From Ralstonia sp. UNC404CL21Col (GTDB lineage Bacteria; Pseudomonadota; Gammaproteobacteria; Burkholderiales; Burkholderiaceae): 64,000 nt of DNA. How positions within the stretch are numbered: the first letter of the stretch is position 1; every line of letters begins with the position of its first letter. Positions 1-64,000 of the stretch are shown one piece after another. The position numbers and the translations under genes were made by a program. The notes below the pieces were generated by a model that ran no database searches, was not told the DNA's origin, and worked only from the letters and a program-made list of their open reading frames with translations. Location: positions 1,119,964 through 1,183,963 of the forward strand of contig NZ_KK211140.1 in assembly GCF_000620465.1 (NCBI RefSeq), given 5' to 3'.

Positions 1-414
1 GCGCCGATCGTGCCGAAGCAGACCGCCTACGCGCGCGTCGTGGCCGGCGAGATCCCCATCCTGCTCGACTACGACTTCAACGCCTACCGCGCCAAGTACA
101 AGGACCACGCAAATGTGGAATTCGTGATTCCGCAGGAAGGCACGATTGCCGTGCCGTACGTGATGAGCCTGACCGCCGGTGCGCCGCACACCGACAACGC
201 CAAGAAGGTGCTGGATTTCGTGCTGTCGGACGAAGGCCAGACGCTGTGGGCCAACGCCTACCTGCGCCCCGTGCGCGCCAATGCGATGAGCAAGGAGGCC
301 GCCTCGCGCTTCCTGCCGGCCAGCGAATACGCCCGCGCCAAGACGGTCGACTTCAACAAGATGGCAGCCGGCCAGCAGGCGTTTGGCGCGCGCTACCTGA
401 ACGAGGTCCGCTGA
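1..414 (+). CDS. ABC transporter family-1 solute-binding protein, C-terminal part (5' end outside window)
   Basis: The reading frame is open from base 1 to the stop at 412-414, so only the last 137 or so residues of a periplasmic binding protein are present. The visible part reads like the C-terminal lobe of family-1 binding proteins (iron(III), polyamine or 2-aminoethylphosphonate types): a VIPQEGT strand, then a helix with AKKVLDFVLSDEGQ, and the closing LRPVRANA stretch typical of the group. The GTG at 10 is internal, since the frame continues upstream of it. The first permease starts 2 bp after the stop, so it belongs to the same operon. The ligand cannot be told from this fragment. The phosphodiesterase at the end of the operon makes a phosphorylated compound a reasonable guess only. 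Confidence 0.85.
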   Translation, partial: APIVPKQTAYARVVAGEIPILLDYDFNAYRAKYKDHANVEFVIPQEGTIAVPYVMSLTAGAPHTDNAKKVLDFVLSDEGQTLWANAYLRPVRANAMSKEAASRFLPASEYARAKTVDFNKMAAGQQAFGARYLNEVR

Positions 415-416
415 GC

Positions 417-1268
417 ATGAGCACCGTCACCCGATCCACCTTGCCCGACGATGCGGTGTTGCCCGCTCGGTGGCGGGTGGCGTTGCTGGCACCGGCCGTC
501 GCGCTGTTCTGCGCGTTCTGGCTGCTGCCGATGGCGGCGTTGCTGCGTGTGAGCGGCAGCGAAGGGCTGGTCGCCACGTACACGGCGGCGCTTACCACGT
601 CGCGCTATCTGGGTAGCCTGTTTTCGACGGTGGTGCTGTCGGCGGCAGTCACGCTGGCAACGCTCATCCTCTCGACCATCGCCGGGCTGTTCCTCGTGCG
701 TCACAACGTGCCGGGCAAGCGGATGATTACCGCCATGCTGACGTTTCCGCTGGCGTTTCCCGGCGTGGTGGTCGGCTTCATGGTGATCCTGCTGGCCGGG
801 CGCCAGGGCCTGCTGGGCGACGTCACGCACAAGCTCGTCGGCGAGAAATGGGTCTTCGCCTATTCCATCGGCGGGCTGTTTCTCGGCTACCTGTATTTCT
901 CGATCCCGCGCGTGGTGCTGACGGTGATGGCGGCGGCGGAAAAGCTCGATCGTTCACTGGAAGAAGCGGCGCGCTCGCTGGGCGCATCGTCGTGGCAGGT
1001 GACGCGCGATGTGCTGGTGCCGGGGCTGGCGCCAGCGCTGATCGCCTCCGGTGCGATCTGCTTTGCCACGTCGATGGGCGCATTCGGCACCGCCTTCACG
1101 CTCGCCACCGATATCGACGTCTTGCCGATGACGATCTATACCGAGTTCACGCTCAACGCCGGCATTGCGATGGCGGCGGCGCTGTCGGTGGTGCTGGGCG
1201 TGGTGACGTGGCTGGTGCTGGCAATTGCGCGTACGGCGAGCGGTAGCCCGACGGGGGCGGCAGCATGA
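417..1268 (+). CDS. ABC transporter permease 1 (binding-protein-dependent, PotB/CysT type)
   Basis: Inner-membrane permease of 283 residues, a usual length for this family. It has an N-terminal membrane segment near residues 20-40 and further hydrophobic helices. The EAA cytoplasmic loop that docks on the ATPase is near residues 182-204 (EEAARSLGASSW followed by a VPGL end). I chose the ATG at 417, 2 bp after the binding-protein stop, because the longer frame upstream lies inside the previous gene. The stop TGA (1266-1268) sits in an ATGA, as if the next permease once began there, but the present second permease starts 107 bp later (see the repeat at 1256-1378). It probably forms a heterodimeric channel with the next permease. 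Confidence 0.88.
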   Translation: MSTVTRSTLPDDAVLPARWRVALLAPAVALFCAFWLLPMAALLRVSGSEGLVATYTAALTTSRYLGSLFSTVVLSAAVTLATLILSTIAGLFLVRHNVPGKRMITAMLTFPLAFPGVVVGFMVILLAGRQGLLGDVTHKLVGEKWVFAYSIGGLFLGYLYFSIPRVVLTVMAAAEKLDRSLEEAARSLGASSWQVTRDVLVPGLAPALIASGAICFATSMGAFGTAFTLATDIDVLPMTIYTEFTLNAGIAMAAALSVVLGVVTWLVLAIARTASGSPTGAAA

Positions 1269-1378
1269 GCAGCAAGCAGGGGCCCCGCGCAGCGGGGATG
1301 CGCGCGTCCGCGAATGCTGCCGGCCGCCGACACCAATGCAGAGCGATGAACGACAACCCTGGCGAGGCGGCAGCATGA
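1256..1378 (+). repeat. 13-bp direct repeat flanking a 97-bp insertion between the two permease genes
   Basis: The 13-mer GGCGGCAGCATGA occurs at 1256-1268 and again, identically, at 1366-1378. In the first copy its ATGA holds the stop of permease 1. In the second copy the ATG is the start of permease 2. The 97 bases between them contain a short hairpin (CCCCGC, three-base loop, GCGGGG near 1280-1294) and no convincing gene. This looks like an ancestral ATGA stop/start overlap split by an insertion with a 13-bp target duplication, or by a tandem duplication that has since diverged. Confidence 0.6.
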
Positions 1379-2172
1379 AACGCATGCTTTCTCTTTCGCA
1401 GTGGCTCATCACGCTGCTGCTGTGCCTGTTCCTGATCGTGCCGGTCGTGCTGTCGATGGCCGTGGGCCTGACGCGCAACTACATCCGCGGTTTCAAGAGC
1501 GGCTGGACGCTGGATTGGGTCGCCCAGGTGTGGGACATGTATCACGGGTCGATCTGGATGTCGCTGCTGGTGGCGCTGTGCACGCTGGTGATTGTGCTCG
1601 CGGCCGGCGTGCCGGCGGGCTATGTACTGGCGCGGCGTCAGAGCCGTGCGAGCCGCCTGATCGAAGAATTCCTGACGCTGCCCGTGGCGCTGCCGGGCCT
1701 GGCGACGGCGCTAGGCTTGATCGTGGCCTACGGCGGTTTTGGCGGCTTTCGCGAGAGCCTCTGGTTCATCGTCGTCGGGCACGTGGTGTTCACGCTGCCG
1801 TTCATGGTGCGCTCGGTCGCAGCCGTGGCGGCAGGCCAGAACCTGAAGACGCTGGAAGAGGGCGCCGCCAGCCTGGGCGCGTCGTTCTGGCAGCGTTTTC
1901 GCACGATTGTGCTGCCCAACGTCCAGCCCGGCATCCTGGCCGGCGCGCTGACGGTGGTGACGCTCTCGGTGGGCGAGTTCAACCTCACCTGGATGCTGCA
2001 CACGCCCGAAACCAAGACCCTGCCGGTCGGCCTGGCCGATACCTATGCGTCGATGCGTCTGGAAATCGCCAGCGCCTACACGCTGATCTTCTTCGTCATG
2101 ATCGTGCCGCTGCTGGTGCTGATGCAGCGCTTTGGCGGCCTGCGGGTGAACAACGGAAAGGCTTCCCGATGA
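1375..2172 (+). CDS. ABC transporter permease 2 (binding-protein-dependent, PotC type)
   Basis: Inner-membrane permease of 265 residues. It begins with a basic stretch and a strong membrane helix (residues about 8-30), and the EAA-type loop is near residue 161 (LEEGAASLGASFW). The start is the ATG at 1375, which gives an N-terminus of normal family length. The longer open frame upstream would add Arg-rich non-membrane sequence and is unlikely to be used. The gene overlaps the ATPase by 4 bp (ATGA at 2169-2172), so translation is coupled downstream. With permease 1 it should form the membrane channel of the importer. Confidence 0.88.
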   Translation: MKRMLSLSQWLITLLLCLFLIVPVVLSMAVGLTRNYIRGFKSGWTLDWVAQVWDMYHGSIWMSLLVALCTLVIVLAAGVPAGYVLARRQSRASRLIEEFLTLPVALPGLATALGLIVAYGGFGGFRESLWFIVVGHVVFTLPFMVRSVAAVAAGQNLKTLEEGAASLGASFWQRFRTIVLPNVQPGILAGALTVVTLSVGEFNLTWMLHTPETKTLPVGLADTYASMRLEIASAYTLIFFVMIVPLLVLMQRFGGLRVNNGKASR

Positions 2173-3230
2173 GTACCGAACCTCTACATCTCGCGCCCGT
2201 GCCGATCCGGCTGCGTGGCTGTGGCAAACACTTTGGCGGCCAACGCGTGCTGGAGTCGATGGACCTCGACATCGCCGCCGGCGAGACCGTCGTGCTGCTC
2301 GGCCCCTCGGGCTGCGGCAAGACCACCACGCTGCGCATCGTTGCGGGGCTGGAGGCGCCGGATGCCGGCGGCACCGTGCACTTTGGCGACGAAGACGTCA
2401 CCGCACGCCCGATCGAGCGTCGCCGCGTCGGCATGGTGTTCCAGAACTACGCGCTGTTCCCCAACCTGAGCGTGCGGGGCAATGTGGAATACGGCCTGCG
2501 CATCCAGCGCCGGCAGAACGGCTTGTCCGACACGCAGATCAGCGCCCGGGCAAACACGCTGCTGGAGATGATGCACCTCACGCCCTATGCGGATCGCGGT
2601 GTGGCGCAGCTTTCCGGGGGGCAGCGCCAACGCGTGGCCCTGGCGCGCGCGCTGGCACCCGAACCTCGCGTGCTGCTGCTCGACGAACCGCTCACGGCGC
2701 TCGACGCCAAGCTGCGCGAATCCGTGCGCGCCGAGATGGACCGCCTGCTGCGCGGTCTCGGCATCACGACGATTTACGTGACGCACGACCAGGAAGAAGC
2801 GATGGCCCTGGCCGATCGCATCGTCGTCATGAAAGCCGGCCGCATTGCGCAGATCGGCACCCCGCGCGAAATCTACTTCCAGCCGGCCAACCGGCACGTG
2901 GCAGACTTCATCGGCATCATGAACCGGCTCGACGGCACTCGCGAGGACGGCGCATTCGTCTGCGCGGGCGGTCGCGTGCGCGTGCCGGACGGCGACGGCA
3001 ATGCCATCTTCTTCCGCCCCGAAGATGCCGTGCTGGCAGACCCGGCCCAGGCGGCGCTCAAGGGCACGGTCGAATCGGCGGTGTTTCTGGGCTTCCGCAC
3101 CCGCGTGCGCGTGGCGGGCGTCTCCTCCACGCCGCTCTTTATCGATGTGCCCGGTCGCCAGCACTTTGCGCCGGGCCATGCGGTCGGCTTCGATATCCCG
3201 GCAGACCGCCTCCTGACCTTGCAAGCCTGA
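2169..3230 (+). CDS. ABC transporter ATP-binding protein (PotA/FbpC-like)
   Basis: Cytoplasmic ATPase of 353 residues that powers the importer. All nucleotide-binding motifs are visible: Walker A GPSGCGKT near residues 45-52, Q-loop QNYALFP near 92, signature LSGGQRQR near 148, Walker B LLLLDEP near 169 and H-loop THDQEEA near 204. About 110 residues after the ATPase domain form a TOBE-like regulatory domain, as in polyamine and iron importers. The ATG at 2169 overlaps the permease stop. A much longer frame upstream is only the shadow of the permease gene. The gene ends in TGATG, shared with the next gene. Confidence 0.9.
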   Translation: MSTEPLHLAPVPIRLRGCGKHFGGQRVLESMDLDIAAGETVVLLGPSGCGKTTTLRIVAGLEAPDAGGTVHFGDEDVTARPIERRRVGMVFQNYALFPNLSVRGNVEYGLRIQRRQNGLSDTQISARANTLLEMMHLTPYADRGVAQLSGGQRQRVALARALAPEPRVLLLDEPLTALDAKLRESVRAEMDRLLRGLGITTIYVTHDQEEAMALADRIVVMKAGRIAQIGTPREIYFQPANRHVADFIGIMNRLDGTREDGAFVCAGGRVRVPDGDGNAIFFRPEDAVLADPAQAALKGTVESAVFLGFRTRVRVAGVSSTPLFIDVPGRQHFAPGHAVGFDIPADRLLTLQA

Positions 3231-4084
3231 TGCCGATGCACTTCCTGCAACTGACTGATCTTCATATCAAGCGCCCGAGGCGACTGGCTTATCGGCGCGT
3301 GGATTCGGCGGCGTATTTGGCGCGCTGCGTGGCCCATATCCTGGCGCAGCCGGAGAAACCGGACGCCATCGTCCTGACCGGCGACCTGGTCGACGCCGGC
3401 GCGCCCGAGGAATATGCGCACCTGCGCGCGGTGCTGGCGCCGCTCGATGCGGCTGGTATCCGCATGCTGCCGGTGCTCGGCAACCACGACGGCCGCGACG
3501 CCGCGCGCGAAGCCTTTGCCGATTGGCTCGCGCCCATTCCGGCCGATGCGCAAGACACACGCGCTTTCCAGTACTGGACCGACATTGGCGACGTTCGCCT
3601 GATCGCGATCGACACGCTCGACACCGGCCATCCGGGCGGTCGCCTGGGCGTGCAGCGTCTGGATTGGCTGGCCGAGGCGCTGGCGCATGAAACGCAACGC
3701 CCGACCGTCATCGCGATGCATCACCCGCCGTTTGCCACGGGCATCGGCCACATGGACGTGCAATCGCTCGCCCCCGAAGACATCCCGGCTTTCGCGCAGA
3801 TCGTGCGTGCCGCCGGCAACGTCGAGCGCATCATCTGCGGCCATCTGCATCGCTCCATTGACGTGCGGTTTGCCGGGACGGTGGCCTCGACTTGTCCGTC
3901 GCCGGCGCATCAGGTGGCGCTGGATCTCGACCCGGACGGCGAGCCCGGCTTCGTCATGGAACCGCCCGCCTACAAGGTGCACGCGTGGGTGCCGGGGCAG
4001 GGCCTGGTGAGCCACCTCGCCTACGTGGGGCAATTCGATGGCCCGCATCCGTTCTTCGAGCCGGACGGGCGGCTGATCGACTAA
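3230..4084 (+). CDS. Metallophosphoesterase, cAMP phosphodiesterase (CpdA)-like
   Basis: Two-metal phosphoesterase of 284 residues. The family ligands appear in order: D-x-H near residues 10-12 (TDLHI), GDLVD near 51, GNHDGR near 84, MHHPP near 163 and GHLH near 204. This is the class III phosphodiesterase / CpdA arrangement. No signal peptide is seen, so it should be cytoplasmic. The start shares bases with the ATPase stop (TGATG). An ATG six bases later (3236) is also possible. Its place as last gene of an importer operon suggests that it hydrolyses the imported compound, perhaps a phosphodiester, but that is inference. Its 3' end overlaps the convergent azoreductase gene by 4 bp. Confidence 0.82.
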   Translation: MPMHFLQLTDLHIKRPRRLAYRRVDSAAYLARCVAHILAQPEKPDAIVLTGDLVDAGAPEEYAHLRAVLAPLDAAGIRMLPVLGNHDGRDAAREAFADWLAPIPADAQDTRAFQYWTDIGDVRLIAIDTLDTGHPGGRLGVQRLDWLAEALAHETQRPTVIAMHHPPFATGIGHMDVQSLAPEDIPAFAQIVRAAGNVERIICGHLHRSIDVRFAGTVASTCPSPAHQVALDLDPDGEPGFVMEPPAYKVHAWVPGQGLVSHLAYVGQFDGPHPFFEPDGRLID

Positions 4085-4764
4085 GCCGCTTCCACGGCGG
4101 CCGCCATCCGCGCGACCAGTGCATCGACGTCGTTTTCTGCCGATGCGATGGACGCGCGTAACCGCTCGTCGGCAAACTCGTCGTATTCGACGGCGACGGA
4201 TGCCACATCGGTGATGCCGATGTAGCCGAATGCCGTGGCGACGCCGGCCTCGACGTGGTTCAGGTGCGCAATGCGCTGGCCGGGGCCGTAACCGAAATCG
4301 CCGCGCGCGCTGAGGATGACGAGGCGCTTGTTCATGCCGGCGAGCAGCGGCCAATAGGGCTCGCCGGAGCGGCTGCGGTCGAAACCGAATGTGCGGCCCA
4401 CGCGCACGATGTTGTCGATGTACGCCTTGAATTGCGCGGGCATGCCGAAGTTGTACATCGGCACGCCGGCCACGATCACGTCGGCGGCCAGCAATTCGTC
4501 GATCAGTGCATCGCTTTGCGCAAGCCGGTCGTGCATCCACGGTTCGCGCTGCGCGGGCGGCGTGAACGCGGCATGGACCCAGCGGCCATCCACGGGGGCT
4601 GGCGGTTCGGCCCCGATGTCGCGATAGACGACCTGCGCGTCGGGCTCATGCTCAAGCCAGCGCTGCACGAAGCGCGCGGAGAGCCGGCGCGTGTGCGAGC
4701 CATGGCGCGAAGTCTCCGAGCTGCCCGGCCGGGCGCTGGAATCAAGATGTAGCAGACGAGTCAT
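4081..4764 (-). CDS. azoR: FMN-dependent NADH-azoreductase / NAD(P)H quinone reductase family
   Basis: Flavodoxin-fold reductase of 227 residues, slightly longer than the usual 200 or so. The N-terminal LLHLDSSARP segment is the FMN phosphate-binding loop of the AzoR family. PMYNFGMPAQFKAYID (near residues 101-116) is the family signature that contacts the flavin. It is expected to reduce quinones and azo compounds with NADH in the cytoplasm. The ATG at 4764 faces a divergent LysR gene across 142 bp, which holds a 16-bp palindrome. This layout is usual for quinone- or electrophile-inducible reductases, so that LysR is the likely regulator. Confidence 0.88.
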   Translation of the reverse strand: MTRLLHLDSSARPGSSETSRHGSHTRRLSARFVQRWLEHEPDAQVVYRDIGAEPPAPVDGRWVHAAFTPPAQREPWMHDRLAQSDALIDELLAADVIVAGVPMYNFGMPAQFKAYIDNIVRVGRTFGFDRSRSGEPYWPLLAGMNKRLVILSARGDFGYGPGQRIAHLNHVEAGVATAFGYIGITDVASVAVEYDEFADERLRASIASAENDVDALVARMAAAVEAA

Positions 4765-4850
4765 GTTGAATCGTTGATGAGTGGAGGTGTGCCCACTCTA
4801 CGAACCGCGCTGCACTGCGACAAACGACATGTTTTGCGCGCGATGGCTGA

Positions 4851-4866
4851 CATGGATTCATCCATG
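4851..4866. promoter_or_regulatory. Perfect 16-bp palindrome between azoR and its LysR gene
   Basis: CATGGAT-TC-ATCCATG: two 7-base arms that are exact inverted copies around a 2-base centre. It lies 41 bp before the LysR start at 4907 and 87 bp before the azoR start at 4764. A LysR-type operator used for autoregulation and for azoR control fits its place. That assignment is inference. Confidence 0.5.
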
Positions 4867-4906
4867 CCGTCCACGCGGGAAATCCGACCATGACACAATC
4901 CCGCGC

Positions 4907-5836
4907 ATGCGAAAACTGCCACCCCTGAGCGCGCTGCGGGCCTTTGAAGCCACCGCGCGCCACCTCAGCATGAAGCGCGCTGCCGACGAGCTGTCGGTCA
5001 CGCCCACGGCCGTCAGCCATCAGATTCGCCGCCTGGAAGATGCGCTCGGCGTGGTGCTGTTCGAGCGCCACGTGCGCGCGCTGCGCCTGTCGGCTGCCGG
5101 CGAGCAGCTGTACCCGGTGCTCAATACCGGCTTTGACGCGTTTGCGCAGGCCATCGATGCCATTCGCGGCACGCAGGCACAACCGGGGCGTCAGCGCGTG
5201 ACGCTCACGGCACCGATGGGGCTTGCGGCGCGCTGGCTGGTGCCGCGGCTAGGCGAATTTACGACGCAGCATCCGGAGGTGGATCTGCGCATTCATGCGT
5301 CCGACACCGTGGTCGATTTGCATGGCGGCAGCGCAGACCTTGCCGTGCGGTATGGCGATACGCCGGCCATGGGGAATGGGCTCGTCACCGAACGGCTCTT
5401 TGGCGACGCCTATGCGCCCGTCTGCCACCCGGGCCTGAAAGTGCAGTCGCACGACGATCTGACGCGCGTGCCGCTCATCCACTCCGAATGGCAGCGCACG
5501 CTGCCGCAGGCGATCGGCTGGCCGATGTGGGCGCGCGCGGCGGGTATCGAGCACACGCTGAAGACGGACGCGGGCATTGTGCTGTCCGACGACGGGCATG
5601 CCATGTCGGCGGCAATGGCCGGGCAGGGCGTGATCCTGGCGAACCTGCCGCTGGTGCGCGATGCGCTGGAGGCGGGCACGCTCGTCCAGCCTTTTGCAGC
5701 GCCCGTCATTCAGCGCTATGCCTTCTGGGCGGTGGCGCCATCTACGCGGCTTGAAGACGCTGCCGTGCGCGCGGTGTGGGATTGGCTATGCGCGTGCCGC
5801 GAAAACACGGCACGTCTGCATCGCTCAGCCCAATAG
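4907..5836 (+). CDS. LysR-family transcriptional regulator (GcvA-like)
   Basis: Regulator of 309 residues. The winged helix-turn-helix is at residues 1-65 (LSALRAFEATARHLSMKRAA, then TPTAVSHQIRRLE), with the LysR effector-binding domain after about residue 90. The start at 4907 gives the standard MRKLPPL beginning of GcvA-like regulators. The frame is open for 126 bases further upstream but without family similarity. Divergent from azoR, it is the best candidate regulator of that gene. Its last 12 bases overlap the 3' end of the convergent amidase gene. Confidence 0.88.
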   Translation: MRKLPPLSALRAFEATARHLSMKRAADELSVTPTAVSHQIRRLEDALGVVLFERHVRALRLSAAGEQLYPVLNTGFDAFAQAIDAIRGTQAQPGRQRVTLTAPMGLAARWLVPRLGEFTTQHPEVDLRIHASDTVVDLHGGSADLAVRYGDTPAMGNGLVTERLFGDAYAPVCHPGLKVQSHDDLTRVPLIHSEWQRTLPQAIGWPMWARAAGIEHTLKTDAGIVLSDDGHAMSAAMAGQGVILANLPLVRDALEAGTLVQPFAAPVIQRYAFWAVAPSTRLEDAAVRAVWDWLCACRENTARLHRSAQ

Positions 5837-7309
5837 CGGCAATAGCGGCGGGGCTGCACGCGCCGGCGCAAACGCTTCGTGCCACGCGGCTGCAAGCTGC
5901 AGCAGGGCAAATTCCGACCGGGGCGGCGCAATCACCTGCAGGCCCAGCGGCAAGCCGTCGGCGGTCAAGCCGGACGGCAGGCTCGCGGCCGGCACGCCCG
6001 CCAGCGTGGCGCCAATCACGACTTCCATCCAGCGGTGATACGTGTCCATCGCGCGGCCTGCGACGGTCCTGGGCCAGTGTTCTTCGGCAGGGAAGGGCGC
6101 AACCTGCGTGCAGGGCAGGACAAGGAAATCGTAGTGCGCAAACTGCCGCAGCAGCGCCTGGTACCAGCTCGCACGCGTGGCGATGGCACGGTTGATGTCG
6201 ATGGCGGTGCGGCTGCGTCCGTGCTCGATTTCCCAGATCGCTTCGGGCTTGAGCAGATCGCGCGTGGCGGCGTTGGCGTACAGCAGGCCGAGGTTGCCGG
6301 ACACGCTCAGCGCGCGCAGCGTGCACCAGCACTCCCATAGCGCGTCCATGGCGAAGAAGGGCCGCACGGTCTCGACATGGCAGCCCAGCGTGTCGAACGT
6401 GTCGAGCGCATGCTCGTTGACGGCCAGCACTTCGGCGTCGATGGCAAGGTAGCCACCGAAATCGCCCAACCAGCCTATGCGGGCTTGCCGGAAGTCACGG
6501 TGCAGCGGCTGCATGAAGCACGCCGGATCGTCGCTCAGCGACAGCGGCGCACGCGGGTCGTAGCCGGCCTGCGTGGCGAGCAACCAGGCAAGGTCGTGCG
6601 GATTGCGCGCCATCGGGCCTTCGGTGCCGAGTTGCTGAAAGAACACGTCGCCGGTGGGGCCGTACGGCACGCGACCGAGGCTCGGACGCAGGCCGTAGAT
6701 GTTGTTCCAGGCCGCGGGGTTGCGCAGCGAGCCCATCATGTCGCTGCCGTCGGCCACGGGCAGCATGTTCAGCGCCAGCGCGGCGGCCGTGCCACCGCTG
6801 CTGCCGCCGGCCGAGCGCTCGGGGTTCCAGGCGTTGCGCGTCGTGCCGTACACGCGGTTGTAAGTATGCGAACCGAGCCCGAACTCCGGCGTATTGGTCT
6901 TGCCGATCAGCACGGTGCCCTGCCGGCGAATGCGCTCGACGACGATGCTGTCATGCGTCGGCACATTGCGCGCCATGGCGAGACTGCCCATCGCCGTCAC
7001 CATGCCTGCGGTGGCCGCAAGATCCTTGGGCGCCTGCGGAAAGCCGTGCATCCAGCCGCCGGACAAGCCCTGCGAGAGCAGCACATCGCGCTCGCGTGCC
7101 TGGTCGATGGCCGATTCGGCATCGATGCGGGCCACGACCGCGTTCACCGTCGGGTTATGACGATCGATCTGCGCAAGGAACGCTTCCATGACTTCCACGC
7201 ACGACACATCGCGCGCGTGGATGCGCCGGGACAGTTCGATCGCGCTCCATTGCACGATCTCTTCGTTGGCGGCCGCAGGTATTGCAGCGTGGCTAGGATT
7301 CGCTTGCAT
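5825..7309 (-). CDS. Amidase signature family protein
   Basis: Amide hydrolase of 494 residues with the Lys/cis-Ser/Ser triad: Lys95 in PKDL, Ser170 in AGGSSGG and Ser194 in GSDMMGSLR. The spacing Ser170-Ser194 (24) equals that of known family members. The usual GSDxGGS nucleophile loop here reads GSDMMGS, a Gly-to-Met change next to the nucleophile. It lacks a signal peptide, so it is likely cytoplasmic. It is the last gene of a - strand set with an M20 hydrolase (20 bp gap) and an MFS carrier, which suggests uptake followed by hydrolysis of an N-acylated or amide compound. A GatA role is unlikely without gatB/gatC nearby. Confidence 0.85.
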   Translation of the reverse strand: MQANPSHAAIPAAANEEIVQWSAIELSRRIHARDVSCVEVMEAFLAQIDRHNPTVNAVVARIDAESAIDQARERDVLLSQGLSGGWMHGFPQAPKDLAATAGMVTAMGSLAMARNVPTHDSIVVERIRRQGTVLIGKTNTPEFGLGSHTYNRVYGTTRNAWNPERSAGGSSGGTAAALALNMLPVADGSDMMGSLRNPAAWNNIYGLRPSLGRVPYGPTGDVFFQQLGTEGPMARNPHDLAWLLATQAGYDPRAPLSLSDDPACFMQPLHRDFRQARIGWLGDFGGYLAIDAEVLAVNEHALDTFDTLGCHVETVRPFFAMDALWECWCTLRALSVSGNLGLLYANAATRDLLKPEAIWEIEHGRSRTAIDINRAIATRASWYQALLRQFAHYDFLVLPCTQVAPFPAEEHWPRTVAGRAMDTYHRWMEVVIGATLAGVPAASLPSGLTADGLPLGLQVIAPPRSEFALLQLAAAWHEAFAPARAAPPLLPLLG

Positions 7310-7329
7310 CGCTTGACTCGAAGTTCACT

Positions 7330-8541
7330 TCACGCGGTCAGGTACGTCTGCGCCAGACGCACCCAGGCGGCGGCGCCCAACGGCAACACCTGGTCGTTGA
7401 AGTCGTAGCCGGGGTTGTGCACCATGCAGCCGCCGAATTCGCCTTCGCCATTGCCAAGGATCAGGTAGCAGCCCGGCACTTCATTGAGCATCCAGGCAAA
7501 GTCTTCGCTGCCGTTGAGCCCTTTGGGCGCCTGCGTGACGACGTTGGCCGCGCCCACCAGTTCGGTGCAGACCTGCTGCGCCAGTTGCGTCTCGGCCTCG
7601 GTGTTGACCATGGGCGGCGTCAATTGACGATAGTCGATCTGCGCCTCGACGCCATGGGCCTGTGCAGTGAGGCTGACGATCTCGCGAATGCGCATTTCCA
7701 CCAGCGCACGCGTCTCGGGCCGCGCCGCACGCACATTCAGTCCGATCGTCACCGATTCGGGAATCACGTTGTGCGTGGCCCCGCCGCGAATGAATCCGAC
7801 CGACACCACCGCCGTGTCGTCGGGCGCGACGTTGCGTGCGACCACGGTCTGCAACGCGGTGATGATGGCGGCCGATGCGGCAATCGGATCCCGCGCGCGA
7901 TGCGGCATCGCGCCGTGTCCGCCCATGCCCTTGATGGTGACGTCGGCCACATCGGAAGACAGGCTCACCGGCCCCGGCAGCACGCGGAAGCTGCCGGCCG
8001 GCACGCCCGGCATGTTGTGCAGGGCATAGACGGCATCGCAGGGGAAGCGCTCGAAGAGGCCGTCTTCGATCATGGCGCGCGCACCGCACAGGTTTTCTTC
8101 ATCGGGCTGGAAGATGAGGTTCAGCGTGCCGTCAAAGTCGCGGCTCTCGGCCAGTGCCTTGGCCGCGGCGAGCAGGATGGCGGTGTGCCCGTCGTGGCCG
8201 CACGCGTGCATCTTGCCGTGGTTGCGGCTGGCGTAGGGCAGGCCGGTCGCTTCCACGATGGGCAGGGCGTCCATGTCGGCGCGAATGCCAAGGCGGCGCG
8301 TGCCGTTGCCGAGTTTCAGCTGCCCCACGACGCCGCTCTTGCCGATGCCGGTGTGGACCTCGTACCCCCAGCTCTTGAGCAGATCGGCCACCAACGTGCT
8401 TGTGGCGCCCACCTCGAAACCGAGTTCAGGCTGCGCGTGGATCTGGCGGCGGATGTTGACGAACGTTTCTGCATCGATATGAACGGGCGGCAGCAGATGC
8501 GGCAGCAGTTGGAACGGCGTGAGCGTGGGGGCTTTCGTCAT
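7330..8541 (-). CDS. M20-family amidohydrolase (hippurate hydrolase / N-acyl-amino-acid hydrolase type)
   Basis: Metal-dependent hydrolase of 403 residues. It shows the M20D pattern: HAQPELGFE near residue 35, the metal-binding IRADMDALPI, then MHACGHDGHTA, PDEEN where the catalytic Glu pair sits, and the dimerisation domain starting around KGMGGHGA. Such enzymes split N-acyl amino acids (hippurate, acetyl-amino acids) to the acid and the amino acid. The normally seen QPAEE is QPDEE here. It sits between the amidase and an MFS carrier in one - strand run. The hydrolysis product of hippurate would be benzoate, which the ben operon 13 kb away could use, but no sequence evidence ties them. Confidence 0.85.
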   Translation of the reverse strand: MTKAPTLTPFQLLPHLLPPVHIDAETFVNIRRQIHAQPELGFEVGATSTLVADLLKSWGYEVHTGIGKSGVVGQLKLGNGTRRLGIRADMDALPIVEATGLPYASRNHGKMHACGHDGHTAILLAAAKALAESRDFDGTLNLIFQPDEENLCGARAMIEDGLFERFPCDAVYALHNMPGVPAGSFRVLPGPVSLSSDVADVTIKGMGGHGAMPHRARDPIAASAAIITALQTVVARNVAPDDTAVVSVGFIRGGATHNVIPESVTIGLNVRAARPETRALVEMRIREIVSLTAQAHGVEAQIDYRQLTPPMVNTEAETQLAQQVCTELVGAANVVTQAPKGLNGSEDFAWMLNEVPGCYLILGNGEGEFGGCMVHNPGYDFNDQVLPLGAAAWVRLAQTYLTA

Positions 8542-8583
8542 GTCGGGGCTCCGGGGTTGGACGTTGGAGATGGGAATCCGGTG

Positions 8584-9885
8584 TCAGTGGGTGTCGCGCG
8601 CTTCGCGCAGGCTCAGCACCGTCAGCAGCGTGATGGCGCTGCACGCCATCATGTAAAAGGCAGGGGAGAGCGGATTGCCGGTGCGGGCCAGCAGCCACGT
8701 CACGACAAACTGGCACGAACCGCCAAACACCGTGACGCCGATCGCGTAGATGACCGACAGGCCGCTGGCGCGCACCTTGATGGGCAGCAGCTCCATCATC
8801 ATGAGCAGCATCGGCGTGGTGCCCAGGTACAGCGTGCCGGTCAGCAGCGCCGACAGCACCAGCACCAGCGGCACGCTCGGGTAATGCGTCATCATCCAGA
8901 AGGCCGGATACAGCGCCGCCACGGTGACCAGCGTTGCGCCCACCACCAGCGGCTTGCGGCGCGGCAGGCGGTCGGCCAGCCAACCGGAAAGGAGCGACGC
9001 GCCAAAGCTCGTCAGCCCCGTCACGCAACCAGCGAGCAGCGACAGCGAAGGCGGCAGATGCAGCTCGCGGATCATGTAGGTCGGCATGAAATAGATCACC
9101 AGGTATGTGCCGACCGTCCCGCCGATGATCGTCAGCACGCCTTTGACGACAAGCCCGCCATGGTCGCGGAACAGGGTGCCGAGCGGGCTCGGCGCATGCG
9201 CCTCGGCGGTGTGCGTTTCATCCAGGTGCGAGCGGATATAGAGGCCCACCGGCGCGATCAGCAAGCCGAGGAAGAACGGCACGCGCCAGCCCCAGCTCTG
9301 CAGCGCTTCTGGCGACAGGCCGCCGTACAGAATGGCCGCAGTCAGCGCGCCGCACAGCGCCGCAATGCCCTGGCTGCCCAATTGCCAGCTCACGCGAAAC
9401 CCGCGCCCACGGACGCCGCCGGACTCCATCAGCATCGCGGTCGACGCACCGATTTCGCCGCCCAGCGAAAAGCCCTGCAGCAACCGCCCGGCCAGAATGA
9501 CCACCGGGCCGAACAGGCCTGCGGTGGCGTACGTGGGCGCTACCGCCAGGCACAGCGTGCCGATGACCATCAGCCCGATCGTCAGCGTCATCGCGGCCTT
9601 GCGCCCGTGGCGGTCTGCGTAGTTGCCGATCACGAAACCGCCCAGCGGGCGCATCACAAAGCCGATGCCGAACGTCGCCACCGCCAGCAGCAGCGAGCCA
9701 TACGCGCTGTCGGACGGAAAGAACAGCTTGCCGATCATCAGCGCGAAGAAGCTGTAGACCGTGAAGTCGTACATCTCCAGCGCATTGCCGATCGAGCATG
9801 CGGCGATCAACCGTGCCTGACCGACAGGCTTGGGCGCAGCAGCAACCGAGGCGGGCAACGGCGTCTGCAGGGTGGCGTCATTCAT
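8584..9885 (-). CDS. MFS transporter, metabolite:H+ symporter (MHS) family
   Basis: Twelve-helix inner-membrane symporter, 433 residues from the ATG at 9885. A GGAG ribosome site lies 6 bases before this start, which is why I prefer it to the longer frame (up to 9999). An N-terminal EMYDFTVYSFF segment and the loop GNYADRHGRKAAM near residue 85 are hallmarks of the MHS group that carries organic acids and osmolytes. QGFSLGGEIG is the second family motif. It probably imports the substrate of the amidase and M20 hydrolase downstream. A divergent LysR gene lies 233 bp away. Confidence 0.86.
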   Translation of the reverse strand: MNDATLQTPLPASVAAAPKPVGQARLIAACSIGNALEMYDFTVYSFFALMIGKLFFPSDSAYGSLLLAVATFGIGFVMRPLGGFVIGNYADRHGRKAAMTLTIGLMVIGTLCLAVAPTYATAGLFGPVVILAGRLLQGFSLGGEIGASTAMLMESGGVRGRGFRVSWQLGSQGIAALCGALTAAILYGGLSPEALQSWGWRVPFFLGLLIAPVGLYIRSHLDETHTAEAHAPSPLGTLFRDHGGLVVKGVLTIIGGTVGTYLVIYFMPTYMIRELHLPPSLSLLAGCVTGLTSFGASLLSGWLADRLPRRKPLVVGATLVTVAALYPAFWMMTHYPSVPLVLVLSALLTGTLYLGTTPMLLMMMELLPIKVRASGLSVIYAIGVTVFGGSCQFVVTWLLARTGNPLSPAFYMMACSAITLLTVLSLREARDTH

Positions 9886-9987
9886 GTGGATCTCCATCCG
9901 GGGGATTGGCGAGAGGGCTTCTGCGAACCCTTGGGCGCTTGCAGTATTCCGCCAAGCCGCTGTCCGGAAAAAATCGTAAATATTCAT

Positions 9988-10039
9988 CCCGATAACCAAA
10001 TAGAATCGCCGTCATAACCGGCCTGCATCCGCTATCGGG
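9988..10039. promoter_or_regulatory. Inverted repeat CCCGATA / TATCGGG between MFS and LysR genes
   Basis: CCCGATA at 9988-9994 and its exact inverted copy TATCGGG at 10033-10039, 38 bases apart, lie in the divergent intergenic region. Multi-site binding by a LysR tetramer over about 50 bp would fit. The function is inferred from place only. Confidence 0.35.
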
Positions 10040-10118
10040 GAAAGCCCGCGAATCCTGGGGGCGACGTCGCGTGACACGCCGAGTGCCGGGCATGGCGCCC
10101 AACAATGGGGAGAGCGAC

Positions 10119-11036
10119 GTGAAGCTGCACCAATTGCGCATCCTGCTGGCCGTGGCACAGCACGGCAGCATCCACGAAGCGTCTCGCGGGCTGCATATCT
10201 CGCAGCCGGCGCTGTCGAAGGCGATTGCGGAACTGGAAAGGGAGCTTGGCGTCACGCTGCTGTCGCGTTCGGTGCGCGGCGTGAGCCTGACCGCCTATGG
10301 CATGGCGCTGGTCAAGCGCGCGAGTGTCGTCGAACAGGAACTGCGTCACGCGCTGGAAGACATCGAAGCCATTCGCGGCCATGCGGAGGCGGAACTCAAC
10401 ATTGGCTTTACCGCCGTGGCGTCGAGCGGGCCACTGCCGGATGCCATGGCGGCGCTGCGCAAGCGGTTTCCCAACGTCGCGCTACGCGGCTTCGAACAGC
10501 GTCCGCAGCAGATTCTGGAGGGGCTGCGAGAGGGGCGGCTCGATATCGGCTTGATCTCCAGCAACAGCGGCCCCGGCACGGGCAGTTTTCAGTGGGAGCC
10601 GCTGTTTTCGGTGCCGATGCGCCTGGCGGTACGCCCCGGCCATCCGCTGCGCCGCGTGCGCCGGCTGCGTCCGCTGCTGGATGCCGACTGGCTCGTGCTC
10701 GACCCGCTGGAGGATCCGGGCAGCCCGATGGTCAGCCTGATGCGTCTGCATCGCCTCGACATCCCGCGCCGGATTGTGCAAAGCGCGTCGAACCTGCTGG
10801 GGCTGCAGCTGGCCACGAAGACGGACGTCGTCAGCATGTGGTCGGAATTTGTCTTCAGCGGCACCGGCGGGCCGCTGCGCATGGTGCCGGGCTCGCTCGA
10901 AACCTTGCCGATGGAAGATGAGCTGCCGGATTTCAACGTCTACATGGTCTACCGTTCGGCCGACCTGATGACGCATGTGTGCGCGGAATTCAGCAAGGAG
11001 ATCCGGCACGCGGCACAGCACTATCGCCAGCGCTGA
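10119..11036 (+). CDS. LysR-family transcriptional regulator
   Basis: Regulator of 305 residues if it starts at the GTG at 10119, which follows GGGGAGA by 5 bases and places KLHQLRILL right at the N-terminus, as in the family. ATGs at 10071 and 10092 in the same frame would add 16 or 9 non-conserved residues. The helix-turn-helix is in residues 1-60 (HISQPALSKAIAELE) and a LysR substrate domain follows. It is divergent from the MFS / M20 / amidase run, so it likely controls that run. Its 3' end converges on the AraC gene with a 3-bp gap. Confidence 0.85.
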   Translation: MKLHQLRILLAVAQHGSIHEASRGLHISQPALSKAIAELERELGVTLLSRSVRGVSLTAYGMALVKRASVVEQELRHALEDIEAIRGHAEAELNIGFTAVASSGPLPDAMAALRKRFPNVALRGFEQRPQQILEGLREGRLDIGLISSNSGPGTGSFQWEPLFSVPMRLAVRPGHPLRRVRRLRPLLDADWLVLDPLEDPGSPMVSLMRLHRLDIPRRIVQSASNLLGLQLATKTDVVSMWSEFVFSGTGGPLRMVPGSLETLPMEDELPDFNVYMVYRSADLMTHVCAEFSKEIRHAAQHYRQR

Positions 11037-11039
11037 ACA

Positions 11040-12002
11040 TCACGCGTCAAGTTCGGCGCCTTCCGCGCGCATGGCACCCGGCGGCCGCCCAACCACCCGC
11101 TTGAATGCGCGGCTGAACGCAGCGAGCGACCCGTAGCCGAGCCGGTACGCGACGGCTTCGATCGCCTCGCGGTCGCGCGTGATCCATTGCGCGGCGAGCC
11201 GCATCCGCAGCTCGGTCAGATAGCGCACGGGCGTCATTCCGGTCGCCGCCAGGAAGCGCTCGGCAAACACCGAGCGCGAGACACCGGCTTGCGCTGCCAG
11301 CTCCGCGACGCTCCAGTTGCGGCCCGGGTCACGATGCAGGGCGACGATCGCGCGACCGAGTTTCGGCTCGCGCAGCGCCTGCACCCAGCCCGTGGCGTCG
11401 CCGCAGCCGCATTCCACCCAGCCGCGCACGATGAAGGCGGCCACCACGTCCGCCAGCCGCGCCAGGATGCCGGCAAAGCCTGCGCGCTCGGAGCACGATT
11501 CGCGCTCCATCGCGTCGAGCATCGGGCGGATTTCCGGGTAGCGCGCAAGCAGGGTGCCGACGTGCATGAACTCCGGCATCGTGCCGACAAGGGGCTGCAT
11601 GCCGCCCAGGTCCAGCTCCATGCACGCGCTGAAAATGAGCGCATCGCCGGGAGCCGCTTCCGTACCGGCACCCACCGACGCCACCGTGTCGCAGATCTTC
11701 GCGGCTTCAAAGCCGGCGATCTCGCGGCACGGCGCATCCGGATCAGACAACAGCGCATGCGGCGTGCCCTGCGGCAGCAACACCGCATCGCCGGCTTCGA
11801 GTTGCATCGTTGCGCCCGACGCGTCGCGCAGCAGCACGGGCCCGCGGCCAACGAAGTGAAATTGCGCACGCCCCGGCGCCTCGCCAAAGCTGAGCCCGAA
11901 GGGCCGCGCCACGTGGATACGGCGGTACTGGACACCGCTCAGCCGCATGCCCAGCAGCAGCTCGCTGACAAGGTCGTGCACGTCGGGGAGGGGAGTGGGC
12001 AT
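11040..12002 (-). CDS. AraC-family transcriptional regulator with N-terminal cupin
   Basis: Regulator of 320 residues. Residues about 1-180 form the cupin-type sensor (LEAGDAVLLPQGTPHALL is the beta-barrel signature). The last 100 residues hold two helix-turn-helix units (AELAAQAGVSRSVFAERF and VAYRLGYGSLAAFSRAFKR). Of the AraC subgroups it most resembles those paired with efflux pumps. The ATG at 12002 is 119 bp from the divergent MFS start, so regulation of that pump is likely. Several Cys residues cluster near residues 190-220 (VECGCGDA), a possible metal or redox sensor, but this is speculative. Confidence 0.85.
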   Translation of the reverse strand: MPTPLPDVHDLVSELLLGMRLSGVQYRRIHVARPFGLSFGEAPGRAQFHFVGRGPVLLRDASGATMQLEAGDAVLLPQGTPHALLSDPDAPCREIAGFEAAKICDTVASVGAGTEAAPGDALIFSACMELDLGGMQPLVGTMPEFMHVGTLLARYPEIRPMLDAMERESCSERAGFAGILARLADVVAAFIVRGWVECGCGDATGWVQALREPKLGRAIVALHRDPGRNWSVAELAAQAGVSRSVFAERFLAATGMTPVRYLTELRMRLAAQWITRDREAIEAVAYRLGYGSLAAFSRAFKRVVGRPPGAMRAEGAELDA

Positions 12003-12009
12003 CGCAACT

Positions 12010-12021
12010 ATTCGGACGAAT
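12010..12021. promoter_or_regulatory. Inverted repeat ATTCG-GA-CGAAT upstream of AraC gene
   Basis: A 12-bp perfect inverted repeat starts 8 bp before the AraC start codon. Two CGGAT/CCGAT repeats follow in the same region, at about 12034 and 12056. It is a candidate operator for the AraC regulator or a divergent promoter element. Only position and symmetry support this. Confidence 0.35.
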
Positions 12022-12121
12022 GATCAACAAGATCGGATTGTATGTCATAGACCGTCCGATTGACGGGCCCTACCATGCGGCCTTATTGGTACTTTCCCTG
12101 ACTCTTTCTACGGAACGACGC

Positions 12122-13333
12122 ATGAATCCCGGAACCTCTACGGCCGCCTCAGTCGCGGCCCCGCGTGAACCCGCCTGGGGCGCCGTCTTCGCGATGGCGC
12201 TGGGCGTGTTCGGGCTCGTCACGGCCGAATTCCTGCCTGCAAGCCTGCTGACGCCCATGGCGGAAAGCCTCGGCGTGACCGAGGGCGTGGCAGGGCAGGC
12301 CGTCACGGCCACCGCAACGGTCGCCCTCGTCACCAGCTTGCTGACCGCTGCCGTCACGCGCGCCATCGACCGGCGGCGCGTGCTGCTGGCGTTTTCGGTG
12401 CTGCTCGTGGCATCCAATCTTGCCGTGGCGTTTGCGACCAACCTGACAACGATCCTGATCGGCCGCGTGGTGCTTGGCATTGCACTCGGCGGCTTCTGGA
12501 CCATGGCCACCGCCACCGCAATGCGCCTCGTGCCTGCTGCGCTCGTGCCGCGGGCGCTGTCGATCATCTTCAGCGGCGTAGCCGTCGCCACGATTGCCGC
12601 CGCGCCGCTGGGCAGCTACTTCGGCCACCTGATCGGCTGGCGCAATGTGTTCCTTGCTGCGGCCGCGCTCGGGGTGCTGGCGTTCGTATCGCAAGTCGCG
12701 ACGCTGCCATCGATGGCGCCAAGCGGCACGACGCGGCTGCGCACGCTGATCGACGTGCTGCGCCGCCCGAGCGTCGGCATCGGGATGTTCGCGACGATCC
12801 TCGTGTTCACCGGGCACTTTGCGTTCTTTACGTACCTGCGGCCGTTCCTGGAGCAGGTGGCGGGCGTTGGCGTGAACGGGCTGTCGGCAATCCTGCTGGG
12901 CTACGGCATTGCCAACTTCGTCGGCACATCGTTGGCCGGCCGCGTGCTGGAACATCGGCTGCGCCCAATGCTGATCGCAATGCCGGCGCTGATGGTGGTG
13001 CTCGGCATCGCACTCGTGGCGCTGGGCCGCGCGCCCGTCATCGATGCTGTGCTGATCGCACTGTGGGGCATGGCGTTTGGCGGCGTGCCGGTGGCTTGGT
13101 CGACATGGGTGACACGCACCGTGCCCGACGAAGCCGAAAGCGCGGGCGGCCTGATCGTCGCAGCCGTGCAGCTCGCGATTGCCACCGGCGCGGCAGCCGG
13201 CGGCGTGGTGTTCGACGCGAACGGCGCGGCCGGTGTGTTCATTGGCGCCGCCGTGGTGCTGGCCATTGCCGTCGCGACCATCGTGACGGGCGTGCCGAAA
13301 CGCGTTGAGGTGGTGCCGGCGATGGCCGAGTGA
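12122..13333 (+). CDS. MFS transporter, DHA1 drug/arabinose-efflux type
   Basis: Twelve-helix exporter of 403 residues. I chose the ATG at 12122, which follows GGAA by 6 bases, over the longer frame that would add non-membrane sequence. FGLVTAEFLPASLL in helix 1 is the typical start of AraJ/YdhP-like pumps. The loop between helices 2 and 3 reads RAIDRRRVLL, matching motif A only in part, and GRVVLGIALGGFW is the motif of helix 4. It probably expels a small hydrophobic or sugar-like compound. Expression is probably driven by the divergent AraC regulator. Confidence 0.85.
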   Translation: MNPGTSTAASVAAPREPAWGAVFAMALGVFGLVTAEFLPASLLTPMAESLGVTEGVAGQAVTATATVALVTSLLTAAVTRAIDRRRVLLAFSVLLVASNLAVAFATNLTTILIGRVVLGIALGGFWTMATATAMRLVPAALVPRALSIIFSGVAVATIAAAPLGSYFGHLIGWRNVFLAAAALGVLAFVSQVATLPSMAPSGTTRLRTLIDVLRRPSVGIGMFATILVFTGHFAFFTYLRPFLEQVAGVGVNGLSAILLGYGIANFVGTSLAGRVLEHRLRPMLIAMPALMVVLGIALVALGRAPVIDAVLIALWGMAFGGVPVAWSTWVTRTVPDEAESAGGLIVAAVQLAIATGAAAGGVVFDANGAAGVFIGAAVVLAIAVATIVTGVPKRVEVVPAMAE

Positions 13334-13472
13334 TATGGCGAATGCGCGCCGCTGGGTTGGCCGGGTGATGTGACACCGCCACCTCAGCGCGCGTCTGTAT
13401 ATTTCTCATAATTTGCATTATGTTAAATAGAAGATCGACCAGCCTCAGCCGGTCTCGATCCAACGCCCTCCA

Positions 13473-13811
13473 CTAAGCCTTCTTCAAAAACTCCGGCTTG
13501 AGCAGATAGCTGACGCCATCGATCTTGCAGTCGATCGGATGATCGCCCGCCATCAGCCGGATGCTCTTGATCTTCGTGCCCGCCTTGAGCGTGCCCGAGC
13601 CACCCTTGAGCTTCAGGTCCTTCACCAGCGTTGCGGAGTCGCCCGCATTCAGCGGATTGCCGTTGGCGTCCTTGATGACCAGCGCTGCCTCTTCTTCATC
13701 TTCCTGCGCCGACGGATTCCATTCGTGCGCGCAATCCGGGCAGATATAAAGCTCGCCGTCTTGATAGGTGTTTTCAGAGGCGCATTCTGGGCAGGCAGGA
13801 ATCGTAGACAT
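13473..13811 (-). CDS. yjdM: Zinc-ribbon protein of the YjdM (PhnA) family
   Basis: Small protein of 112 residues. A zinc ribbon with CPECASENTY and CPDCAHEW occupies residues about 8-30. After an acidic linker, a conserved SH3-like domain ends in LLKPEFLKKA, the family C-terminus. Members were once called PhnA for their place near phosphonate genes in E. coli, but this family is not phosphonoacetate hydrolase and its role is not established. It stands alone here, separated on both sides by intergenic DNA. Confidence 0.9.
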   Translation of the reverse strand: MSTIPACPECASENTYQDGELYICPDCAHEWNPSAQEDEEEAALVIKDANGNPLNAGDSATLVKDLKLKGGSGTLKAGTKIKSIRLMAGDHPIDCKIDGVSYLLKPEFLKKA

Positions 13812-14102
13812 GTGAAAGCCGTGAATCTGGTCAAAGGGGCCGCACTATATCAGCCGCGATCAGCCGAGATGTGCGCGATGGTTGCCGACTGCCACCGCTT
13901 GCCTGTACCTTGCAGCCCGATCCGCCGCGATCTCTTCCATGGCAGCGCCGCCATGGACGGTTGCGAGCCGACACGTCAAATAACATCCGGACAGATTTTC
14001 CCGACATTCTGGCCGAACGCTGAGCGACCCGCGCGAACTGGCAGGCGTGCCGCGCCGTTCGGTATGATCCACCCTCCAATCATCTGAATCAGGAAGAACA
14101 TC

Positions 14103-14450
14103 ATGGGCGAAGCCAAACGACGCGGCTCACAGGCCGACCGCATTTCTCAGGCACACGCCCGGCTGGAGGCGCTCCGCCCTGAAAAGCTTGTCTGCGGCGC
14201 CTGCCAGACCGCCTTTACCGAATTCGAAGGGATGGAGCCGCGCGACATGCCCGGCATCCACGCCATCTTCGGCGGCGAATGCCCGAACTGCGGCGAGAGC
14301 GTGATTTCCTTCAACGGCGAACCCGAAGCCGTGGCCGCCGCCATGCTGGCTTACCAGGACGCCATGGAAGACGCCAAGCTCGGCGCGCAGACGCAGGAAG
14401 GCAAGCACGTCCCCTACGTCGACGAAGAAGACAAGCCCACGCAACACTGA
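14103..14450 (+). CDS. Conserved hypothetical protein with a CxxC...CxxC zinc-ribbon pattern
   Basis: Protein of 115 residues starting MGEAKRRG, with AGGAAG as ribosome site 8 bases before the ATG. Residues about 37-62 hold CGAC and CPNC pairs, a probable zinc ribbon. The remainder is acidic. I do not recognise a function. The next gene (DUF1653) begins 6 bp after its stop, so the two are cotranscribed. Confidence 0.75.
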   Translation: MGEAKRRGSQADRISQAHARLEALRPEKLVCGACQTAFTEFEGMEPRDMPGIHAIFGGECPNCGESVISFNGEPEAVAAAMLAYQDAMEDAKLGAQTQEGKHVPYVDEEDKPTQH

Positions 14451-14456
14451 ACCACC

Positions 14457-14666
14457 ATGCAAGACACGTCAACGCGCCGCTACCGGCACTACAAGGGCGG
14501 CGAATACGAATGGCTGTGCGAGGCCACGTACGAACCCGATCCCGCCATCAAGATGACGGTCTATCGCGCCGCCAACGGCACGATCTGGACACGCCCATCG
14601 ACGATGTTCCACGAGATGGTTGAAGTCGACGGCCGGCAGGTGCCGCGCTTTGCGCTGATCGACTGA
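14457..14666 (+). CDS. DUF1653 family protein
   Basis: Protein of 69 residues covering the whole DUF1653 domain: RYRHYKGGEYEWL near the start, then VYRA..GTIWTRP and MFHEMVEVDGR, the family's conserved core of beta strands. It is predicted cytoplasmic. Its function in the literature is not established. It starts 6 bp after the zinc-ribbon gene and abuts the next gene directly (TGAATG). Confidence 0.88.
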   Translation: MQDTSTRRYRHYKGGEYEWLCEATYEPDPAIKMTVYRAANGTIWTRPSTMFHEMVEVDGRQVPRFALID

Positions 14667-15539
14667 ATGCCGGCGGAAACTTTCTCCTTGCGAGCGGGCC
14701 TGCGGGCCCGTTTTACGTATTGGCGTGACCGCAGCGGCGCCTGGGCTGCGCGCCACGGCCAATTGGCTGCGGGGCTGCATGAGTTTGTCGTCTTCGGGAT
14801 TAAGCAGGCGTGGGCATGCCTGTTCGGCGGGCTGATGGTCGCCCTGCTGATCGGCACGCATTTCTGGTATCCGGCCGACGCACCGATTGCCCGTTACGAC
14901 GCCCTGACGATGGCCGCGGTCATCATCCAGATTGCGTTGCTGTGGCTGAAGCTGGAGACGTGGGACGAGGCCAAGGTGATCTTGATGTTCCATGTGGCCG
15001 GTACGGGCATGGAGGTGTTCAAGACGGCCGTCGGCTCGTGGATTTACCCCGAGGCGTCGGTGCTGCGCATTGGCGGCGTGCCGCTGTTCACCGGCTTCAT
15101 GTACGCCTCGGTGGGCAGCTATATCGCGCGGGCGTGGCGCGAATTTGACCTGCGCTTCACGCATCATCCGCCGTTGGCGGTGACGGCCCTGCTCTCGCTC
15201 GGCATCTACGTGAATTTCTTCCTGCACCACTATTGGTGGGACTTGCGCTACGTGCTGATGGCGCTCATTGCGATGGCATTCCGGCGCTGCTGGATCCATT
15301 TCCGCATCGATCGCGTTCACCGCCGCATGCCCTTCCTGCTGGGCTTTACGCTGGTCGCCCTCTTCATCTGGCTTGCAGAAAACATCGGCACGTTCACGCG
15401 CACGTGGCTCTATCCGAACCAGCTGCAAGGCTGGGAAATGGTGTCGATCGCCAAGCTGGGCGCCTGGTTCCTCCTCACCATCATGAGCTACGTGATGGTC
15501 ACGCTCGTCAACCCGCCGCGGCCCGTTTCTGACGCTTGA
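14667..15539 (+). CDS. DUF817 multi-pass membrane protein
   Basis: Membrane protein of 290 residues with about eight hydrophobic helices. The DUF817 core begins near residue 35 (HEFVVFGIKQAWACLFGG) and contains the conserved WDEAKVILMFHVAGTGMEVFKT and YASVGSYIARAW stretches. The ATG at 14667 directly follows the DUF1653 stop. A terminator-like hairpin (14695-14714) falls in the first 16 codons, so a later start or a separate transcript is possible. The 3' end overlaps the convergent membrane-protein gene by 32 bp. No function is known for the family. Confidence 0.82.
   Translation: MPAETFSLRAGLRARFTYWRDRSGAWAARHGQLAAGLHEFVVFGIKQAWACLFGGLMVALLIGTHFWYPADAPIARYDALTMAAVIIQIALLWLKLETWDEAKVILMFHVAGTGMEVFKTAVGSWIYPEASVLRIGGVPLFTGFMYASVGSYIARAWREFDLRFTHHPPLAVTALLSLGIYVNFFLHHYWWDLRYVLMALIAMAFRRCWIHFRIDRVHRRMPFLLGFTLVALFIWLAENIGTFTRTWLYPNQLQGWEMVSIAKLGAWFLLTIMSYVMVTLVNPPRPVSDA
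14695..14714 (+). terminator. Terminator-like hairpin at the DUF1653/DUF817 junction
   Basis: CGGGCC, loop TGCG, GGCCCG followed by TTTT, starting 29 bp after the DUF1653 stop. It has the form of a Rho-independent terminator but lies inside the annotated start of the DUF817 gene. It may attenuate transcription, or it may show that the true DUF817 start is further on. Confidence 0.4.
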
Positions 15540-16032
15540 ACCAGGCATGCTCGCCAGGCGCCCGGTCGCGTAGTTCGAAGGTGATGTGCACGCGGCGCGA
15601 AGCCTGCAGGTAGACGCCGCACGTCAGCGTCAGTGCCACGGCAACGGCCACGCCGTCGATGAAGGTGGAGCGTGCCCCTGGAATGCCGCCCGCCATCAGC
15701 ATTAGACCAATCAGCGGCGGCAGCAGCGCCATGTGCACGAGCATGGCCGGGCGGAATGCGCTGTCGTGCGTGGTGGCCAGCACCAGCACCGTCACGCTGG
15801 AAATCAGATACAGCAACGTGGTGAGGTTGATGGCCCCGCTGCCCGGCGCGTTGGCATCAAACAGGTCGGCGCCGGCCAGTTGCAGCGCATCCATCGACAG
15901 CCCCTGCCAGAACACCCACGTTGGCCCCGCGATGGCAATGGCCAGCACCCACGGCAGCCATCCGGCAATGCCGTACAGCGGATGTTGACCCGCTGCGATC
16001 GGGTCGATGTCGACCCAGCGATGCGTCAGCAT
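15508..16032 (-). CDS. Small multi-pass membrane protein of unknown function
   Basis: Protein of 174 residues from the ATG at 16032, which has GGGGG about 6 bases before it. The open frame continues upstream with Arg-rich sequence that is unlikely to be coding. Four hydrophobic segments are visible (around residues 20-40, 68-85, 92-112 and 120-142), followed by a basic cytoplasmic tail (FKRQKRAAAG). I do not recognise the family with certainty. The last 32 bases are antisense to the end of the DUF817 gene, an unusually long tail-to-tail overlap. Confidence 0.7.
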   Translation of the reverse strand: MLTHRWVDIDPIAAGQHPLYGIAGWLPWVLAIAIAGPTWVFWQGLSMDALQLAGADLFDANAPGSGAINLTTLLYLISSVTVLVLATTHDSAFRPAMLVHMALLPPLIGLMLMAGGIPGARSTFIDGVAVAVALTLTCGVYLQASRRVHITFELRDRAPGEHAWFKRQKRAAAG

Positions 16033-16197
16033 GATGCACCCCCAACAATGCGCGTCCGTTCTGATGACGGTTGCTCTCGGCAAGCGCCGGCGGCGTCTGC
16101 CTCCCCTGCTCTCTAGCTTAGGTCGCCGCGCAAGGCGCGCAATGCAGGAGGAACCCTGAGCGCACAATCGGATTGCGCTACCTCAACTGCCGGCCAA

Positions 16198-16716
16198 CTA
16201 GCGTCGGAACAGCCGGGGGCGGTCCGGATCGTAAAGCGGGTCGGGCGTGATCTGCGTCAGTTGCAGGACGCCAGCGGGGTCGAAGTAGAAATGCATCAGC
16301 GACGGCCAGACGTCGTCCGCCTTGAAGCGGTACGACCAGACCAGCCGTTCCATGCGTGGGAAATACGCGGTCTCGACCGGCTGGCCGAAATGCCGCAGCA
16401 CGTCGTCGCGGGTCCAGACGCCGATCTTGGCCTGGGCAAATTCGAGACTGCTCAGGACTTGCTTGAAAGCGACGAGCTTGCCGCCGGCATCAAAGTCGGC
16501 CGCGTAGGTGAACTGGCCGTACGGTTTGGTCGGATAGAGCCAGCGGGTGCCGCCATCGAGCGGATACGTTTCGCGCGGCGGCCCGAACTGCGCCTGCACG
16601 GCGGGCTCGTCGGCGCCGACCAGTCGCTGCCCCTTGGTGACGGGGGACTCCAAGGCCGCACATCCCGCCGTCGCTGCCACCACAATCGCTACCGCCAGCC
16701 AACGCATCGCCCGCAT
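16198..16716 (-). CDS. Putative outer-membrane lipoprotein (SmpA/OmlA-like fold)
   Basis: Protein of 172 residues with an N-terminal signal and lipobox ending in ATAGC near residue 19, so the mature protein should be lipid-anchored. The mature part repeats a pattern of GPP-x-T / W-Y and HFGQPVET, resembling the duplicated SmpA/BamE fold. I chose the ATG at 16716. An ATG three codons on (16707) also leaves a complete signal peptide. It lies 37 bp downstream of bioD on the same strand but has no known tie to biotin. Confidence 0.78.
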   Translation of the reverse strand: MRAMRWLAVAIVVAATAGCAALESPVTKGQRLVGADEPAVQAQFGPPRETYPLDGGTRWLYPTKPYGQFTYAADFDAGGKLVAFKQVLSSLEFAQAKIGVWTRDDVLRHFGQPVETAYFPRMERLVWSYRFKADDVWPSLMHFYFDPAGVLQLTQITPDPLYDPDRPRLFRR

Positions 16717-16753
16717 CACAATCGTCCCTGTTGCACTGAGTGAAGCGCGTAGT

Positions 16754-17461
16754 TTACCGCCGCGTTTCGGCCGGGCGCGCGAGTAGCGGCGCGATGTCGA
16801 CGTGGGCCGCGGCGAGCCGTGCATCGGCGTGCGGCAATCGCGGAATCGTGCCCAGATGCGGTGCGTTGATCCACCGGCGCAGGGTGGCGACATTGTCGTC
16901 AAGCCCCGCCATGGACGCGTCAACCACGTTGCCGACCCAGCCGGTCAGATGCAGCCCGCGCGCGGCAATCGCCTCGGCAGTGAGTGCGGCGTGATTCAAG
17001 CAGCCCAGGCGCAAGCCCACAACCAGCACCACCGGCAAGCCCAACGCCACGGCCATCTCGGCCGTATCAAAGTTGTCCGACAGCGGCACGCGGAAACCAC
17101 CGACGCCCTCCACCACGACGGCATCCGCCAACGACCTGGCGTGCGCAACCGCATCGAGAATCGGCGGCAGCGTGATCGTCACGCCTTCGCGCGCGGCAGC
17201 CAGATGCGGAGACATCGGCGCATCGAGCAGCCATGGGCAAACGGTGTCGAGCGGCAGATCCACCGATGCCGCGGCGCGCAGTTGCTCGACGTCTTCATTG
17301 GTGCGCGTGGGCGCGCCCGCCAGCGTGCCTGCCGCAATCGGCTTGAGGCCCGCGGCACGGTAGCCGGCGTCCGCCAGCTTGGTCAGCAGCGCCGCGCTGA
17401 CGAGCGTCTTGCCGATCTCCGTATCGGTGCCGGTGACAAAGCAATCGAAGCGTGCGGGCAT
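16754..17461 (-). CDS. bioD: Dethiobiotin synthetase
   Basis: Enzyme of 235 residues that closes the ureido ring of biotin from DAPA, CO2 and ATP in the cytoplasm. The P-loop GTDTEIGKT is at residues 10-18. The substrate loop KPIAAG and the VEGVGG motif follow in the normal order. The ATG at 17461 comes one base after the bioF stop (TGACATG), so translation should be coupled. The longer open frame upstream is a shadow of bioF. bioB, the next enzyme of the path, is not next to it. Confidence 0.95.
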
Positions 17462-17462
17462 G

Positions 17463-18710
17463 TCAGGCTGCCTTGGCGGGCTGGAGGGATTGGCCGGCCG
17501 CTTCCAGCGCCTGCGCCAGACGCTCGATGTCGGCATCGGTATGTGCCGCCGACAGCGTGATGCGCAGGCGTGCCGTTCCGGCCGGCACCGTCGGCGGGCG
17601 GATCGCGGCGATGCGGATGCCTTCGCGTTCGAGCGCAGCGGCCAGTTCAAGCGCGGGTGCGTTCTCTCCAATCACGATCGGCTGGATGGCCGTCGGCGAC
17701 GGCATCCACCGCCAGCCGAAGCGTGCAGCCAACCGCTGCGCGTGCGAAGTCCACACGGCGATGTGGCGGTCAAGGCGGGCACGACGTTCCGCGCCCTCCT
17801 CGCTTGCAATCAGGTCCAGCGCGGCTTCCACGGCAGAGGCGATGCCCGGCGGCGTGGCCGTGGTGAAGATGTACGTCCGTGCGCGCTGCACCAGCCAGTC
17901 AATCACCAGCCGATGTCCGACAATGGCCGCGCCCGAGCCGCCGGCCGCCTTGCCGAACGTGCCGACATAGATGATGCGCTGCGAGCGCAGCCCGAAGTGC
18001 GACAGCACACCCGCGCCGTTCTCGCCCAGCACGCCAAGGCCATGGGCGTCGTCCACGATCAGCCAGGCGTCGTAGCGTTCGGCCAGCGCAAGCAGTTCGG
18101 GCAGCGGCGCGATGTCGCCATCCATGCTGAACACGCCATCCGTGACGATCAGCTTGTTGCGACTGGTGCTCGCGGCCAGAAGCGCTTCCAGCGCAGCGAG
18201 GTCGACGTGCGGATAGACCTTGATCGGCGCCCGCGACAACCGCGCACCGTCGATGAGCGAGGCGTGGTTCAGCGCGTCGGAAAAGATCGTGCAATCCTCC
18301 GCCGGGCGGATGCCGCCGGCCTGCGCCATGGCACTCACCACGGCCAGATTGGCCATGTAGCCGGTGCAGAAGAACAGCGCGTCCGCCTCGGGAATGTGCG
18401 CGGCTTGCAGCGCCGCCATGCGTGCTTCCAGCCGCGCGTGCGCGATTGAATGGCCGCTGACAAGGTGCGATGCGCCGCTGCCAAAGCCATATTGCTGGGT
18501 AGCCTGCGTCATTGCCTCGGCCAAGGCGGGATGCGCTGCCAGGCCGAGATAATCGTTGCCGCAAAAGCCCAGAATGTCGCGCGGCTCTTCGCCGGGCACG
18601 CTGATGCGTTGGCTGCGGTCGGTCGGGCTGTACGCGGTGCGGCGCACGCGGCGCAGGTGCGCGGCGTCAATGGCGTCGAGGCCGGCCTGCAGGTCGTCAA
18701 GCAATCGCAT
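17463..18710 (-). CDS. bioF: 8-amino-7-oxononanoate synthase
   Basis: PLP enzyme of 415 residues that condenses pimeloyl-ACP/CoA with alanine. Visible are [10 protein letters not shown] near residue 60, [22 protein letters not shown], which holds the Asp and His that bind the cofactor, and [12 protein letters not shown], with the Schiff-base Lys. The ATG at 18710 (MRLLDDLQ) gives the usual family N-terminus. It lies within bioA, with a 14-bp overlap, so the two are translationally linked. Confidence 0.95.
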
Positions 18711-20103
18711 AGGTGTGTCCTTCAGTTTCGCCCGTGGCTTGGGCGAGCGTGTCTTCAAGCGTCTGCAGCGTGCGCTCGACCAGCGTGTCGGTCTCTTCGT
18801 CGCTCAGCACATACGGCGGCAGCAAATAGACGGTGTTGCCGATGGGACGCAGCAGCAGCCCGTGCGTGCGCGCCGTCAGCGCAAAGCGTTCGGCAAAGCG
18901 TGCACCGGCCACGTCGGGGTGCACGTCGAAGGCGGTAATCATCCCGGTCTGCCGCAGATGGGCGAATCGCGCATCGTGCGACAGCGGCGCCAGCCCCTGG
19001 GCGATGCGTGCCGCGGTCACGCGATTGCGCGCAAAGACATCTTCTTCAGCAAACAGATCGAGCGTGGCGAGGGCCGCGCGGCACGCGAGCGGATTGCCCG
19101 TATACGAATGCGAATGGAGGAAGCTGCGCACCGGCGCATCGTCGTTGAAGGCGTCGTAGATGGCATCGCGTGACAGCACGATCGACAGCGGCAGATAACC
19201 GCCGCTGATGCCCTTTGAGAGGCACAACAAGTCCGGCCACACGCCAGCCTGCTCGCATGCGAAGAACGTACCGGTGCGGCCGCAGCCGACGGCAATTTCA
19301 TCCGCAATCCAGTGCACGCCAAATTCGTCGCACAGCGCACGCACGCCGCGCAGATAGCTCACGTCGTGCATGGCCATGCCGGCCGCGCATTGCACCAGCG
19401 GTTCGATGATGACGGCGGCGATGGTGCCGGCGTGGGTGCTTAGGCAATCGCGCAGTGCGGCCAGCGCGCGTTCGGCTACGTCGGCGGCGGTTTCGCCTGG
19501 GCCGGCCAGACGCGCGTCTGGGGACGGCACGCGATGCGATTGCAGAATCAGGGGGTCGTACGCATCGCGGAAGATCGCCACGTCGGTCACGCCCAGCGCA
19601 CCGAGCGTTTCACCGTGGTAGCCGTGTTCCAGGCAGACGAATCGGCTGCGTGCGCCCTGCCCTGCATTGCGATGGGCGTGAAAGCTCATCTTCAGCGCGA
19701 TTTCCACGGCAGAAGCGCCGTCGGAGCCGAAGAAGCTGTGGCCCAGCACGCCGCCCGTCAGCTCGATCAGGCGCTCGGCCAGTTCCACGGCCGGGCGGTG
19801 CGTCGCGCCCGCCAGCATGACGTGCTCCAGTGAATCGAGCTGCGTCTTCAGCGCCGCGTTGATGTGCGGATTCGCATGGCCGAACAGGTTGACCCACCAG
19901 GAGCTGGTGCCGTCCAGGTAGCGCTTGCCGTCAAAGTCGATCAGCCACGGCCCCTGACCGCGCGCGATCGGCAGCGGCGGCATGGCATCGAGCCGCGCAT
20001 TTTGCGTGCACGGATGCCAGACGGCCGCGCGGCTGCGCGCCTGCCACGCCGTGTTGGCGCTGGGCGCGCCGTCGGCCGGCACCGGGATTGGGGGATACGC
20101 CAT
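18697..20103 (-). CDS. bioA: Adenosylmethionine-8-amino-7-oxononanoate aminotransferase (DAPA synthase)
   Basis: Class III aminotransferase of 468 residues that makes 7,8-diaminopelargonate from KAPA with SAM as amino donor. BioA features are present: [13 protein letters not shown] near residue 67, [39 protein letters not shown] and the PLP-Lys motif [12 protein letters not shown]. It is the first gene of bioA-bioF-bioD. The ATG at 20103 follows AGGAGGCC on the - strand, a strong ribosome site. Confidence 0.95.
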
Positions 20104-20432
20104 ACGAGGCCTCCTCGGAACAGAAGCAGAAGCGGGGGATTCGGCGGCGTATGGTAGAGGGCATGTGGATCAAACAACAAGCCCGCACGTTGAAAGAAAA
20201 TGGCGACATATAGACGAATAATGGGCGAGGAAGCGCACTTCTTCTTGGGATTTTCCACCTCCTGCTCGGAACGTGCCGCTAAAAAATCTTTTCCAGCGCA
20301 GAAAAATATGCCCCAAAAGTCACATAACGAGTCGTTCGATTTCGCCTGGGCCGGGCGCGGAGCGGGCGCCAAGCGCACCGATTATTTACATTGAGTGATA
20401 TTGAGAATGGACCGCAGGTTTGCTTTGCCTCA
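20104..20432. other. Intergenic region upstream of bioA
   Basis: This stretch is richer in A and T than the rest of the window (for example the CTAAAAAATCTTTTCC run near 20280) and holds no gene I can support. It must contain the bioA promoter on the - strand. I found no clear BirA-type or other palindromic operator. Confidence 0.5.
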
Positions 20433-20474
20433 TTGCTCAGCCCTAGGGATAACCCTATACTCGGGAAAACCCTA
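20433..20474 (+). promoter_or_regulatory. Sigma-70 promoter with tandem GGG-N4-CCCTA operators (small-protein gene)
   Basis: A -35 box TTGCTC (20433-20438), 17-bp spacer and -10 box TATACT (20456-20461) precede the 55-residue gene. TAGGGATAACCCTA (20444-20457), a perfect 5-bp inverted repeat, sits in the spacer. A second copy, GGGAAAACCCTA (20463-20474), sits just after the -10. The same paired motif lies before the second orphan small gene at 34583. The positions suggest a dimeric regulator that overlaps the promoter. Confidence 0.6.
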
Positions 20475-20498
20475 GATCACGCACTGAGAGAGAACATC

Positions 20499-20666
20499 AT
20501 GGTCCAGCAAGCCTATTTCACCCCCAAGTTCGCCGGCGAAATCCAAGTTCAAGCCGCCAACCGCACATCGCTGCTGCGCGCGGTCATCAATTTCCTCCGT
20601 AACGGTTGGGACGACAACCTCGCGTACGCAGAGGTGGTTGGCAAGTCCGGTTCGTACCTGGGCTGA
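20499..20666 (+). CDS. Orphan small protein, 55 residues, unknown function
   Basis: The ATG at 20499 follows GAGAGAGAA, an acceptable ribosome site, and the frame ends 38 bp before a terminator, so this is a self-contained monocistronic gene. The protein has no membrane segment or Cys. A central amphipathic helix (TSLLRAVINFLRNGW) is followed by a short acidic turn and a GKSGSYLG end. I do not recognise a family. The promoter pattern is shared with the small gene at 34583, although the two proteins are not alike in sequence. The frame is open upstream to 20391, but that part crosses the promoter. Confidence 0.7.
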   Translation: MVQQAYFTPKFAGEIQVQAANRTSLLRAVINFLRNGWDDNLAYAEVVGKSGSYLG

Positions 20667-20703
20667 ACGGCGCGGCCGAATGTTCGGCTATCCCGCGAAG
20701 GCA

Positions 20704-20736
20704 TAAAAAAACGGCGCATCGGCGCCGTTTTTGTTT
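20704..20736. terminator. Bidirectional Rho-independent terminator
   Basis: AAAAACGGCGC (20707-20717), loop ATCG, GCGCCGTTTTT (20722-20732): an 11-bp perfect stem with A and T runs on both sides. It lies between the small gene (+) and benD (-), which converge here, and would end both transcripts. Confidence 0.85.
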
Positions 20737-20755
20737 GGGGAGCCGGGTGGTGCGC

Positions 20756-21538
20756 TCAGCCCAGATCCCCGCCACCCACCGGCAACACCGTCCCGGTGAT
20801 GTACGACGCGTCGTCCGACGCCAGAAACAGAATCGCCTTTACCTGCTCGTCTATCGTGCCGTAGCGGCGCATCAGGCTGCTGGCAATGGTCTGGTCGACG
20901 ATGCCCTGATACCAAACTGCTTCCTGCTCCGACATGGGCGCCGTGTTGCGCGGGATCTTCCGCGGCGGCGCTTCGGTGCCGCCCGTGGCGACGGCGTTGA
21001 CGCGAATGTTGTCCTGCGCGTGCTCCATGGCGAGGCTGGCCGTCAATGCGTTCACGCCGCCCTTGGCTGCCGAATACGGAATCCGATAGATACCGCGCGT
21101 GGCAATCGACGACACGTTGACGATCACGCCCTGCCGGCGCTCCACCATGTGCGGCAGCACGGCGCGGCAACACCACAGCGTGGGAAACAACGAGCGGCGG
21201 ATCTCCGCTTCGATTTGCGCTTCTTCATAGTGCTGATACGGCTTCGCCCAGATCGTGCCGCCGACGTTGTTGATGAGCACGTCGATGCGGCCGAAGGCAT
21301 CCAGCGCAGTTTGTACGGCATGTTGAGCGCCGGCGTAGGTTTCAAGATCCGCCGTGGTGGCGTGGGCTTGGCCGCCCGCTGCAGCAATCTCGGCCTGCAC
21401 TTCGTAGACCAGCTCGGCCCGGTCCACCAGCAGCACCTGGGCACCCTCTTCTGCCGCAGCCAATGCCACGCCGCGCCCGATACCTTGCGCTGCCCCCGTC
21501 ACGACGACGGTTTTGCCTGAGAATCGTTGCATGCTCAT
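20756..21538 (-). CDS. benD: Benzoate cis-diol dehydrogenase (1,6-dihydroxycyclohexa-2,4-diene-1-carboxylate dehydrogenase)
   Basis: Short-chain dehydrogenase of 260 residues that oxidises and decarboxylates the benzoate diol to catechol with NAD+. Seen are the Rossmann motif TGAAQGIG near residues 15-22, NNVGG near 91, a catalytic Ser in NVSSIA and the YSAAK pair near 156-160. The RKIPRN stretch near 197 is typical of BenD. It is the last gene of the cat-ben operon. Its ATG overlaps the benC stop by 4 bp. An ATG two codons later (21532) is an equally good start. Confidence 0.93.
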   Translation of the reverse strand: MSMQRFSGKTVVVTGAAQGIGRGVALAAAEEGAQVLLVDRAELVYEVQAEIAAAGGQAHATTADLETYAGAQHAVQTALDAFGRIDVLINNVGGTIWAKPYQHYEEAQIEAEIRRSLFPTLWCCRAVLPHMVERRQGVIVNVSSIATRGIYRIPYSAAKGGVNALTASLAMEHAQDNIRVNAVATGGTEAPPRKIPRNTAPMSEQEAVWYQGIVDQTIASSLMRRYGTIDEQVKAILFLASDDASYITGTVLPVGGGDLG

Positions 21539-22563
21539 GCCGCCTTCGCCTCTGGTACTGCATTGGGCGTGAACTTCTCGTAGTAGAAGCTGCTCGGCTT
21601 TACGCCTTCGTCGTCAAAGTACTTGCGCACCGCATCGACCATCGGCGGCGGCCCGCACAGATAGACGTCGACGTCGCCATCGTTCAGCGCATCGGCCGGC
21701 ACGTGCTGCGTCACCCAGCCCTTGCGCGGATGATTCGACGCGGCGTCGGCGACGACCGTGGCGTAGCTGAAGTTCGGCAGCCGCGCTGCATAGGCATCGA
21801 TCGCATCGACCTGCACCAGGTCGAGGTCACGCGTCACGCCATAAATCAGGTGCACCTTCTGCTGCGAGTTGACGCGCGCCAGCACTTCAAGCATCGACAG
21901 GAACGGCGCCAGCCCCGTGCCGCCGGCAAGGAACAACAGCGGCCGCTGCACATCGCGCAGATAGAAACTGCCCAGCGGGCCGTGCAGGTTGAGCTTGTCA
22001 CCGGGTTGTGCGGTTTCGAGCCAGCGGCTCATCACGCCGTCGGGAATTTTCTTGATGAGGAAGCTGATCTTCGACTCGCCCGGCGCGGATGAGAACGAAT
22101 ACGAACGGTGCTGCCCGCTGCCCGGTACGCCGATGTTGACGTACTGGCCCGGCAGAAACACCGGCGCCTCGGCATCCACGTCCAGTTCCAGAACGACCGC
22201 TGCATCGTTGTGCAGCTCGACGTTCGACACCGTTGCGGCGAAAGCGCTCTGCCCCGTTTTGCAGGCCGTCGACGAGGTCGGCACCGCGATCACGCAATCG
22301 CTGTGCGGCACCATCTGGCACGTCAGGACGAGGCCGGTGTTTTTCTCGTCTTCGCTCAGGGCGTCGTCAATGTAATCGTCACCGAGGTCGTAGCTTCCGC
22401 TTTCGGCGCGGCACTTGCAGGTTCCGCACACACCGTCGGAGCAATCCATCGGCAGGTTGATCTTGGCGCGGAAGGCGGCATCGAGCACCTTCTCGCCCGC
22501 TTTGCAATCGATGAAACGGGTCACCCCGTCCTCGAAATTCAGTGCGACTGTGAAACTGGACAT
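21535..22563 (-). CDS. benC: Benzoate 1,2-dioxygenase, electron transfer component
   Basis: Reductase of 342 residues that moves electrons from NADH to the BenAB oxygenase. The N-terminal plant-type [2Fe-2S] domain has Cys41, Cys46, Cys49 and Cys82. It is followed by the FAD domain (RSYSFSSAPG) and the NAD domain (LFLAGGTGLAPFLSML, and a C-terminal CGPPPMVDAVR). The domain order Fe-S/FAD/NAD is that of BenC and XylZ. It starts 45 bp after the benB stop, with GAGG before the ATG. Confidence 0.95.
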   Translation of the reverse strand: MSSFTVALNFEDGVTRFIDCKAGEKVLDAAFRAKINLPMDCSDGVCGTCKCRAESGSYDLGDDYIDDALSEDEKNTGLVLTCQMVPHSDCVIAVPTSSTACKTGQSAFAATVSNVELHNDAAVVLELDVDAEAPVFLPGQYVNIGVPGSGQHRSYSFSSAPGESKISFLIKKIPDGVMSRWLETAQPGDKLNLHGPLGSFYLRDVQRPLLFLAGGTGLAPFLSMLEVLARVNSQQKVHLIYGVTRDLDLVQVDAIDAYAARLPNFSYATVVADAASNHPRKGWVTQHVPADALNDGDVDVYLCGPPPMVDAVRKYFDDEGVKPSSFYYEKFTPNAVPEAKAA

Positions 22564-22608
22564 GGAATACCTCCGCTGCCTCTTGCGTGTCCTATACGGG
22601 TGTGCGCA

Positions 22609-23097
22609 TCAGACGTGATAGACGTCGAGCACCTGCCGGATGTAGTCGTTCTTCAGGACGATCTTCTTGGATGCGATCAGGAAGCCGTCGCCCGCGCGGC
22701 GCAGGGTAACGAACATCGTGCCGAAGAAGTGGTCGGTGGTTTTGTACCGGTGGCTGAGCGTGTGGAAGTTGTAGCGCACGTCGACTTCATCGCCGCGTTC
22801 GGCCAGGACTTCGACATTGGCGACGGTGTGGCTCGTTCGCGGCTCGGGTGTGGAGGCCCCGCTGCGCTCGGTCTTGATGCGGAAGACGCGATCCTCCAGC
22901 CCGCAGCGATTGGCGTAGTACATCAAGGAAATCTGGCTCTGCGGATCGTCGGTCAGCTGGTCGTCGTCATCCCAGGCGGGCATCCAGTACGTGACGTCTT
23001 CGGCGTAGCAGTCGAGCCACGCGTCCCACTGCCGATCGTCCAGCAGGCGCGCCTCGCGGTACAGGGCGGCGCAGATGTTCTGGTAATCCGCGCTCAT
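22609..23097 (-). CDS. benB: Benzoate 1,2-dioxygenase, small (beta) subunit
   Basis: Structural subunit of 162 residues with the ring-hydroxylating beta fold (an NTF2-like cone). Typical segments are [22 protein letters not shown] near the start, then [12 protein letters not shown] and [12 protein letters not shown]. It holds no metal. The ATG at 23097 overlaps the benA stop by 4 bp, so the two subunits are made together. The frame is open six codons further upstream, inside benA. Confidence 0.95.
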
Positions 23098-24452
23098 GCC
23101 GGCACTCCTTCGCATTCGTGCTTGAGCGCCTCACGCATGATGCGCACCCAGTATTCGTGCTGGCAGACGAACAGGCCTTCGTCTTCGCTGCGCTCGCCAG
23201 AGATGAGGGGCTTCAATCCCATCTTCGTTGCATTCTCGTCGGGGCCGTGCACCCACAGCGGCGCCCCGCGTGACAGGTCGTTCCACAGCGCAGTCGTGCC
23301 GGCGTAGCCGTTTTGGCAGGCGCGGAATTCCTCCAGGTCGTCGGCGGTGCCCATGCCGGTGACGTTGAAGAAATCCTCGTACTGGCGGATGCGCGTTGCG
23401 CGGTCCGTTGCGCTTTCGCCCTTCGGCGCGAAACAGAAGATCGAGACCTCGGTCTTGTCGACGCTGATCGGCCGTACCACGCGAATCTGCGTGCTGAACT
23501 GATCCATCAGGAACACGTTCGGATACAGGCACAGGTTGCGCGTCTGGTTGACGATGAAATCGGTCTGGGTTTCACCCACGCGCGCCTTGATTTCGTCACG
23601 GTGCGCATAGACGGGTCGCACTTCCGGGTTCATCGTCTGCGTCCACAGCAGGATGTGGCCATGCTCGAAGCCATAGACGCCCGCCACCGACCTGCTCCAG
23701 CTGTTTGCATCCACGGCCTGCGTGCCGCCTTCCTTGCGTCGCCCCATCGTGGCGGCGTAGTTCCAGTGCACGGTGCTGACGTGGTAGCCGTCGCAGCCGT
23801 TTTCCATCTGCATCTTCCAGTTGCCGTCATAGACGTAGGAAGAATTGCCGCGCAGCACTTCCAGGCCTTCGGGTGCCTGGTCGACGATCTGGTCGATGAT
23901 CACGCGCGCTTCGCCAAGGTACGCCTCGAGCGGCTGCACATCGGCGTTGAGGCTGCCGAACAGGAAGCCGCGATAGCTCTCGAACCGCGCAACCTTCTTG
24001 AGATCGTGCGAGCCATGCGTGTTGAATTGCACCGGATACTCGGTGGTCTTTTCGTCCTTCACTTTCAGCAGCTTGCCGGTGTTGGAGAACGTCCAACCGT
24101 GGAACGGACACGTGAAGCTGCCCTTGTTGCCGTGCTTGCGGCGGCACAGCATCGCACCCTTGTGCGCGCACGCATTGATGACCGCGTGCAGCTCGCCGGT
24201 CTTGTCGCGCGTGATGACGATCGGCTGGCGGCCAATCCACGTGGTGTAGTAGTCGTTGTTGTTTGGAATCTGGCTTTCGTGCGCCAGATACACCCAGTTG
24301 TTCTCGAAGATGTGCTTCATCTCCAGCGCGAACAGATCGGGGTGGGTGAAGATGTCGCGGCGGCAGCGGTAAATGCCGGCCGCTTCGTCATCCACCACGG
24401 CGGTTGACAGCAGTTGGTCCAGTTCGCGGGCTTTGTCGATCAAGGCGGACAT
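23094..24452 (-). CDS. benA: Benzoate 1,2-dioxygenase, large (alpha) subunit
   Basis: Catalytic subunit of 452 residues, the same length as known BenA proteins. The Rieske centre ligands are Cys95, His97, Cys115 and His118. The mononuclear iron is bound by His224 and His229 in [10 protein letters not shown], with Asp221 as the bridge to the Rieske centre. It adds O2 to benzoate to give the cis-diol. The ATG at 24452 has GGAGA about 6 bases before it. I prefer this to a start four codons upstream. Benzoate specificity is inferred from the linked benD and cat genes. Anthranilate and toluate enzymes are close relatives. Confidence 0.94.
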
Positions 24453-24480
24453 GGTCGTCTCCACGGTGAGGCAGTCGGCC

Positions 24481-25416
24481 TCAGGCCTCGGCCGAAGCGC
24501 GCAGACGATTCACGCGCTGGTTGTCCTTGCCCTGAACCAGCGGCGTGAGCACGAAGTTGAATTCGATGTCCTTGTACGCATCGGCTTTCAGGCCGAGCGC
24601 GCTCCCGCCGGTTTTTTCCACCACGTGCGGAATCAGCTCTTCGCGGGTGGCATAGGCGAAGTCGTCCCAGATCAGCGGATCGCCTTCGATGTTGAATTGC
24701 GTCGTCAGCTTGCGGTGGCCGTCGCTCGTGACGAAGAAGTGCACATGCGCCGGCCGGTTGCCGTGGCGGGCAAGGCCGTTCAGCAGTTGCTGCGTGGCAC
24801 CTTGCGGCGGGCAGCCGTAGCCGACGGGCATGAGCGTGCGGAATTCATATTGGCCATCGGCACCGGTCCTGACGGCACCCCGCAGGTTGAACGCGGTCTG
24901 CGCGCCGGTCGGGTCGAAATGCGAATAGAAGCCGTTCGAATTCGCGTGCCAGCACTCGACCACGGCGCCGGCCACCGGCTTGCCGTCCGGGCCCGTCACC
25001 GTGCCGTGAATGACGAGCGGGCCTGCCGCTGGGTCCGGATCGATGTCGATCCTGGACACGCCATCGCGCACCGTTGTGCCGGCAACGTACAAGGGCCCTT
25101 CAATCGTGCGCGGCGTACCGCCGTTGATGCCCAGCGCCGCATCCGCAGCATCCATGCGGATGTCGAGGTACTTCTCCAGGCCCACGCCGGCCGCCAGCAA
25201 TGCCGCTTCCCCGTCCTGCCCGAGCTTGTTCAGGTAGTTGATGCCGGCCCAGACCTCGTCCGGCGTGATGTCGAGGTCGTCGATGGCCTTGAACAGGTCG
25301 GCCAGCAGCCGATGGGTGACCTGCTTCAGGCGGGGGTTGCCGTCCTTGCCGTCCAGGTTGGTGGCGGCCTTCAGCAGGTCCTGCACTTCTTTTGTTTGGA
25401 ATACGCGTGCGGTCAT
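24481..25416 (-). CDS. catA: Catechol 1,2-dioxygenase
   Basis: Intradiol ring-cleaving enzyme of 311 residues that turns catechol into cis,cis-muconate. Counting from the ATG at 25416, the four Fe(III) ligands fall at Tyr164 (NGFYSHF), Tyr200 (VGYGCPP), His224 and His226 (RPAHVH), exactly the numbering of well-studied CatA proteins. This also supports the start. The N-terminal helical linker that carries the dimer interface is complete. The gap to benA is 28 bp, and GAGGAGA precedes the ATG. Confidence 0.96.
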
Positions 25417-25459
25417 GATGGGTGTCTCCTCGTGGTTTTCTGGGGGGATGTGGAATGTC

Positions 25460-25750
25460 TCAGGCATCGTCGCCATGAACTGACGACGGGTGACGGCACA
25501 GCGGCGTCACGGCGATCTGCATGTACGGAAACAGCGGCAGCGCCGTCAGGATGTCGTGCAGTTCTGCATTGCTCTGCACGTCGAAGATGCTGACGTTCGC
25601 ATACTCGCCAACCAGGCGCCAGATGTGGCGCCACTTGCCGCTGCGCTGCAGATCCTGCGAATAGGCCTTCTCGCGCGCCTTGATCTCGTTGGCGACATCG
25701 GCGGGCATGTCGGCCGGCAGGCGAACATCCATGCGGACGTGGAACAGCAT
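25460..25750 (-). CDS. catC: Muconolactone delta-isomerase
   Basis: Small enzyme of 96 residues that isomerises muconolactone to 3-oxoadipate enol-lactone. Family members are 90-97 residues and form decamers. Seen are FHVRMDVRLP at the start, the catalytic-site KAREKAYSQDLQ region, GKWRHIWRLVGEYAN and LPLFPYMQIAVTPL. The start is the ATG at 25750 with a GGAGA ribosome site. It lies 32 bp after catB and 43 bp before catA. Confidence 0.95.
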   Translation of the reverse strand: MLFHVRMDVRLPADMPADVANEIKAREKAYSQDLQRSGKWRHIWRLVGEYANVSIFDVQSNAELHDILTALPLFPYMQIAVTPLCRHPSSVHGDDA

Positions 25751-25782
25751 CGTGGTCTCCTTTGGTCTCGTTCGTTTTGGAT

Positions 25783-26892
25783 TTATTGCCGGCGCAGGCG
25801 TGCCAGCTTGTCTTGATCGATGTCGATGCCCAGCCCCGGGCGGGTCGGCACCTGCAACATGAAGTCGCGGTACTGCAGCGGTTCGGTCAGCAGTTCTTGC
25901 GTGAGCAACAACGGGCCGAACAGCTCGGTGCCGAACTGCAGCTCGCCAAAGGTGGAAAACACATGGGCCGATGCGGCCGTGCCGACCGCGCCTTCGAGCA
26001 TCGTCCCGCCGTACAGGCCGATGCCCGCCAGCTGCGCGATGGCTGCCACCTGCATCGCCGCCACAAGGCCGCCGGATTGCGCGATCTTCACGGCGAAGAC
26101 ATCGGCACTGGCACAGCACGCCAGCTCAAACGCGTCGAGCGGACCGTGCAGGGCTTCGTCGGCCATCATCGGCACCGCGAACTGGCGGGCCAGGCGCTCC
26201 AGCGCGGCGCGGTTTTCTGCGCGCACCGGTTGTTCGATCAGGTCGACGCCACCGGCTTGCAACGCGGCGATGCCATTGGCTGCGTCCAGTTCGCTCCAGG
26301 CCTGGTTGACGTCCACGCGCACACTCACGGCGTCGCCCAGCGCGCGCTTGATGGCCAATACGTGGGCCACATCGTCTGCCACCGGGCGCAGGCCGATCTT
26401 CAGCTTGAAGATGCGATGGCGGCGCTCGGCGAGCATCGCTTCTGCCTCGGCAATGTCCTTGCGGGTGTCGCCGCTGGCGAGCGTCCAGGCCACCGGCAGC
26501 GCATCGCGCAGGCGGCCGCCCAGCAGCTCCGACAGCGGCACGCCGAGCCGGCGGGCCTGCGCATCGAGCAGCGCCGTTTCCAGCGCGCACTTGGCAAAGC
26601 GGTTGCCCTGGATGGTCTTGCGCACGCGTGCCATGGCAGCCGCCACATTGCGCGCCTCCATGCCGATCAGCAGCGGCGCAATGTGCGTGTCGATGTTGAC
26701 CTTGATGCTTTCGGGGCTCTCCTCGCCGTAGTTGAGGCCGCCAATGGTGGTGGCCTCGCCCCAGCCTTCGATACCGTCTTCGCAGCGCACCTGCACGAGG
26801 ACGAGCGTCTGCGTGTGCATGGTGGCGACGGACAGCTTGTGCGGACGGATGGTGGGCACATCCACTAGAATGGCCTCGATCGAGCGAATCAT
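25783..26892 (-). CDS. catB: Muconate cycloisomerase
   Basis: Enolase-superfamily enzyme of 369 residues that forms muconolactone from cis,cis-muconate. The catalytic KxK is Lys163/Lys165 (FKLKIG). The metal ligands are Asp194 (RVDVNQ), Glu220 (LIEQP) and Asp245 (MADEAL). Lys269 is the opposite acid/base. It is the first gene of catB-catC-catA-benA-benB-benC-benD. Its ATG at 26892 faces the LysR regulator across 111 bp with BenM-type operators, so transcription likely responds to muconate and perhaps benzoate. Confidence 0.95.
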   Translation of the reverse strand: MIRSIEAILVDVPTIRPHKLSVATMHTQTLVLVQVRCEDGIEGWGEATTIGGLNYGEESPESIKVNIDTHIAPLLIGMEARNVAAAMARVRKTIQGNRFAKCALETALLDAQARRLGVPLSELLGGRLRDALPVAWTLASGDTRKDIAEAEAMLAERRHRIFKLKIGLRPVADDVAHVLAIKRALGDAVSVRVDVNQAWSELDAANGIAALQAGGVDLIEQPVRAENRAALERLARQFAVPMMADEALHGPLDAFELACCASADVFAVKIAQSGGLVAAMQVAAIAQLAGIGLYGGTMLEGAVGTAASAHVFSTFGELQFGTELFGPLLLTQELLTEPLQYRDFMLQVPTRPGLGIDIDQDKLARLRRQ

Positions 26893-26973
26893 GTTTTCCA
26901 GGTATCAGAAGAACAGCTATCAACGTGGAAACCAGATTACGCAGCCCGATTTACTGCGTCCAACACCGATTTA

Positions 26974-26999
26974 GTATCAGTTTCATACCTGAAAGGTAT
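26974..26999. promoter_or_regulatory. BenM/CatM-type operator, ATAC-N7-GTAT with adjoining half-site
   Basis: ATACCTGAAAGGTAT (26985-26999) is a perfect match to the ATAC-N7-GTAT binding site known for BenM and CatM, and also a 6-bp inverted repeat. Another GTAT lies at 26974-26977, again 7 bases from the ATAC, so three half-sites are evenly spaced. A further GTAT is at 26902-26905, near the catB start. The main site ends 4 bp before the regulator's ATG, which fits autorepression. Confidence 0.85.
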
Positions 27000-27003
27000 A
27001 AAA

Positions 27004-27915
27004 ATGGAGCTGCGTCACCTGCGCTATTTCGTTGCCGTTGCTGAAGAGCTGAACTTCACGCGCGCCGCAGAACGGCTGCACATCGCGCAGCCGCCGCTCT
27101 CGCGGCAGATTCAGCAGTTGGAAGAGGAAGTGGGCGTGCTGCTGTTCGAGCGCGGCAGCCGCCCCCTCAAGTTGACCGAAGCGGGCCGCTTTTTTCACGC
27201 GCATGCGCGGCAATTGCTGGCGCAGACGGCAGAACTTGCGTCGATGACGCAACGCGTCGGCCAGATCGAGCGACGCATGTCGGTCGGCTTCGTGGCTTCA
27301 ACGCTGTACGGGATGTTGCCGAAGGTCATCCGGCGCTTTCGGGCGGAGTACCCGATGGTCGATCTGACGATGCACGAAATGACGACGATGGACCAGATCC
27401 AGGCGCTCAAGGACGGCCGCATCGACGTCGGTTTCGGCCGCATCCGTTACGAAGACCCGAACGTGCGGCGGATCCTCCTGCGTGATGAACGACTGATCGT
27501 CGCGCTGCCCTCAGGCCATGCGCTGCTGGACGGCAGGACAACCGCCTCGCTGCGTGACCTTGTCGGCGACACGCTGATCATTTACCCGCGCACACCGCGC
27601 CCGAGTTATGCGGACCAGGTGCTCGCCCTCTTCCACGATCGCGCGCTGGAACCCAGCAAGATTTACGAGGCACGGGAATTGCAAATCGCCTTGGGGCTGG
27701 TGGCTGCGGGCGAAGGCGTATCGGTGGTGCCGCGCAGTGTGGCGGGCCTGCGGCGCGAAGATGTCTGCTACATGGAACTCGACGATCCGCAATTGGTCTC
27801 GCCCATCATCTTCAGCACGCGCCTGCTCGACGAGTCTGAAGACATCCGCGCCATGCTGGCGCTGACGTATCGGTTGTACGACGAGCAGAAGATTCCGTAT
27901 TACGCACCCTCGTAA
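27004..27915 (+). CDS. catR: LysR-family regulator of the cat-ben operon (BenM/CatM/CatR-like)
   Basis: Regulator of 303 residues. The N-terminus MELRHLRYFVAVAEELNFTRAAERLHIAQPPLS... has the BenM/CatM/CatR pattern, and the DNA-contact helix reads IAQPPLSRQIQQLE. The effector domain keeps the SVGFVAST strand and the FGRIRYEDP loop of muconate-responsive members. It is divergent from catB, with its own operator just upstream, so it should activate catBCA-benABCD with cis,cis-muconate. Whether it also senses benzoate, as BenM does, cannot be told. The only ribosome-site candidate, AAAGGT, lies within the operator. Confidence 0.9.
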   Translation: MELRHLRYFVAVAEELNFTRAAERLHIAQPPLSRQIQQLEEEVGVLLFERGSRPLKLTEAGRFFHAHARQLLAQTAELASMTQRVGQIERRMSVGFVASTLYGMLPKVIRRFRAEYPMVDLTMHEMTTMDQIQALKDGRIDVGFGRIRYEDPNVRRILLRDERLIVALPSGHALLDGRTTASLRDLVGDTLIIYPRTPRPSYADQVLALFHDRALEPSKIYEARELQIALGLVAAGEGVSVVPRSVAGLRREDVCYMELDDPQLVSPIIFSTRLLDESEDIRAMLALTYRLYDEQKIPYYAPS

Positions 27916-28018
27916 GGCTTGCAACGGCGGCCCCAAAGTTACAAGCCGCTGGACACGACGGCCGCATGGGCTAGATTGAAGCAAGGCGCCCGTTCGCCTG
28001 CGATTGGAGCGCAAGCGA

Positions 28019-31000
28019 GTGAAAAGAATACGCCGCCCCATCATCATCAAGTTGGCCCTCGTCGTGGCGCTGGTGCTTGCGGTGGCCGCCTTGCTTGTCG
28101 CTCACGAATTCCGCACCTCCGCCTGGCAGGCCCGCTACTTCGCGCACCTGGCGCAATCGCAAACCTTTCCCGTCAAGCCGGGGCCGAACACGTCGGCCCG
28201 CTATCCGAACTCCGGCCCTTACGACGAGCGGCTCGGCTATCACGACCTCCCCACGTTTCTGGACCGCCTGCGCTCGCGCGGCTACATCGTCGCGCAGCAG
28301 GCCGTGCCATCCAAAGAGATGGTCGCGCGCATGGACAGCGGCATGAACCCGCCCTATCGCGAGAAGGACCAGGCCGGCCTGGAGCTGCTCGACGACGACG
28401 GCCGCCCGATCTACCGCGTGCGACACCCTGAACGCGTATATGACAGTTTTGCGTCGGTGCCGCCGCTGCTGGTGAACTCGCTGCTGGCGATTGAAAACCG
28501 CACGCTGCTGCAGACCGAGTACCCGAAGCGCAATCCGGCCGTGGAGTGGTCGCGCCTCGCGCGTGCGGTGTGGGACCGCGCCCTGCATGTCGTCAATCCG
28601 GCGCATGAATCGCCCGGCGGCAGCACGCTCGCCACGCAGATCGAAAAGTATCGCCACTCGCCCGAAGGCCGCACCGAATCGCCCAGCGAAAAGCTGCGTC
28701 AGATGTTCTCCGCATCTGCCCGCGCCTACCTGAACGGCGAAGACACCACTGCCGCCCGCCATCAACTCGCGGTCGATTACCTGAACACCGTTCCGCTGGG
28801 CGCGCGCGCCGGCTTTGGCGAGATTCAGGGCATTGGCGATGCGCTGTGGGTCTGGTACGGGCGCGACTTCGCCCAGGTGAATGCGCTGCTCGCGGCTCAA
28901 TCGACGGCGCCCCTCCCAGACCGTGCGCTGGCTTACAAGGAGGCGTTGAGCCTGCTCGTCTCGCAGCGGCGGCCTTCGTATTACCTCGAGAATCTCGATG
29001 AACTGGAAACGTTGACCAACGCCTACCTGCGTGTGCTGGCGGCCTCCGGCGTGATCCCGCCCGCGCTGCGCGATGCGGCGATTGCGCAATCGCTCAAGCA
29101 GCAGGCGCTGAACACGCGCGTGCCGCCTCCGCCGCTGGAGCACAAAGGCACAAACGCCGTACGCGTGAATCTGGCGGGCATGCTCGGCATCTCGCGCATG
29201 TATGCGCTCGACCGGCTCGACCTGACCGCCAGCAGCACGCTCGATGCGCCGTTGCAGCGCGATGTTTCCGCCGAACTGCGCAAGCTGCGCGACCCGGCCA
29301 ACGCCAAGGCCGCCGGCCTCGTCGGCGACATGATGCTGGAGCGCGGCGACCCGCGCGGCGTGACCTACAGCTTCACGCTCTACGAACGCGCGCCGGGTGG
29401 CAACCGCGTGCTGGTGCAAGCCGATACGTTCGACAAGCCCTTCGACATCAACGAAGGCGTCAAGCTCGATCTGGGCTCCACGGCCAAGCTGCGCACGCTC
29501 GTGACGTATCTGCAGATCGTGGCCGAGTTGCACAAGCGCTACGCCGATCAACCTGTGGCGGCGCTGCGCAAGGTCAATATTCCCGTGCAGAACCCGATCG
29601 AGCGCTGGGCCGTCGATTACCTCGCCCACACGCAAGACCGCTCGCTCGCGGCGATGCTCGATGCATCGATGGAGCGCAAATACTCCGGCAACGCCGGCGA
29701 GTGGTTTGCCACCGGCGGCGGCATGCAGAGTTTCGAAAACTTCGAGAAATGGGAAGGCACTCAAAACTTCACGGTGCGCGAGGGGCTCAAGCACTCCGTC
29801 AACCTCGTCTTCGTCCGGATCATGCGCGACATCTCGCGCTACTTTCAGCACCAGTTGCCCAATGCCGGCGCCGAGGCGCTGACCAATCCGGAGTCTCCGC
29901 AGCGGCAGATTTACCTGCGGCGCTTTGCCGATCGCGAAGGCAAGCTCTTCATGGGCCGTTTCTACGCCAAGTACAAAGGCAAGACCGACCAGGAGCGCGA
30001 AGCCATCCTGGTGCAAAGCACGCGCGCGACGCCGGTGCGGCTGGCCACGATCTATCGCAGCATCGACCCCGAAGCCGGCCCCGGCAAACTCGCCGCGTTC
30101 ATCCGCAGCTACCTGCCCGGCGCAAAGCTGGATGAGGCGGAACTCACCAACCTGTATGAGAAGTATTCCGTCCAGCGCTTCGATCTTGCCGACCGCGGCT
30201 ACATCGCCAAGCTGCATCCGCTGGAGCTGTGGCTGGTGGCGTATCTGCGCACCCATCCGCAAGCCACGCTCGCGCAGGTGAACGAGGCCAGCGCCGATGA
30301 GCGCTTGTCCGTCTACAAATGGCTGCTGCAATCGCACCGCAAGGGCGCGCAAGACAAGCGCATCAAGCAGATGCTGGAGATCGAAGCGTTCCAGCAGATT
30401 CACGCCATGTGGAAGCGGCTGGGGTATCCGTTCGAATCGCTGGTGCCGTCATACGGAACCGCCATCGGCGCGTCGGCAGACCGGCCGGCATCGCTGGCGG
30501 AGCTGATGGGCATCATCGAAAACGACGGCATCCGCCTGCCCAGCGTGCGCATCGACCGTCTGCGCTTTGCCGCCAACACCCCTTACGAAGTCATGCTCTG
30601 CCGCGATCCCAACGCCGGAGAACGCGTGCTGCCGCCCGAGATTCCGCCCCTGGTCAAATCCGCGCTGGCCGGCGTCGTCGAAGGCGGCACCGCCAAGCGC
30701 ATCTCCGGCACGTTCGTCCAGAAGGACGGCAAACCCATCGCCATCGGCGGCAAAACCGGCACCGGCGACAACCGCTTCAAAACCTTCAGCCGCGGCGGCG
30801 GCCTCATCTCAGAACGGGTCGTCAGCCGCTCTGGCGCCTTCGTCTTCTACCTGGGAGACCGCTACTTCGGCACCGTCGTCGCCTACGTGGCCGGCGCCGA
30901 CGCCGCCAAATACAAATTCACCAGCGCACTGACCGTTCAAGTGCTCAAGGTCCTGGCCCCCACGCTGATGAACCACCTGGACCTGCAAGACGAGGCGCCC

Positions 31001-31054
31001 GCCTTCAACTGCAAGATGCCGCAAGCCACAGCGCCGGAACAGAAGCTGGATTGA
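28019..31054 (+). CDS. Class A penicillin-binding protein (GT51 transglycosylase plus transpeptidase)
   Basis: Bifunctional peptidoglycan synthase of about 1011 residues. An N-terminal basic stretch and one membrane helix (residues about 7-30) anchor it. A GT51 domain follows, with IENRTLL where EDxxF is usual and GGSTLATQIEK near residue 199. The transpeptidase motifs are complete: STAK near 487, SVN near 591 and KTGTG near 910. The GTG at 28019 has GGAG 9 bases upstream. A TTG at 28004 is also in frame. It is longer than standard PBP1 proteins, with about 300 residues between SVN and KTG that include Lys-rich helices. No fibronectin or PASTA module is seen. It stands alone. Confidence 0.85.
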   Translation: MKRIRRPIIIKLALVVALVLAVAALLVAHEFRTSAWQARYFAHLAQSQTFPVKPGPNTSARYPNSGPYDERLGYHDLPTFLDRLRSRGYIVAQQAVPSKEMVARMDSGMNPPYREKDQAGLELLDDDGRPIYRVRHPERVYDSFASVPPLLVNSLLAIENRTLLQTEYPKRNPAVEWSRLARAVWDRALHVVNPAHESPGGSTLATQIEKYRHSPEGRTESPSEKLRQMFSASARAYLNGEDTTAARHQLAVDYLNTVPLGARAGFGEIQGIGDALWVWYGRDFAQVNALLAAQSTAPLPDRALAYKEALSLLVSQRRPSYYLENLDELETLTNAYLRVLAASGVIPPALRDAAIAQSLKQQALNTRVPPPPLEHKGTNAVRVNLAGMLGISRMYALDRLDLTASSTLDAPLQRDVSAELRKLRDPANAKAAGLVGDMMLERGDPRGVTYSFTLYERAPGGNRVLVQADTFDKPFDINEGVKLDLGSTAKLRTLVTYLQIVAELHKRYADQPVAALRKVNIPVQNPIERWAVDYLAHTQDRSLAAMLDASMERKYSGNAGEWFATGGGMQSFENFEKWEGTQNFTVREGLKHSVNLVFVRIMRDISRYFQHQLPNAGAEALTNPESPQRQIYLRRFADREGKLFMGRFYAKYKGKTDQEREAILVQSTRATPVRLATIYRSIDPEAGPGKLAAFIRSYLPGAKLDEAELTNLYEKYSVQRFDLADRGYIAKLHPLELWLVAYLRTHPQATLAQVNEASADERLSVYKWLLQSHRKGAQDKRIKQMLEIEAFQQIHAMWKRLGYPFESLVPSYGTAIGASADRPASLAELMGIIENDGIRLPSVRIDRLRFAANTPYEVMLCRDPNAGERVLPPEIPPLVKSALAGVVEGGTAKRISGTFVQKDGKPIAIGGKTGTGDNRFKTFSRGGGLISERVVSRSGAFVFYLGDRYFGTVVAYVAGADAAKYKFTSALTVQVLKVLAPTLMNHLDLQDEAPAFNCKMPQATAPEQKLD

Positions 31055-31119
31055 GCCAAGCCTGCACAACAGACGGCGACAACGCAGGCCGCCAGACGGT
31101 GTGGCCGTACCCTGCCCTA

Positions 31120-31302
31120 GATGGCGCCTTGAATTTCTGTTGCAGGGAGGAAAAAGGAAGGAGGCCTGTCTGAGCGCAGCGAGTTTGCCTCCTTCCCCTC
31201 CCTGCGACATAAATTCAAGGGGAAGTCGCCATCTCGGGCGCGCCTTTCTTTGCTTACCTTTCTTTGGCAAGACAAAGAAAGTAAGTCGTCCCGCCAGGGA
31301 CG
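31120..31302. repeat. Composite intergenic element of three successive hairpins
   Basis: An outer interrupted stem pairs GATGGCG (31120-31126), CTTGAATTT, GCAGGGAGG and AAGGAGGC (31158-31165) with GCCTCCTT (31187-31194), CCTCCCTGC, AAATTCAAG and CGCCATC (31227-31233), around a 21-base loop. A second hairpin pairs CTTTCTTTG (31258-31266) with CAAAGAAAG (31273-31281). A third pairs CGTCCC (31287-31292) with GGGACG (31297-31302). Elements with the CTTTCTTTGGCAAGACAAAG core are familiar in Ralstonia and relatives. It could act as a terminator between the convergent neighbours or be a non-autonomous mobile repeat. Confidence 0.7.
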
Positions 31303-31324
31303 AAACACCCGGCCCACAGCACTC

Positions 31325-32878
31325 TCACCGCAATGACCGCTGCAACCAAATCCCCCCCGCACACCCCAACGCCACCACCGCGCCCCAGGCAAACAAATCC
31401 CCCACCGCCAACAACGTGGCCTGCCGATCAATCTCCGCCGAAATCCGAATCAACTCAGAACCCTGCAACGCATGCGGCCACTGCCAGGCCGGCGTCAGCG
31501 CGCTCACATGCCCGACCAGGTCGGTGCGGTGCTGCGCCTGCCCGCGCTGCAGCAACAACGTCGCCCCCATCGTCCCAAAGGCCTGCGCCCAGGCTCGCAT
31601 GATTCCCTTGAACTGATAGGCATGGCCAAAATCCTTGGCCGGCAGATCCACGTAAGTCAGCCCCGCCACCTGGATCACCACGAACATCCCGACCATGCCT
31701 TCGATCATGAACCCCGGCGCTACCGCCGCCACCGACGCGCCCGGCATGGCCACATGCGACATCCACAGCAGCGCAGTCGCCATCAGCACAAAACCGATGG
31801 AAATCAACACGCGCTTGGTCGGCAGCACATTGGTCAGCTGAAAGTTCAGGATGCCTAGCGCCACCGTCACCAAGCCGCCCAGGCTCATCAGCTGCGCGGT
31901 GGTTTCGTAGCGAAAGCCCAGACCGTTCTGCAGCAGGCTCGACGAGAGAAAGCCCCAGGCGCTCGCAAACATGTAATAGATGGCGTAGAACACCATGCCC
32001 ATCAGGAAGCGCCGCTGCAGCGTGGCCCGCAAGTCCACCCACGGCAACGGATGGCCCGTCTGGCGAATGCCGACCCAGAGGATGAGCGCCACCACCGCAA
32101 TGATCGGCACCACCTGCGCGGGAGAACCGTCGGGGTGAATGAACCGCGCCTGCTGAAAGCCGTGCAGCGCAATCAGCGCCGCCAGCCCAAACGCGATGGC
32201 CGAGGGCCAGTCGAGCGAGGCGAAATCGCCCTTGCGCTCGTGCATCTGCGGATGCGGATAGAACGCCGCCACCAGCCCACACACCACCACGGCCACCAGC
32301 AACTGCGCGACGAAGATGGCGCGCCAGCCGAATTGTTCGGTGAGCGCCGCCGACAGCATCGGCGACACGCAACTCAGCCCGAAGATGCCGTAGATCATGC
32401 CCTTCATCATCGTCCGGCGTTCGTGCGCGGGGCTGTGCTGCACAAAGATGCGTGAAGTCGACAACATCGGGCCGCCGCCGAACCCCTGCACCGCCCGGCC
32501 GACAATCAGCATCGTGCCGCCCTCGGCCGCGGCGCACATCAGCGTGCCGGCAATGAACACCAGCAGCGACAGCAGCGTGTGCCTGCGATACGTCATGTGA
32601 TCGGCCAGCCGGCCCATCACCAGAATCGCCAGGCTGGCCGCGGCCGCATACGCCGTCACGGCCCAGAGATACACATCCTGCGACGCCAGCACCCCACCTT
32701 CGATATGCGGTCCGGCAATCGAAAACATCAGGTTGGACATGTAGTCCACGCCCGTCGCCAGGCCGATCACCATGCCCACCATGCGCAGTTCCATCCGGCT
32801 GCCGACGGTCGACTCGGCAGCGGGTTTGCGTGGTGCAGGCGGTGGAGAAACCGTGTGGTCTGTGCTTGGCGTGTTCAT
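31325..32878 (-). CDS. MFS multidrug exporter, DHA2 (EmrB/QacA-like), 14 helices
   Basis: Membrane protein of 517 residues with about 14 hydrophobic helices. The motif-A loop reads GRLADHMTYRRH near residue 88 and the helix-5 motif GIFGLSCVSPMLSAAL near 164. An N-terminal Pro-rich cytosolic leader of about 28 residues precedes helix 1. It is expected to expel lipophilic compounds with proton exchange. The start at 32878 is 64 bp from a divergent LysR gene, the likely regulator. The 3' end points to the hairpin repeat downstream of the penicillin-binding protein gene. Confidence 0.85.
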   Translation of the reverse strand: MNTPSTDHTVSPPPAPRKPAAESTVGSRMELRMVGMVIGLATGVDYMSNLMFSIAGPHIEGGVLASQDVYLWAVTAYAAAASLAILVMGRLADHMTYRRHTLLSLLVFIAGTLMCAAAEGGTMLIVGRAVQGFGGGPMLSTSRIFVQHSPAHERRTMMKGMIYGIFGLSCVSPMLSAALTEQFGWRAIFVAQLLVAVVVCGLVAAFYPHPQMHERKGDFASLDWPSAIAFGLAALIALHGFQQARFIHPDGSPAQVVPIIAVVALILWVGIRQTGHPLPWVDLRATLQRRFLMGMVFYAIYYMFASAWGFLSSSLLQNGLGFRYETTAQLMSLGGLVTVALGILNFQLTNVLPTKRVLISIGFVLMATALLWMSHVAMPGASVAAVAPGFMIEGMVGMFVVIQVAGLTYVDLPAKDFGHAYQFKGIMRAWAQAFGTMGATLLLQRGQAQHRTDLVGHVSALTPAWQWPHALQGSELIRISAEIDRQATLLAVGDLFAWGAVVALGCAGGIWLQRSLR

Positions 32879-32942
32879 GCAGGGATGGTAATTTGCCGCG
32901 AAACCGGCGGAAATCGCCTGCCAACAAATTCATTGTTCAATT

Positions 32943-33908
32943 ATGCGAACGACCGACTGGAACGACTGGGACACTTTTTGCACCGTGGCCACGCTCGGCA
33001 GCTTCACGCGCGCGGCCGATCGGCTGGGGTTGCCCAAGTCGTCGGTCAGCACAGCGGTGTCGCGGTTGGAAGGCAAGATGGGCGTACGCCTGTTCGAGCG
33101 CAGCACGCGCCGCCTGCGCCTGACCGACGCCGGCGAAGCCCTGCTGCGCGACGCCGGACCATTGTTCCAGCGGCTGCGCGAAGTTTCGGAAGACGCCGCA
33201 GCGACGTTCCAGTCGCCCGCCGGCACATTGCGCATCGCCATGCCCTACGAATTCGCCGCCCGGCAGCTCGCCGAAGTGGTGCTGGAAGTCATGCGCGAGC
33301 ACACCAGCCTGCGCATCGAAGTGGACGTTGCGCCGCGTCAGATCGACCCGCTCGCCCAGGGCTACGACATCATGCTGACCGTGCCGCGCGGGCCGCTGCC
33401 TGATTCCGGCCTCGTCGCCCAGCGCGTCTTCGATCTGCGCCGCGCGGTGGTCGTCGCCCCACAATTGCTGGAACGCCTCGGGCCGCTGACGCACCCAGAT
33501 CAGCTCGCCGACTGGCCCTGCCTCGGCACCTCCAACGAAGCCGAATGGCAGTTCCGCACGCCCGGCGGCGAAACGATCAACCTGCCGCTCGACTTCCGCA
33601 TGCGCACCTCCAATAGCGAATTGCGCATGCAGGCCGCCATTGCCGGCCTGGGCGTTGCGCGCATCACGTCCGTGTTCGCAACCGAGCTGATCGCTTCGGG
33701 CACGCTGCAAGAGGTGCTGACCGATTTCCAATCTCCGCCGATGCGCGTGTATGCCGTCTTCCCGGGCCGTCGCCTGATGCCCGCCAAGGTCAAGGTTTTC
33801 ATGGATGCCCTGCACCGCCGCATAGAGCATTCCCGCCAGCACACCGACATGCGGCCCACCTTCGTAGACGAGGCCGCGGCATCCTGGCCGCCCGAATCGC
33901 TGCTCTGA
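32943..33908 (+). CDS. LysR-family transcriptional regulator (DhcR/PtxR-like group)
   Basis: Regulator of 321 residues. The helix-turn-helix is in residues 1-65 (TVATLGSFTRAADRLGLPKSSVSTAVSRLE), and TRRLRLTDAGEALL closes the wing. The effector domain follows, with about 25 extra residues at the C-terminus. Its ATG lies 64 bp from the divergent exporter. The inverted repeat AACAA-ATTCA-TTGTT (32923-32937) ends 5 bp before the ATG and may be its operator. creA follows 32 bp downstream and could be cotranscribed. Confidence 0.87.
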   Translation: MRTTDWNDWDTFCTVATLGSFTRAADRLGLPKSSVSTAVSRLEGKMGVRLFERSTRRLRLTDAGEALLRDAGPLFQRLREVSEDAAATFQSPAGTLRIAMPYEFAARQLAEVVLEVMREHTSLRIEVDVAPRQIDPLAQGYDIMLTVPRGPLPDSGLVAQRVFDLRRAVVVAPQLLERLGPLTHPDQLADWPCLGTSNEAEWQFRTPGGETINLPLDFRMRTSNSELRMQAAIAGLGVARITSVFATELIASGTLQEVLTDFQSPPMRVYAVFPGRRLMPAKVKVFMDALHRRIEHSRQHTDMRPTFVDEAAASWPPESLL

Positions 33909-33940
33909 CTGACAAACCCTCTTTTTACCAACGCAAAGCC

Positions 33941-34420
33941 ATGCGCCCGTTCACCAAATTCCCCCTCTTGATTGCCGCGCTCGCTCTGAGCACTGTCGGA
34001 TGCTCCCGCGCCGAGGACATCGGCAGCGTCAGCACCAATTTCCGCATCACCGGCTCCGACAAGATCGTCATCGAAGCCTTTGACGACCCGCTCGTGCAGG
34101 GCGTGACCTGCTATGTCTCGCGGGCCCGCACCGGCGGCATCAAGGGGACGCTGGGCGTGGCCGAAGACGTGAGCGAGGCCGCGGTGGCCTGCCGACAGGT
34201 CGGCGAGATCAGCTTCGCCAAGCCGCTGCCCCAGCAGGACGACATGTTCACGCAGCGCTTGTCGCTCGTCTTCAAGACGCTGCACGTGGTGCGCACGGTC
34301 GACCGCAAACGCAATGTGCTGGTCTATCTGACGTATTCGGACAAGGTCATTTCGGGCAGCCCGAAGAACAGCGTGACGGCGGTGCCGATCCCGGCCAGCC
34401 AGCCCATTCCAGTCAAATAA
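33941..34420 (+). CDS. creA: CreA family protein
   Basis: Exported protein of 159 residues. The N-terminal signal ends with a lipobox-like TVGCS near residue 21, so it may be lipid-anchored or periplasmic. The mature part has the CreA signatures: IGSVSTNFRITGSDKIVIEAFDDP split over residues 26-49, VTCYVSRARTGGIKG and FKTLHVVRTVDRKRNVLVYL. CreA is encoded in the E. coli creABCD locus, but its role is unknown and no creBCD genes are here. The stop is 162 bp before the second orphan small gene. Confidence 0.88.
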   Translation: MRPFTKFPLLIAALALSTVGCSRAEDIGSVSTNFRITGSDKIVIEAFDDPLVQGVTCYVSRARTGGIKGTLGVAEDVSEAAVACRQVGEISFAKPLPQQDDMFTQRLSLVFKTLHVVRTVDRKRNVLVYLTYSDKVISGSPKNSVTAVPIPASQPIPVK

Positions 34421-34497
34421 GCGATGTCCGCACCACATTGGTGCGGCGCAACGCAAGCGTGGTGGCGGAGCAACGGGAGACGGCGCAAAAGGGGTGC

Positions 34498-34571
34498 ATA
34501 CGTAAGCCTACGTATGGTGCATTGCATCATCTGGTGTATAGTCAGGGTATTCCCTAACCGGGATTTCCCTA
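34498..34571 (+). promoter_or_regulatory. Patterned promoter: TACGTA palindrome plus tandem GGG-N4-CCCTA operators
   Basis: ATACGTA-AGCC-TACGTAT (34498-34515) is a perfect 7-bp inverted repeat. A -10-like TATAGT is at 34537-34542. AGGGTATTCCCTA (34544-34556) and CGGGATTTCCCTA (34559-34571) then lie side by side, centres 15 bp apart, ending 11 bp before the ATG at 34583. The last two match the paired motif upstream of the small gene at 20499. No good -35 box is seen, so an activator bound near the palindrome is possible. Confidence 0.55.
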
Positions 34572-34582
34572 AGAGGCCAATC

Positions 34583-34759
34583 ATGCAAAACACGAACGAC
34601 CTGAAGCTGACCGATCAACTCGAACGCGAACTGATCGAGCGCGAAATGTCCGAAGGTATCTACTACTATCGCCGTCCGAGCGGCCAATCGTTCTCGTTCG
34701 CCCAGTTCTTCTCGGCAATCGCGAACCTGTTCGGCACGCAACGCACCGCCAAGGCCTAA
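34583..34759 (+). CDS. Orphan small protein, 58 residues, unknown function
   Basis: Short gene with AAGAGG, a ribosome site, 6 bases before the ATG at 34583. The N-terminal half is acidic and helical (LTDQLERELIEREMSEG). A YYYRRPSGQS turn follows, then an amphipathic aromatic helix (FAQFFSAIANLFG) that could touch membrane. It has no Cys and no signal peptide. It is not similar to the 55-residue protein at 20499, yet shares its promoter pattern, and each stands alone. I do not recognise the family. Confidence 0.7.
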   Translation: MQNTNDLKLTDQLERELIEREMSEGIYYYRRPSGQSFSFAQFFSAIANLFGTQRTAKA

Positions 34760-35128
34760 CCCGCCGCGCTATTGTCGATGGGCGTGTGCCCAAGCTAGCT
34801 GTATATAGCAATCGTAGTTTCAGTAGCACCGTGCGCCGGCCGTGTGTCATCACACCCGCCGCCACACCCGCCAGGTCATGACCGCCTGGTGCCAATCGAG
34901 GGCCGGATTCCGGCCCTTTGTCATTTCTGCGGCATTTGTATGGGTTGTTGCATGCCGCAGCATCGCCCTGACGCCTCCGACGCTCTGGCCGCCCAGCGGT
35001 TGTCTTCTGTTTAGCCTGTGCTTTACTGAGTAAAGCCGCGACCACCGATATCCAGACCACGCGCACGTCTTCACAGCCAGGGAGACGCACAGCATGGCAC
35101 CCGGCGCCCATCCCCCAAGGAGACTCCC
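34760..35128. other. Intergenic region upstream of the molybdenum hydroxylase operon
   Basis: No gene is supported here. The region holds a short inverted repeat (GTGTG-TCAT-CACAC near 34841), a second imperfect one (CCAGG...CCTGG near 34871-34889), a terminator-like hairpin (34899-34917) and then the presumed promoter of the operon. CTTTACTGAGTAAAG (35020-35034), with 7-bp arms, may be an operator. Confidence 0.45.
34899..34926 (+). terminator. Terminator-like hairpin
   Basis: AGGGCCGG (34899-34906), loop ATT, CCGGCCCT (34910-34917), then TTTGTCATTT. The stem is strong but the T run is broken, so termination may be partial. It lies 140 bp after the small gene's stop. Confidence 0.5.
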
Positions 35129-35656
35129 ATGGCGATCAGCCTCAAGCTGTCGGTCAACGGTGCGCCTGTCACCGTCAGTGTCGAACCCCATACCCTGCTG
35201 GTCCAATTGCTGCGCGAGCACCTTCGCCTCACCGGCACGCACGTCGGCTGCGATACCGCGCAATGCGGTGCGTGCACGGTGCACATGAACGGGCGCGCAG
35301 TGAAGTCGTGCAACATCCTGGCCGTGCAGGCCGATGGCGCCGAGGTGACGACCATCGAAGGCCTGTCGAAAGATGGTGCGCTGCACCCGATGCAGGAAGC
35401 CTTTCGCCAATGCCACGGCCTGCAATGCGGCTTCTGCACGCCCGGCATGGTGATGGCGGCGACGGCGTTGGTTGCGCAGCATCCGCATCCCGATGAACAC
35501 ACGGTGCGCGAGCAGCTCGACGGCAATCTCTGCCGCTGCACGGGTTATCACAACATCGTGCGCGCCGTCATGCATGGTGCCGAAGCCATGGCCGCAGCCG
35601 AAGGCGACGATGCCTCGCTGCAGAGCCTGGCCGCGGCGCGGGCCCACGCCGCCTGA
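35129..35656 (+). CDS. Molybdenum hydroxylase small subunit, [2Fe-2S] (CoxS-like)
   Basis: Iron-sulfur subunit of 175 residues of an aerobic CO-dehydrogenase-type enzyme. The plant-type cluster ligands are Cys41, Cys46, Cys49 and Cys61. The second cluster, next to the molybdopterin, has Cys100, Cys103, Cys135 and Cys137. It passes electrons from the Mo site to the FAD subunit. No twin-arginine signal is seen, so the complex should be cytoplasmic. The C-terminal tail is about 20 residues longer than in most CoxS. It begins an operon, with AAGGAGA before the ATG. Confidence 0.92.
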
Positions 35657-35675
35657 CCCACGCGAGGAGACCACC

Positions 35676-38054
35676 ATGAACGCTCCCGCAGAACCCAACA
35701 ACCACCTGATCGGCGCGGCCGTCAAGCGCAAGGAAGACTTCCGCTTCCTGACGGGCGCCGGGCAGTACACGGACGACGTTGTCCAGGCGCACCAGTCCTA
35801 CGCGGTGTTCCTGCGCTCGCCGTATGCGCACGCCCGCATCAAGCACATCAATGCGGAGGCGGCACGCAATCATCCGGGCGTGCTGGCCGTGCTCACGGGC
35901 GACGACCTCGCTGCCGACAAGGTGAACGGCCTGCCGTGCGGCTGGCTCATCCACAGCATTGACGGCACGCCGATGAAGGAGCCGCCCCACCCCGTGCTCG
36001 CGCAAGGCAAGGTGCGCCACGTGGGCGACCAGGTCGCGCTGGTGGTGGCTGAATCGGTGAAGATCGCCAAAGATGCGGTCGAGATGATCGACGTCGAATA
36101 CGACGAACTGCGCGCCGTGGTCGACACCGCCACCGCCGATACCGCCGGCACCGCCGTCCACGACGACGTGCCCAACAACACCTGCTACACCTGGGGCCAC
36201 GGCGACAAGGCCGCCACCGATGCGGCGTTTGCCAAGGCCGCGCACGTGACGCAGCTCGACATCGTCAACAACCGGCTGATCCCGAATGCGATCGAGCCGC
36301 GCGCCGTCAACGCCAGCTATTCGCGCCAGGACGACAGCTACACGCTCTACGTTGCCAACCAGAACCCGCACGTCGAACGCCTGCTGATGTCGGCATTCGT
36401 GCTGGGGCTGACCGAAGCCAAGGTGCGCGTGATTGCGCCGGATGTGGGCGGCGGGTTCGGCTCGAAGATCTTCCTGTACCCGGAAGACGTGGCGCTCACG
36501 TGGGCATCGAAAAAGGTCGGCCGACCGATCAAGTGGACGGCCGAGCGCTCCGAATCCTTCCTGACCGATGCGCATGGCCGCGACCACGTCACGCATGCGG
36601 AACTGGCGCTCGATGCGCAGGGCAATTTCCTCGCCATGCGCGTGCATACGACGGCCAACATGGGCGCGTATCTGTCGACGTTTGCCAGCAGCGTGCCGAC
36701 CATCCTGTATGCAACGTTGCTGGCCGGCCAGTACAAGACGCCAGCCATCTATGCCGAGGTGAAAGCGGTCTTCACGAACACCGCGCCCGTCGATGCGTAT
36801 CGTGGCGCCGGGCGGCCGGAAGCAACGTATGTGGTCGAACGGCTCGTTGAAACCGCTGCGCGCGAATTGCAGATCGACCCGGCTGAACTGCGCCGCCGCA
36901 ACTTCATCCGCACGTTCCCGTATGCCACGCCGGTGGGCCTGACGTATGACACGGGCGACTACGAGCCGTGCCTGGACCGCGCCATCGAGCTGGCTGACGT
37001 GAAAGGCTTTGCCGCCCGACGCGATGCCTCCCGCGCCAAGGGCCGGCTGCGCGGCATGGGCTATTCCTGCTACATCGAGGCCTGTGGGCTCGCGCCGTCG
37101 AACATCGCGGGGGCATTGGGCGCGCGGGCCGGCCTGTTTGAAGCCGGCGAAATTCGCGTGCACCCGACCGGCTCCGTCACCGTCTTCACCGGCTCGCACA
37201 GCCACGGCCAGGGCCACGAGACGACGTTCGCGCAAGTGGTGGCCGATCGCCTGGGCGTGCCCATCGACAACATCGAGATCGTGCACGGCGACACCGGCCG
37301 CATTCCGTTCGGCATGGGCACGTACGGCTCGCGCTCGATTGCCGTGGGCGGCTCGGCCATCATGAAGGCGCTCGACAAGATCGAGGCCAAGGCCAAGAAG
37401 ATTGCCGCGCATCTGCTGGAGGCATCGGCGGAAGACATCGAGTTCAAGGATGGCGTCTTCCGCGTGGCCGGCACCGACCGCACCAAGACGTTTGGCGAAG
37501 TCGCGCTCACGGCGTACGTGCCGCACAACTATCCGCTCGACAAACTCGAACCCGGGCTGGACGAAAACGCTTTCTACGATCCGACCAACTTCACCTACCC
37601 GGCCGGCGCGTACATCTGCGAGGTGGAAGTCGACCCCGACACCGGCGAGGTGCACATCGACCGTTTCGTTGCCGTGGATGACTTCGGCAACATCATCAAT
37701 CCGATGATCGTCGAGGGCCAGGTGCATGGCGGGCTTGGTCAGGGGATCGGCCAGGCGCTGCTCGAAGCGTGCGTATACGACGAAAACGGCCAGCTGCTGA
37801 CCGGCTCGTACATGGACTACGCCATGCCGCGCGCCAACGACCTGCCCAGCTTCACCGTGGAAACCGCCAAGGGCACGCCGTGCACGCACAACCCGCTCGG
37901 CGTCAAAGGCTGCGGTGAGGCGGGCGCGATCGGCTCGCCGCCGGCGCTGATCAACGCCATCGTCGACGCGCTTGCGCCGCTGGGCGTGAAAGACATCCAG
38001 ATGCCCGCGACGCCGCACCGCGTCTGGCAGACCATTCAAGCGGCCAAGGCCTAG
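35676..38054 (+). CDS. Molybdenum hydroxylase large subunit, form II CoxL-like
   Basis: Catalytic subunit of 792 residues that binds the molybdopterin cytosine dinucleotide cofactor. The active-site loop reads AYRGAGR near residues 374-380. This is the form II signature. True CO dehydrogenases (form I) have AYRCSFR with the copper-binding Cys. Also seen are GGGFGSK near 257 and [11 protein letters not shown] near 747 with the catalytic Glu. The absent Cys argues against CO as the main substrate, which is unknown. The ATG at 35676 has GAGGAGA before it and lies 19 bp after the small-subunit stop. Confidence 0.92.
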
Positions 38055-38069
38055 GCAGAGGAGCGAACC

Positions 38070-38876
38070 ATGTACGACTTCGAGTACCAGAAAGCCACCG
38101 ACGCCCAGACCGCCGTCACCGCGCTCAAGACGCACACCGACGCCAAGTACCTCGGCGGCGGCCAGAGCCTGCTGGCGGCGATGAAGCTGCGGTTGGCGCA
38201 GCCGTCAACGCTGGTGGATGTCACGCGCATTCCGGGCATGTCAGGCATTCGCACGCAGCCGGGCGTGATTACGGTGGGCGCAGCCACACGCCATGCCGAT
38301 GTGGCCGACAGCGCCGAGATCGCCCGCATGCTGCCCGCGCTGGGCGAACTGGCCAGCGGCATCGGCGACAAGCAGGTGCGCGCCATGGGCACGCTCGGCG
38401 GGTCACTTGCCAACAACGACCCGGCCGCGTGCTACCCGGCCGCTGTGCTCGGCCTGAACGCCACCGTCGTCACCGAGCGGCGCAACATCGCGGCGGACGA
38501 TTTCTTCCTTGGCATGTATGAGACCGCGCTGGCTGCAGATGAACTCATCACCGAGGTGCAGTTTCCGGTGCCGGACCAGGCGGCCTACGTGAAATTCCGC
38601 AACCCCGCGTCGCGCTTTGCGCTGGTGGGCGTGTTCATCAGCCGCAAGGGCAACAACGTGCGCGTGGCGGTGACGGGCGCGGCGCCGTGCGTGTTCCGTT
38701 GCACGCCGCTGGAGCTGGCGCTGGCGGCCAGCTTTACATCGGAAGCGGCGCGCAAGGTGGTGGTGCCGGCCGACGATCTGGTGGGCGATCTGCATGCCTC
38801 GCCGGAATATCGGGCGCACCTCATTCCGGTATTGACGGCGCGCGCGGTTGAGCAGGCGTTGGCGCACCATCATTGA
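38070..38876 (+). CDS. Molybdenum hydroxylase medium subunit, FAD-binding (CoxM-like)
   Basis: Flavoprotein subunit of 268 residues. FAD-binding motifs are AKYLGGGQSLLAAMKLR near residue 27 and TLGGSLANNDPAAC near 110, as in CoxM and other medium subunits. The C-terminal domain is about 20 residues shorter than in typical CoxM. It accepts electrons from the iron-sulfur subunit and hands them to an external acceptor. The ATG at 38070 follows AGAGGAG. The gene is 15 bp after the large subunit and 21 bp before the maturation ATPase. Confidence 0.9.
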   Translation: MYDFEYQKATDAQTAVTALKTHTDAKYLGGGQSLLAAMKLRLAQPSTLVDVTRIPGMSGIRTQPGVITVGAATRHADVADSAEIARMLPALGELASGIGDKQVRAMGTLGGSLANNDPAACYPAAVLGLNATVVTERRNIAADDFFLGMYETALAADELITEVQFPVPDQAAYVKFRNPASRFALVGVFISRKGNNVRVAVTGAAPCVFRCTPLELALAASFTSEAARKVVVPADDLVGDLHASPEYRAHLIPVLTARAVEQALAHHH

Positions 38877-38897
38877 GCGCACCGCCCAAGGAACGGC

Positions 38898-39794
38898 ATG
38901 CCGGTCGATTCCATCGACGACTGCATCGCGCAACTGCAAGGTCAGGGCTATTTCGCCGGCCGCGAGCTGGCCACGGCCTTGTTCCTCGCGCTGCGCATGC
39001 AGCGGCCGCTGTTTCTGGAGGGCGAGCCCGGCGTCGGCAAGACGGAGCTGGCGAAGGCGGCGGCGGGGCTGCTCGGCACGTCGCTGCTGCGGCTGCAGTG
39101 CTACGAGGGGCTCGACACCGCCAGCGCGCTCTACGAATGGGACTACCCGCGCCAGATCATGGCGCTGCGCCTGGCCGAGGCCGCCGGTGAGAAGCCCCGC
39201 GCCGACACCCTCTACCGCGACGAATTTCTCCTCAAGCGGCCGCTGCTGCAGGCGCTGCTGCCCGACCTACTCCATCCCGACACACCGCGCGTTCTCTTGA
39301 TCGACGAGATCGACCGCGCCGACGAGCCGTTCGAGGCGTTTCTGCTGGAACTGCTGTCCGACTTTCAGGTGTCGATTCCCGAATTCGGCACGGTGCGCGC
39401 GCAGGTGATTCCGCTGGTCATCATGACGTCCAACCGCACGCGGGAGGTGCACGACGCGCTCAAGCGGCGCTGCCTGTATCAATGGATCGGCTATCCCGAC
39501 AAGGCGCGGGAGCTGCAGATCGTGGCGCAGCGCGCCCCCGAAACCGCCGCCCGCCTGCAACAGCGCGCCGTCGATTTCGTGCACCGCCTGCGCGGCATCG
39601 ACCTGTTCAAGGCGCCGGGCATTGCCGAGGCCATCGACTGGTGCCGTGCATTGGCGGCGTTGAACGTGACGGAGCTGGATCCGCAGTCCGTGCAGGACAC
39701 GCTGGGCGTGCTGCTCAAATACCAGGACGACCTGGCCCGCGTGGATAGGCCGACCATCGAGCAACTGCTGGCCGCCCCCGCGCTGCCGGAGTAA
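38898..39794 (+). CDS. MoxR-type AAA+ ATPase (CoxD-like maturation factor)
   Basis: AAA+ ATPase of 298 residues. It has Walker A GEPGVGKT near residues 42-49, Walker B VLLIDEID near 134-141, a sensor-1 segment in IMTSNRTRE and an arginine-rich DALKRRCLYQWI. CoxD proteins of this family act with CoxE to insert sulfur and copper at the active site of CO dehydrogenase, known from Afipia. For form II enzymes a sulfuration role is the natural inference. It is followed 3 bp later by the CoxE-like gene. Confidence 0.88.
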   Translation: MPVDSIDDCIAQLQGQGYFAGRELATALFLALRMQRPLFLEGEPGVGKTELAKAAAGLLGTSLLRLQCYEGLDTASALYEWDYPRQIMALRLAEAAGEKPRADTLYRDEFLLKRPLLQALLPDLLHPDTPRVLLIDEIDRADEPFEAFLLELLSDFQVSIPEFGTVRAQVIPLVIMTSNRTREVHDALKRRCLYQWIGYPDKARELQIVAQRAPETAARLQQRAVDFVHRLRGIDLFKAPGIAEAIDWCRALAALNVTELDPQSVQDTLGVLLKYQDDLARVDRPTIEQLLAAPALPE

Positions 39795-39797
39795 CGC

Positions 39798-41042
39798 ATG
39801 CAAGCGACCGTGCCGACGCAGTTGCCCATGCTCGCGCGCAACGTCACGCATTTCGTGCGGCTGCTGCGCAATGCCGGCATGCCGCTGGCGCCCTCGCGCG
39901 CGGTGGACGCCATCGAAGCCCTGAGCCATATCGACATTGGCCGCCGCGACGACGTCAAGGCCGCGCTGTCTGCCCTGCTCGTCTCGCACCCCGACGAGCG
40001 CACGCTGTTCGATGCCGCCTTCAACGTGTTCTGGCGGGATCCGGATTGGGAAGGCAAGCTGCGCGCCCTGCTGCTGCCCAAGGTGCGTGGCGGTATTCCC
40101 GCGCCGCGCAGCAACCGCTTGGCCGATGCCTTGCGCGCGCAGCCATCGACGAATCTGCCCCCGGGCCCCAAGCCCGACGGGGAGCGCCATGACATCGTGG
40201 CGCCGCTGGCGTTTTCTGCCAACGAAGCCTTGCGCACGCGCGACTTCGACACGCTCAACGCTGCCGAATGGCGCACGTTGCAACACATGATCCGCCGCCG
40301 GCGCGTGCATCTCGCCCAGGAGCGGACACGCCGGTTGAAGGCCGCCTCGCGCGGGCGCCATCCGGACCTGCGCGCCACCGCCCGGCAGGCCGTGCGCGCC
40401 GGCGGCGAGTGGACCGGCTGGAAATACCGCCAGCCCGTCGACCGCACGCCGCCGCTGGTGCTGCTGCTCGACATTTCCGGATCGATGAGCCGCTATTCGC
40501 GCGCCGTGCTGTATTACTGCCACGCGCTGGTGCAGTCGCGCGAGCGCATCCAGGCCTTCCTGTTCGGCACGCGGCTGACGAACGTCTCGCGGCAACTGCG
40601 CGAGCGCGATCCGGATGTCGCCGTGCAGGCCATCGCCGAGCTGGTGCCCGACTGGTCGGGCGGCACGCGCATCGGCGCGGCGCTGGCGGAGTTCAATCGC
40701 CAATGGGCGCGCCGCACGCTGTCCGGCCGTGCCACCGTCCTGCTGGTGACCGACGGCCTAGACCACGAGCACATCGACGTGCTCGACGCCCAGATGGCCC
40801 GCCTGGCGCGCTTCGCCCACCGCATCGTCTGGCTCAACCCGCTGCTGCGCTTTGCCGGCTTCGAGCCGCGGGCACGTGGCGTGCGGGCCATCCTGCCGCA
40901 TGTCGACGTGATGGTGCCGGCGCACCATTTCGACAGCCTGGCTGCGCTGGAGCACGAACTGGCGCATGCCCGCCGCACGCGTGCGCCGCGTCCCCCCACC
41001 CCCGTCCAATCGACCGCCCAATCGACCGCCCCATGGAACTGA
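39798..41042 (+). CDS. VWA-domain protein (CoxE-like)
   Basis: Protein of 414 residues. An N-terminal helical region of about 215 residues leads to a von Willebrand A domain with the metal-ion site DISGSMS near residue 225 and VLLVTDGLD further on. CoxE works as partner of the MoxR ATPase CoxD in maturing the Mo enzyme. The C-terminus is a low-complexity tail rich in Arg, Pro and Thr with an imperfect repeat (QSTAQSTAP). The coxG-like gene starts inside its last 10 bases, so translation is coupled. Confidence 0.88.
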   Translation: MQATVPTQLPMLARNVTHFVRLLRNAGMPLAPSRAVDAIEALSHIDIGRRDDVKAALSALLVSHPDERTLFDAAFNVFWRDPDWEGKLRALLLPKVRGGIPAPRSNRLADALRAQPSTNLPPGPKPDGERHDIVAPLAFSANEALRTRDFDTLNAAEWRTLQHMIRRRRVHLAQERTRRLKAASRGRHPDLRATARQAVRAGGEWTGWKYRQPVDRTPPLVLLLDISGSMSRYSRAVLYYCHALVQSRERIQAFLFGTRLTNVSRQLRERDPDVAVQAIAELVPDWSGGTRIGAALAEFNRQWARRTLSGRATVLLVTDGLDHEHIDVLDAQMARLARFAHRIVWLNPLLRFAGFEPRARGVRAILPHVDVMVPAHHFDSLAALEHELAHARRTRAPRPPTPVQSTAQSTAPWN

Positions 41043-41707
41043 CCCAGACCCATCTCTTGCCCGTGCCCCTGCAGACCGCCTGGGATGCGCTGAACGACCC
41101 GGCCGTGCTGCAGCGCTGCATTCCCGGCTGCGAGAGCATCACCGCCGCCGAGGCCGGCGCCAACCCCGCCTACGACATCGCCATGACCGCCGCTGTCGGG
41201 CCCGTCAAGGCGCGCTTCAAAGGACGCATGGAACTGGCCGACGTGGCGCCGCCGCGCAGCTACACGCTGCATTTCGACGGCCAGGGCGGCGCGGCCGGGT
41301 TCGGCAAGGGCAGCGCGCAGGTGCAGCTCACGCCCGAAGGCCCCACGGTAACGCGGCTCTCTTACACCGCGACGGCGCAGGTGGGAGGCAAGCTTGCGCA
41401 GATCGGCTCACGGCTTGTCGACGGCGCCGCCCGCAAACTGGCCGACGAGTTCTTCCAGCGCTTTGCGGCAGAATTCGGCCCCGCAGAGACGGCGGGCATC
41501 GACGGACACGCCGCGCCAGTCGACGGCATGCAGGCCACACAGGCGATTCCCGATTTGGCCGCCGCCCAGCTGCAGGCCCACGGTGCGCCGCCCGGCCACC
41601 CAACCAACGTCAGCCCTGCGCTGCAGCCGCGCAACCCATGGCCGTGGATCATCGTGGCGGTGGTCGCCGTGGCGGCCGCCTACCTGTTTTTGCACCACGG
41701 GGCATAA
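41033..41707 (+). CDS. CoxG-like (SRPBCC/START fold) membrane-anchored protein
   Basis: Protein of 224 residues. Residues 1-150 match the CoxG SRPBCC domain: LPVPLQTAWDALNDPAVLQRCIPGCE at the start, then VGPVKARFKGRMEL and KLAQIGSRLVDGAARKLADEFF. After a Pro- and Ala-rich linker a single membrane helix ends the chain (PWPWIIVAVVAVAAAYLFL), so the domain hangs on the inner membrane from the cytosol. In Afipia, CoxG recruits CO dehydrogenase to the membrane. A like role here would link the enzyme to the respiratory chain. The ATG at 41033 overlaps coxE. Confidence 0.87.
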   Translation: MELTQTHLLPVPLQTAWDALNDPAVLQRCIPGCESITAAEAGANPAYDIAMTAAVGPVKARFKGRMELADVAPPRSYTLHFDGQGGAAGFGKGSAQVQLTPEGPTVTRLSYTATAQVGGKLAQIGSRLVDGAARKLADEFFQRFAAEFGPAETAGIDGHAAPVDGMQATQAIPDLAAAQLQAHGAPPGHPTNVSPALQPRNPWPWIIVAVVAVAAAYLFLHHGA

Positions 41708-41764
41708 TCGGTCCCTTCCCCCGCAACACATTACTCAAGCGCGCGAAAGCGCAGCCAACGCATC

Positions 41765-42796
41765 ATGGACAGCGTCGATCTTGAAGTCTTGAAAACCAGC
41801 GTGCGCTGGCTGGAACAAGGGCGCCGCGTGCTGCTCGTCACCGTGGTCAAAACGTGGGGCTCGTCGCCGCGGCCCGAAGGCGCGATGCTCGCGCTGCGCG
41901 ATGACGGCGTCGTCATCGGCTCGGTCTCGGGCGGCTGCATTGAAGACGACCTCATCGACCGCGTGCGCCGCGAGGGCCTGCATTACACGAAGCCCGAAGC
42001 CGTCAAATACGGCATCAGCGCTGAAGAAGCGCACCGCTTTGGGCTGCCCTGCGGCGGCACGCTGCAGCTCGTGCTCGAACCGCTGAACGCCTCCAGCGGC
42101 ATCGACGCCCTGCTGCGCGCCGTGGAGGCCGGCCAGCTCGTCGCGCGCACGCTCGACATGGCGACCGGCGCCTCAACGCTGCAGCACGCCACCGTCACCG
42201 ACGGCCTGCAGTTTGACGAAGCGCGCCTCGTGACGATTCACGGGCCGCGCTACCGGATGCTCGTCATCGGTGCGGGACAGCTCTCGCGCTACCTGTGCCA
42301 GATCGCCGTGGGGCTCGACTACCAAGTCACCGTCTGCGACCCGCGCGAGGAATACAGCGAGGAATGGTCGATCCCGGGCGTGGCCATGGTCCGCACCATG
42401 CCCGACGATACGGTGATGGCCATGAAGCTCGACGAGCGCTGTGCCGTCATCGCCCTGACGCACGACCCGAAGCTCGACGACCTCGCGCTCATGGAGGCGC
42501 TCAAGACGCCCGCGTTCTACGTCGGCGCGCTCGGCAGCCGCCGCAACAACGCCAATCGCCGCGAGCGCCTGAAGGAATTCGACCTGAGCGACGCCGAGCT
42601 GGCGCGCCTGCATGGGCCGGTCGGCATTTACATCGGCAGCCGGACGCCGCCGGAAATCGCCATCTCCATCCTGGCCGAGGTAACGGCCGCCAAGAACGGC
42701 GTGTCGCTGCCGACCATCCTGCAGGTGGAAGGCGCCAAGGCGGCGCGCGAGATTGCCGCCAACGCCGCTTCGAGCTGCGCGGTGCCGCAAACCTGA
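41765..42796 (+). CDS. XdhC/CoxF family molybdenum cofactor insertion protein
   Basis: Protein of 343 residues. The N-terminal XdhC domain shows KTWGSSPRPEGAML near residue 29 and SVSGGCIEDDL near 53. The C-terminal half is a Rossmann-like domain with MLVIGAGQLSRYL near 165 and ALGSRRNNANRRERL. Such proteins guard and insert sulfurated Mo cofactor into hydroxylases. It closes the seven-gene set small-large-medium-MoxR-CoxE-CoxG-XdhC and starts 57 bp after the coxG-like gene. The MocA cytidylyltransferase often found beside it is absent. Confidence 0.9.
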   Translation: MDSVDLEVLKTSVRWLEQGRRVLLVTVVKTWGSSPRPEGAMLALRDDGVVIGSVSGGCIEDDLIDRVRREGLHYTKPEAVKYGISAEEAHRFGLPCGGTLQLVLEPLNASSGIDALLRAVEAGQLVARTLDMATGASTLQHATVTDGLQFDEARLVTIHGPRYRMLVIGAGQLSRYLCQIAVGLDYQVTVCDPREEYSEEWSIPGVAMVRTMPDDTVMAMKLDERCAVIALTHDPKLDDLALMEALKTPAFYVGALGSRRNNANRRERLKEFDLSDAELARLHGPVGIYIGSRTPPEIAISILAEVTAAKNGVSLPTILQVEGAKAAREIAANAASSCAVPQT

Positions 42797-43047
42797 GTCA
42801 ACCCTCTGATCGAATGGGATGCCGAAAGGCGGCTGAAAGGTTACATTCTTATAAATCGCTGATTGCCCGCAGGTTTTGGCCGCATCGCCTCGCGCGAACG
42901 CTGCGGCCCACGAGCCTTGTTTCGTGTGCGCGGCTTCATTTGCATGATCTGCCGGCCCCTTGCACCTGAGCGGGGCGGCGGCGGTCGTGTAGTTTGCAAG
43001 CGGGACGGTCGCCCGTTTTGCCACCTAGGAAATTCAAGTTTTCTCGC

Positions 43048-44151
43048 ATGAGTATTTTGCTGACCGGTGCCACCGGTTTCGTGGGCGGCGCCATTGCCGC
43101 CAATCTGGCAGCCAAAGGTTTGCTGGCCGACACGCGCTTTGCCGTGCGCGGCGACACGCCTGCTGAAGGGTTGGCGCGCCTGCGCAGCAACCTGCGGCGT
43201 TTTGAATTCGCACAGGGCACGCTGGAAGGCATTACGGAATCGCAAATCGTGCCGTTCGACCTGCGCGAGGCCGGCGCGGCCAAGCTGGGCGATCCGGAAA
43301 TCATCATCAACTGCGCAGCGCTGGCAACGTTCTCGAACCACCCGTCGCTGTGGGAAACCAATGTGGAAGGCGTGCTGGCGCTGGGCCGGCTGGCTGCGCA
43401 GGGCAAACGCCTGAAGCGCTTCCTGCAGATCGGCACGGCCATGTCGTGCGGCCAACTGGCGGATCGCCACGTCAGCGAGAGCTGGGATGTGCCCGGGCTG
43501 GAGCAGCACGCCGTGCCGTACACGTATTCCAAGGGCATGGCCGAGCTGAAGCTGCGTGAAGCCGTGCCGGAGCTGCCGCTGGTGGTGGTGCGGCCGTCCA
43601 TCGTGGTGGGCCACAGCACGCTGGGGTGCGAGCCCTCGGGCAGCATCTTCTGGATGCTGCGCATGGTGGCGATGCTCGAAACGTTCAGCTGCCGCCTGTC
43701 CGACCGCGTCGACATCCTGCCCGTGGACGACTGCGCCGAAGCCATCGTGCAACTGTCGACCAAGCCCACGCTGGCGCACGACCTGTATCACATCAGCGCC
43801 GGCGATGCGAACTCCGAGCGCATCGAAACGCTGTACCCGCGCTTCAAGCGTTGCAAGACGCCCGAAGAAGACGCTCAGGCGCTGGCGGGCTACGTGTACC
43901 AGGAAAAAATCGCCGAGAAAGCATTGGCGCGTAAATTCCTGAGCCTGACGGGCGATGGCAACGTGCGACTGGTCGCGCGCTGCATCCACCTGTATGCCAA
44001 GTTCGCCAGCATGAGCTACGTGTTCGACAACACGCGGCTGGTGCAGGAGACCGGCTTCCAGCCGCGCTCCCTGCTCGCTTACCTCGACCGCTGCCTCGAG
44101 ACGTCGGACGCCGTGCCGATTCCCGAGCAGATGCAGTGGGACTATAAGTAG
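43048..44151 (+). CDS. NAD(P)-binding extended SDR / thioester-reductase-like protein
   Basis: Protein of 367 residues with the Rossmann motif GATGFVGG at residues 7-14 and a catalytic YTYSKGMAE (Tyr-x3-Lys) near 154-162. The middle part reads like the NAD-binding 'male sterility' family that reduces acyl thioesters, as does VVVRPSIVVGHS. The C-terminal 100 residues do not match a domain I can name. The ATG at 43048 has AGGAAA about 17 bases upstream, which is far, so translation may be weak. It lies alone, 251 bp after the XdhC gene. The substrate is unknown. Confidence 0.78.
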   Translation: MSILLTGATGFVGGAIAANLAAKGLLADTRFAVRGDTPAEGLARLRSNLRRFEFAQGTLEGITESQIVPFDLREAGAAKLGDPEIIINCAALATFSNHPSLWETNVEGVLALGRLAAQGKRLKRFLQIGTAMSCGQLADRHVSESWDVPGLEQHAVPYTYSKGMAELKLREAVPELPLVVVRPSIVVGHSTLGCEPSGSIFWMLRMVAMLETFSCRLSDRVDILPVDDCAEAIVQLSTKPTLAHDLYHISAGDANSERIETLYPRFKRCKTPEEDAQALAGYVYQEKIAEKALARKFLSLTGDGNVRLVARCIHLYAKFASMSYVFDNTRLVQETGFQPRSLLAYLDRCLETSDAVPIPEQMQWDYK

Positions 44152-44250
44152 CCGTCCGGCCTCCCCGGCCTGCACGGCGTGTCATGGCGCCGTGCTATAA
44201 CCCTCGGCGCCCTTTACCAAGACTCCGGTCACCACAACAAGGAGCCTCCG

Positions 44251-44973
44251 ATGACGCTGCAAGCTCTCGTCCATCTCAATGTCGCCACGCTGGTGGATTC
44301 GTTCATCAGCCTTGCCTCGGCCTTTGCGCTCGGGTCGCTGATCGGCTTCGAGCGGCAGGTCAGACAGCGGACTGCGGGGCTGCGTACCAACGCGTTGGTG
44401 GCGGTCGCGGCATCGGCATTCGTCGACATGGCCGCGCAGATCGGCACCGCATCGGACACCACACGCGTGATCGCCTATGTGGTGTCGGGCGTCGGCTTTC
44501 TGGGTGCCGGCACGATCATGAAGGAAGGGCTGAACGTGCGCGGGCTGAACACCGCCGCCACGCTGTGGGGCTCTGCGGCGGTGGGCGCGGCGGCGGGCTC
44601 CGACCTGGTGGGTCAGGCCATTCTCATTACACTATTTGTGCTGGCGTCGAACATCCTGCTGCGGCCGGTGGTCGATCGCATCAACCGTACGCCACTCGAC
44701 AATCAGGCCAGCGAAGTCACGTACACGATGTGCGTCATCTCCACCAGCGAGCGTCAGAAGGAGGCACTGGCCGATCTGGAACGCCTGCTGGAAGAAGCCA
44801 GCTACCCGATCAGCGATCTGTCGGTCGAACCCTTTGGCGACGACCACGTGGAAATTGAAGCCATGCTGATGTCGACGGCTGTGAACGCGGCCGAGCTGGA
44901 CCGCATCGTCACGTCGCTGCAGTCGCAGCCGCACGTGGCGCAGGCTTTCTGGAACCCGAGTACGACGGAATAA
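44251..44973 (+). CDS. MgtC/SapB family inner-membrane protein
   Basis: Membrane protein of 240 residues. The MgtC core has four or five helices: ALGSLIGFERQVRQR with GLRTNALVAV, then VSGVGFLGAGTIMKEG and GLNTAATLWGSAAVGAAAG, which are the family signatures. Residues about 150-240 form an ACT-like cytosolic domain (YTMCVISTSERQKEA). MgtC proteins help cells at low Mg2+ and in macrophages, partly by checking ATP synthase. AAGGAGCCTCCG places a very strong ribosome site before the ATG at 44251. No Mg2+-sensing leader is seen. Confidence 0.9.
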   Translation: MTLQALVHLNVATLVDSFISLASAFALGSLIGFERQVRQRTAGLRTNALVAVAASAFVDMAAQIGTASDTTRVIAYVVSGVGFLGAGTIMKEGLNVRGLNTAATLWGSAAVGAAAGSDLVGQAILITLFVLASNILLRPVVDRINRTPLDNQASEVTYTMCVISTSERQKEALADLERLLEEASYPISDLSVEPFGDDHVEIEAMLMSTAVNAAELDRIVTSLQSQPHVAQAFWNPSTTE

Positions 44974-44991
44974 TCGGGATCAACGCGCGGG

Positions 44992-45459
44992 TCAAAGCTC
45001 CTGGCTTGCCGCCAGCGCGAAGATCTTCGCCCAGCGCTTCGCTTCCTGGCGGTTGCGCATCGGGATCTGCCACTCTGCTTGCGACTGATGCTTCAGGCGC
45101 AGTGCCAGCGTCCAGGCGCCTTCGCGTTCGACCGCATCGGCCCCGGCAATATCGGCGAAGAGAAAACGGGCGCCCTGCCCGTGCAACTGCAGCGTCCCGC
45201 GCTTTTGTTCGGCATCGACCGCGACCTGCCCCCAGCTTCCGCTGAGCGACACAATCCGCTCGCCTTTCACGTTCACGCCATGCACGGCGCGGTAACGCCG
45301 GACGAAGGTGACGACCGCGCCGGCCAGCAGCGCCACGGCCAGCAGCACAGCCGCGCCACCCGCCACGGCGCCATAAGCGGCTGCAACCAGCGCATACAGC
45401 CGGACTGCGCCGTAGATCAGCAGACCCACCAGCGCGAACGCGGCAATGATGAACGGCAT
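44992..45459 (-). CDS. Hypothetical membrane protein with two N-terminal helices
   Basis: Protein of 155 residues. Two hydrophobic segments span residues about 2-25 and 28-52, after which a polar domain follows (VVSLSGSWGQVAVDAEQ and LFADIAGADAV), resembling a small PH-like barrel. A Trp-rich C-terminus (WQIPMRNRQEAKRWAKIFALA) ends it. I do not recognise the family. It converges with mgtC, 18 bp apart, and is 99 bp upstream of the chemoreceptor stop on the same strand. Confidence 0.7.
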   Translation of the reverse strand: MPFIIAAFALVGLLIYGAVRLYALVAAAYGAVAGGAAVLLAVALLAGAVVTFVRRYRAVHGVNVKGERIVSLSGSWGQVAVDAEQKRGTLQLHGQGARFLFADIAGADAVEREGAWTLALRLKHQSQAEWQIPMRNRQEAKRWAKIFALAASQEL

Positions 45460-45558
45460 GAGGCGACTCCTTGAATAGACCCGTCGGTTATATCAACCAA
45501 AACGGCATTCAAGGCAAGCCATTGCCATGCCCGTACGACAACGGCGGTGAAATCAACC

Positions 45559-47100
45559 TCAGGCGAGGCGGAATGCTGCGATGGCGGCGTTCAGCGCTTC
45601 GGCCTGTTCTTCCAGCGATTCAGCCGCCGCTGCGGCCTGCTCGACCAGCGCAGCGTTCTGCTGCGTGGCTTCGTCCATGAGCGTGACAGCCTTGTTGACC
45701 TGCTCGATGCCCGAGCTTTGTTCGTTCGAGGCTGCAGCGATTTCGCCCATGATGTCGGTCACGCGGCGGATGGACGACACGATGTCTTCCATCGTGCTGC
45801 CTGCGCGTTCGGCCAGCGCGCTGCCGGTCTCGACCTTCGACAGCGACGCCTCGATCATTTCCTTGATTTCTTTCGCGGCCGCGGCGCTGCGCTGCGCGAG
45901 GTTGCGCACCTCACCGGCCACCACGGCAAAGCCGCGGCCTTGTTCGCCGGCGCGCGCGGCTTCCACCGCGGCGTTGAGCGCAAGGATGTTGGTCTGGAAC
46001 GCAATGCCGTCAATCACGCCGATGATTTCCGACACCGTGCGCGACGACGCGCTGATCTCGCGCATGGTCGCCACCACGTCCGTCACCACGGCGCCGCCCT
46101 GGCTGGCAACTTCCGAAGCGCTGTCGGCCAGCTGGCTGGCCTGGCGCGCGTTGTCGGCGTTCTGGCGCACGATGGAGGTCATTTCTTCCATGCTGGACGC
46201 CGTTTCCTCCAGCGAGCTGGCCTGCTCTTCCGTGCGTTGCGACAGGTCGGCATTGCCGGCGGCAATCTGCTTGGTGGCCGCGCCGATCGACTCTGAGCCC
46301 GTGCGCACGCGACGCACGGTGTCGGTCAGTGCAGTTTGCATGCGACCCAGCCCTTCGAGCAGGCGGCCCATTTCGTCGTGACGATCGATGCGCACGCGCT
46401 CGGTCAGGTCACCCGCGGCAATGCGGTCGAACTGCGCCAGCGCCGCGTTCAGCGGCCCGACAATCGCGCGCAGCAGCGACCACGCGCACCACAACGCAAC
46501 CACCAACGCGATGATGATGGCGGCAACCACGATCAGGCGGAAGCGCGCATAGGCGTCGCGCGATGCGTCGTAGTTGGCCTGGGAGAATGCGAGTTGCTTC
46601 TTGCTCAGCGCGAGGCTGGAATCGTTGGAGTCACGGAAGGCCTTGGACACTTCCTTGTCCATGATCTTGTCCGCCGTTGCACGATCACCCGCACGCAGCG
46701 CCTTGATGATGTCGCGCAGGGTGGCGGAAGCCGCTTCGCGCTTGGTGGCGACGTCCTTGGCCAGACGCTCTTCTTCGTCGTCGCGCGGCAAGGCCAGGTA
46801 TTTCTTCCACGCGCCATCCGCCTCGCCAATCAGCTCTTCGGTGCGGTCCAGCAGCTTCATCGCGCCCTTGTCTTCCGGATACAGCATCGCCTTATCGAGC
46901 GCGGTGCGGGCGCGCGTCAGGCTCAGATCGGACTCGCCCAGCGCAAGGGCAGACGGAAACTGGTTGGTGAAGGTCTGTTCGTGCGCGCGGTTGGCATCGC
47001 GCAGCCCAAGCAAGCCCGCCACGCCGATCAACAAGGCGAGCAGGAAGAGAACAGAGACCGAAAGCACCAGGCGGGTGCGGATGTTCAGGCGGAGGGACAT
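45559..47100 (-). CDS. Methyl-accepting chemotaxis protein
   Basis: Chemoreceptor of 513 residues with a four-helix-bundle sensor. Transmembrane helices are near residues 10-32 and 188-210. The periplasmic part is all helical (about 155 residues) and a HAMP domain follows at about 211-263. The signalling hairpin tip [20 protein letters not shown] is complete, as are methylation segments ([19 protein letters not shown]). It lacks a CheR-binding pentapeptide at the C-terminus (ends AAFRLA). The ligand is unknown. A sigma-28 promoter lies 76-102 bp upstream. Confidence 0.93.
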
Positions 47101-47175
47101 GGGCGCGGCGAGAGTGGTGTGCGCGGCTCTTCACGCGGGCGCGACCATCGCGCCGGGCGGCCGGCTACCTGAGCA

Positions 47176-47202
47176 CTATCGGCTCCGTTGCCCGCCAACT
47201 TA
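47176..47202 (-). promoter_or_regulatory. Sigma-28 (FliA) promoter for the chemoreceptor gene
   Basis: On the - strand TAAG (47202-47199), exactly 15 bases, then GCCGATAG (47183-47176): one mismatch in each box to the TAAA-N15-GCCGATAA consensus of flagellar sigma-28. Transcription would begin near 47170, leaving a leader of about 70 nt. This ties the receptor to the late flagellar regulon. Confidence 0.8.
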
Positions 47203-47315
47203 AGGGCGGCGAGGCAAATGCATGTCTGCTGCCCTCCACCTTGGCCGGCATACGAATATGGCTACAGCCCAGTCTCGGTTGGTAAGCCGTAGTTTCAACG
47301 CCTGCCCCCGTCACG

Positions 47316-48446
47316 TTACCCGTCGTACGAATACGCGCGCCGATGCCGCACCGCCTCGGCGAGTATGTCGAGCACGGGCTCGGTCTGGGCCCAGCTCAGG
47401 CACGCATCGGTGATCGACACGCCGTACTTGAGCGGCACACCCGGTTTCAGGTCTTGGCGGCCGGCTTCGAGATTGCTTTCGACCATCACGCCGACGATCC
47501 GGCGCTCGCCCTGCGAGAGTTGCCGCGCCAGATCCTGCGCCACATCAATCTGACGTTCATGCGACTTGTTTGAATTCGCGTGCGAGCAGTCCACCATCAC
47601 CTGTTCGCGCAACTTTGCCGTGCGCAGCGCCGCGCAGGTCGCCTCGATGTGCTCGCTGTCGTAGTTCGGCCCGTTCTTGCCGCCGCGCAGGATCACGTGT
47701 GCGTCGTCGTTGCCGCGCGTCTCGAAGATCGCGGCCATGCCCATCTTGGTCATCCCCATGAACGCATGGCTGGCGCGCGCCGCAATGATCGCGTCTGAGG
47801 CCACCTGCACGCCGCCGTCGGTGCCGTTCTTGAAGCCAATCGGGCAGCTCAGGCCCGACGCAAGCTGTCGATGGCTCTGGCTTTCTGTCGTGCGCGCGCC
47901 AATGGCGCCCCACGCGATGAGGTCGGCAATGTATTGCGGGCTCAGCAGGTCGAGGAACTCAGTCCCGGCGGGCAGACCGAGCGCGTTGACGTCAAGCAGG
48001 AGTTGCCGCGCGGCGCGCAGCCCTTCATTGATGCGGAAGCTGCCGTCCAGACGCGGGTCGTTGATGTAACCCTTCCAACCGACCGTCGTGCGCGGCTTCT
48101 CAAAGTAGACGCGCATCACGATCAGCAGGTCGTCCTGCAGTGCATCAGCCGCAGCCTTGAGGCGGCGCGCGTATTCGAGCGCCTGGTCGTGATCGTGGAT
48201 CGAGCACGGGCCGACGATGAGCAGCAGCCGATCGTCGCGGCCGTGCAGGATATTGCTGATGGCGCGGCGGGTGTCTTCAACGAGCGTCTGCGTATCGGCA
48301 GGCACGGGCAGCTCGTCCAGCAGCAGCGCAGGGGAAATGAGCGGACGCACCGCGCCGATGCGGGTGTCGTCGATGCGCGTCGTGTCTTGCGTGGCGTCGG
48401 CAACGCCCACCTCGCGATCATGTGAGGGGTTGTCGAGGTTTTTCAT
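47316..48446 (-). CDS. aroG: 3-deoxy-7-phosphoheptulonate (DAHP) synthase, class I
   Basis: Enzyme of 376 residues that joins PEP and erythrose-4-phosphate at the head of aromatic amino acid synthesis. Class I (AroG/AroF/AroH) motifs: LLLIVGPCSIHD near residue 75, YFEKPRTTVGWKG, GARTTESQSHR, FKNGTDGG, GGKNGPNYD and DCSHANSNK, with the Cys and His that bind metal. A feedback site like that of AroG is expected, but which amino acid acts cannot be judged by eye. The N-terminal extension of about 30 polar residues is longer than in E. coli. No leader peptide for attenuation is visible. Confidence 0.94.
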   Translation of the reverse strand: MKNLDNPSHDREVGVADATQDTTRIDDTRIGAVRPLISPALLLDELPVPADTQTLVEDTRRAISNILHGRDDRLLLIVGPCSIHDHDQALEYARRLKAAADALQDDLLIVMRVYFEKPRTTVGWKGYINDPRLDGSFRINEGLRAARQLLLDVNALGLPAGTEFLDLLSPQYIADLIAWGAIGARTTESQSHRQLASGLSCPIGFKNGTDGGVQVASDAIIAARASHAFMGMTKMGMAAIFETRGNDDAHVILRGGKNGPNYDSEHIEATCAALRTAKLREQVMVDCSHANSNKSHERQIDVAQDLARQLSQGERRIVGVMVESNLEAGRQDLKPGVPLKYGVSITDACLSWAQTEPVLDILAEAVRHRRAYSYDG

Positions 48447-48524
48447 TGCGATCTCAGAGGGATTTCAAATAGTACGCAGGGGCGTGACGTCAACGGCGCG
48501 CCATCGCTGCCTTACACCGCGCAC

Positions 48525-49751
48525 TTAAGCGGACTTGCCACCGCGCGCTTGGCGATAATCCTCCGCAAACTCGCGCCATTGCTGCAGCGACACCTTGCGG
48601 CCCTGCGCTGCCAGCTTCAGCGCCGATTTGCGCCACGCCGTGCCGGCCGCATAGTCCTGCACCTTTTCCACCAGATCGGTCCCGTGCCGGCCGCAGCCGC
48701 GCAGGTGGCACCAGGCCGCCACGCGCGCCATGGTCTGCAGCGCGTCGTCCAGATCGGCGACGACGTTCTTGCCGGCGCCCAGCGCCACACGGTCCGCGGT
48801 CGGCTGCAGGCTTTTGACGACGTACGACTTCGGCTTCTCGCCCTTGGCCCCGTAGACGACGCCACGCAGCAGCGCCGGCGAGATGGCCTGCGACAGGCGC
48901 TGGATATCGACCACGCGCCCGGCCTCGCTACGCCACGGCGCCACGCTACAGGCGTCGCCCAGCACATCGTCCCAGACACTTGGGATGGAGAGCTTGATGT
49001 CGATCAGGCGCAGCGTAGCGGGGTCGTTTTCAGGGCGCGCGAGGACGGAATAGCGCTCAAGGCCCAGGCTGCCGGTGCCCGCAATGCGCCGCGCCACGTC
49101 CACGGCGACAAAGCGCTGGCCATTGCCCTGCTCGCCATAGGCCTGCAGGATGCGGCGCGCACGGCGGGCCTCTTCCTTGCTAGCCCGCAACGTGCGTCGG
49201 CCGTCGATGCGCAGGTGAATGCGGTTGCCATCGCGCTCGGTGCGTTGCGCGAGGTAGGCCGCGCGATTGCGCTTGCGCAGGCCGCGCAGCAGATCGCGCA
49301 CGATGCCGGTGGCGGTCGACCGTTCGACCCAGCGCGGCTTGCCGTCAACCAACGCCGCGGCATACGTGTCCAGAAAGCGGCGGCACAGGTTGCTGGCGTC
49401 TTCATCGGCCAGTTTCCAGCTGTAGGCAGCCACCTGCAGGCTCGACAGCACGCGCACCAGGTCGACCGTAAACGGTGCGGCCAGGGCCTCGTCAAAGTCG
49501 TTCATGTCGAAGTAGACAAGGCCGTTGTCGCCCTTGAAGCTGCCGAAGTTTTCAAGGTGGAGGTCGCCGCAGACCAGCGTGCGCGGCGCTTCGTGCAGCA
49601 GCGGCGCGTCGGCCAGCGAAGCCGCATACAGGTTGTTGGTGCCGCGAAAGAATGAAAACGGGTCGGCGGCGATGGCATCCAGCTTTCGGGTGAGCCTTTC
49701 CGGATCACGCCCGGCGTTGTATTCAAGAAGGATGCGGGTGCTTTCGTGCAT
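48525..49751 (-). CDS. DUF2252 family protein with kinase-like motifs
   Basis: Protein of 408 residues covering a DUF2252 domain. It carries FRGTNNLYA near residue 37, CGDLHLENFGSF near 61 and VYFDMNDFDEA near 79. The last two look like the catalytic loop (D-x-H-x-x-N) and metal-binding Asp of aminoglycoside-phosphotransferase/protein-kinase folds, though the order is compressed at the N-terminus. A KSYVVKSLQP strand near 310 may bind nucleotide. I chose the ATG at 49751 with GAGG 8 bases upstream over the GTG at 49757. It is divergent from the GH15 gene across just 37 bp. Any kinase activity is inferred. Confidence 0.85.
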   Translation of the reverse strand: MHESTRILLEYNAGRDPERLTRKLDAIAADPFSFFRGTNNLYAASLADAPLLHEAPRTLVCGDLHLENFGSFKGDNGLVYFDMNDFDEALAAPFTVDLVRVLSSLQVAAYSWKLADEDASNLCRRFLDTYAAALVDGKPRWVERSTATGIVRDLLRGLRKRNRAAYLAQRTERDGNRIHLRIDGRRTLRASKEEARRARRILQAYGEQGNGQRFVAVDVARRIAGTGSLGLERYSVLARPENDPATLRLIDIKLSIPSVWDDVLGDACSVAPWRSEAGRVVDIQRLSQAISPALLRGVVYGAKGEKPKSYVVKSLQPTADRVALGAGKNVVADLDDALQTMARVAAWCHLRGCGRHGTDLVEKVQDYAAGTAWRKSALKLAAQGRKVSLQQWREFAEDYRQARGGKSA

Positions 49752-49788
49752 GGTCACGGCCTCGTTGAAGTGCTTGGAGTGGAGTGCA

Positions 49789-51660
49789 ATGCCCTCGAAA
49801 ATCGAAGATTACGCGTTGATTGGCGATTGCGAAACCGCGGCACTGGTTTCGCGCGACGGCTCCATCGATTGGCTGTGCTGGCCGCGGTTCGATTCAGGCG
49901 CCTGTTTCGCCGCGCTGCTCGGCACGCCAGACCACGGCCGATGGCGCATCGCACCGCAGGCGAACGCGCGCGCTGTGCGGCGCCGCTACCTGCCCGGCAC
50001 GCTGGTGCTCGAAACCTTCTTCGAAACCGACACCGGCACGGCCAGCGTGACCGACCTGATGACCGCCCGGCTGCCCGGCACGCTCGGCGCCCGGGACGAC
50101 ACCTCCGACCTCATCCGCATCGTGCGCGGTCTCTCCGGCACGGTCGACATGCGCATGGATCTGACGCTGCGGTTCGATTACGGCGCGTCGGTCCCGTGGG
50201 TCAGCCGGGTGTCGGAAATCACAGGCGCCCCGGCCGACGGCCCGTGCGACATGCCCGATTGCGTGCTGCGGGCCGTGGCCGGGCCCAACATGACGACACT
50301 TCGCACCCCTGCCCCCATCCGCGGCGAGAACCTCTCCACCGTGGCGGATTTCACGGTGAGCGAAGGCGAAGCGGTGCCCTTCGTGCTCACGTATTCGCCA
50401 TCGCACCTGCCGTTACCGGCATCGATCGACGCGCTCGAAGCGCAGGTCGATATCGAGGCACGCTGGCGCGCGTGGGCGGGCCGCTGTCACGGCGCGGGCG
50501 AATGGAGCGACGCCGTGGAACGTTCGCTCATCACGCTCAAGGCGCTGACGTATCACCGCACCGGCGGCGTCGTGGCCGCGCCCACCACGTCACTGCCCGA
50601 ACAGCTTGGCGGCGTGCGCAACTGGGATTACCGCTATTGCTGGCTGCGCGACGCCACCCTCACGCTGCTCGCGCTGATGAACGCAGGCTTCTTCGACGAG
50701 GCGCGCAGCTGGCGCGAATGGCTCGAACGCGCCATCGCCGGCAGCCCCGCACAGGTGCAGATCATGTACGGCATTGCCGGCGAACGCCGCCTGGGCGAAT
50801 GGACCGTCCCGTGGTTGCCAGGCTACGAAGGCTCGCAGCCCGTGCGCGTGGGCAATGCGGCTGCGCTGCAACTGCAGCTCGACGTGTACGGCGAGCTGAT
50901 GGACGCCCTCTTCATCGCCCGCAAAGGCGGCCTGGATGGTGATGATGCCTCGTGGCGCCTGCAGGTCGCGCTGATGACGCATCTGGAAAGCATCTGGCAG
51001 ACGCCCGACGAAGGCATCTGGGAAGTCCGCGGCCCTTCCCGCCATTTCACGCATTCCAAGGTGATGGCGTGGGTGGCCTTCGACCGCGCCGTCAAAACCA
51101 TCGAGCAATTCAATGTCGACGGCCCCGTAGAGCGCTGGCGCGTCGTGCGCGACCGCATCCACGCGGAAGTCTGCGCCCACGGCTACAACGCCAAACGTGG
51201 TTGCTTCGTACAGAGCTACGGCAGCGAAGAACTGGACGCCGCGCTGCTGATGCTGCCGCTCGTCGGCTTTCTGCCGGCATCCGACTCGCGCATCCAGGGC
51301 ACGGTCAAGGCCATCGAAGAAGACCTGCTCGTCGATGGCCTCGTGCGCCGCTACCGCACCGAAGCCGTGACCGACGGCCTGCCCGAGGGCGAAGGCGTAT
51401 TCCTGGCCTGCAGCTTCTGGTATGTCGACAACCTCGTCATGCAAGGCCGCCACGACGAAGCGCGCGCGCTCTTCACCAAGCTGCTGGCGCTGCGCAATGA
51501 CGTGGGCCTCTTGGCCGAAGAATACGACCCGCGCGTGCAACGGCTGGTCGGCAACTTCCCGCAGGCGTTTTCGCACATTGCCCTGGTGAATTCAGCGCTG
51601 GCGCTCTCGGCCGCCGCCGATCATGTCAGCCAGCGCACGGGGGATGGCGCCGGCAGCTGA
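49789..51660 (+). CDS. Glycoside hydrolase family 15 protein (glucoamylase or trehalase type)
   Basis: Protein of 623 residues with the bacterial GH15 layout: an N-terminal beta domain (KIEDYALIGDCETAALV, SRDGSIDWLCWPRFD) and an (alpha/alpha)6 barrel with GGVRNWDYRYCWLRDATLTL near residue 280, IWEVRGPSRHFTHSKVMAW near 412 and GLLAEEYDP near 577. The last two carry the acidic catalytic pair of the family. No signal peptide is present, so it acts in the cytoplasm, on alpha-glucan or trehalose. The true substrate cannot be told. The ATG at 49789 gives the family N-terminus. It shares its promoter region with the DUF2252 gene. Confidence 0.9.
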   Translation: MPSKIEDYALIGDCETAALVSRDGSIDWLCWPRFDSGACFAALLGTPDHGRWRIAPQANARAVRRRYLPGTLVLETFFETDTGTASVTDLMTARLPGTLGARDDTSDLIRIVRGLSGTVDMRMDLTLRFDYGASVPWVSRVSEITGAPADGPCDMPDCVLRAVAGPNMTTLRTPAPIRGENLSTVADFTVSEGEAVPFVLTYSPSHLPLPASIDALEAQVDIEARWRAWAGRCHGAGEWSDAVERSLITLKALTYHRTGGVVAAPTTSLPEQLGGVRNWDYRYCWLRDATLTLLALMNAGFFDEARSWREWLERAIAGSPAQVQIMYGIAGERRLGEWTVPWLPGYEGSQPVRVGNAAALQLQLDVYGELMDALFIARKGGLDGDDASWRLQVALMTHLESIWQTPDEGIWEVRGPSRHFTHSKVMAWVAFDRAVKTIEQFNVDGPVERWRVVRDRIHAEVCAHGYNAKRGCFVQSYGSEELDAALLMLPLVGFLPASDSRIQGTVKAIEEDLLVDGLVRRYRTEAVTDGLPEGEGVFLACSFWYVDNLVMQGRHDEARALFTKLLALRNDVGLLAEEYDPRVQRLVGNFPQAFSHIALVNSALALSAAADHVSQRTGDGAGS

Positions 51661-51690
51661 CGCCGCGTCGAAGCCGGTAAAATACCGCCC

Positions 51691-51951
51691 ATGACCGAAT
51701 CGACCGCCCTCAGCCCCATGCCCGACGACGCAACCAGTGCTTCCGACAGCACCCTGCTGGGCCGCCCCGACAGCCCCTGCATCGGCATCTGCTCGACACT
51801 CTTCGACGAGGTCTGCCAAGGCTGCGGGCGCACCCAGCTGGAAGTCAGCAACTGGGTGTTCATGACGGACGAAGAGCGCAACGCGGTCTGGACGCGCATC
51901 CTGGCCGAAGGCACCGCCCAGGGCTACAACGCCGACGGCAGCCGCAAGTAA
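51691..51951 (+). CDS. DUF1289 family protein
   Basis: Protein of 86 residues. The DUF1289 core starts near residue 27 with SPCIGICSTLFDEVCQGCGRT, holding four Cys that likely bind a metal, and ends in NWVFMTDEERNAVW. It starts 30 bp after the GH15 stop, so it may be cotranscribed, and a strong terminator follows. The role of the family is not known. Confidence 0.9.
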   Translation: MTESTALSPMPDDATSASDSTLLGRPDSPCIGICSTLFDEVCQGCGRTQLEVSNWVFMTDEERNAVWTRILAEGTAQGYNADGSRK

Positions 51952-51969
51952 GCGCAGCGCATCAAACGC

Positions 51970-51998
51970 AAAAAACCCGGCCGAAGCCGGGTTTTTTT
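51970..51998. terminator. Rho-independent terminator
   Basis: AAAAACCCGGC (51971-51981), loop CGAA, GCCGGGTTTTT (51986-51996), with more T after it. It lies between the DUF1289 gene (+) and the convergent aldehyde dehydrogenase gene (-) and has the A/T runs to work both ways. Confidence 0.88.
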
Positions 51999-52022
51999 CG
52001 TGGGTGCTGCATGTGGGGCAGA

Positions 52023-53459
52023 TCAGGCCGTCTTTGCAGGGTTGAGCTGCATCGCCTTGTACTCCAGGAACTCTTCCAGACCGTACTTGCCGTTCTCGCG
52101 CCCGTTGCCGGATTGCTTGTAGCCGCCAAACGGCGCCTGCATGTTGAACGGCCCGCCGTTGATGTTCACCTGGCCCGTGCGGATGCGCCGCGCCACGCGA
52201 ATCGCGCGGCTCTCGTCGCCCGACCACACACCGCCGCCCAAGCCGTAGATGCTGTCGTTGGCGATGCGGACAGCCTCGTCCTCGTCGTCGTAGCAGATCA
52301 CGGTCAGCACGGGGCCGAAGATCTCTTCCCGCGCCACAGTGTCGGTCGTCTTGACGTTGCCGAGCACCGTCGGCTTGACGAAGTAACCGGTCGACAGGCC
52401 TTCGGGCGTGTCGGCACCGCCGGTAACGAGTTCTGCGCCCTCCTCCAGCCCCTTGCGGATGTAGCCCAGCACGCGGTCACGCTGTACGGCGGAAATCAGC
52501 GGCCCCAGGCGCGTGGATTCCTGCGCCGGATCGCCCGGCACGTAGGCAGCGGCAAACTGCGCGGCCAGCGCCTTCACTTCTTCATACTTGGCACGCGGGA
52601 CCAGCATGCGCGTGTGCGCCGAACACGTCTGCCCGGAGTTCAGGAAACACGCCGACAGCGTGCCCTTGACCGCCGCAGACAGATCCGCGTCATCCAGGAT
52701 CACCGATGCCGACTTGCCGCCCAGCTCCAGCGCCACGCGCTTGACGGACTGCGATGCCAGCTCGGCCACGCGCTTGCCCGCACGCGTGGAACCGGTAAAC
52801 GACACCATGTCGACCTCGGGGTCGCTTGCCAGCACCTCGCCCACAACGGGGCCATAGCCGGTGACAAGGTTGAACACGCCCGGCGGCAGGCCGGCTTCTT
52901 CAATGACTTCCGCCAGCACGAAGGCGTTGAGCGGCGCCACTTCCGACGGCTTGAGCACCACCGTGCAGCCGGCCGCCAGCGCGGGCGCAACCTTCAGCGT
53001 GATCTGGTTGAGCGGGTAGTTCCACGGCGTGATGGCGCCCACCACGCCCACGGGCTCGCGCACCACCAGCGAGTTGCCGACGTGCTGTTCAAATTCAAAC
53101 GTGCTGAGCAGCTTGGCGAAATTGCTCCAGTTATAGACCGGGCCGCCCACCTGGATGGCACGCGCAAGCTTGATCGGCATGCCGACCTCGCCGGCAATGA
53201 GCTGCGCCAGCTCTTCGCTGCGGGCCTGCAGGCCGTCGGCAATCTTCTGGATGTACTCGGCGCGCTTGGCCACGGGCGTGGCAGCCCAGTCGTCAAATGC
53301 GGCGCGCGCCGCAGCCACGGCGGCTTCGGCATCGGCCGCGCTGCCTTCGGGAATGGCGCCCATCACCGCTTCCGTGGCCGAATGAATCACTTCAATGACG
53401 CCCTTGCCCTGCGGCGCCACCCACTTGCCATTGATGAAAAGCTTGTCGCGTTGCTGCAT
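52023..53459 (-). CDS. Aldehyde dehydrogenase family protein
   Basis: NAD(P)-dependent dehydrogenase of 478 residues, full family length. Motifs: [10 protein letters not shown] near residue 144, [11 protein letters not shown] near 222, the general-base Glu in LELGGKSA near 244, the catalytic Cys in [11 protein letters not shown] near 280 and [10 protein letters not shown] near 381. [16 protein letters not shown] near the C-terminus fits the broad aromatic/aliphatic group. The start is the ATG at 53459. The longer frame adds a basic stretch of 24 residues that is not conserved. No pathway genes surround it, so the substrate is open. Confidence 0.9.
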
Positions 53460-53611
53460 CGTTGGTCGTCTCGCTCTGGTGGATGCGCGATTTGCGCGTT
53501 GTGCTATCCGGGTTGCGACTGAGGCCGACATCGCCCCCGGGCGGTTATGATCGGTCTATTGTAGAGCCACCAGAGCGCACACTGCAGACGCGCCGGCCGA
53601 GGGAGACCAGC

Positions 53612-54142
53612 ATGACCACCAGCATCTATCAGAAGACCGAAAAAGGTCAGGACGAGATCCGCACGCGCGCGAACCACCTCGACCAGCGTCACCGCGCGGT
53701 GCTTCTGATGATCAACGGCGAAAAAACCTGCGACGACATCCTCGTGCAGCTTCAGCCGCTCGGCATGACGCACGCGGTATTCGACGAGCTGGAGGTCGGC
53801 GGCTATATCCGCCCGCACGCGGCCGGGACGACCGCGGCGAAGACGGAACCGGCATCTGCACCCGCCGCTGCGGAGGCGGCTCCTGCACAGGCAACTACGC
53901 CAAAAGAGCCCGCCGCCGAAGGCTATCAACGCCTTTATCGCTTCTACACCGAAACCATCAGCCGGTATCTCGGCCTGCGCGGTTATCTGCTGGAGATGAA
54001 GGTGGAGAAAGCCGGCAATGTGGCGGAACTCGTCGCCTTGCGCGACACGCTCAAGGCGGCGCTCACCAAGACGCGCGGCGAGCCGGACACCAGCAACGTC
54101 ATCGCCCAGCTTGATCTGCTGATTGACGAGGCCACCGGCTAA
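53612..54142 (+). CDS. Hypothetical protein, two domains joined by an Ala/Pro linker
   Basis: Protein of 176 residues. Residues 1-70 look like a small winged-helix-type domain (TEKGQDEIRTRANHLDQR, then MINGEKTCDDIL and FDELEVGGYI). A low-complexity linker of Ala, Pro, Thr and Glu spans about 71-105. A helical C-terminal domain (YRFYTETISRYLGLRGYL, VALRDTLKAAL) closes it. GAGGGAGA precedes the ATG at 53612, and a strong terminator follows. I do not recognise a characterised family. A regulatory or scaffold role is only a guess from the layout. Confidence 0.72.
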   Translation: MTTSIYQKTEKGQDEIRTRANHLDQRHRAVLLMINGEKTCDDILVQLQPLGMTHAVFDELEVGGYIRPHAAGTTAAKTEPASAPAAAEAAPAQATTPKEPAAEGYQRLYRFYTETISRYLGLRGYLLEMKVEKAGNVAELVALRDTLKAALTKTRGEPDTSNVIAQLDLLIDEATG

Positions 54143-54157
54143 GCCCGCACGCTCGGA

Positions 54158-54196
54158 CAACAAAAAAGGCGGCCACCTGTGCCGCCTTTTTTGTTG
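54158..54196. terminator. Rho-independent terminator with a 16-bp perfect stem
   Basis: CAACAAAAAAGGCGGC (54158-54173), loop CACCTGT, GCCGCCTTTTTTGTTG (54181-54196). It ends the transcript of the two-domain hypothetical gene, 15 bp after its stop, and lies 30 bp before the next LysR gene. Confidence 0.92.
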
Positions 54197-54226
54197 AGCA
54201 CCGTGGAATGGGAAAACTTCATTACC

Positions 54227-55162
54227 ATGGCGAATCCCATTCGCATGCTTCATGGCAAAGGTTTGCCCGTGCCCATCGATATCCGAGCCCTTCGTTACTT
54301 CGTCGAAACCGCGCGGCTGCAGAGCTTCACGCAGGCAGCGAGTTCGCTCTCGGTAACACAGTCCACCATCAGCAAGATGGTGCGTCAGTTGGAAAGCGAG
54401 GTCGGTCAGCCGTTGTTGATTCGCGAAGGCAGGCAGGTGCGGCTCACCGACGTGGGCCGGGTCGTGTACGCGCGGGGCCAGGAAACGCTGGGCGTGGTGC
54501 ACAGGCTGACGCTTGAAGTGGCGGATCTGTCTTCGCTCGGACGGGGTGAACTCACGGTCGGCATCCCACCGATGGTGAACCTGTTCTTTTCGCCGGTCGT
54601 GAGCGCGTTTCGGCAGCGTTATCCCAATGTGGTGCTGAACCTGGCCGAGTCCGGCGGCAAGACGGTGGAGCAGCAAGTGGCCAGCGGCGAACTGGAGGTG
54701 GGCGCCACCGTGCTGCCCGGCGACAGCGGCCTCGAACTCGCCACGCGGCAGTTTGCAAAGTATCCGATCTGGGTGGTGGGCCCGCGCAAGGCGAAATGGG
54801 CCAGGGGCAAGACCGTCAGCCTTTCTGCGCTGCGCGACGAACCGCTGCTGTTGCTGGCCGAGGATTTTTCGCTGACGCGCAAGCTGCGACACGCCTTTCT
54901 CGAAGCCCGCATCGAACCGCATATCGTTGCGCAGAGCGGGCACTGGGAATTCCTCGCCTCGATGGCGGCAGCGGGGCTGGGCACGACATTTTTGCCGCAG
55001 CCGCTGGTGACCAACCTGGCGAGCCGTGACAAGCTGGCCGTGGCACGCCTGACCGCGCCGGACATGGATTGGGCACTCGCGCACCTGTGGTCGCCGGGTC
55101 GGTACCTGTCGCACGCCGCGCGCGCATGGCTGGCGACATGCGAGGAAGTGCTGGGCGCCTGA
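54227..55162 (+). CDS. LysR-family transcriptional regulator
   Basis: Regulator of 311 residues from the ATG at 54227. In-frame starts at 54245 (ATG) and 54269 (GTG, with AAAGG 7 bases upstream) would put DIRALRYFVETA nearer the N-terminus as in most LysR proteins, so the true start is uncertain. The DNA-contact helix reads VTQSTISKMVRQLE. The effector domain has LTVGIPPMVNLFF near residue 108, a pattern close to CynR/CidR-type regulators of the CbbR branch. It converges on the acetyl-CoA hydrolase gene and has no divergent partner, so its targets are not indicated here. Confidence 0.83.
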   Translation: MANPIRMLHGKGLPVPIDIRALRYFVETARLQSFTQAASSLSVTQSTISKMVRQLESEVGQPLLIREGRQVRLTDVGRVVYARGQETLGVVHRLTLEVADLSSLGRGELTVGIPPMVNLFFSPVVSAFRQRYPNVVLNLAESGGKTVEQQVASGELEVGATVLPGDSGLELATRQFAKYPIWVVGPRKAKWARGKTVSLSALRDEPLLLLAEDFSLTRKLRHAFLEARIEPHIVAQSGHWEFLASMAAAGLGTTFLPQPLVTNLASRDKLAVARLTAPDMDWALAHLWSPGRYLSHAARAWLATCEEVLGA

Positions 55163-55179
55163 GCAGCGGCGCCCGCGCT

Positions 55180-56727
55180 TCAGGCGCTCAATGCAGACTC
55201 CGCGAGCGCACCCTCTTCACTGAACCCCGCCGGGCGCATCGATCCATGATCGCGGAACCGAATATGCCAGGCCAGCGCCTCCTCCAGGAGGTGGGGCGTA
55301 TGCCCGCCGCGCCGCTGCGCCCGCACAACGTAGTCGCGCAGCAGCTCGCGGTAGCGCGGGTCCGCGCAGTTGCCGATGATCTGGACGGCACACTCGCGCG
55401 GCGCCAACCCGCGCAAGTCGGCCAACCCATGTTCGGTGACGATGATGTCGACGTCGTGCTCGGTGTGGTCCACATGCGAGACCATCGGGACGATGCTCGA
55501 GATATCGCCGTCCTTGGCCAACGACTTGGTCACGAAGACCGACAGATGCGCGTTGCGCGCGAAGTCGCCCGAGCCGCCGATGCCGTTCATCATGTGCGTG
55601 CCGCCCACATGCGTTGAATTCACGTTGCCGTAAATGTCGCATTCCAGCGCGGTATTGATGGTGATCAGGCCCAGCCGGCGGATCACCTCCGGGTGGTTGC
55701 TGATCTCTTGCGGCCGCAGAACCACCCGCGACTTGTAGCGTTCCAGTTCTGTCAGGAACCGCTTGTAGACCGGGCGTGACAGCGTGATCGACGAAGCCGA
55801 GGCAAACGCCAGCTTGCCCGAGTCAAGCAGCTCGATGGAGCTGTCCTGCAAGACCTCCGAATACATCTTGAGGTCATGGAACGGCGAGTCGATAAAGCCA
55901 TGCAGAACCGCGTTGGAGATCGTCCCGATACCCGCCTGCAGCGGTTGGAGCGTGGGCGAAAGACGCCCCGTGCGCACTTCCCGCGCCAGGAACGCGTTCA
56001 GATGCCCGGCGATGGCATTGGTCTCCATATCAGGCGGCAACACGTTGGACGGGCTGTCGTCCTGCCCCGTGATGACGATGGCGGCGATCTTGCGCGGATC
56101 GATCGGGATATATGGCAGGCCGATGCGCTGCTCCGCTGCAATGAGCGGAATCGGCTGGCGATAAGGCCGCTGCACCGGGAAGAAGATATCGTGCAGGCCC
56201 TCCAGATTGGCGGGCATGTTCAGGTTGATCTCGACGATCACCTGCTTCGCCAGCACCGCGAAACTTGCGGAATTGCCCACCGACGTCGTCGGCACGATGC
56301 CGCCGTTCTCTGTGATGGCCGTGGCTTCGACCACCGCCACATCCAGCGGCGCGATCTGCCGCGAACGCAGTTGCTCGACGGTTTCCGACAAGTGCTGGTC
56401 GATGAACATGACCTCGCCTGCGTTGATCTTGCGCCGCAAGGTGGCATCAGCCTGAAACGGCAGGCGACGGGCGATCACATCGGCTTCGGCCAATACCTTG
56501 TCGATGTCGTTGCCCAACGAGGCGCCGGTCATCAGCGTGATGCGCAGCGGCTCGTGCGCGGCACGCCGGGCCAGGGCAAACGGTACGGCCTTGCAGTCGC
56601 CGGCGCGGGTGAAGCCGCTCATGCCGACCGTCATGCCATCGCGGATCAGCGTCGCGGCTTCGTCCGCAGACACCACTTTGTCCAGCAGGGATTGCAGGCG
56701 AATGCGGTCGCCAATATCAGAGGTCAT
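55180..56727 (-). CDS. Acetyl-CoA hydrolase / succinate:acyl-CoA transferase family
   Basis: CoA-transferase fold protein of 515 residues, the length of Ach1p and propionyl-CoA:succinate CoA-transferases. The N-terminal DGMTVGMSGFTRAGD loop binds CoA. The C-terminal half has the catalytic Glu in NTALECDIYGNVNSTHVGG (residues about 361-379), followed by MNGIGGSGDF. These enzymes move CoA between succinate and acetate or propionate, or hydrolyse acetyl-CoA. The family's two uses cannot be told apart by eye. It stands alone between a convergent LysR gene and the ABC-F gene. Confidence 0.9.
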   Translation of the reverse strand: MTSDIGDRIRLQSLLDKVVSADEAATLIRDGMTVGMSGFTRAGDCKAVPFALARRAAHEPLRITLMTGASLGNDIDKVLAEADVIARRLPFQADATLRRKINAGEVMFIDQHLSETVEQLRSRQIAPLDVAVVEATAITENGGIVPTTSVGNSASFAVLAKQVIVEINLNMPANLEGLHDIFFPVQRPYRQPIPLIAAEQRIGLPYIPIDPRKIAAIVITGQDDSPSNVLPPDMETNAIAGHLNAFLAREVRTGRLSPTLQPLQAGIGTISNAVLHGFIDSPFHDLKMYSEVLQDSSIELLDSGKLAFASASSITLSRPVYKRFLTELERYKSRVVLRPQEISNHPEVIRRLGLITINTALECDIYGNVNSTHVGGTHMMNGIGGSGDFARNAHLSVFVTKSLAKDGDISSIVPMVSHVDHTEHDVDIIVTEHGLADLRGLAPRECAVQIIGNCADPRYRELLRDYVVRAQRRGGHTPHLLEEALAWHIRFRDHGSMRPAGFSEEGALAESALSA

Positions 56728-56940
56728 CTCGTCTCCTGGGTACTTCGCCGAGCCTGCGTTTGGCGCTTCTTGGTGCGACGCGCGACGCCTTGCCTGCAGC
56801 TCTCGGCCTGTTCACTGTGATATGCGATCCCAGTGTAGCGACGGCAATGCATTCCGATGGCGACAAAAAATCATGGAAGCCAGTCGGTTTTTTCATAGAG
56901 CGACCACCTTGGCGGCGCCCGGCAGCCGCATTCGGCGGGC

Positions 56941-56974
56941 ACCAAAAACAAAGGGCCGCACATCGGCGGCCCTT
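56941..56974 (-). terminator. Terminator of the ABC-F gene
   Basis: On the - strand AAGGGCCGC, six-base loop, GCGGCCCTT and then a T-rich run (TTGTTTTTGGT). The stem lies at 56951-56974, 22 bp after the ABC-F stop. Confidence 0.82.
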
Positions 56975-56996
56975 GGCTACGGCAGAGGATTGGCGC

Positions 56997-58619
56997 TCAG
57001 ACTTCGACGCCCTGGCTCTGCAGGTATTCGTCGTAGGTGCCGAGGTAGTCGGTCAGCGTGCCGTCCGGGCGCACTTCGATCACACGCGTGGCCAGAGCGC
57101 TGATCAACTCGCGATCGTGCGACACGAAGATCAGCGTGCCTTCGAACTTGTCGAGCGCGATCTGCAGCGACTCGATGGACTCCATGTCCATGTGGTTGGT
57201 CGGCTCGTCCAGCGCCAGCACGTTGTGGCGGCCGAGCATCAGCTTGCCCCAGATCATGCGGCCCTTCTCGCCACCGGAGAGCACCTTCACACTCTTCTTG
57301 ATGTCGTCGGCAGAGAACAGCAGGCGGCCCATGGTGCCGCGCAGCGATTGGTCGTCATCGCCGGGCTGCATCCACTGGCTCATCCAGTCCATCAGGTCGC
57401 GGTCTTCGGGGAATTCTTCGTAGGTGTCCTGCGGCATGTAGCCGACATTGGCGTTCTCGGCCCACTTGACGGTGCCACCGTCGATCTCGATGCCGCGCTG
57501 CACGCCGGTCTTCACGGCGCCGTTCAGCAGGCAACGCAGCAGCGTGGTCTTGCCCGCGCCGTTCTCACCGATGATGGCGATGCGCTCGCCCGCACGCACG
57601 GCCATCGTCAAGCCGTCGAAAATCTTGCGGTCGTACGTCTTGCGCGCGTTCTCGGTTTCCACTGCCAGGTTGTGCAGCTTCTTCTCCATCTCGAAGCGGA
57701 CGAACGGGTTCTGGCGCGACGACGGCTTGATGTCTTCCACCTTGATCTTGTCGATCATCTTCAGGCGCGACGTGGCCTGACGTGCCTTGGACTTGTTGGC
57801 CGAGAAGCGGCGTACGAAGTCCTGCAGGTCGGAGATGCGTTCCTTGGCCCGTGCGTTGGCGGCCTGCAGGCGTTCGCGCGCCTGCATGGAGGCTTCCATG
57901 TAATCGTCGTAATTGCCCGGGTAGACCTTGAGCGTGCCGTAATCCATGTCGGCCATGTGTGTGCAGACCGAGTTCAGGAAGTGCCGATCGTGGGAGATGA
58001 TGATCATGGTGGAGTTGCGCTCGTTGAGCACCGATTCCAGCCAGCGGATCGTGTTGATGTCGAGGTTGTTGGTCGGCTCGTCCAGCAGCAGCACGTCCGG
58101 GTTCGAGAACAGCGCCTGCGCCAGCAGCACACGCAGCTTCCAGCCGGGCGCGACATTGCTCATCGTGCCGTTGTGCTGGTCGGTCGGAATGCCGACGCCC
58201 ATCAGCAGTTCACCGGCACGCGCTTCGGCGGTGTAGCCGTCGTATTCGGCGTACTTGGCCTCCAGGTCGGCGGCCTTCATGTAGTCGTCGTCGGTGGCTT
58301 CCGGGTTGGCGTAGATGGCATCGCGCTCCTGCGCGGCGGCCCACATTTCGGTGTGGCCCATCATCACCACGTCGAGCACGCGCATGTCTTCGTAGGCGAA
58401 CTGGTCCTGGCGCAGCTTGCCCAGGCGCACGCCCGGTTCCAGGATCACGTTGCCGGAGCTGGGCTCCAGATCGCCGCCCAGGATCTTCATGAAGGTCGAC
58501 TTGCCGCAACCGTTGGCGCCGATCAGGCCATAGCGATTGCCCTCGCCAAACTTGACCGAGATGTTCTCGAACAAGGGCTTGGGCCCGAACTGCATGGTGA
58601 TGTTGGCGGTGGAAAGCAC
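56997..58619 (-). CDS. ABC-F family ATPase (YbiT-like)
   Basis: Soluble duplicated ABC protein of 540 residues that acts on ribosomes. The first ATPase has GANGCGKS near residue 35 and the degenerate signature [15 protein letters not shown], which is usual in YbiT. The second has GENGAGKT and the regular LSGGEKGR. The linker with [19 protein letters not shown] is the P-site tRNA interaction motif. No membrane domain exists. The start is the GTG at 58619 with AAGG 7 bases upstream. The frame is open further upstream without family similarity. YbiT-type factors resolve stalled translation rather than transport. Confidence 0.9.
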
Positions 58620-58731
58620 GTGGAAACCTTGATTTGGAAAGCGGTGATCTGGCGACGCAAGCACTCGGCCGTCCGCCATTTGGAGAACCTGGGATTTTAC
58701 CACCCGGACGTGACCCGGATGGCCGGAAGAC

Positions 58732-60699
<1,968 letters not shown>

Positions 60700-60776
60700 G
60701 GAGCAAGGTGGCGGCAGCGGGCGCCGCGAAACGGCTGGAACCGGCAGAAAACCGGGGACAAAGTGCTGCGGCCGCC

Positions 60777-61415
60777 TTAGCGGATGCCCAGCATCTTATG
60801 GGTTTGCAGCGACAGGCGCCAGCGCGGCCGGCGCTGGCACAGCTCAACGGCAGCCGCCGTATTTTGCCGGGCGAGCGGGCCGTCCATGGCCTGCAGGAAG
60901 AAATGCTGGAAATCCAGCCGTTCGTATGCGTCGAGGTCTTGCCCGTCTTGCGGGATCACCACCTTCAGCTCGTCGCCGCGCGTGACGACGAGTTCAGAGC
61001 CCATCTTGGGGCTCACGCACACCCAGTCGATGCCCTCCGGCACGGCGATGGTGCCGTTGGTCTCGATGGCGATTTCGAAGCCGCGTGCGTGCAGCGCGTC
61101 GATCAGCGGCGTGTCGAGTTGCAGCAGCGGCTCGCCGCCGGTGCAGATGACGAGCGGCTTGCCGCCCGTCGCGCTGGCCGGCCATTCGGCGGCAACGGTA
61201 TCGGCGAGTGCGTCGGCGGTGGCGTATTTGCCGCCTTGCGTGCCGTCCGTGCCGACGAAGTCGGTGTCACAGAACTGGCAGACGGCGGTGGCGCGATCGG
61301 CCTCGCGCCCACTCCAAAGATTGCAGCCGGCAAAGCGGCAGAAGACAGCTGCGCGGCCGGTGTTGGCACCCTCGCCTTGCAGCGTGTAGAAGATTTCCTT
61401 GACGGCGTAAGTCAT
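60777..61415 (-). CDS. queE: 7-carboxy-7-deazaguanine synthase (radical SAM)
   Basis: Radical SAM enzyme of 212 residues that contracts the pterin ring to CDG. The cluster motif is Cys-x14-Cys-x2-Cys (CNLWSGREADRATAVCQFC, residues about 30-48) instead of the common Cx3Cx2C. The same CX14CX2C form is known from the Burkholderia multivorans QueE structure. The LQGEGANTGRAAVF start and ICTGGEPLLQ motif agree. The start is the ATG at 61415. The frame open further upstream is not conserved. Confidence 0.94.
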   Translation of the reverse strand: MTYAVKEIFYTLQGEGANTGRAAVFCRFAGCNLWSGREADRATAVCQFCDTDFVGTDGTQGGKYATADALADTVAAEWPASATGGKPLVICTGGEPLLQLDTPLIDALHARGFEIAIETNGTIAVPEGIDWVCVSPKMGSELVVTRGDELKVVIPQDGQDLDAYERLDFQHFFLQAMDGPLARQNTAAAVELCQRRPRWRLSLQTHKMLGIR

Positions 61416-61536
61416 GTCTGAACGGTGGCATTCACAGGAGAACGACGCAAAAGCGACGTAATTCCCGCGCAAACCGTACCAGTGCCCACTAGTGATTAAC
61501 CCGATATTGTTTCACAAATCGGGCTCGTGCGTCGCC

Positions 61537-61665
61537 CTACCCGCAGAAGGACGCGAACGTCACAAAAGAAAATGCACCTTCCGGCGTCAGCCACGCCGCG
61601 AAGACCAGGGCAGCGCCGGCCGCCGCCAGCGCCCACGCCGTCCAACGATTGAGTCGATCCTTCAT
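61537..61665 (-). CDS. Small membrane peptide, 42 residues, coupled to the MFS gene
   Basis: An ATG at 61663-61665 overlaps the TGA stop of the upstream MFS transporter (61662-61664) as ATGA, and the frame runs to a TAG at 61537-61539. The peptide begins MKDRLNRW, then has one hydrophobic helix (TAWALAAAGAALVFAAWLT) and a short tail ending in ASFCG. Positive residues lie before the helix, so the N-terminus should be inside. Translation by re-initiation after the transporter is likely. It may be a small accessory subunit of the transporter. No family is recognised. Confidence 0.6.
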   Translation of the reverse strand: MKDRLNRWTAWALAAAGAALVFAAWLTPEGAFSFVTFASFCG

Positions 61666-62879
61666 GCCGGTAGCGCCATCGGCGTACGCGCAAGTTGGCG
61701 ATCATCGATCGGCCAGTGCAGCAGTGCGGCCACCACGCCGAGCGCCATCGCGCCAAACCAGATCGCGTCGTAGGAATGCAGGTGGTCGTACACCACGCCG
61801 CCCAGCCACACGCCCAGGAAGGCGCCGATCTGGTGACCAAGGAATACGAAGCCGAACAGCGTGCCGATGTAGCGCACGCCAAACACCTGCGACAGCAGCC
61901 CGTTCGTCAGCGGCACCGTGCCGAGCCACAGCAGGCCCATCACGATGGCAAACGCATACAGCGTTGCCGGCGACAGCGGCAGCAGGATAAACAGCGCAAT
62001 CGCCGCCGTGCGGATCAGATACAGCAACGAGAGCAGATACTTGCGCCGGAACAGCCCGCCCAGCGCGCCGCAGTAATACGTGCCGACGATGTTGGCGGCG
62101 GCAATCAGCGCCAGCGCGACCATGCCGTGGCGGCCGGTGAGCCCCTTGTCGAGCAGGTACGCCGGCATGTGCGCACCGATAAAGGCGAGCTGGAATCCGC
62201 ACGTCAGGAACCCGAGATTCAGGAGCCAGAAACCGCGGTGGGCGAAGGCCTCCCGGATGGCTGAGCCCATGCTTTGATGCGCCTCCTGCACGGCGGCACT
62301 CGATGCCTTTTCGCGCAGCGGTGCGGCCAGCGGCAAGAAGATCGCCATGACCACCGCCATGACGACCAGCGCCGTCACCCAGCCGACCGTGCTCAGCAAG
62401 CCCTGCGCCGTCGGCACCATCACGAACTGGCCGACACCGCCCACTGCGCCCGCCACGCCCAGCGCCCAGCTGCGCCGCTCGGGCGGCGTCAAGCGGCTGA
62501 TCGCGCCATACACCACGCCGAACGACGTGCCTGAGAGCCCCAGCCCGATCAGCCCGCCGGCCGAGAGCGTGAAGCCCAGCGGCGTGCCCGCATGTGCCAT
62601 CAGCAACAAACCGAGCGCATAGACGACGATGCCGGCCACCACCACCTTGGCGGCACCGTAGCGGTCGGCCAGCATGCCCGCAAAAGGCTGTGCCGCGCCC
62701 CAGATGAGGTTTTGCAACGCGATCGCTAGGCCGAAGGTTTCGCGTGTCCAGCCATGGCCCATCGTGACGGGCACGAGGAAGAGCCCTTGCACGTGCCGAA
62801 TGCCCAGCGCCACGCCGATCACCGCGCCGCCGGCCAATACCGGCAACCAGGGCGATTGCGTGAGAGATTTCGAGGTCAT
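61662..62879 (-). CDS. MFS transporter, monocarboxylate/oxalate-formate antiporter type
   Basis: Twelve-helix transporter of 405 residues. GVALGIRHVQGLFLVPVTM in helix 1 and the motif GMLADRYGAAKVV near residue 68 match the small MFS group related to oxalate/formate antiporters and NarK-like carriers. A central cytoplasmic loop (residues about 190-215) splits the two halves. The start is the ATG at 62879. A far longer open frame upstream is the shadow of the LysR gene. The TGA stop overlaps the start of a 42-residue peptide. The divergent LysR gene (148 bp away) probably controls both. Confidence 0.86.
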   Translation of the reverse strand: MTSKSLTQSPWLPVLAGGAVIGVALGIRHVQGLFLVPVTMGHGWTRETFGLAIALQNLIWGAAQPFAGMLADRYGAAKVVVAGIVVYALGLLLMAHAGTPLGFTLSAGGLIGLGLSGTSFGVVYGAISRLTPPERRSWALGVAGAVGGVGQFVMVPTAQGLLSTVGWVTALVVMAVVMAIFLPLAAPLREKASSAAVQEAHQSMGSAIREAFAHRGFWLLNLGFLTCGFQLAFIGAHMPAYLLDKGLTGRHGMVALALIAAANIVGTYYCGALGGLFRRKYLLSLLYLIRTAAIALFILLPLSPATLYAFAIVMGLLWLGTVPLTNGLLSQVFGVRYIGTLFGFVFLGHQIGAFLGVWLGGVVYDHLHSYDAIWFGAMALGVVAALLHWPIDDRQLARTPMALPA

Positions 62880-62902
62880 GAGCGTTTTTCTCCGATGTGA
62901 CT

Positions 62903-62951
62903 GACATTCCGGCTTCGCAAGCGTGGGGAGCGTGCATGAGACTGGAATGTC
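62903..62951. promoter_or_regulatory. Inverted repeat GACATTCC / GGAATGTC between MFS and LysR genes
   Basis: GACATTCC at 62903-62910 and GGAATGTC at 62944-62951 are exact inverted copies 33 bp apart. TCCGATG occurs outside each arm as a direct repeat (62891-62897 and 62953-62959). A two-site LysR binding region for divergent control is a good reading. Confidence 0.45.
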
Positions 62952-63027
62952 GTCCGATGGCTTATTAAACTTCGCCCTATCCGGCTTCTCAATTGATCTT
63001 TGAGAACGCCTTGCATGAGGAAAACGC

Positions 63028-63945
63028 ATGTCGACTCCCCTGGTTCGGTTGGCCTCCCTGGACTTGTTGCGCGGCTTCGTGGCGGTGGGCCGGCGCATGA
63101 GCATCACGCTCGCGGCCGATGATCTGTGCCTGACGCAATCGGCGGTGAGCCGGCAGGTGTCCGCATTGGAAGAGGCGCTGGGCGTGAAGCTGCTCGTGCG
63201 CGGGCACCGCTCGATTGCGTTCACGCCCGAGGGCGAACGCCTGTTCCGCAGCGCCGACAGCGCCGTGCAGCAGTTGCAGGACGCCATCGGGGCCATTCGC
63301 GTGGCGGCCGAACGTCGGCCGGTCACGATCACCGCCAGCATCGGCGTGACCGGCCTGTGGCTGCTGCCGCGCCTCGCCCGCTTCCAGCAGCAACACCCCG
63401 ACATCGACGTGCGCGTGGCCACCAACAACCGCCTCGTCGACCTGAAGAACGAAGGCATCGAACTTGCCATCCGGTATTGCCCACCGAGCGATGCGCCGCC
63501 CGGCGCCATCCGGCTGTTTGGGGAGACCGTTGCGCCGGTCGCGCATCCGTCGCTGGGTCTGCGCTCGCTGGATTCCGCCGAGGCGCTTGCCGGCCAAACG
63601 CTGCTCGACTTTGACGACCGCGACCTGCGCCGCCCCTGGCTCCAATGGACTGACTGGCTGGCCGCCGCCGGCTGGAGCCACGCCAAGCCGCGCACCGTGC
63701 TGCGCTTCAACCAGCACGACCAGATCATCCATGCAGCAGTGGCCGGCCAGGGCATCGCGCTGGGCCGTCTGGAGTTGATCGCGCCGCTGCTGGCCGACGG
63801 CCGCCTGGTCACCGTACCGACCATCGCCCCGGGGGTGCGCAACACGCATGCGTACTGGTTGATCCAATCCGAGCCGAACCCGCGCCGCGACGTGCGGGAT
63901 GTGGCTGCCTGGATCTGTTCGGAAGCGGACACGCACGCTGCATGA
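63028..63945 (+). CDS. LysR-family transcriptional regulator (GcvA-like)
   Basis: Regulator of 305 residues. The winged helix-turn-helix is at residues 8-66 (LDLLRGFVAVGRRMSITLAA, then LTQSAVSRQVSALE), and FTPEGERLF ends the wing. The effector domain follows from residue 95. GAGGA lies 6 bases before the ATG at 63028. It is divergent from the MFS transporter and its small coupled peptide, the likely targets. The 55 bases after its stop hold no further gene. Confidence 0.87.
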   Translation: MSTPLVRLASLDLLRGFVAVGRRMSITLAADDLCLTQSAVSRQVSALEEALGVKLLVRGHRSIAFTPEGERLFRSADSAVQQLQDAIGAIRVAAERRPVTITASIGVTGLWLLPRLARFQQQHPDIDVRVATNNRLVDLKNEGIELAIRYCPPSDAPPGAIRLFGETVAPVAHPSLGLRSLDSAEALAGQTLLDFDDRDLRRPWLQWTDWLAAAGWSHAKPRTVLRFNQHDQIIHAAVAGQGIALGRLELIAPLLADGRLVTVPTIAPGVRNTHAYWLIQSEPNPRRDVRDVAAWICSEADTHAA

Positions 63946-64000
63946 AAGGCGCTTGAGGCGAGCACTGACAACGCTCGTTGTACCGCCCTGCGCGAGCAAA

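Follow-up and report, generated by a model that had tools for sequence, protein, structure and literature searches.

A conserved palindromic operator on the core promoters of small-protein genes in the Burkholderiaceae, probably the target of a steric repressor

Introduction

In Ralstonia sp. UNC404CL21Col, the promoter of a short gene carries two copies of a GGG-N4-CCCTA palindrome, one on either side of the −10 box, and a similar pair is found before a second small gene. Does this pairing point to a dedicated regulator whose small-protein regulon had gone unnoticed, as an earlier note on this DNA had proposed, and how would a protein bound there act on transcription? Here, the window is the whole stretch of DNA that was analysed, 64,000 nucleotides of contig NZ_KK211140.1.

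Results

Two promoters with paired palindromes

The elements of the two loci are given below in window coordinates; palindromes carry no strand.

20433–20438, + strand: candidate −35 box TTGCTC, weak (three of six positions agree with TTGACA), 17 bp 5′ of the −10; its TTGC is invariant across 16 Ralstonia genomes.
20444–20457: operator palindrome 1, TAGGGATAACCCTA, in the spacer, with TA common to the −10; invariant in 16/16 Ralstonia genomes.
20456–20461, + strand: −10 box TATACT, between both palindromes; invariant in the 16 Ralstonia genomes aligned.
20461–20474: operator palindrome 2, TCGGGAAAACCCTA (also written (TC)GGGAAAACCCTA), immediately 3′ of the −10 and covering the expected start site.
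20499–20666, + strand: class E small gene, 55 aa, MVQQAYFTPKF..., confined to its own genus among the genomes searched.
20706–20735, + strand: inverted repeat and T-run 3′ of the class E gene, terminator-like by eye and absent from the scan output.
34514–34530: ATGGTGCATTGCATCAT, PhaR-like, with two mismatches to the published PhaR palindrome.
34537–34542, + strand: −10 box TATAGT, read from the sequence.
34543–34556: operator copy 1, CAGGGTATTCCCTA, immediately 3′ of the −10; kept at relatives.
34558–34571: operator copy 2, CCGGGATTTCCCTA, 15 bp beyond copy 1; kept at relatives.
34583–34759, + strand: class D small gene, 58 aa, MQNTNDLKLTDQLERELIERE..., LTDxLER family; relatives were found by protein.
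34898–34918, + strand: terminator-like hairpin 3′ of the class D gene, from a scan of the window region.

Re-reading of the sequence confirmed the site positions given in the earlier note for both promoters, as well as its copy spacing (17 bp for the 20433 pair, 15 bp for the 34544 pair). Its description of the promoters as sigma-70 promoters holds for the −10 boxes and not for the −35 boxes, which are poor or absent: no −35 is apparent upstream of the TATAGT at 34537–34542, and a strict promoter scan reported no promoter at the 20433 or 34544 sites. The sigma-70 label therefore rests mainly on the −10 boxes. The 20499 gene is flanked by minus-strand genes, namely two aminotransferase genes (17463–20103; Pfam classes III and I/II), which look like bioA and bioF, and a short-chain dehydrogenase gene (20756–21538).

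The pair is enriched, the single motif is not

Within the window, GGGNNNNCCCTA was observed five times versus 0.52 expected, a count reached in 0 of 100 shuffles; four of the matches lie on the + strand and the fifth is the opposite strand of the first palindrome. Over the whole genome, the single GGGN4CCCTA showed no enrichment (37 matches versus 71 for reversed-pattern controls). For single copies, random frequency, which the earlier note had named as evidence against its own proposal, is thus what was found, and we rejected the single-copy scan as evidence for a regulon. Because the single motif is not enriched genome-wide, only the pair or the full palindrome is informative.

The pair CCCTA-N2-6-GGGN4CCCTA occurs at three places in the same genome, with no control match, and each place is 5′ of a gene of 48–58 aa. 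The third (C4:981018–981044) precedes a 48 aa gene, MNTVALKAARTSRF..., and adds a member to the two known from the window. Across the genus, all 16 of 16 genomes match, with 44 matches versus 8 control matches (summed). By matched sequence and place, with only some of the loci read, 43 of the 44 belong to the three promoters described here, the exception being G009:C26:581733. The full palindrome TAGGGWWWWCCCTA, at one mismatch or fewer, was found at six places in the genome versus none for the controls. Four of these are at the three pair promoters; the other two, C3:83515 and C5:574645, both have counterparts in a second Ralstonia genome. TATGGTTTTCCCTA is present at G000:C3:83515 (L218) and G010:C1:304515 (L225), and CAGGGATTTCCCTA at G000:C5:574645 (L221) and G010:C58:310976 (L231).

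Sites are conserved at loci collected by protein similarity

Loci were collected by protein similarity, not by motif, and the 150 bp upstream of each gene was scanned for GGGN4CCC, which has a background of 0.003–0.037 sites per 150 bp. Two sites, 17 bp apart, precede the class E gene (the 20499 gene) in 16/16 Ralstonia genomes. For class D (the 34583 gene), two sites were found at 21 of 22 loci and one site at the remaining locus, with a spacing of 15 bp, once 19 bp; these 22 loci comprise 11 of Ralstonia type and 11 of Cupriavidus or Alcaligenaceae type, a twenty-third (L261, from a record titled Arcanobacterium) having been dropped as a false relative. Among the eight DUF3563 (class A) loci, which come from Burkholderia and Caballeronia records, four have two sites, three have one and one has none (L309). 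Class B genes (MSFI...) have two sites at five of seven loci and one site at the other two. Altogether, 52 of the 53 protein-fetched loci carry at least one site, showing conservation before orthologous genes without selection by motif. A second copy lies 15–30 bp away in 46 of the 53 promoters, and in class B these second copies are 25–30 bp further on. The inter-copy spacings seen across promoters are 15, 17, 18, 19, 25 and 30 bp.

Although the scan demanded only N at the four central positions, A and T alone fill them in 38 of the 39 distinct sites, and over the 39 sites the favoured flanks are A before and T-A after. At the class E promoter, TAGGGATAACCCTATACTCGGGAAAACCCTA is invariant in 16 Ralstonia genomes while the flanks diverge; this block was itself used to align the loci, after the protein-fetched scan had located both sites in each. 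The invariant block, the orthologue loci and the count of three pairs versus none in controls bear out a recurring palindromic operator and a hidden small-protein regulon. Neither random frequency nor lack of conservation, the outcomes that the earlier note considered damaging, describes the pair, whether judged by the orthologue loci or by the genome and family counts.

The target genes

Neither Pfam nor NCBIfam holds a match to the 20499 and 34583 proteins; tblastn with the two proteins found nothing, nor did a plasmid DNA search with the 20499 region. Among the genomes searched, the 20499 gene is restricted to its own genus (class E in 16/200 family genomes, all of one genus); the 34583 gene is not an isolated orphan, as LTDxLER (class D) relatives occur in Cupriavidus, in an Alcaligenaceae bin and in a sister family.

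Thirteen class E sequences of equal length (78 pairs; three of the 16 were dropped) gave a pN/pS of 0.235. Values for class D were 0.268 in Ralstonia (11 sequences) and 0.312 in Cupriavidus (7 of 11 loci), and the signal was weaker for class C (0.519, six sequences). The genes of classes E, D and C thus look like coding genes under purifying selection. Other targets include the DUF3563 gene (Pfam E 9.9e-22), a second DUF3563 gene of 48 aa in the genus of the Burkholderia-type loci (Pfam 5.1e-9) and DUF4148 genes (E 4e-18), whose site placement is less clear. Reading of loci added MSFI genes, genes of class D, and those of class C, whose products contain an ALHxExC stretch.

Distribution across genomes

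Counted from the table, TAGGGWWWWCCCTA is present in 109/200 family genomes versus 18/200 for the reversed control. The palindrome was seen in 14 of 25 family genera and is absent from 11; the pair is absent from 15 of the 25. The 15-bp pair GGGWWWWCCC-N5-GGGWWWWCCC matched 73/249 family genomes and 0/249 controls. At the order level, the palindrome was counted in 31/200 genomes versus 13 control genomes, and its occurrence outside the family is therefore largely chance.

A sandwich around the −10 was found in 13/389 genomes versus 6 control genomes. Three of the 13 belong to the own family, two lie elsewhere and eight belong to sister family f4, which is represented by 14 genomes. The LTDxLER class D gene follows the sandwich in seven of these eight; of the members seen, class D, which reaches into the sister family, therefore has the broadest conservation. 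Operators on or beside the −10 of DUF3563 and other small genes were seen in Burkholderia, Cupriavidus, Caballeronia, other genera and the sister family, some family genera having been taken as Burkholderia, Cupriavidus, Caballeronia or Paraburkholderia by likeness to named loci, the last of these by a guess.

Position of the sites and mode of action

Among 193 sites before recognised small genes, most of them found by motif and with gene signatures written from sequences already seen, 65 lie directly before the −10, in the spacer and sharing its TA, 79 lie directly after it, and 49 are unplaced. A simple rule therefore anchors 144/193 sites on the −10. By the same rule, four of five DUF4148 sites could not be placed. 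The Burkholderia DUF3563 promoter, for instance, reads TAGGGTTTTCCCTATAATTCGGGAAAACCCTA (L233). The palindrome recurs above chance before several unlinked genes and its sites overlap the core promoter, both of which are features of a repressor regulon.

Because the sites lie on the spacer, the −10 and the start, we favour a repressor over a classical activator, and because proteins bound there would block polymerase, repression is the simplest reading. We put at roughly 0.7 the probability that the paired palindromes are steric-repressor operators, AGGGWWWWCCCT, controlling a small-protein regulon. The operator would be AGGGWWWWCCCT with an outer T/A preferred, and its symmetry suggests a transcription factor that would bind as a symmetric dimer and act chiefly as a steric repressor. 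A dimer would occupy the spacer as far as the −10, or the stretch from the −10 across the start, or each of these would have its own dimer; RNA polymerase would then be unable to bind or open the promoter until the repressor releases. The variable distance between copies, 15–30 bp, makes it likely that each dimer acts on its own and that the pair is not a rigid cooperative unit. A single common regulator would in this way repress mainly proteins of about 46–67 aa (DUF3563 and families B, C, D and E), together with some DUF4148 genes, in many but not all Burkholderiaceae genera and in the sister family.

The poor −35 boxes, however, would equally suit an activator-dependent promoter, and a NarL/FixJ-type response regulator (BvgA-, RcsB- or NreC-like) could be what binds the palindromes, switching the promoters on or adjusting their output. 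For activation, the sites of BvgA, RcsB and NreC mostly lie upstream of the −35. The palindromes have 7-0-7 symmetry (inverted heptamers TAGGGWW/WWCCCTA), and in these short half-sites, the TA at the outer edges and the G-rich core they may resemble the sites of RcsB, BvgA and staphylococcal NreC; the weakness of the −35 boxes agrees with such an activator. The position of the palindromes does not: many overlap the spacer, the −10 and the start, and both window promoters have their sites there instead of upstream of the −35. Among the open frames nearest to the sites, none was noticed to encode a response regulator. The low-oxygen induction of likely regulon members (PMC7798474; see below) would suit an oxygen-linked two-component system. 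Taking both sides together, we regard a NarL/FixJ-type regulator as rather unlikely.

We consider it very improbable that the GC-rich palindromes work without a transcription factor, as built-in parts of the promoter (discriminator or spacer) by which open-complex formation is tuned, for instance during the stringent response. This would account for the −10 anchoring of 144/193 sites and for the A/T centre of 38/39 sites, but a discriminator effect needs neither dyad symmetry, nor a second copy such as 46/53 promoters have, nor the class B second copies 25–30 bp further on.

Control of the paired sites by the polyhydroxybutyrate regulator PhaR is more doubtful still. A PhaR-like element with two mismatches is present both at 34514–34530 and at the third promoter of the genome, and by eye, similar boxes were noted at promoters of classes B, C and D (Cupriavidus class D among them) and before a phasin gene of the same genome (L287). 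The PhaR palindrome consensus is given as YTKNTGCRNYGCANMAR (PMC12849132); GGGWWWWCCC does not fit it, and PhaR was rejected as the binder of the palindromes. In addition, the 20499 promoter has no such element within four mismatches, and at two mismatches or fewer the 64 kb window holds 14 places, so that a single match means little. A stricter pattern, TGYTGCRYTGCA, matched 25 places in the genome versus 7 for controls. PhaR may instead be a second input. In Ralstonia eutropha, a member of the same bacterial family, palindromes near the −35 and around the start repress the phasin gene phaP1 through PhaR (PMC12849132). PhaR-like boxes adjoin some of our promoters, while the cores differ, TGC-N3-GCA for PhaR and GGG-N4-CCC here. 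Because the consensus is loose and the 20499 promoter is without the element, the link to the storage polymer is only a lead.

Finally, an RNA element can practically be dismissed: GGG-N4-CCC could form a short hairpin in the mRNA leader and some or all of each second copy should lie within the transcript, but palindrome 1 (20444–20457) lies before and up to the −10, upstream of the start and hence outside the RNA, and Rfam 15 gave no match at gathering score anywhere in the window.

Transcription factor genes near the sites

We read the loci with sites for a transcription factor gene that itself carries a site, covering the nearest open frames only, so that a gene one or two away could be missed. 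No candidate recurs across the regulon, and on this ground an autoregulated regulator was rejected. In genus g11, TAGGGAAATCCCTA or TAGGGAATTCCCTA lies just 5′ of a GntR-type gene (L130, L131, L134, L136, L138; Pfam 3.8e-13 at L131) that is divergent from a transporter-like gene. A GntR-type gene also follows CAGGGATTTCCCTA in one of the two Ralstonia genomes (L231; Pfam 3.6e-10). In family f48, a LysR-type gene and a gene for a small membrane-protein-like product diverge from a promoter that holds TAGGGATTACCCTA or TAGGGTTTACCCTA (L187, L188; Pfam 1.3e-18 for the LysR at L187), and these LysR-side sites probably belong to another regulator. By eye, an ArsR-like gene was seen at L162 (a 33 aa piece had no Pfam match) and an HTH-like gene beside a DUF3563 gene (L125). 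In several genomes of genus g11, TAGGGTTTACCCTA lies 5′ of a gene that is cyoA-like by eye, with a transporter-like gene divergent (L129, L132, L137); a 70 aa piece of the cyoA-like product had no Pfam match. An FNR-type box was sought by eye in the Burkholderia DUF3563 promoter, and no good match was seen.

A possible signal

The DUF3563 gene of Burkholderia cenocepacia CMCC(B)23006 (58 aa, 177 bp; L233) has an Esterase_PHB gene on one side; on the other is an OsmC/Ohr-type gene, convergent with it, and beyond that a MarR gene. BCAM0896 is an organic hydroperoxide resistance protein and BCAM0897 a putative OhrR gene (PMC2830190). Because its neighbours are of this Ohr/OhrR type, BCAM0895 (176 bp) is very probably the same DUF3563 gene, an assignment made by neighbours and length and not by sequence match. 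In Table 2 of PMC7798474, where genes are listed for high expression in biofilms, the entries for BCAM0895 are 14.2-fold (H2O2) and 28-fold (low oxygen), the fold columns here and below being assigned from flattened text. The other DUF3563 gene, of 48 aa (147 bp), follows a MerR gene at L317, in the genus of the Burkholderia-type loci; by length and neighbours it would correspond to BCAL2308, which is 146 bp long, reportedly lies in an operon with a MerR gene and is given as 3.9-fold with H2O2 and 3-fold at low oxygen (PMC7798474). For class B, the gene at L234 (51 aa, 156 bp), which shares its replicon with L233, agrees with BCAM2685 (155 bp; 18.1-fold with H2O2, 21.9-fold at low oxygen; PMC7798474) in length and replicon only. 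Two of the highly expressed small genes of B. cenocepacia J2315, BCAM0895 and BCAL2308, are thus matched to members of the regulon through gene order and gene length rather than through J2315 sequence.

As an indirect clue, the published induction of these syntenic genes by H2O2 and low oxygen fits derepression. Genes of the same table with no known operator link also respond, among them BCAL0683 (102.1-fold with H2O2) and BCAL2734 (14.9-fold at low oxygen; PMC7798474). Peroxide or low oxygen may perhaps release the repressor. The fuller picture is possible, although we hold it only tentatively and at less than even odds: a hitherto undescribed repressor, responsive to peroxide and oxygen limitation, would hold down unrelated proteins of about 50–60 aa (DUF3563, LTDxLER, MSFI and others) by means of paired clamps on the −10, an arrangement kept since the ancestor of the Burkholderiaceae and the sister family.

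Discussion

The operator and its small-protein regulon are real and conserved. Like known steric repressor operators on core promoters, the palindromes cover the spacer, the −10 and the start, occur in one or two copies and define a small, dispersed regulon; unlike them, they serve mainly uncharacterised proteins of about 46–67 aa, and the regulator is putative. As far as the open-access literature tells, both operator and regulon are undescribed: it yielded no paper on DUF3563, none with any of five palindrome strings or one promoter string, and no Ralstonia paper with GGGNNNNCCC. The excerpts of PMC5688073 do not mention the operator, and the main text of PMC7798474, in which 'motif' and 'palindrom' have 0 occurrences, does not seem to describe a shared operator.

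A well-defined DNA site brings several families of tiny proteins of unassigned function together in one regulon. For small genes without other functional evidence, an operator shared across genera is a strong basis for grouping, and it offers a direct way to fish out the regulator. It also provides a lead to the role of these small proteins, which may lie in the response to peroxide and low oxygen and perhaps in connection with the storage polymer.
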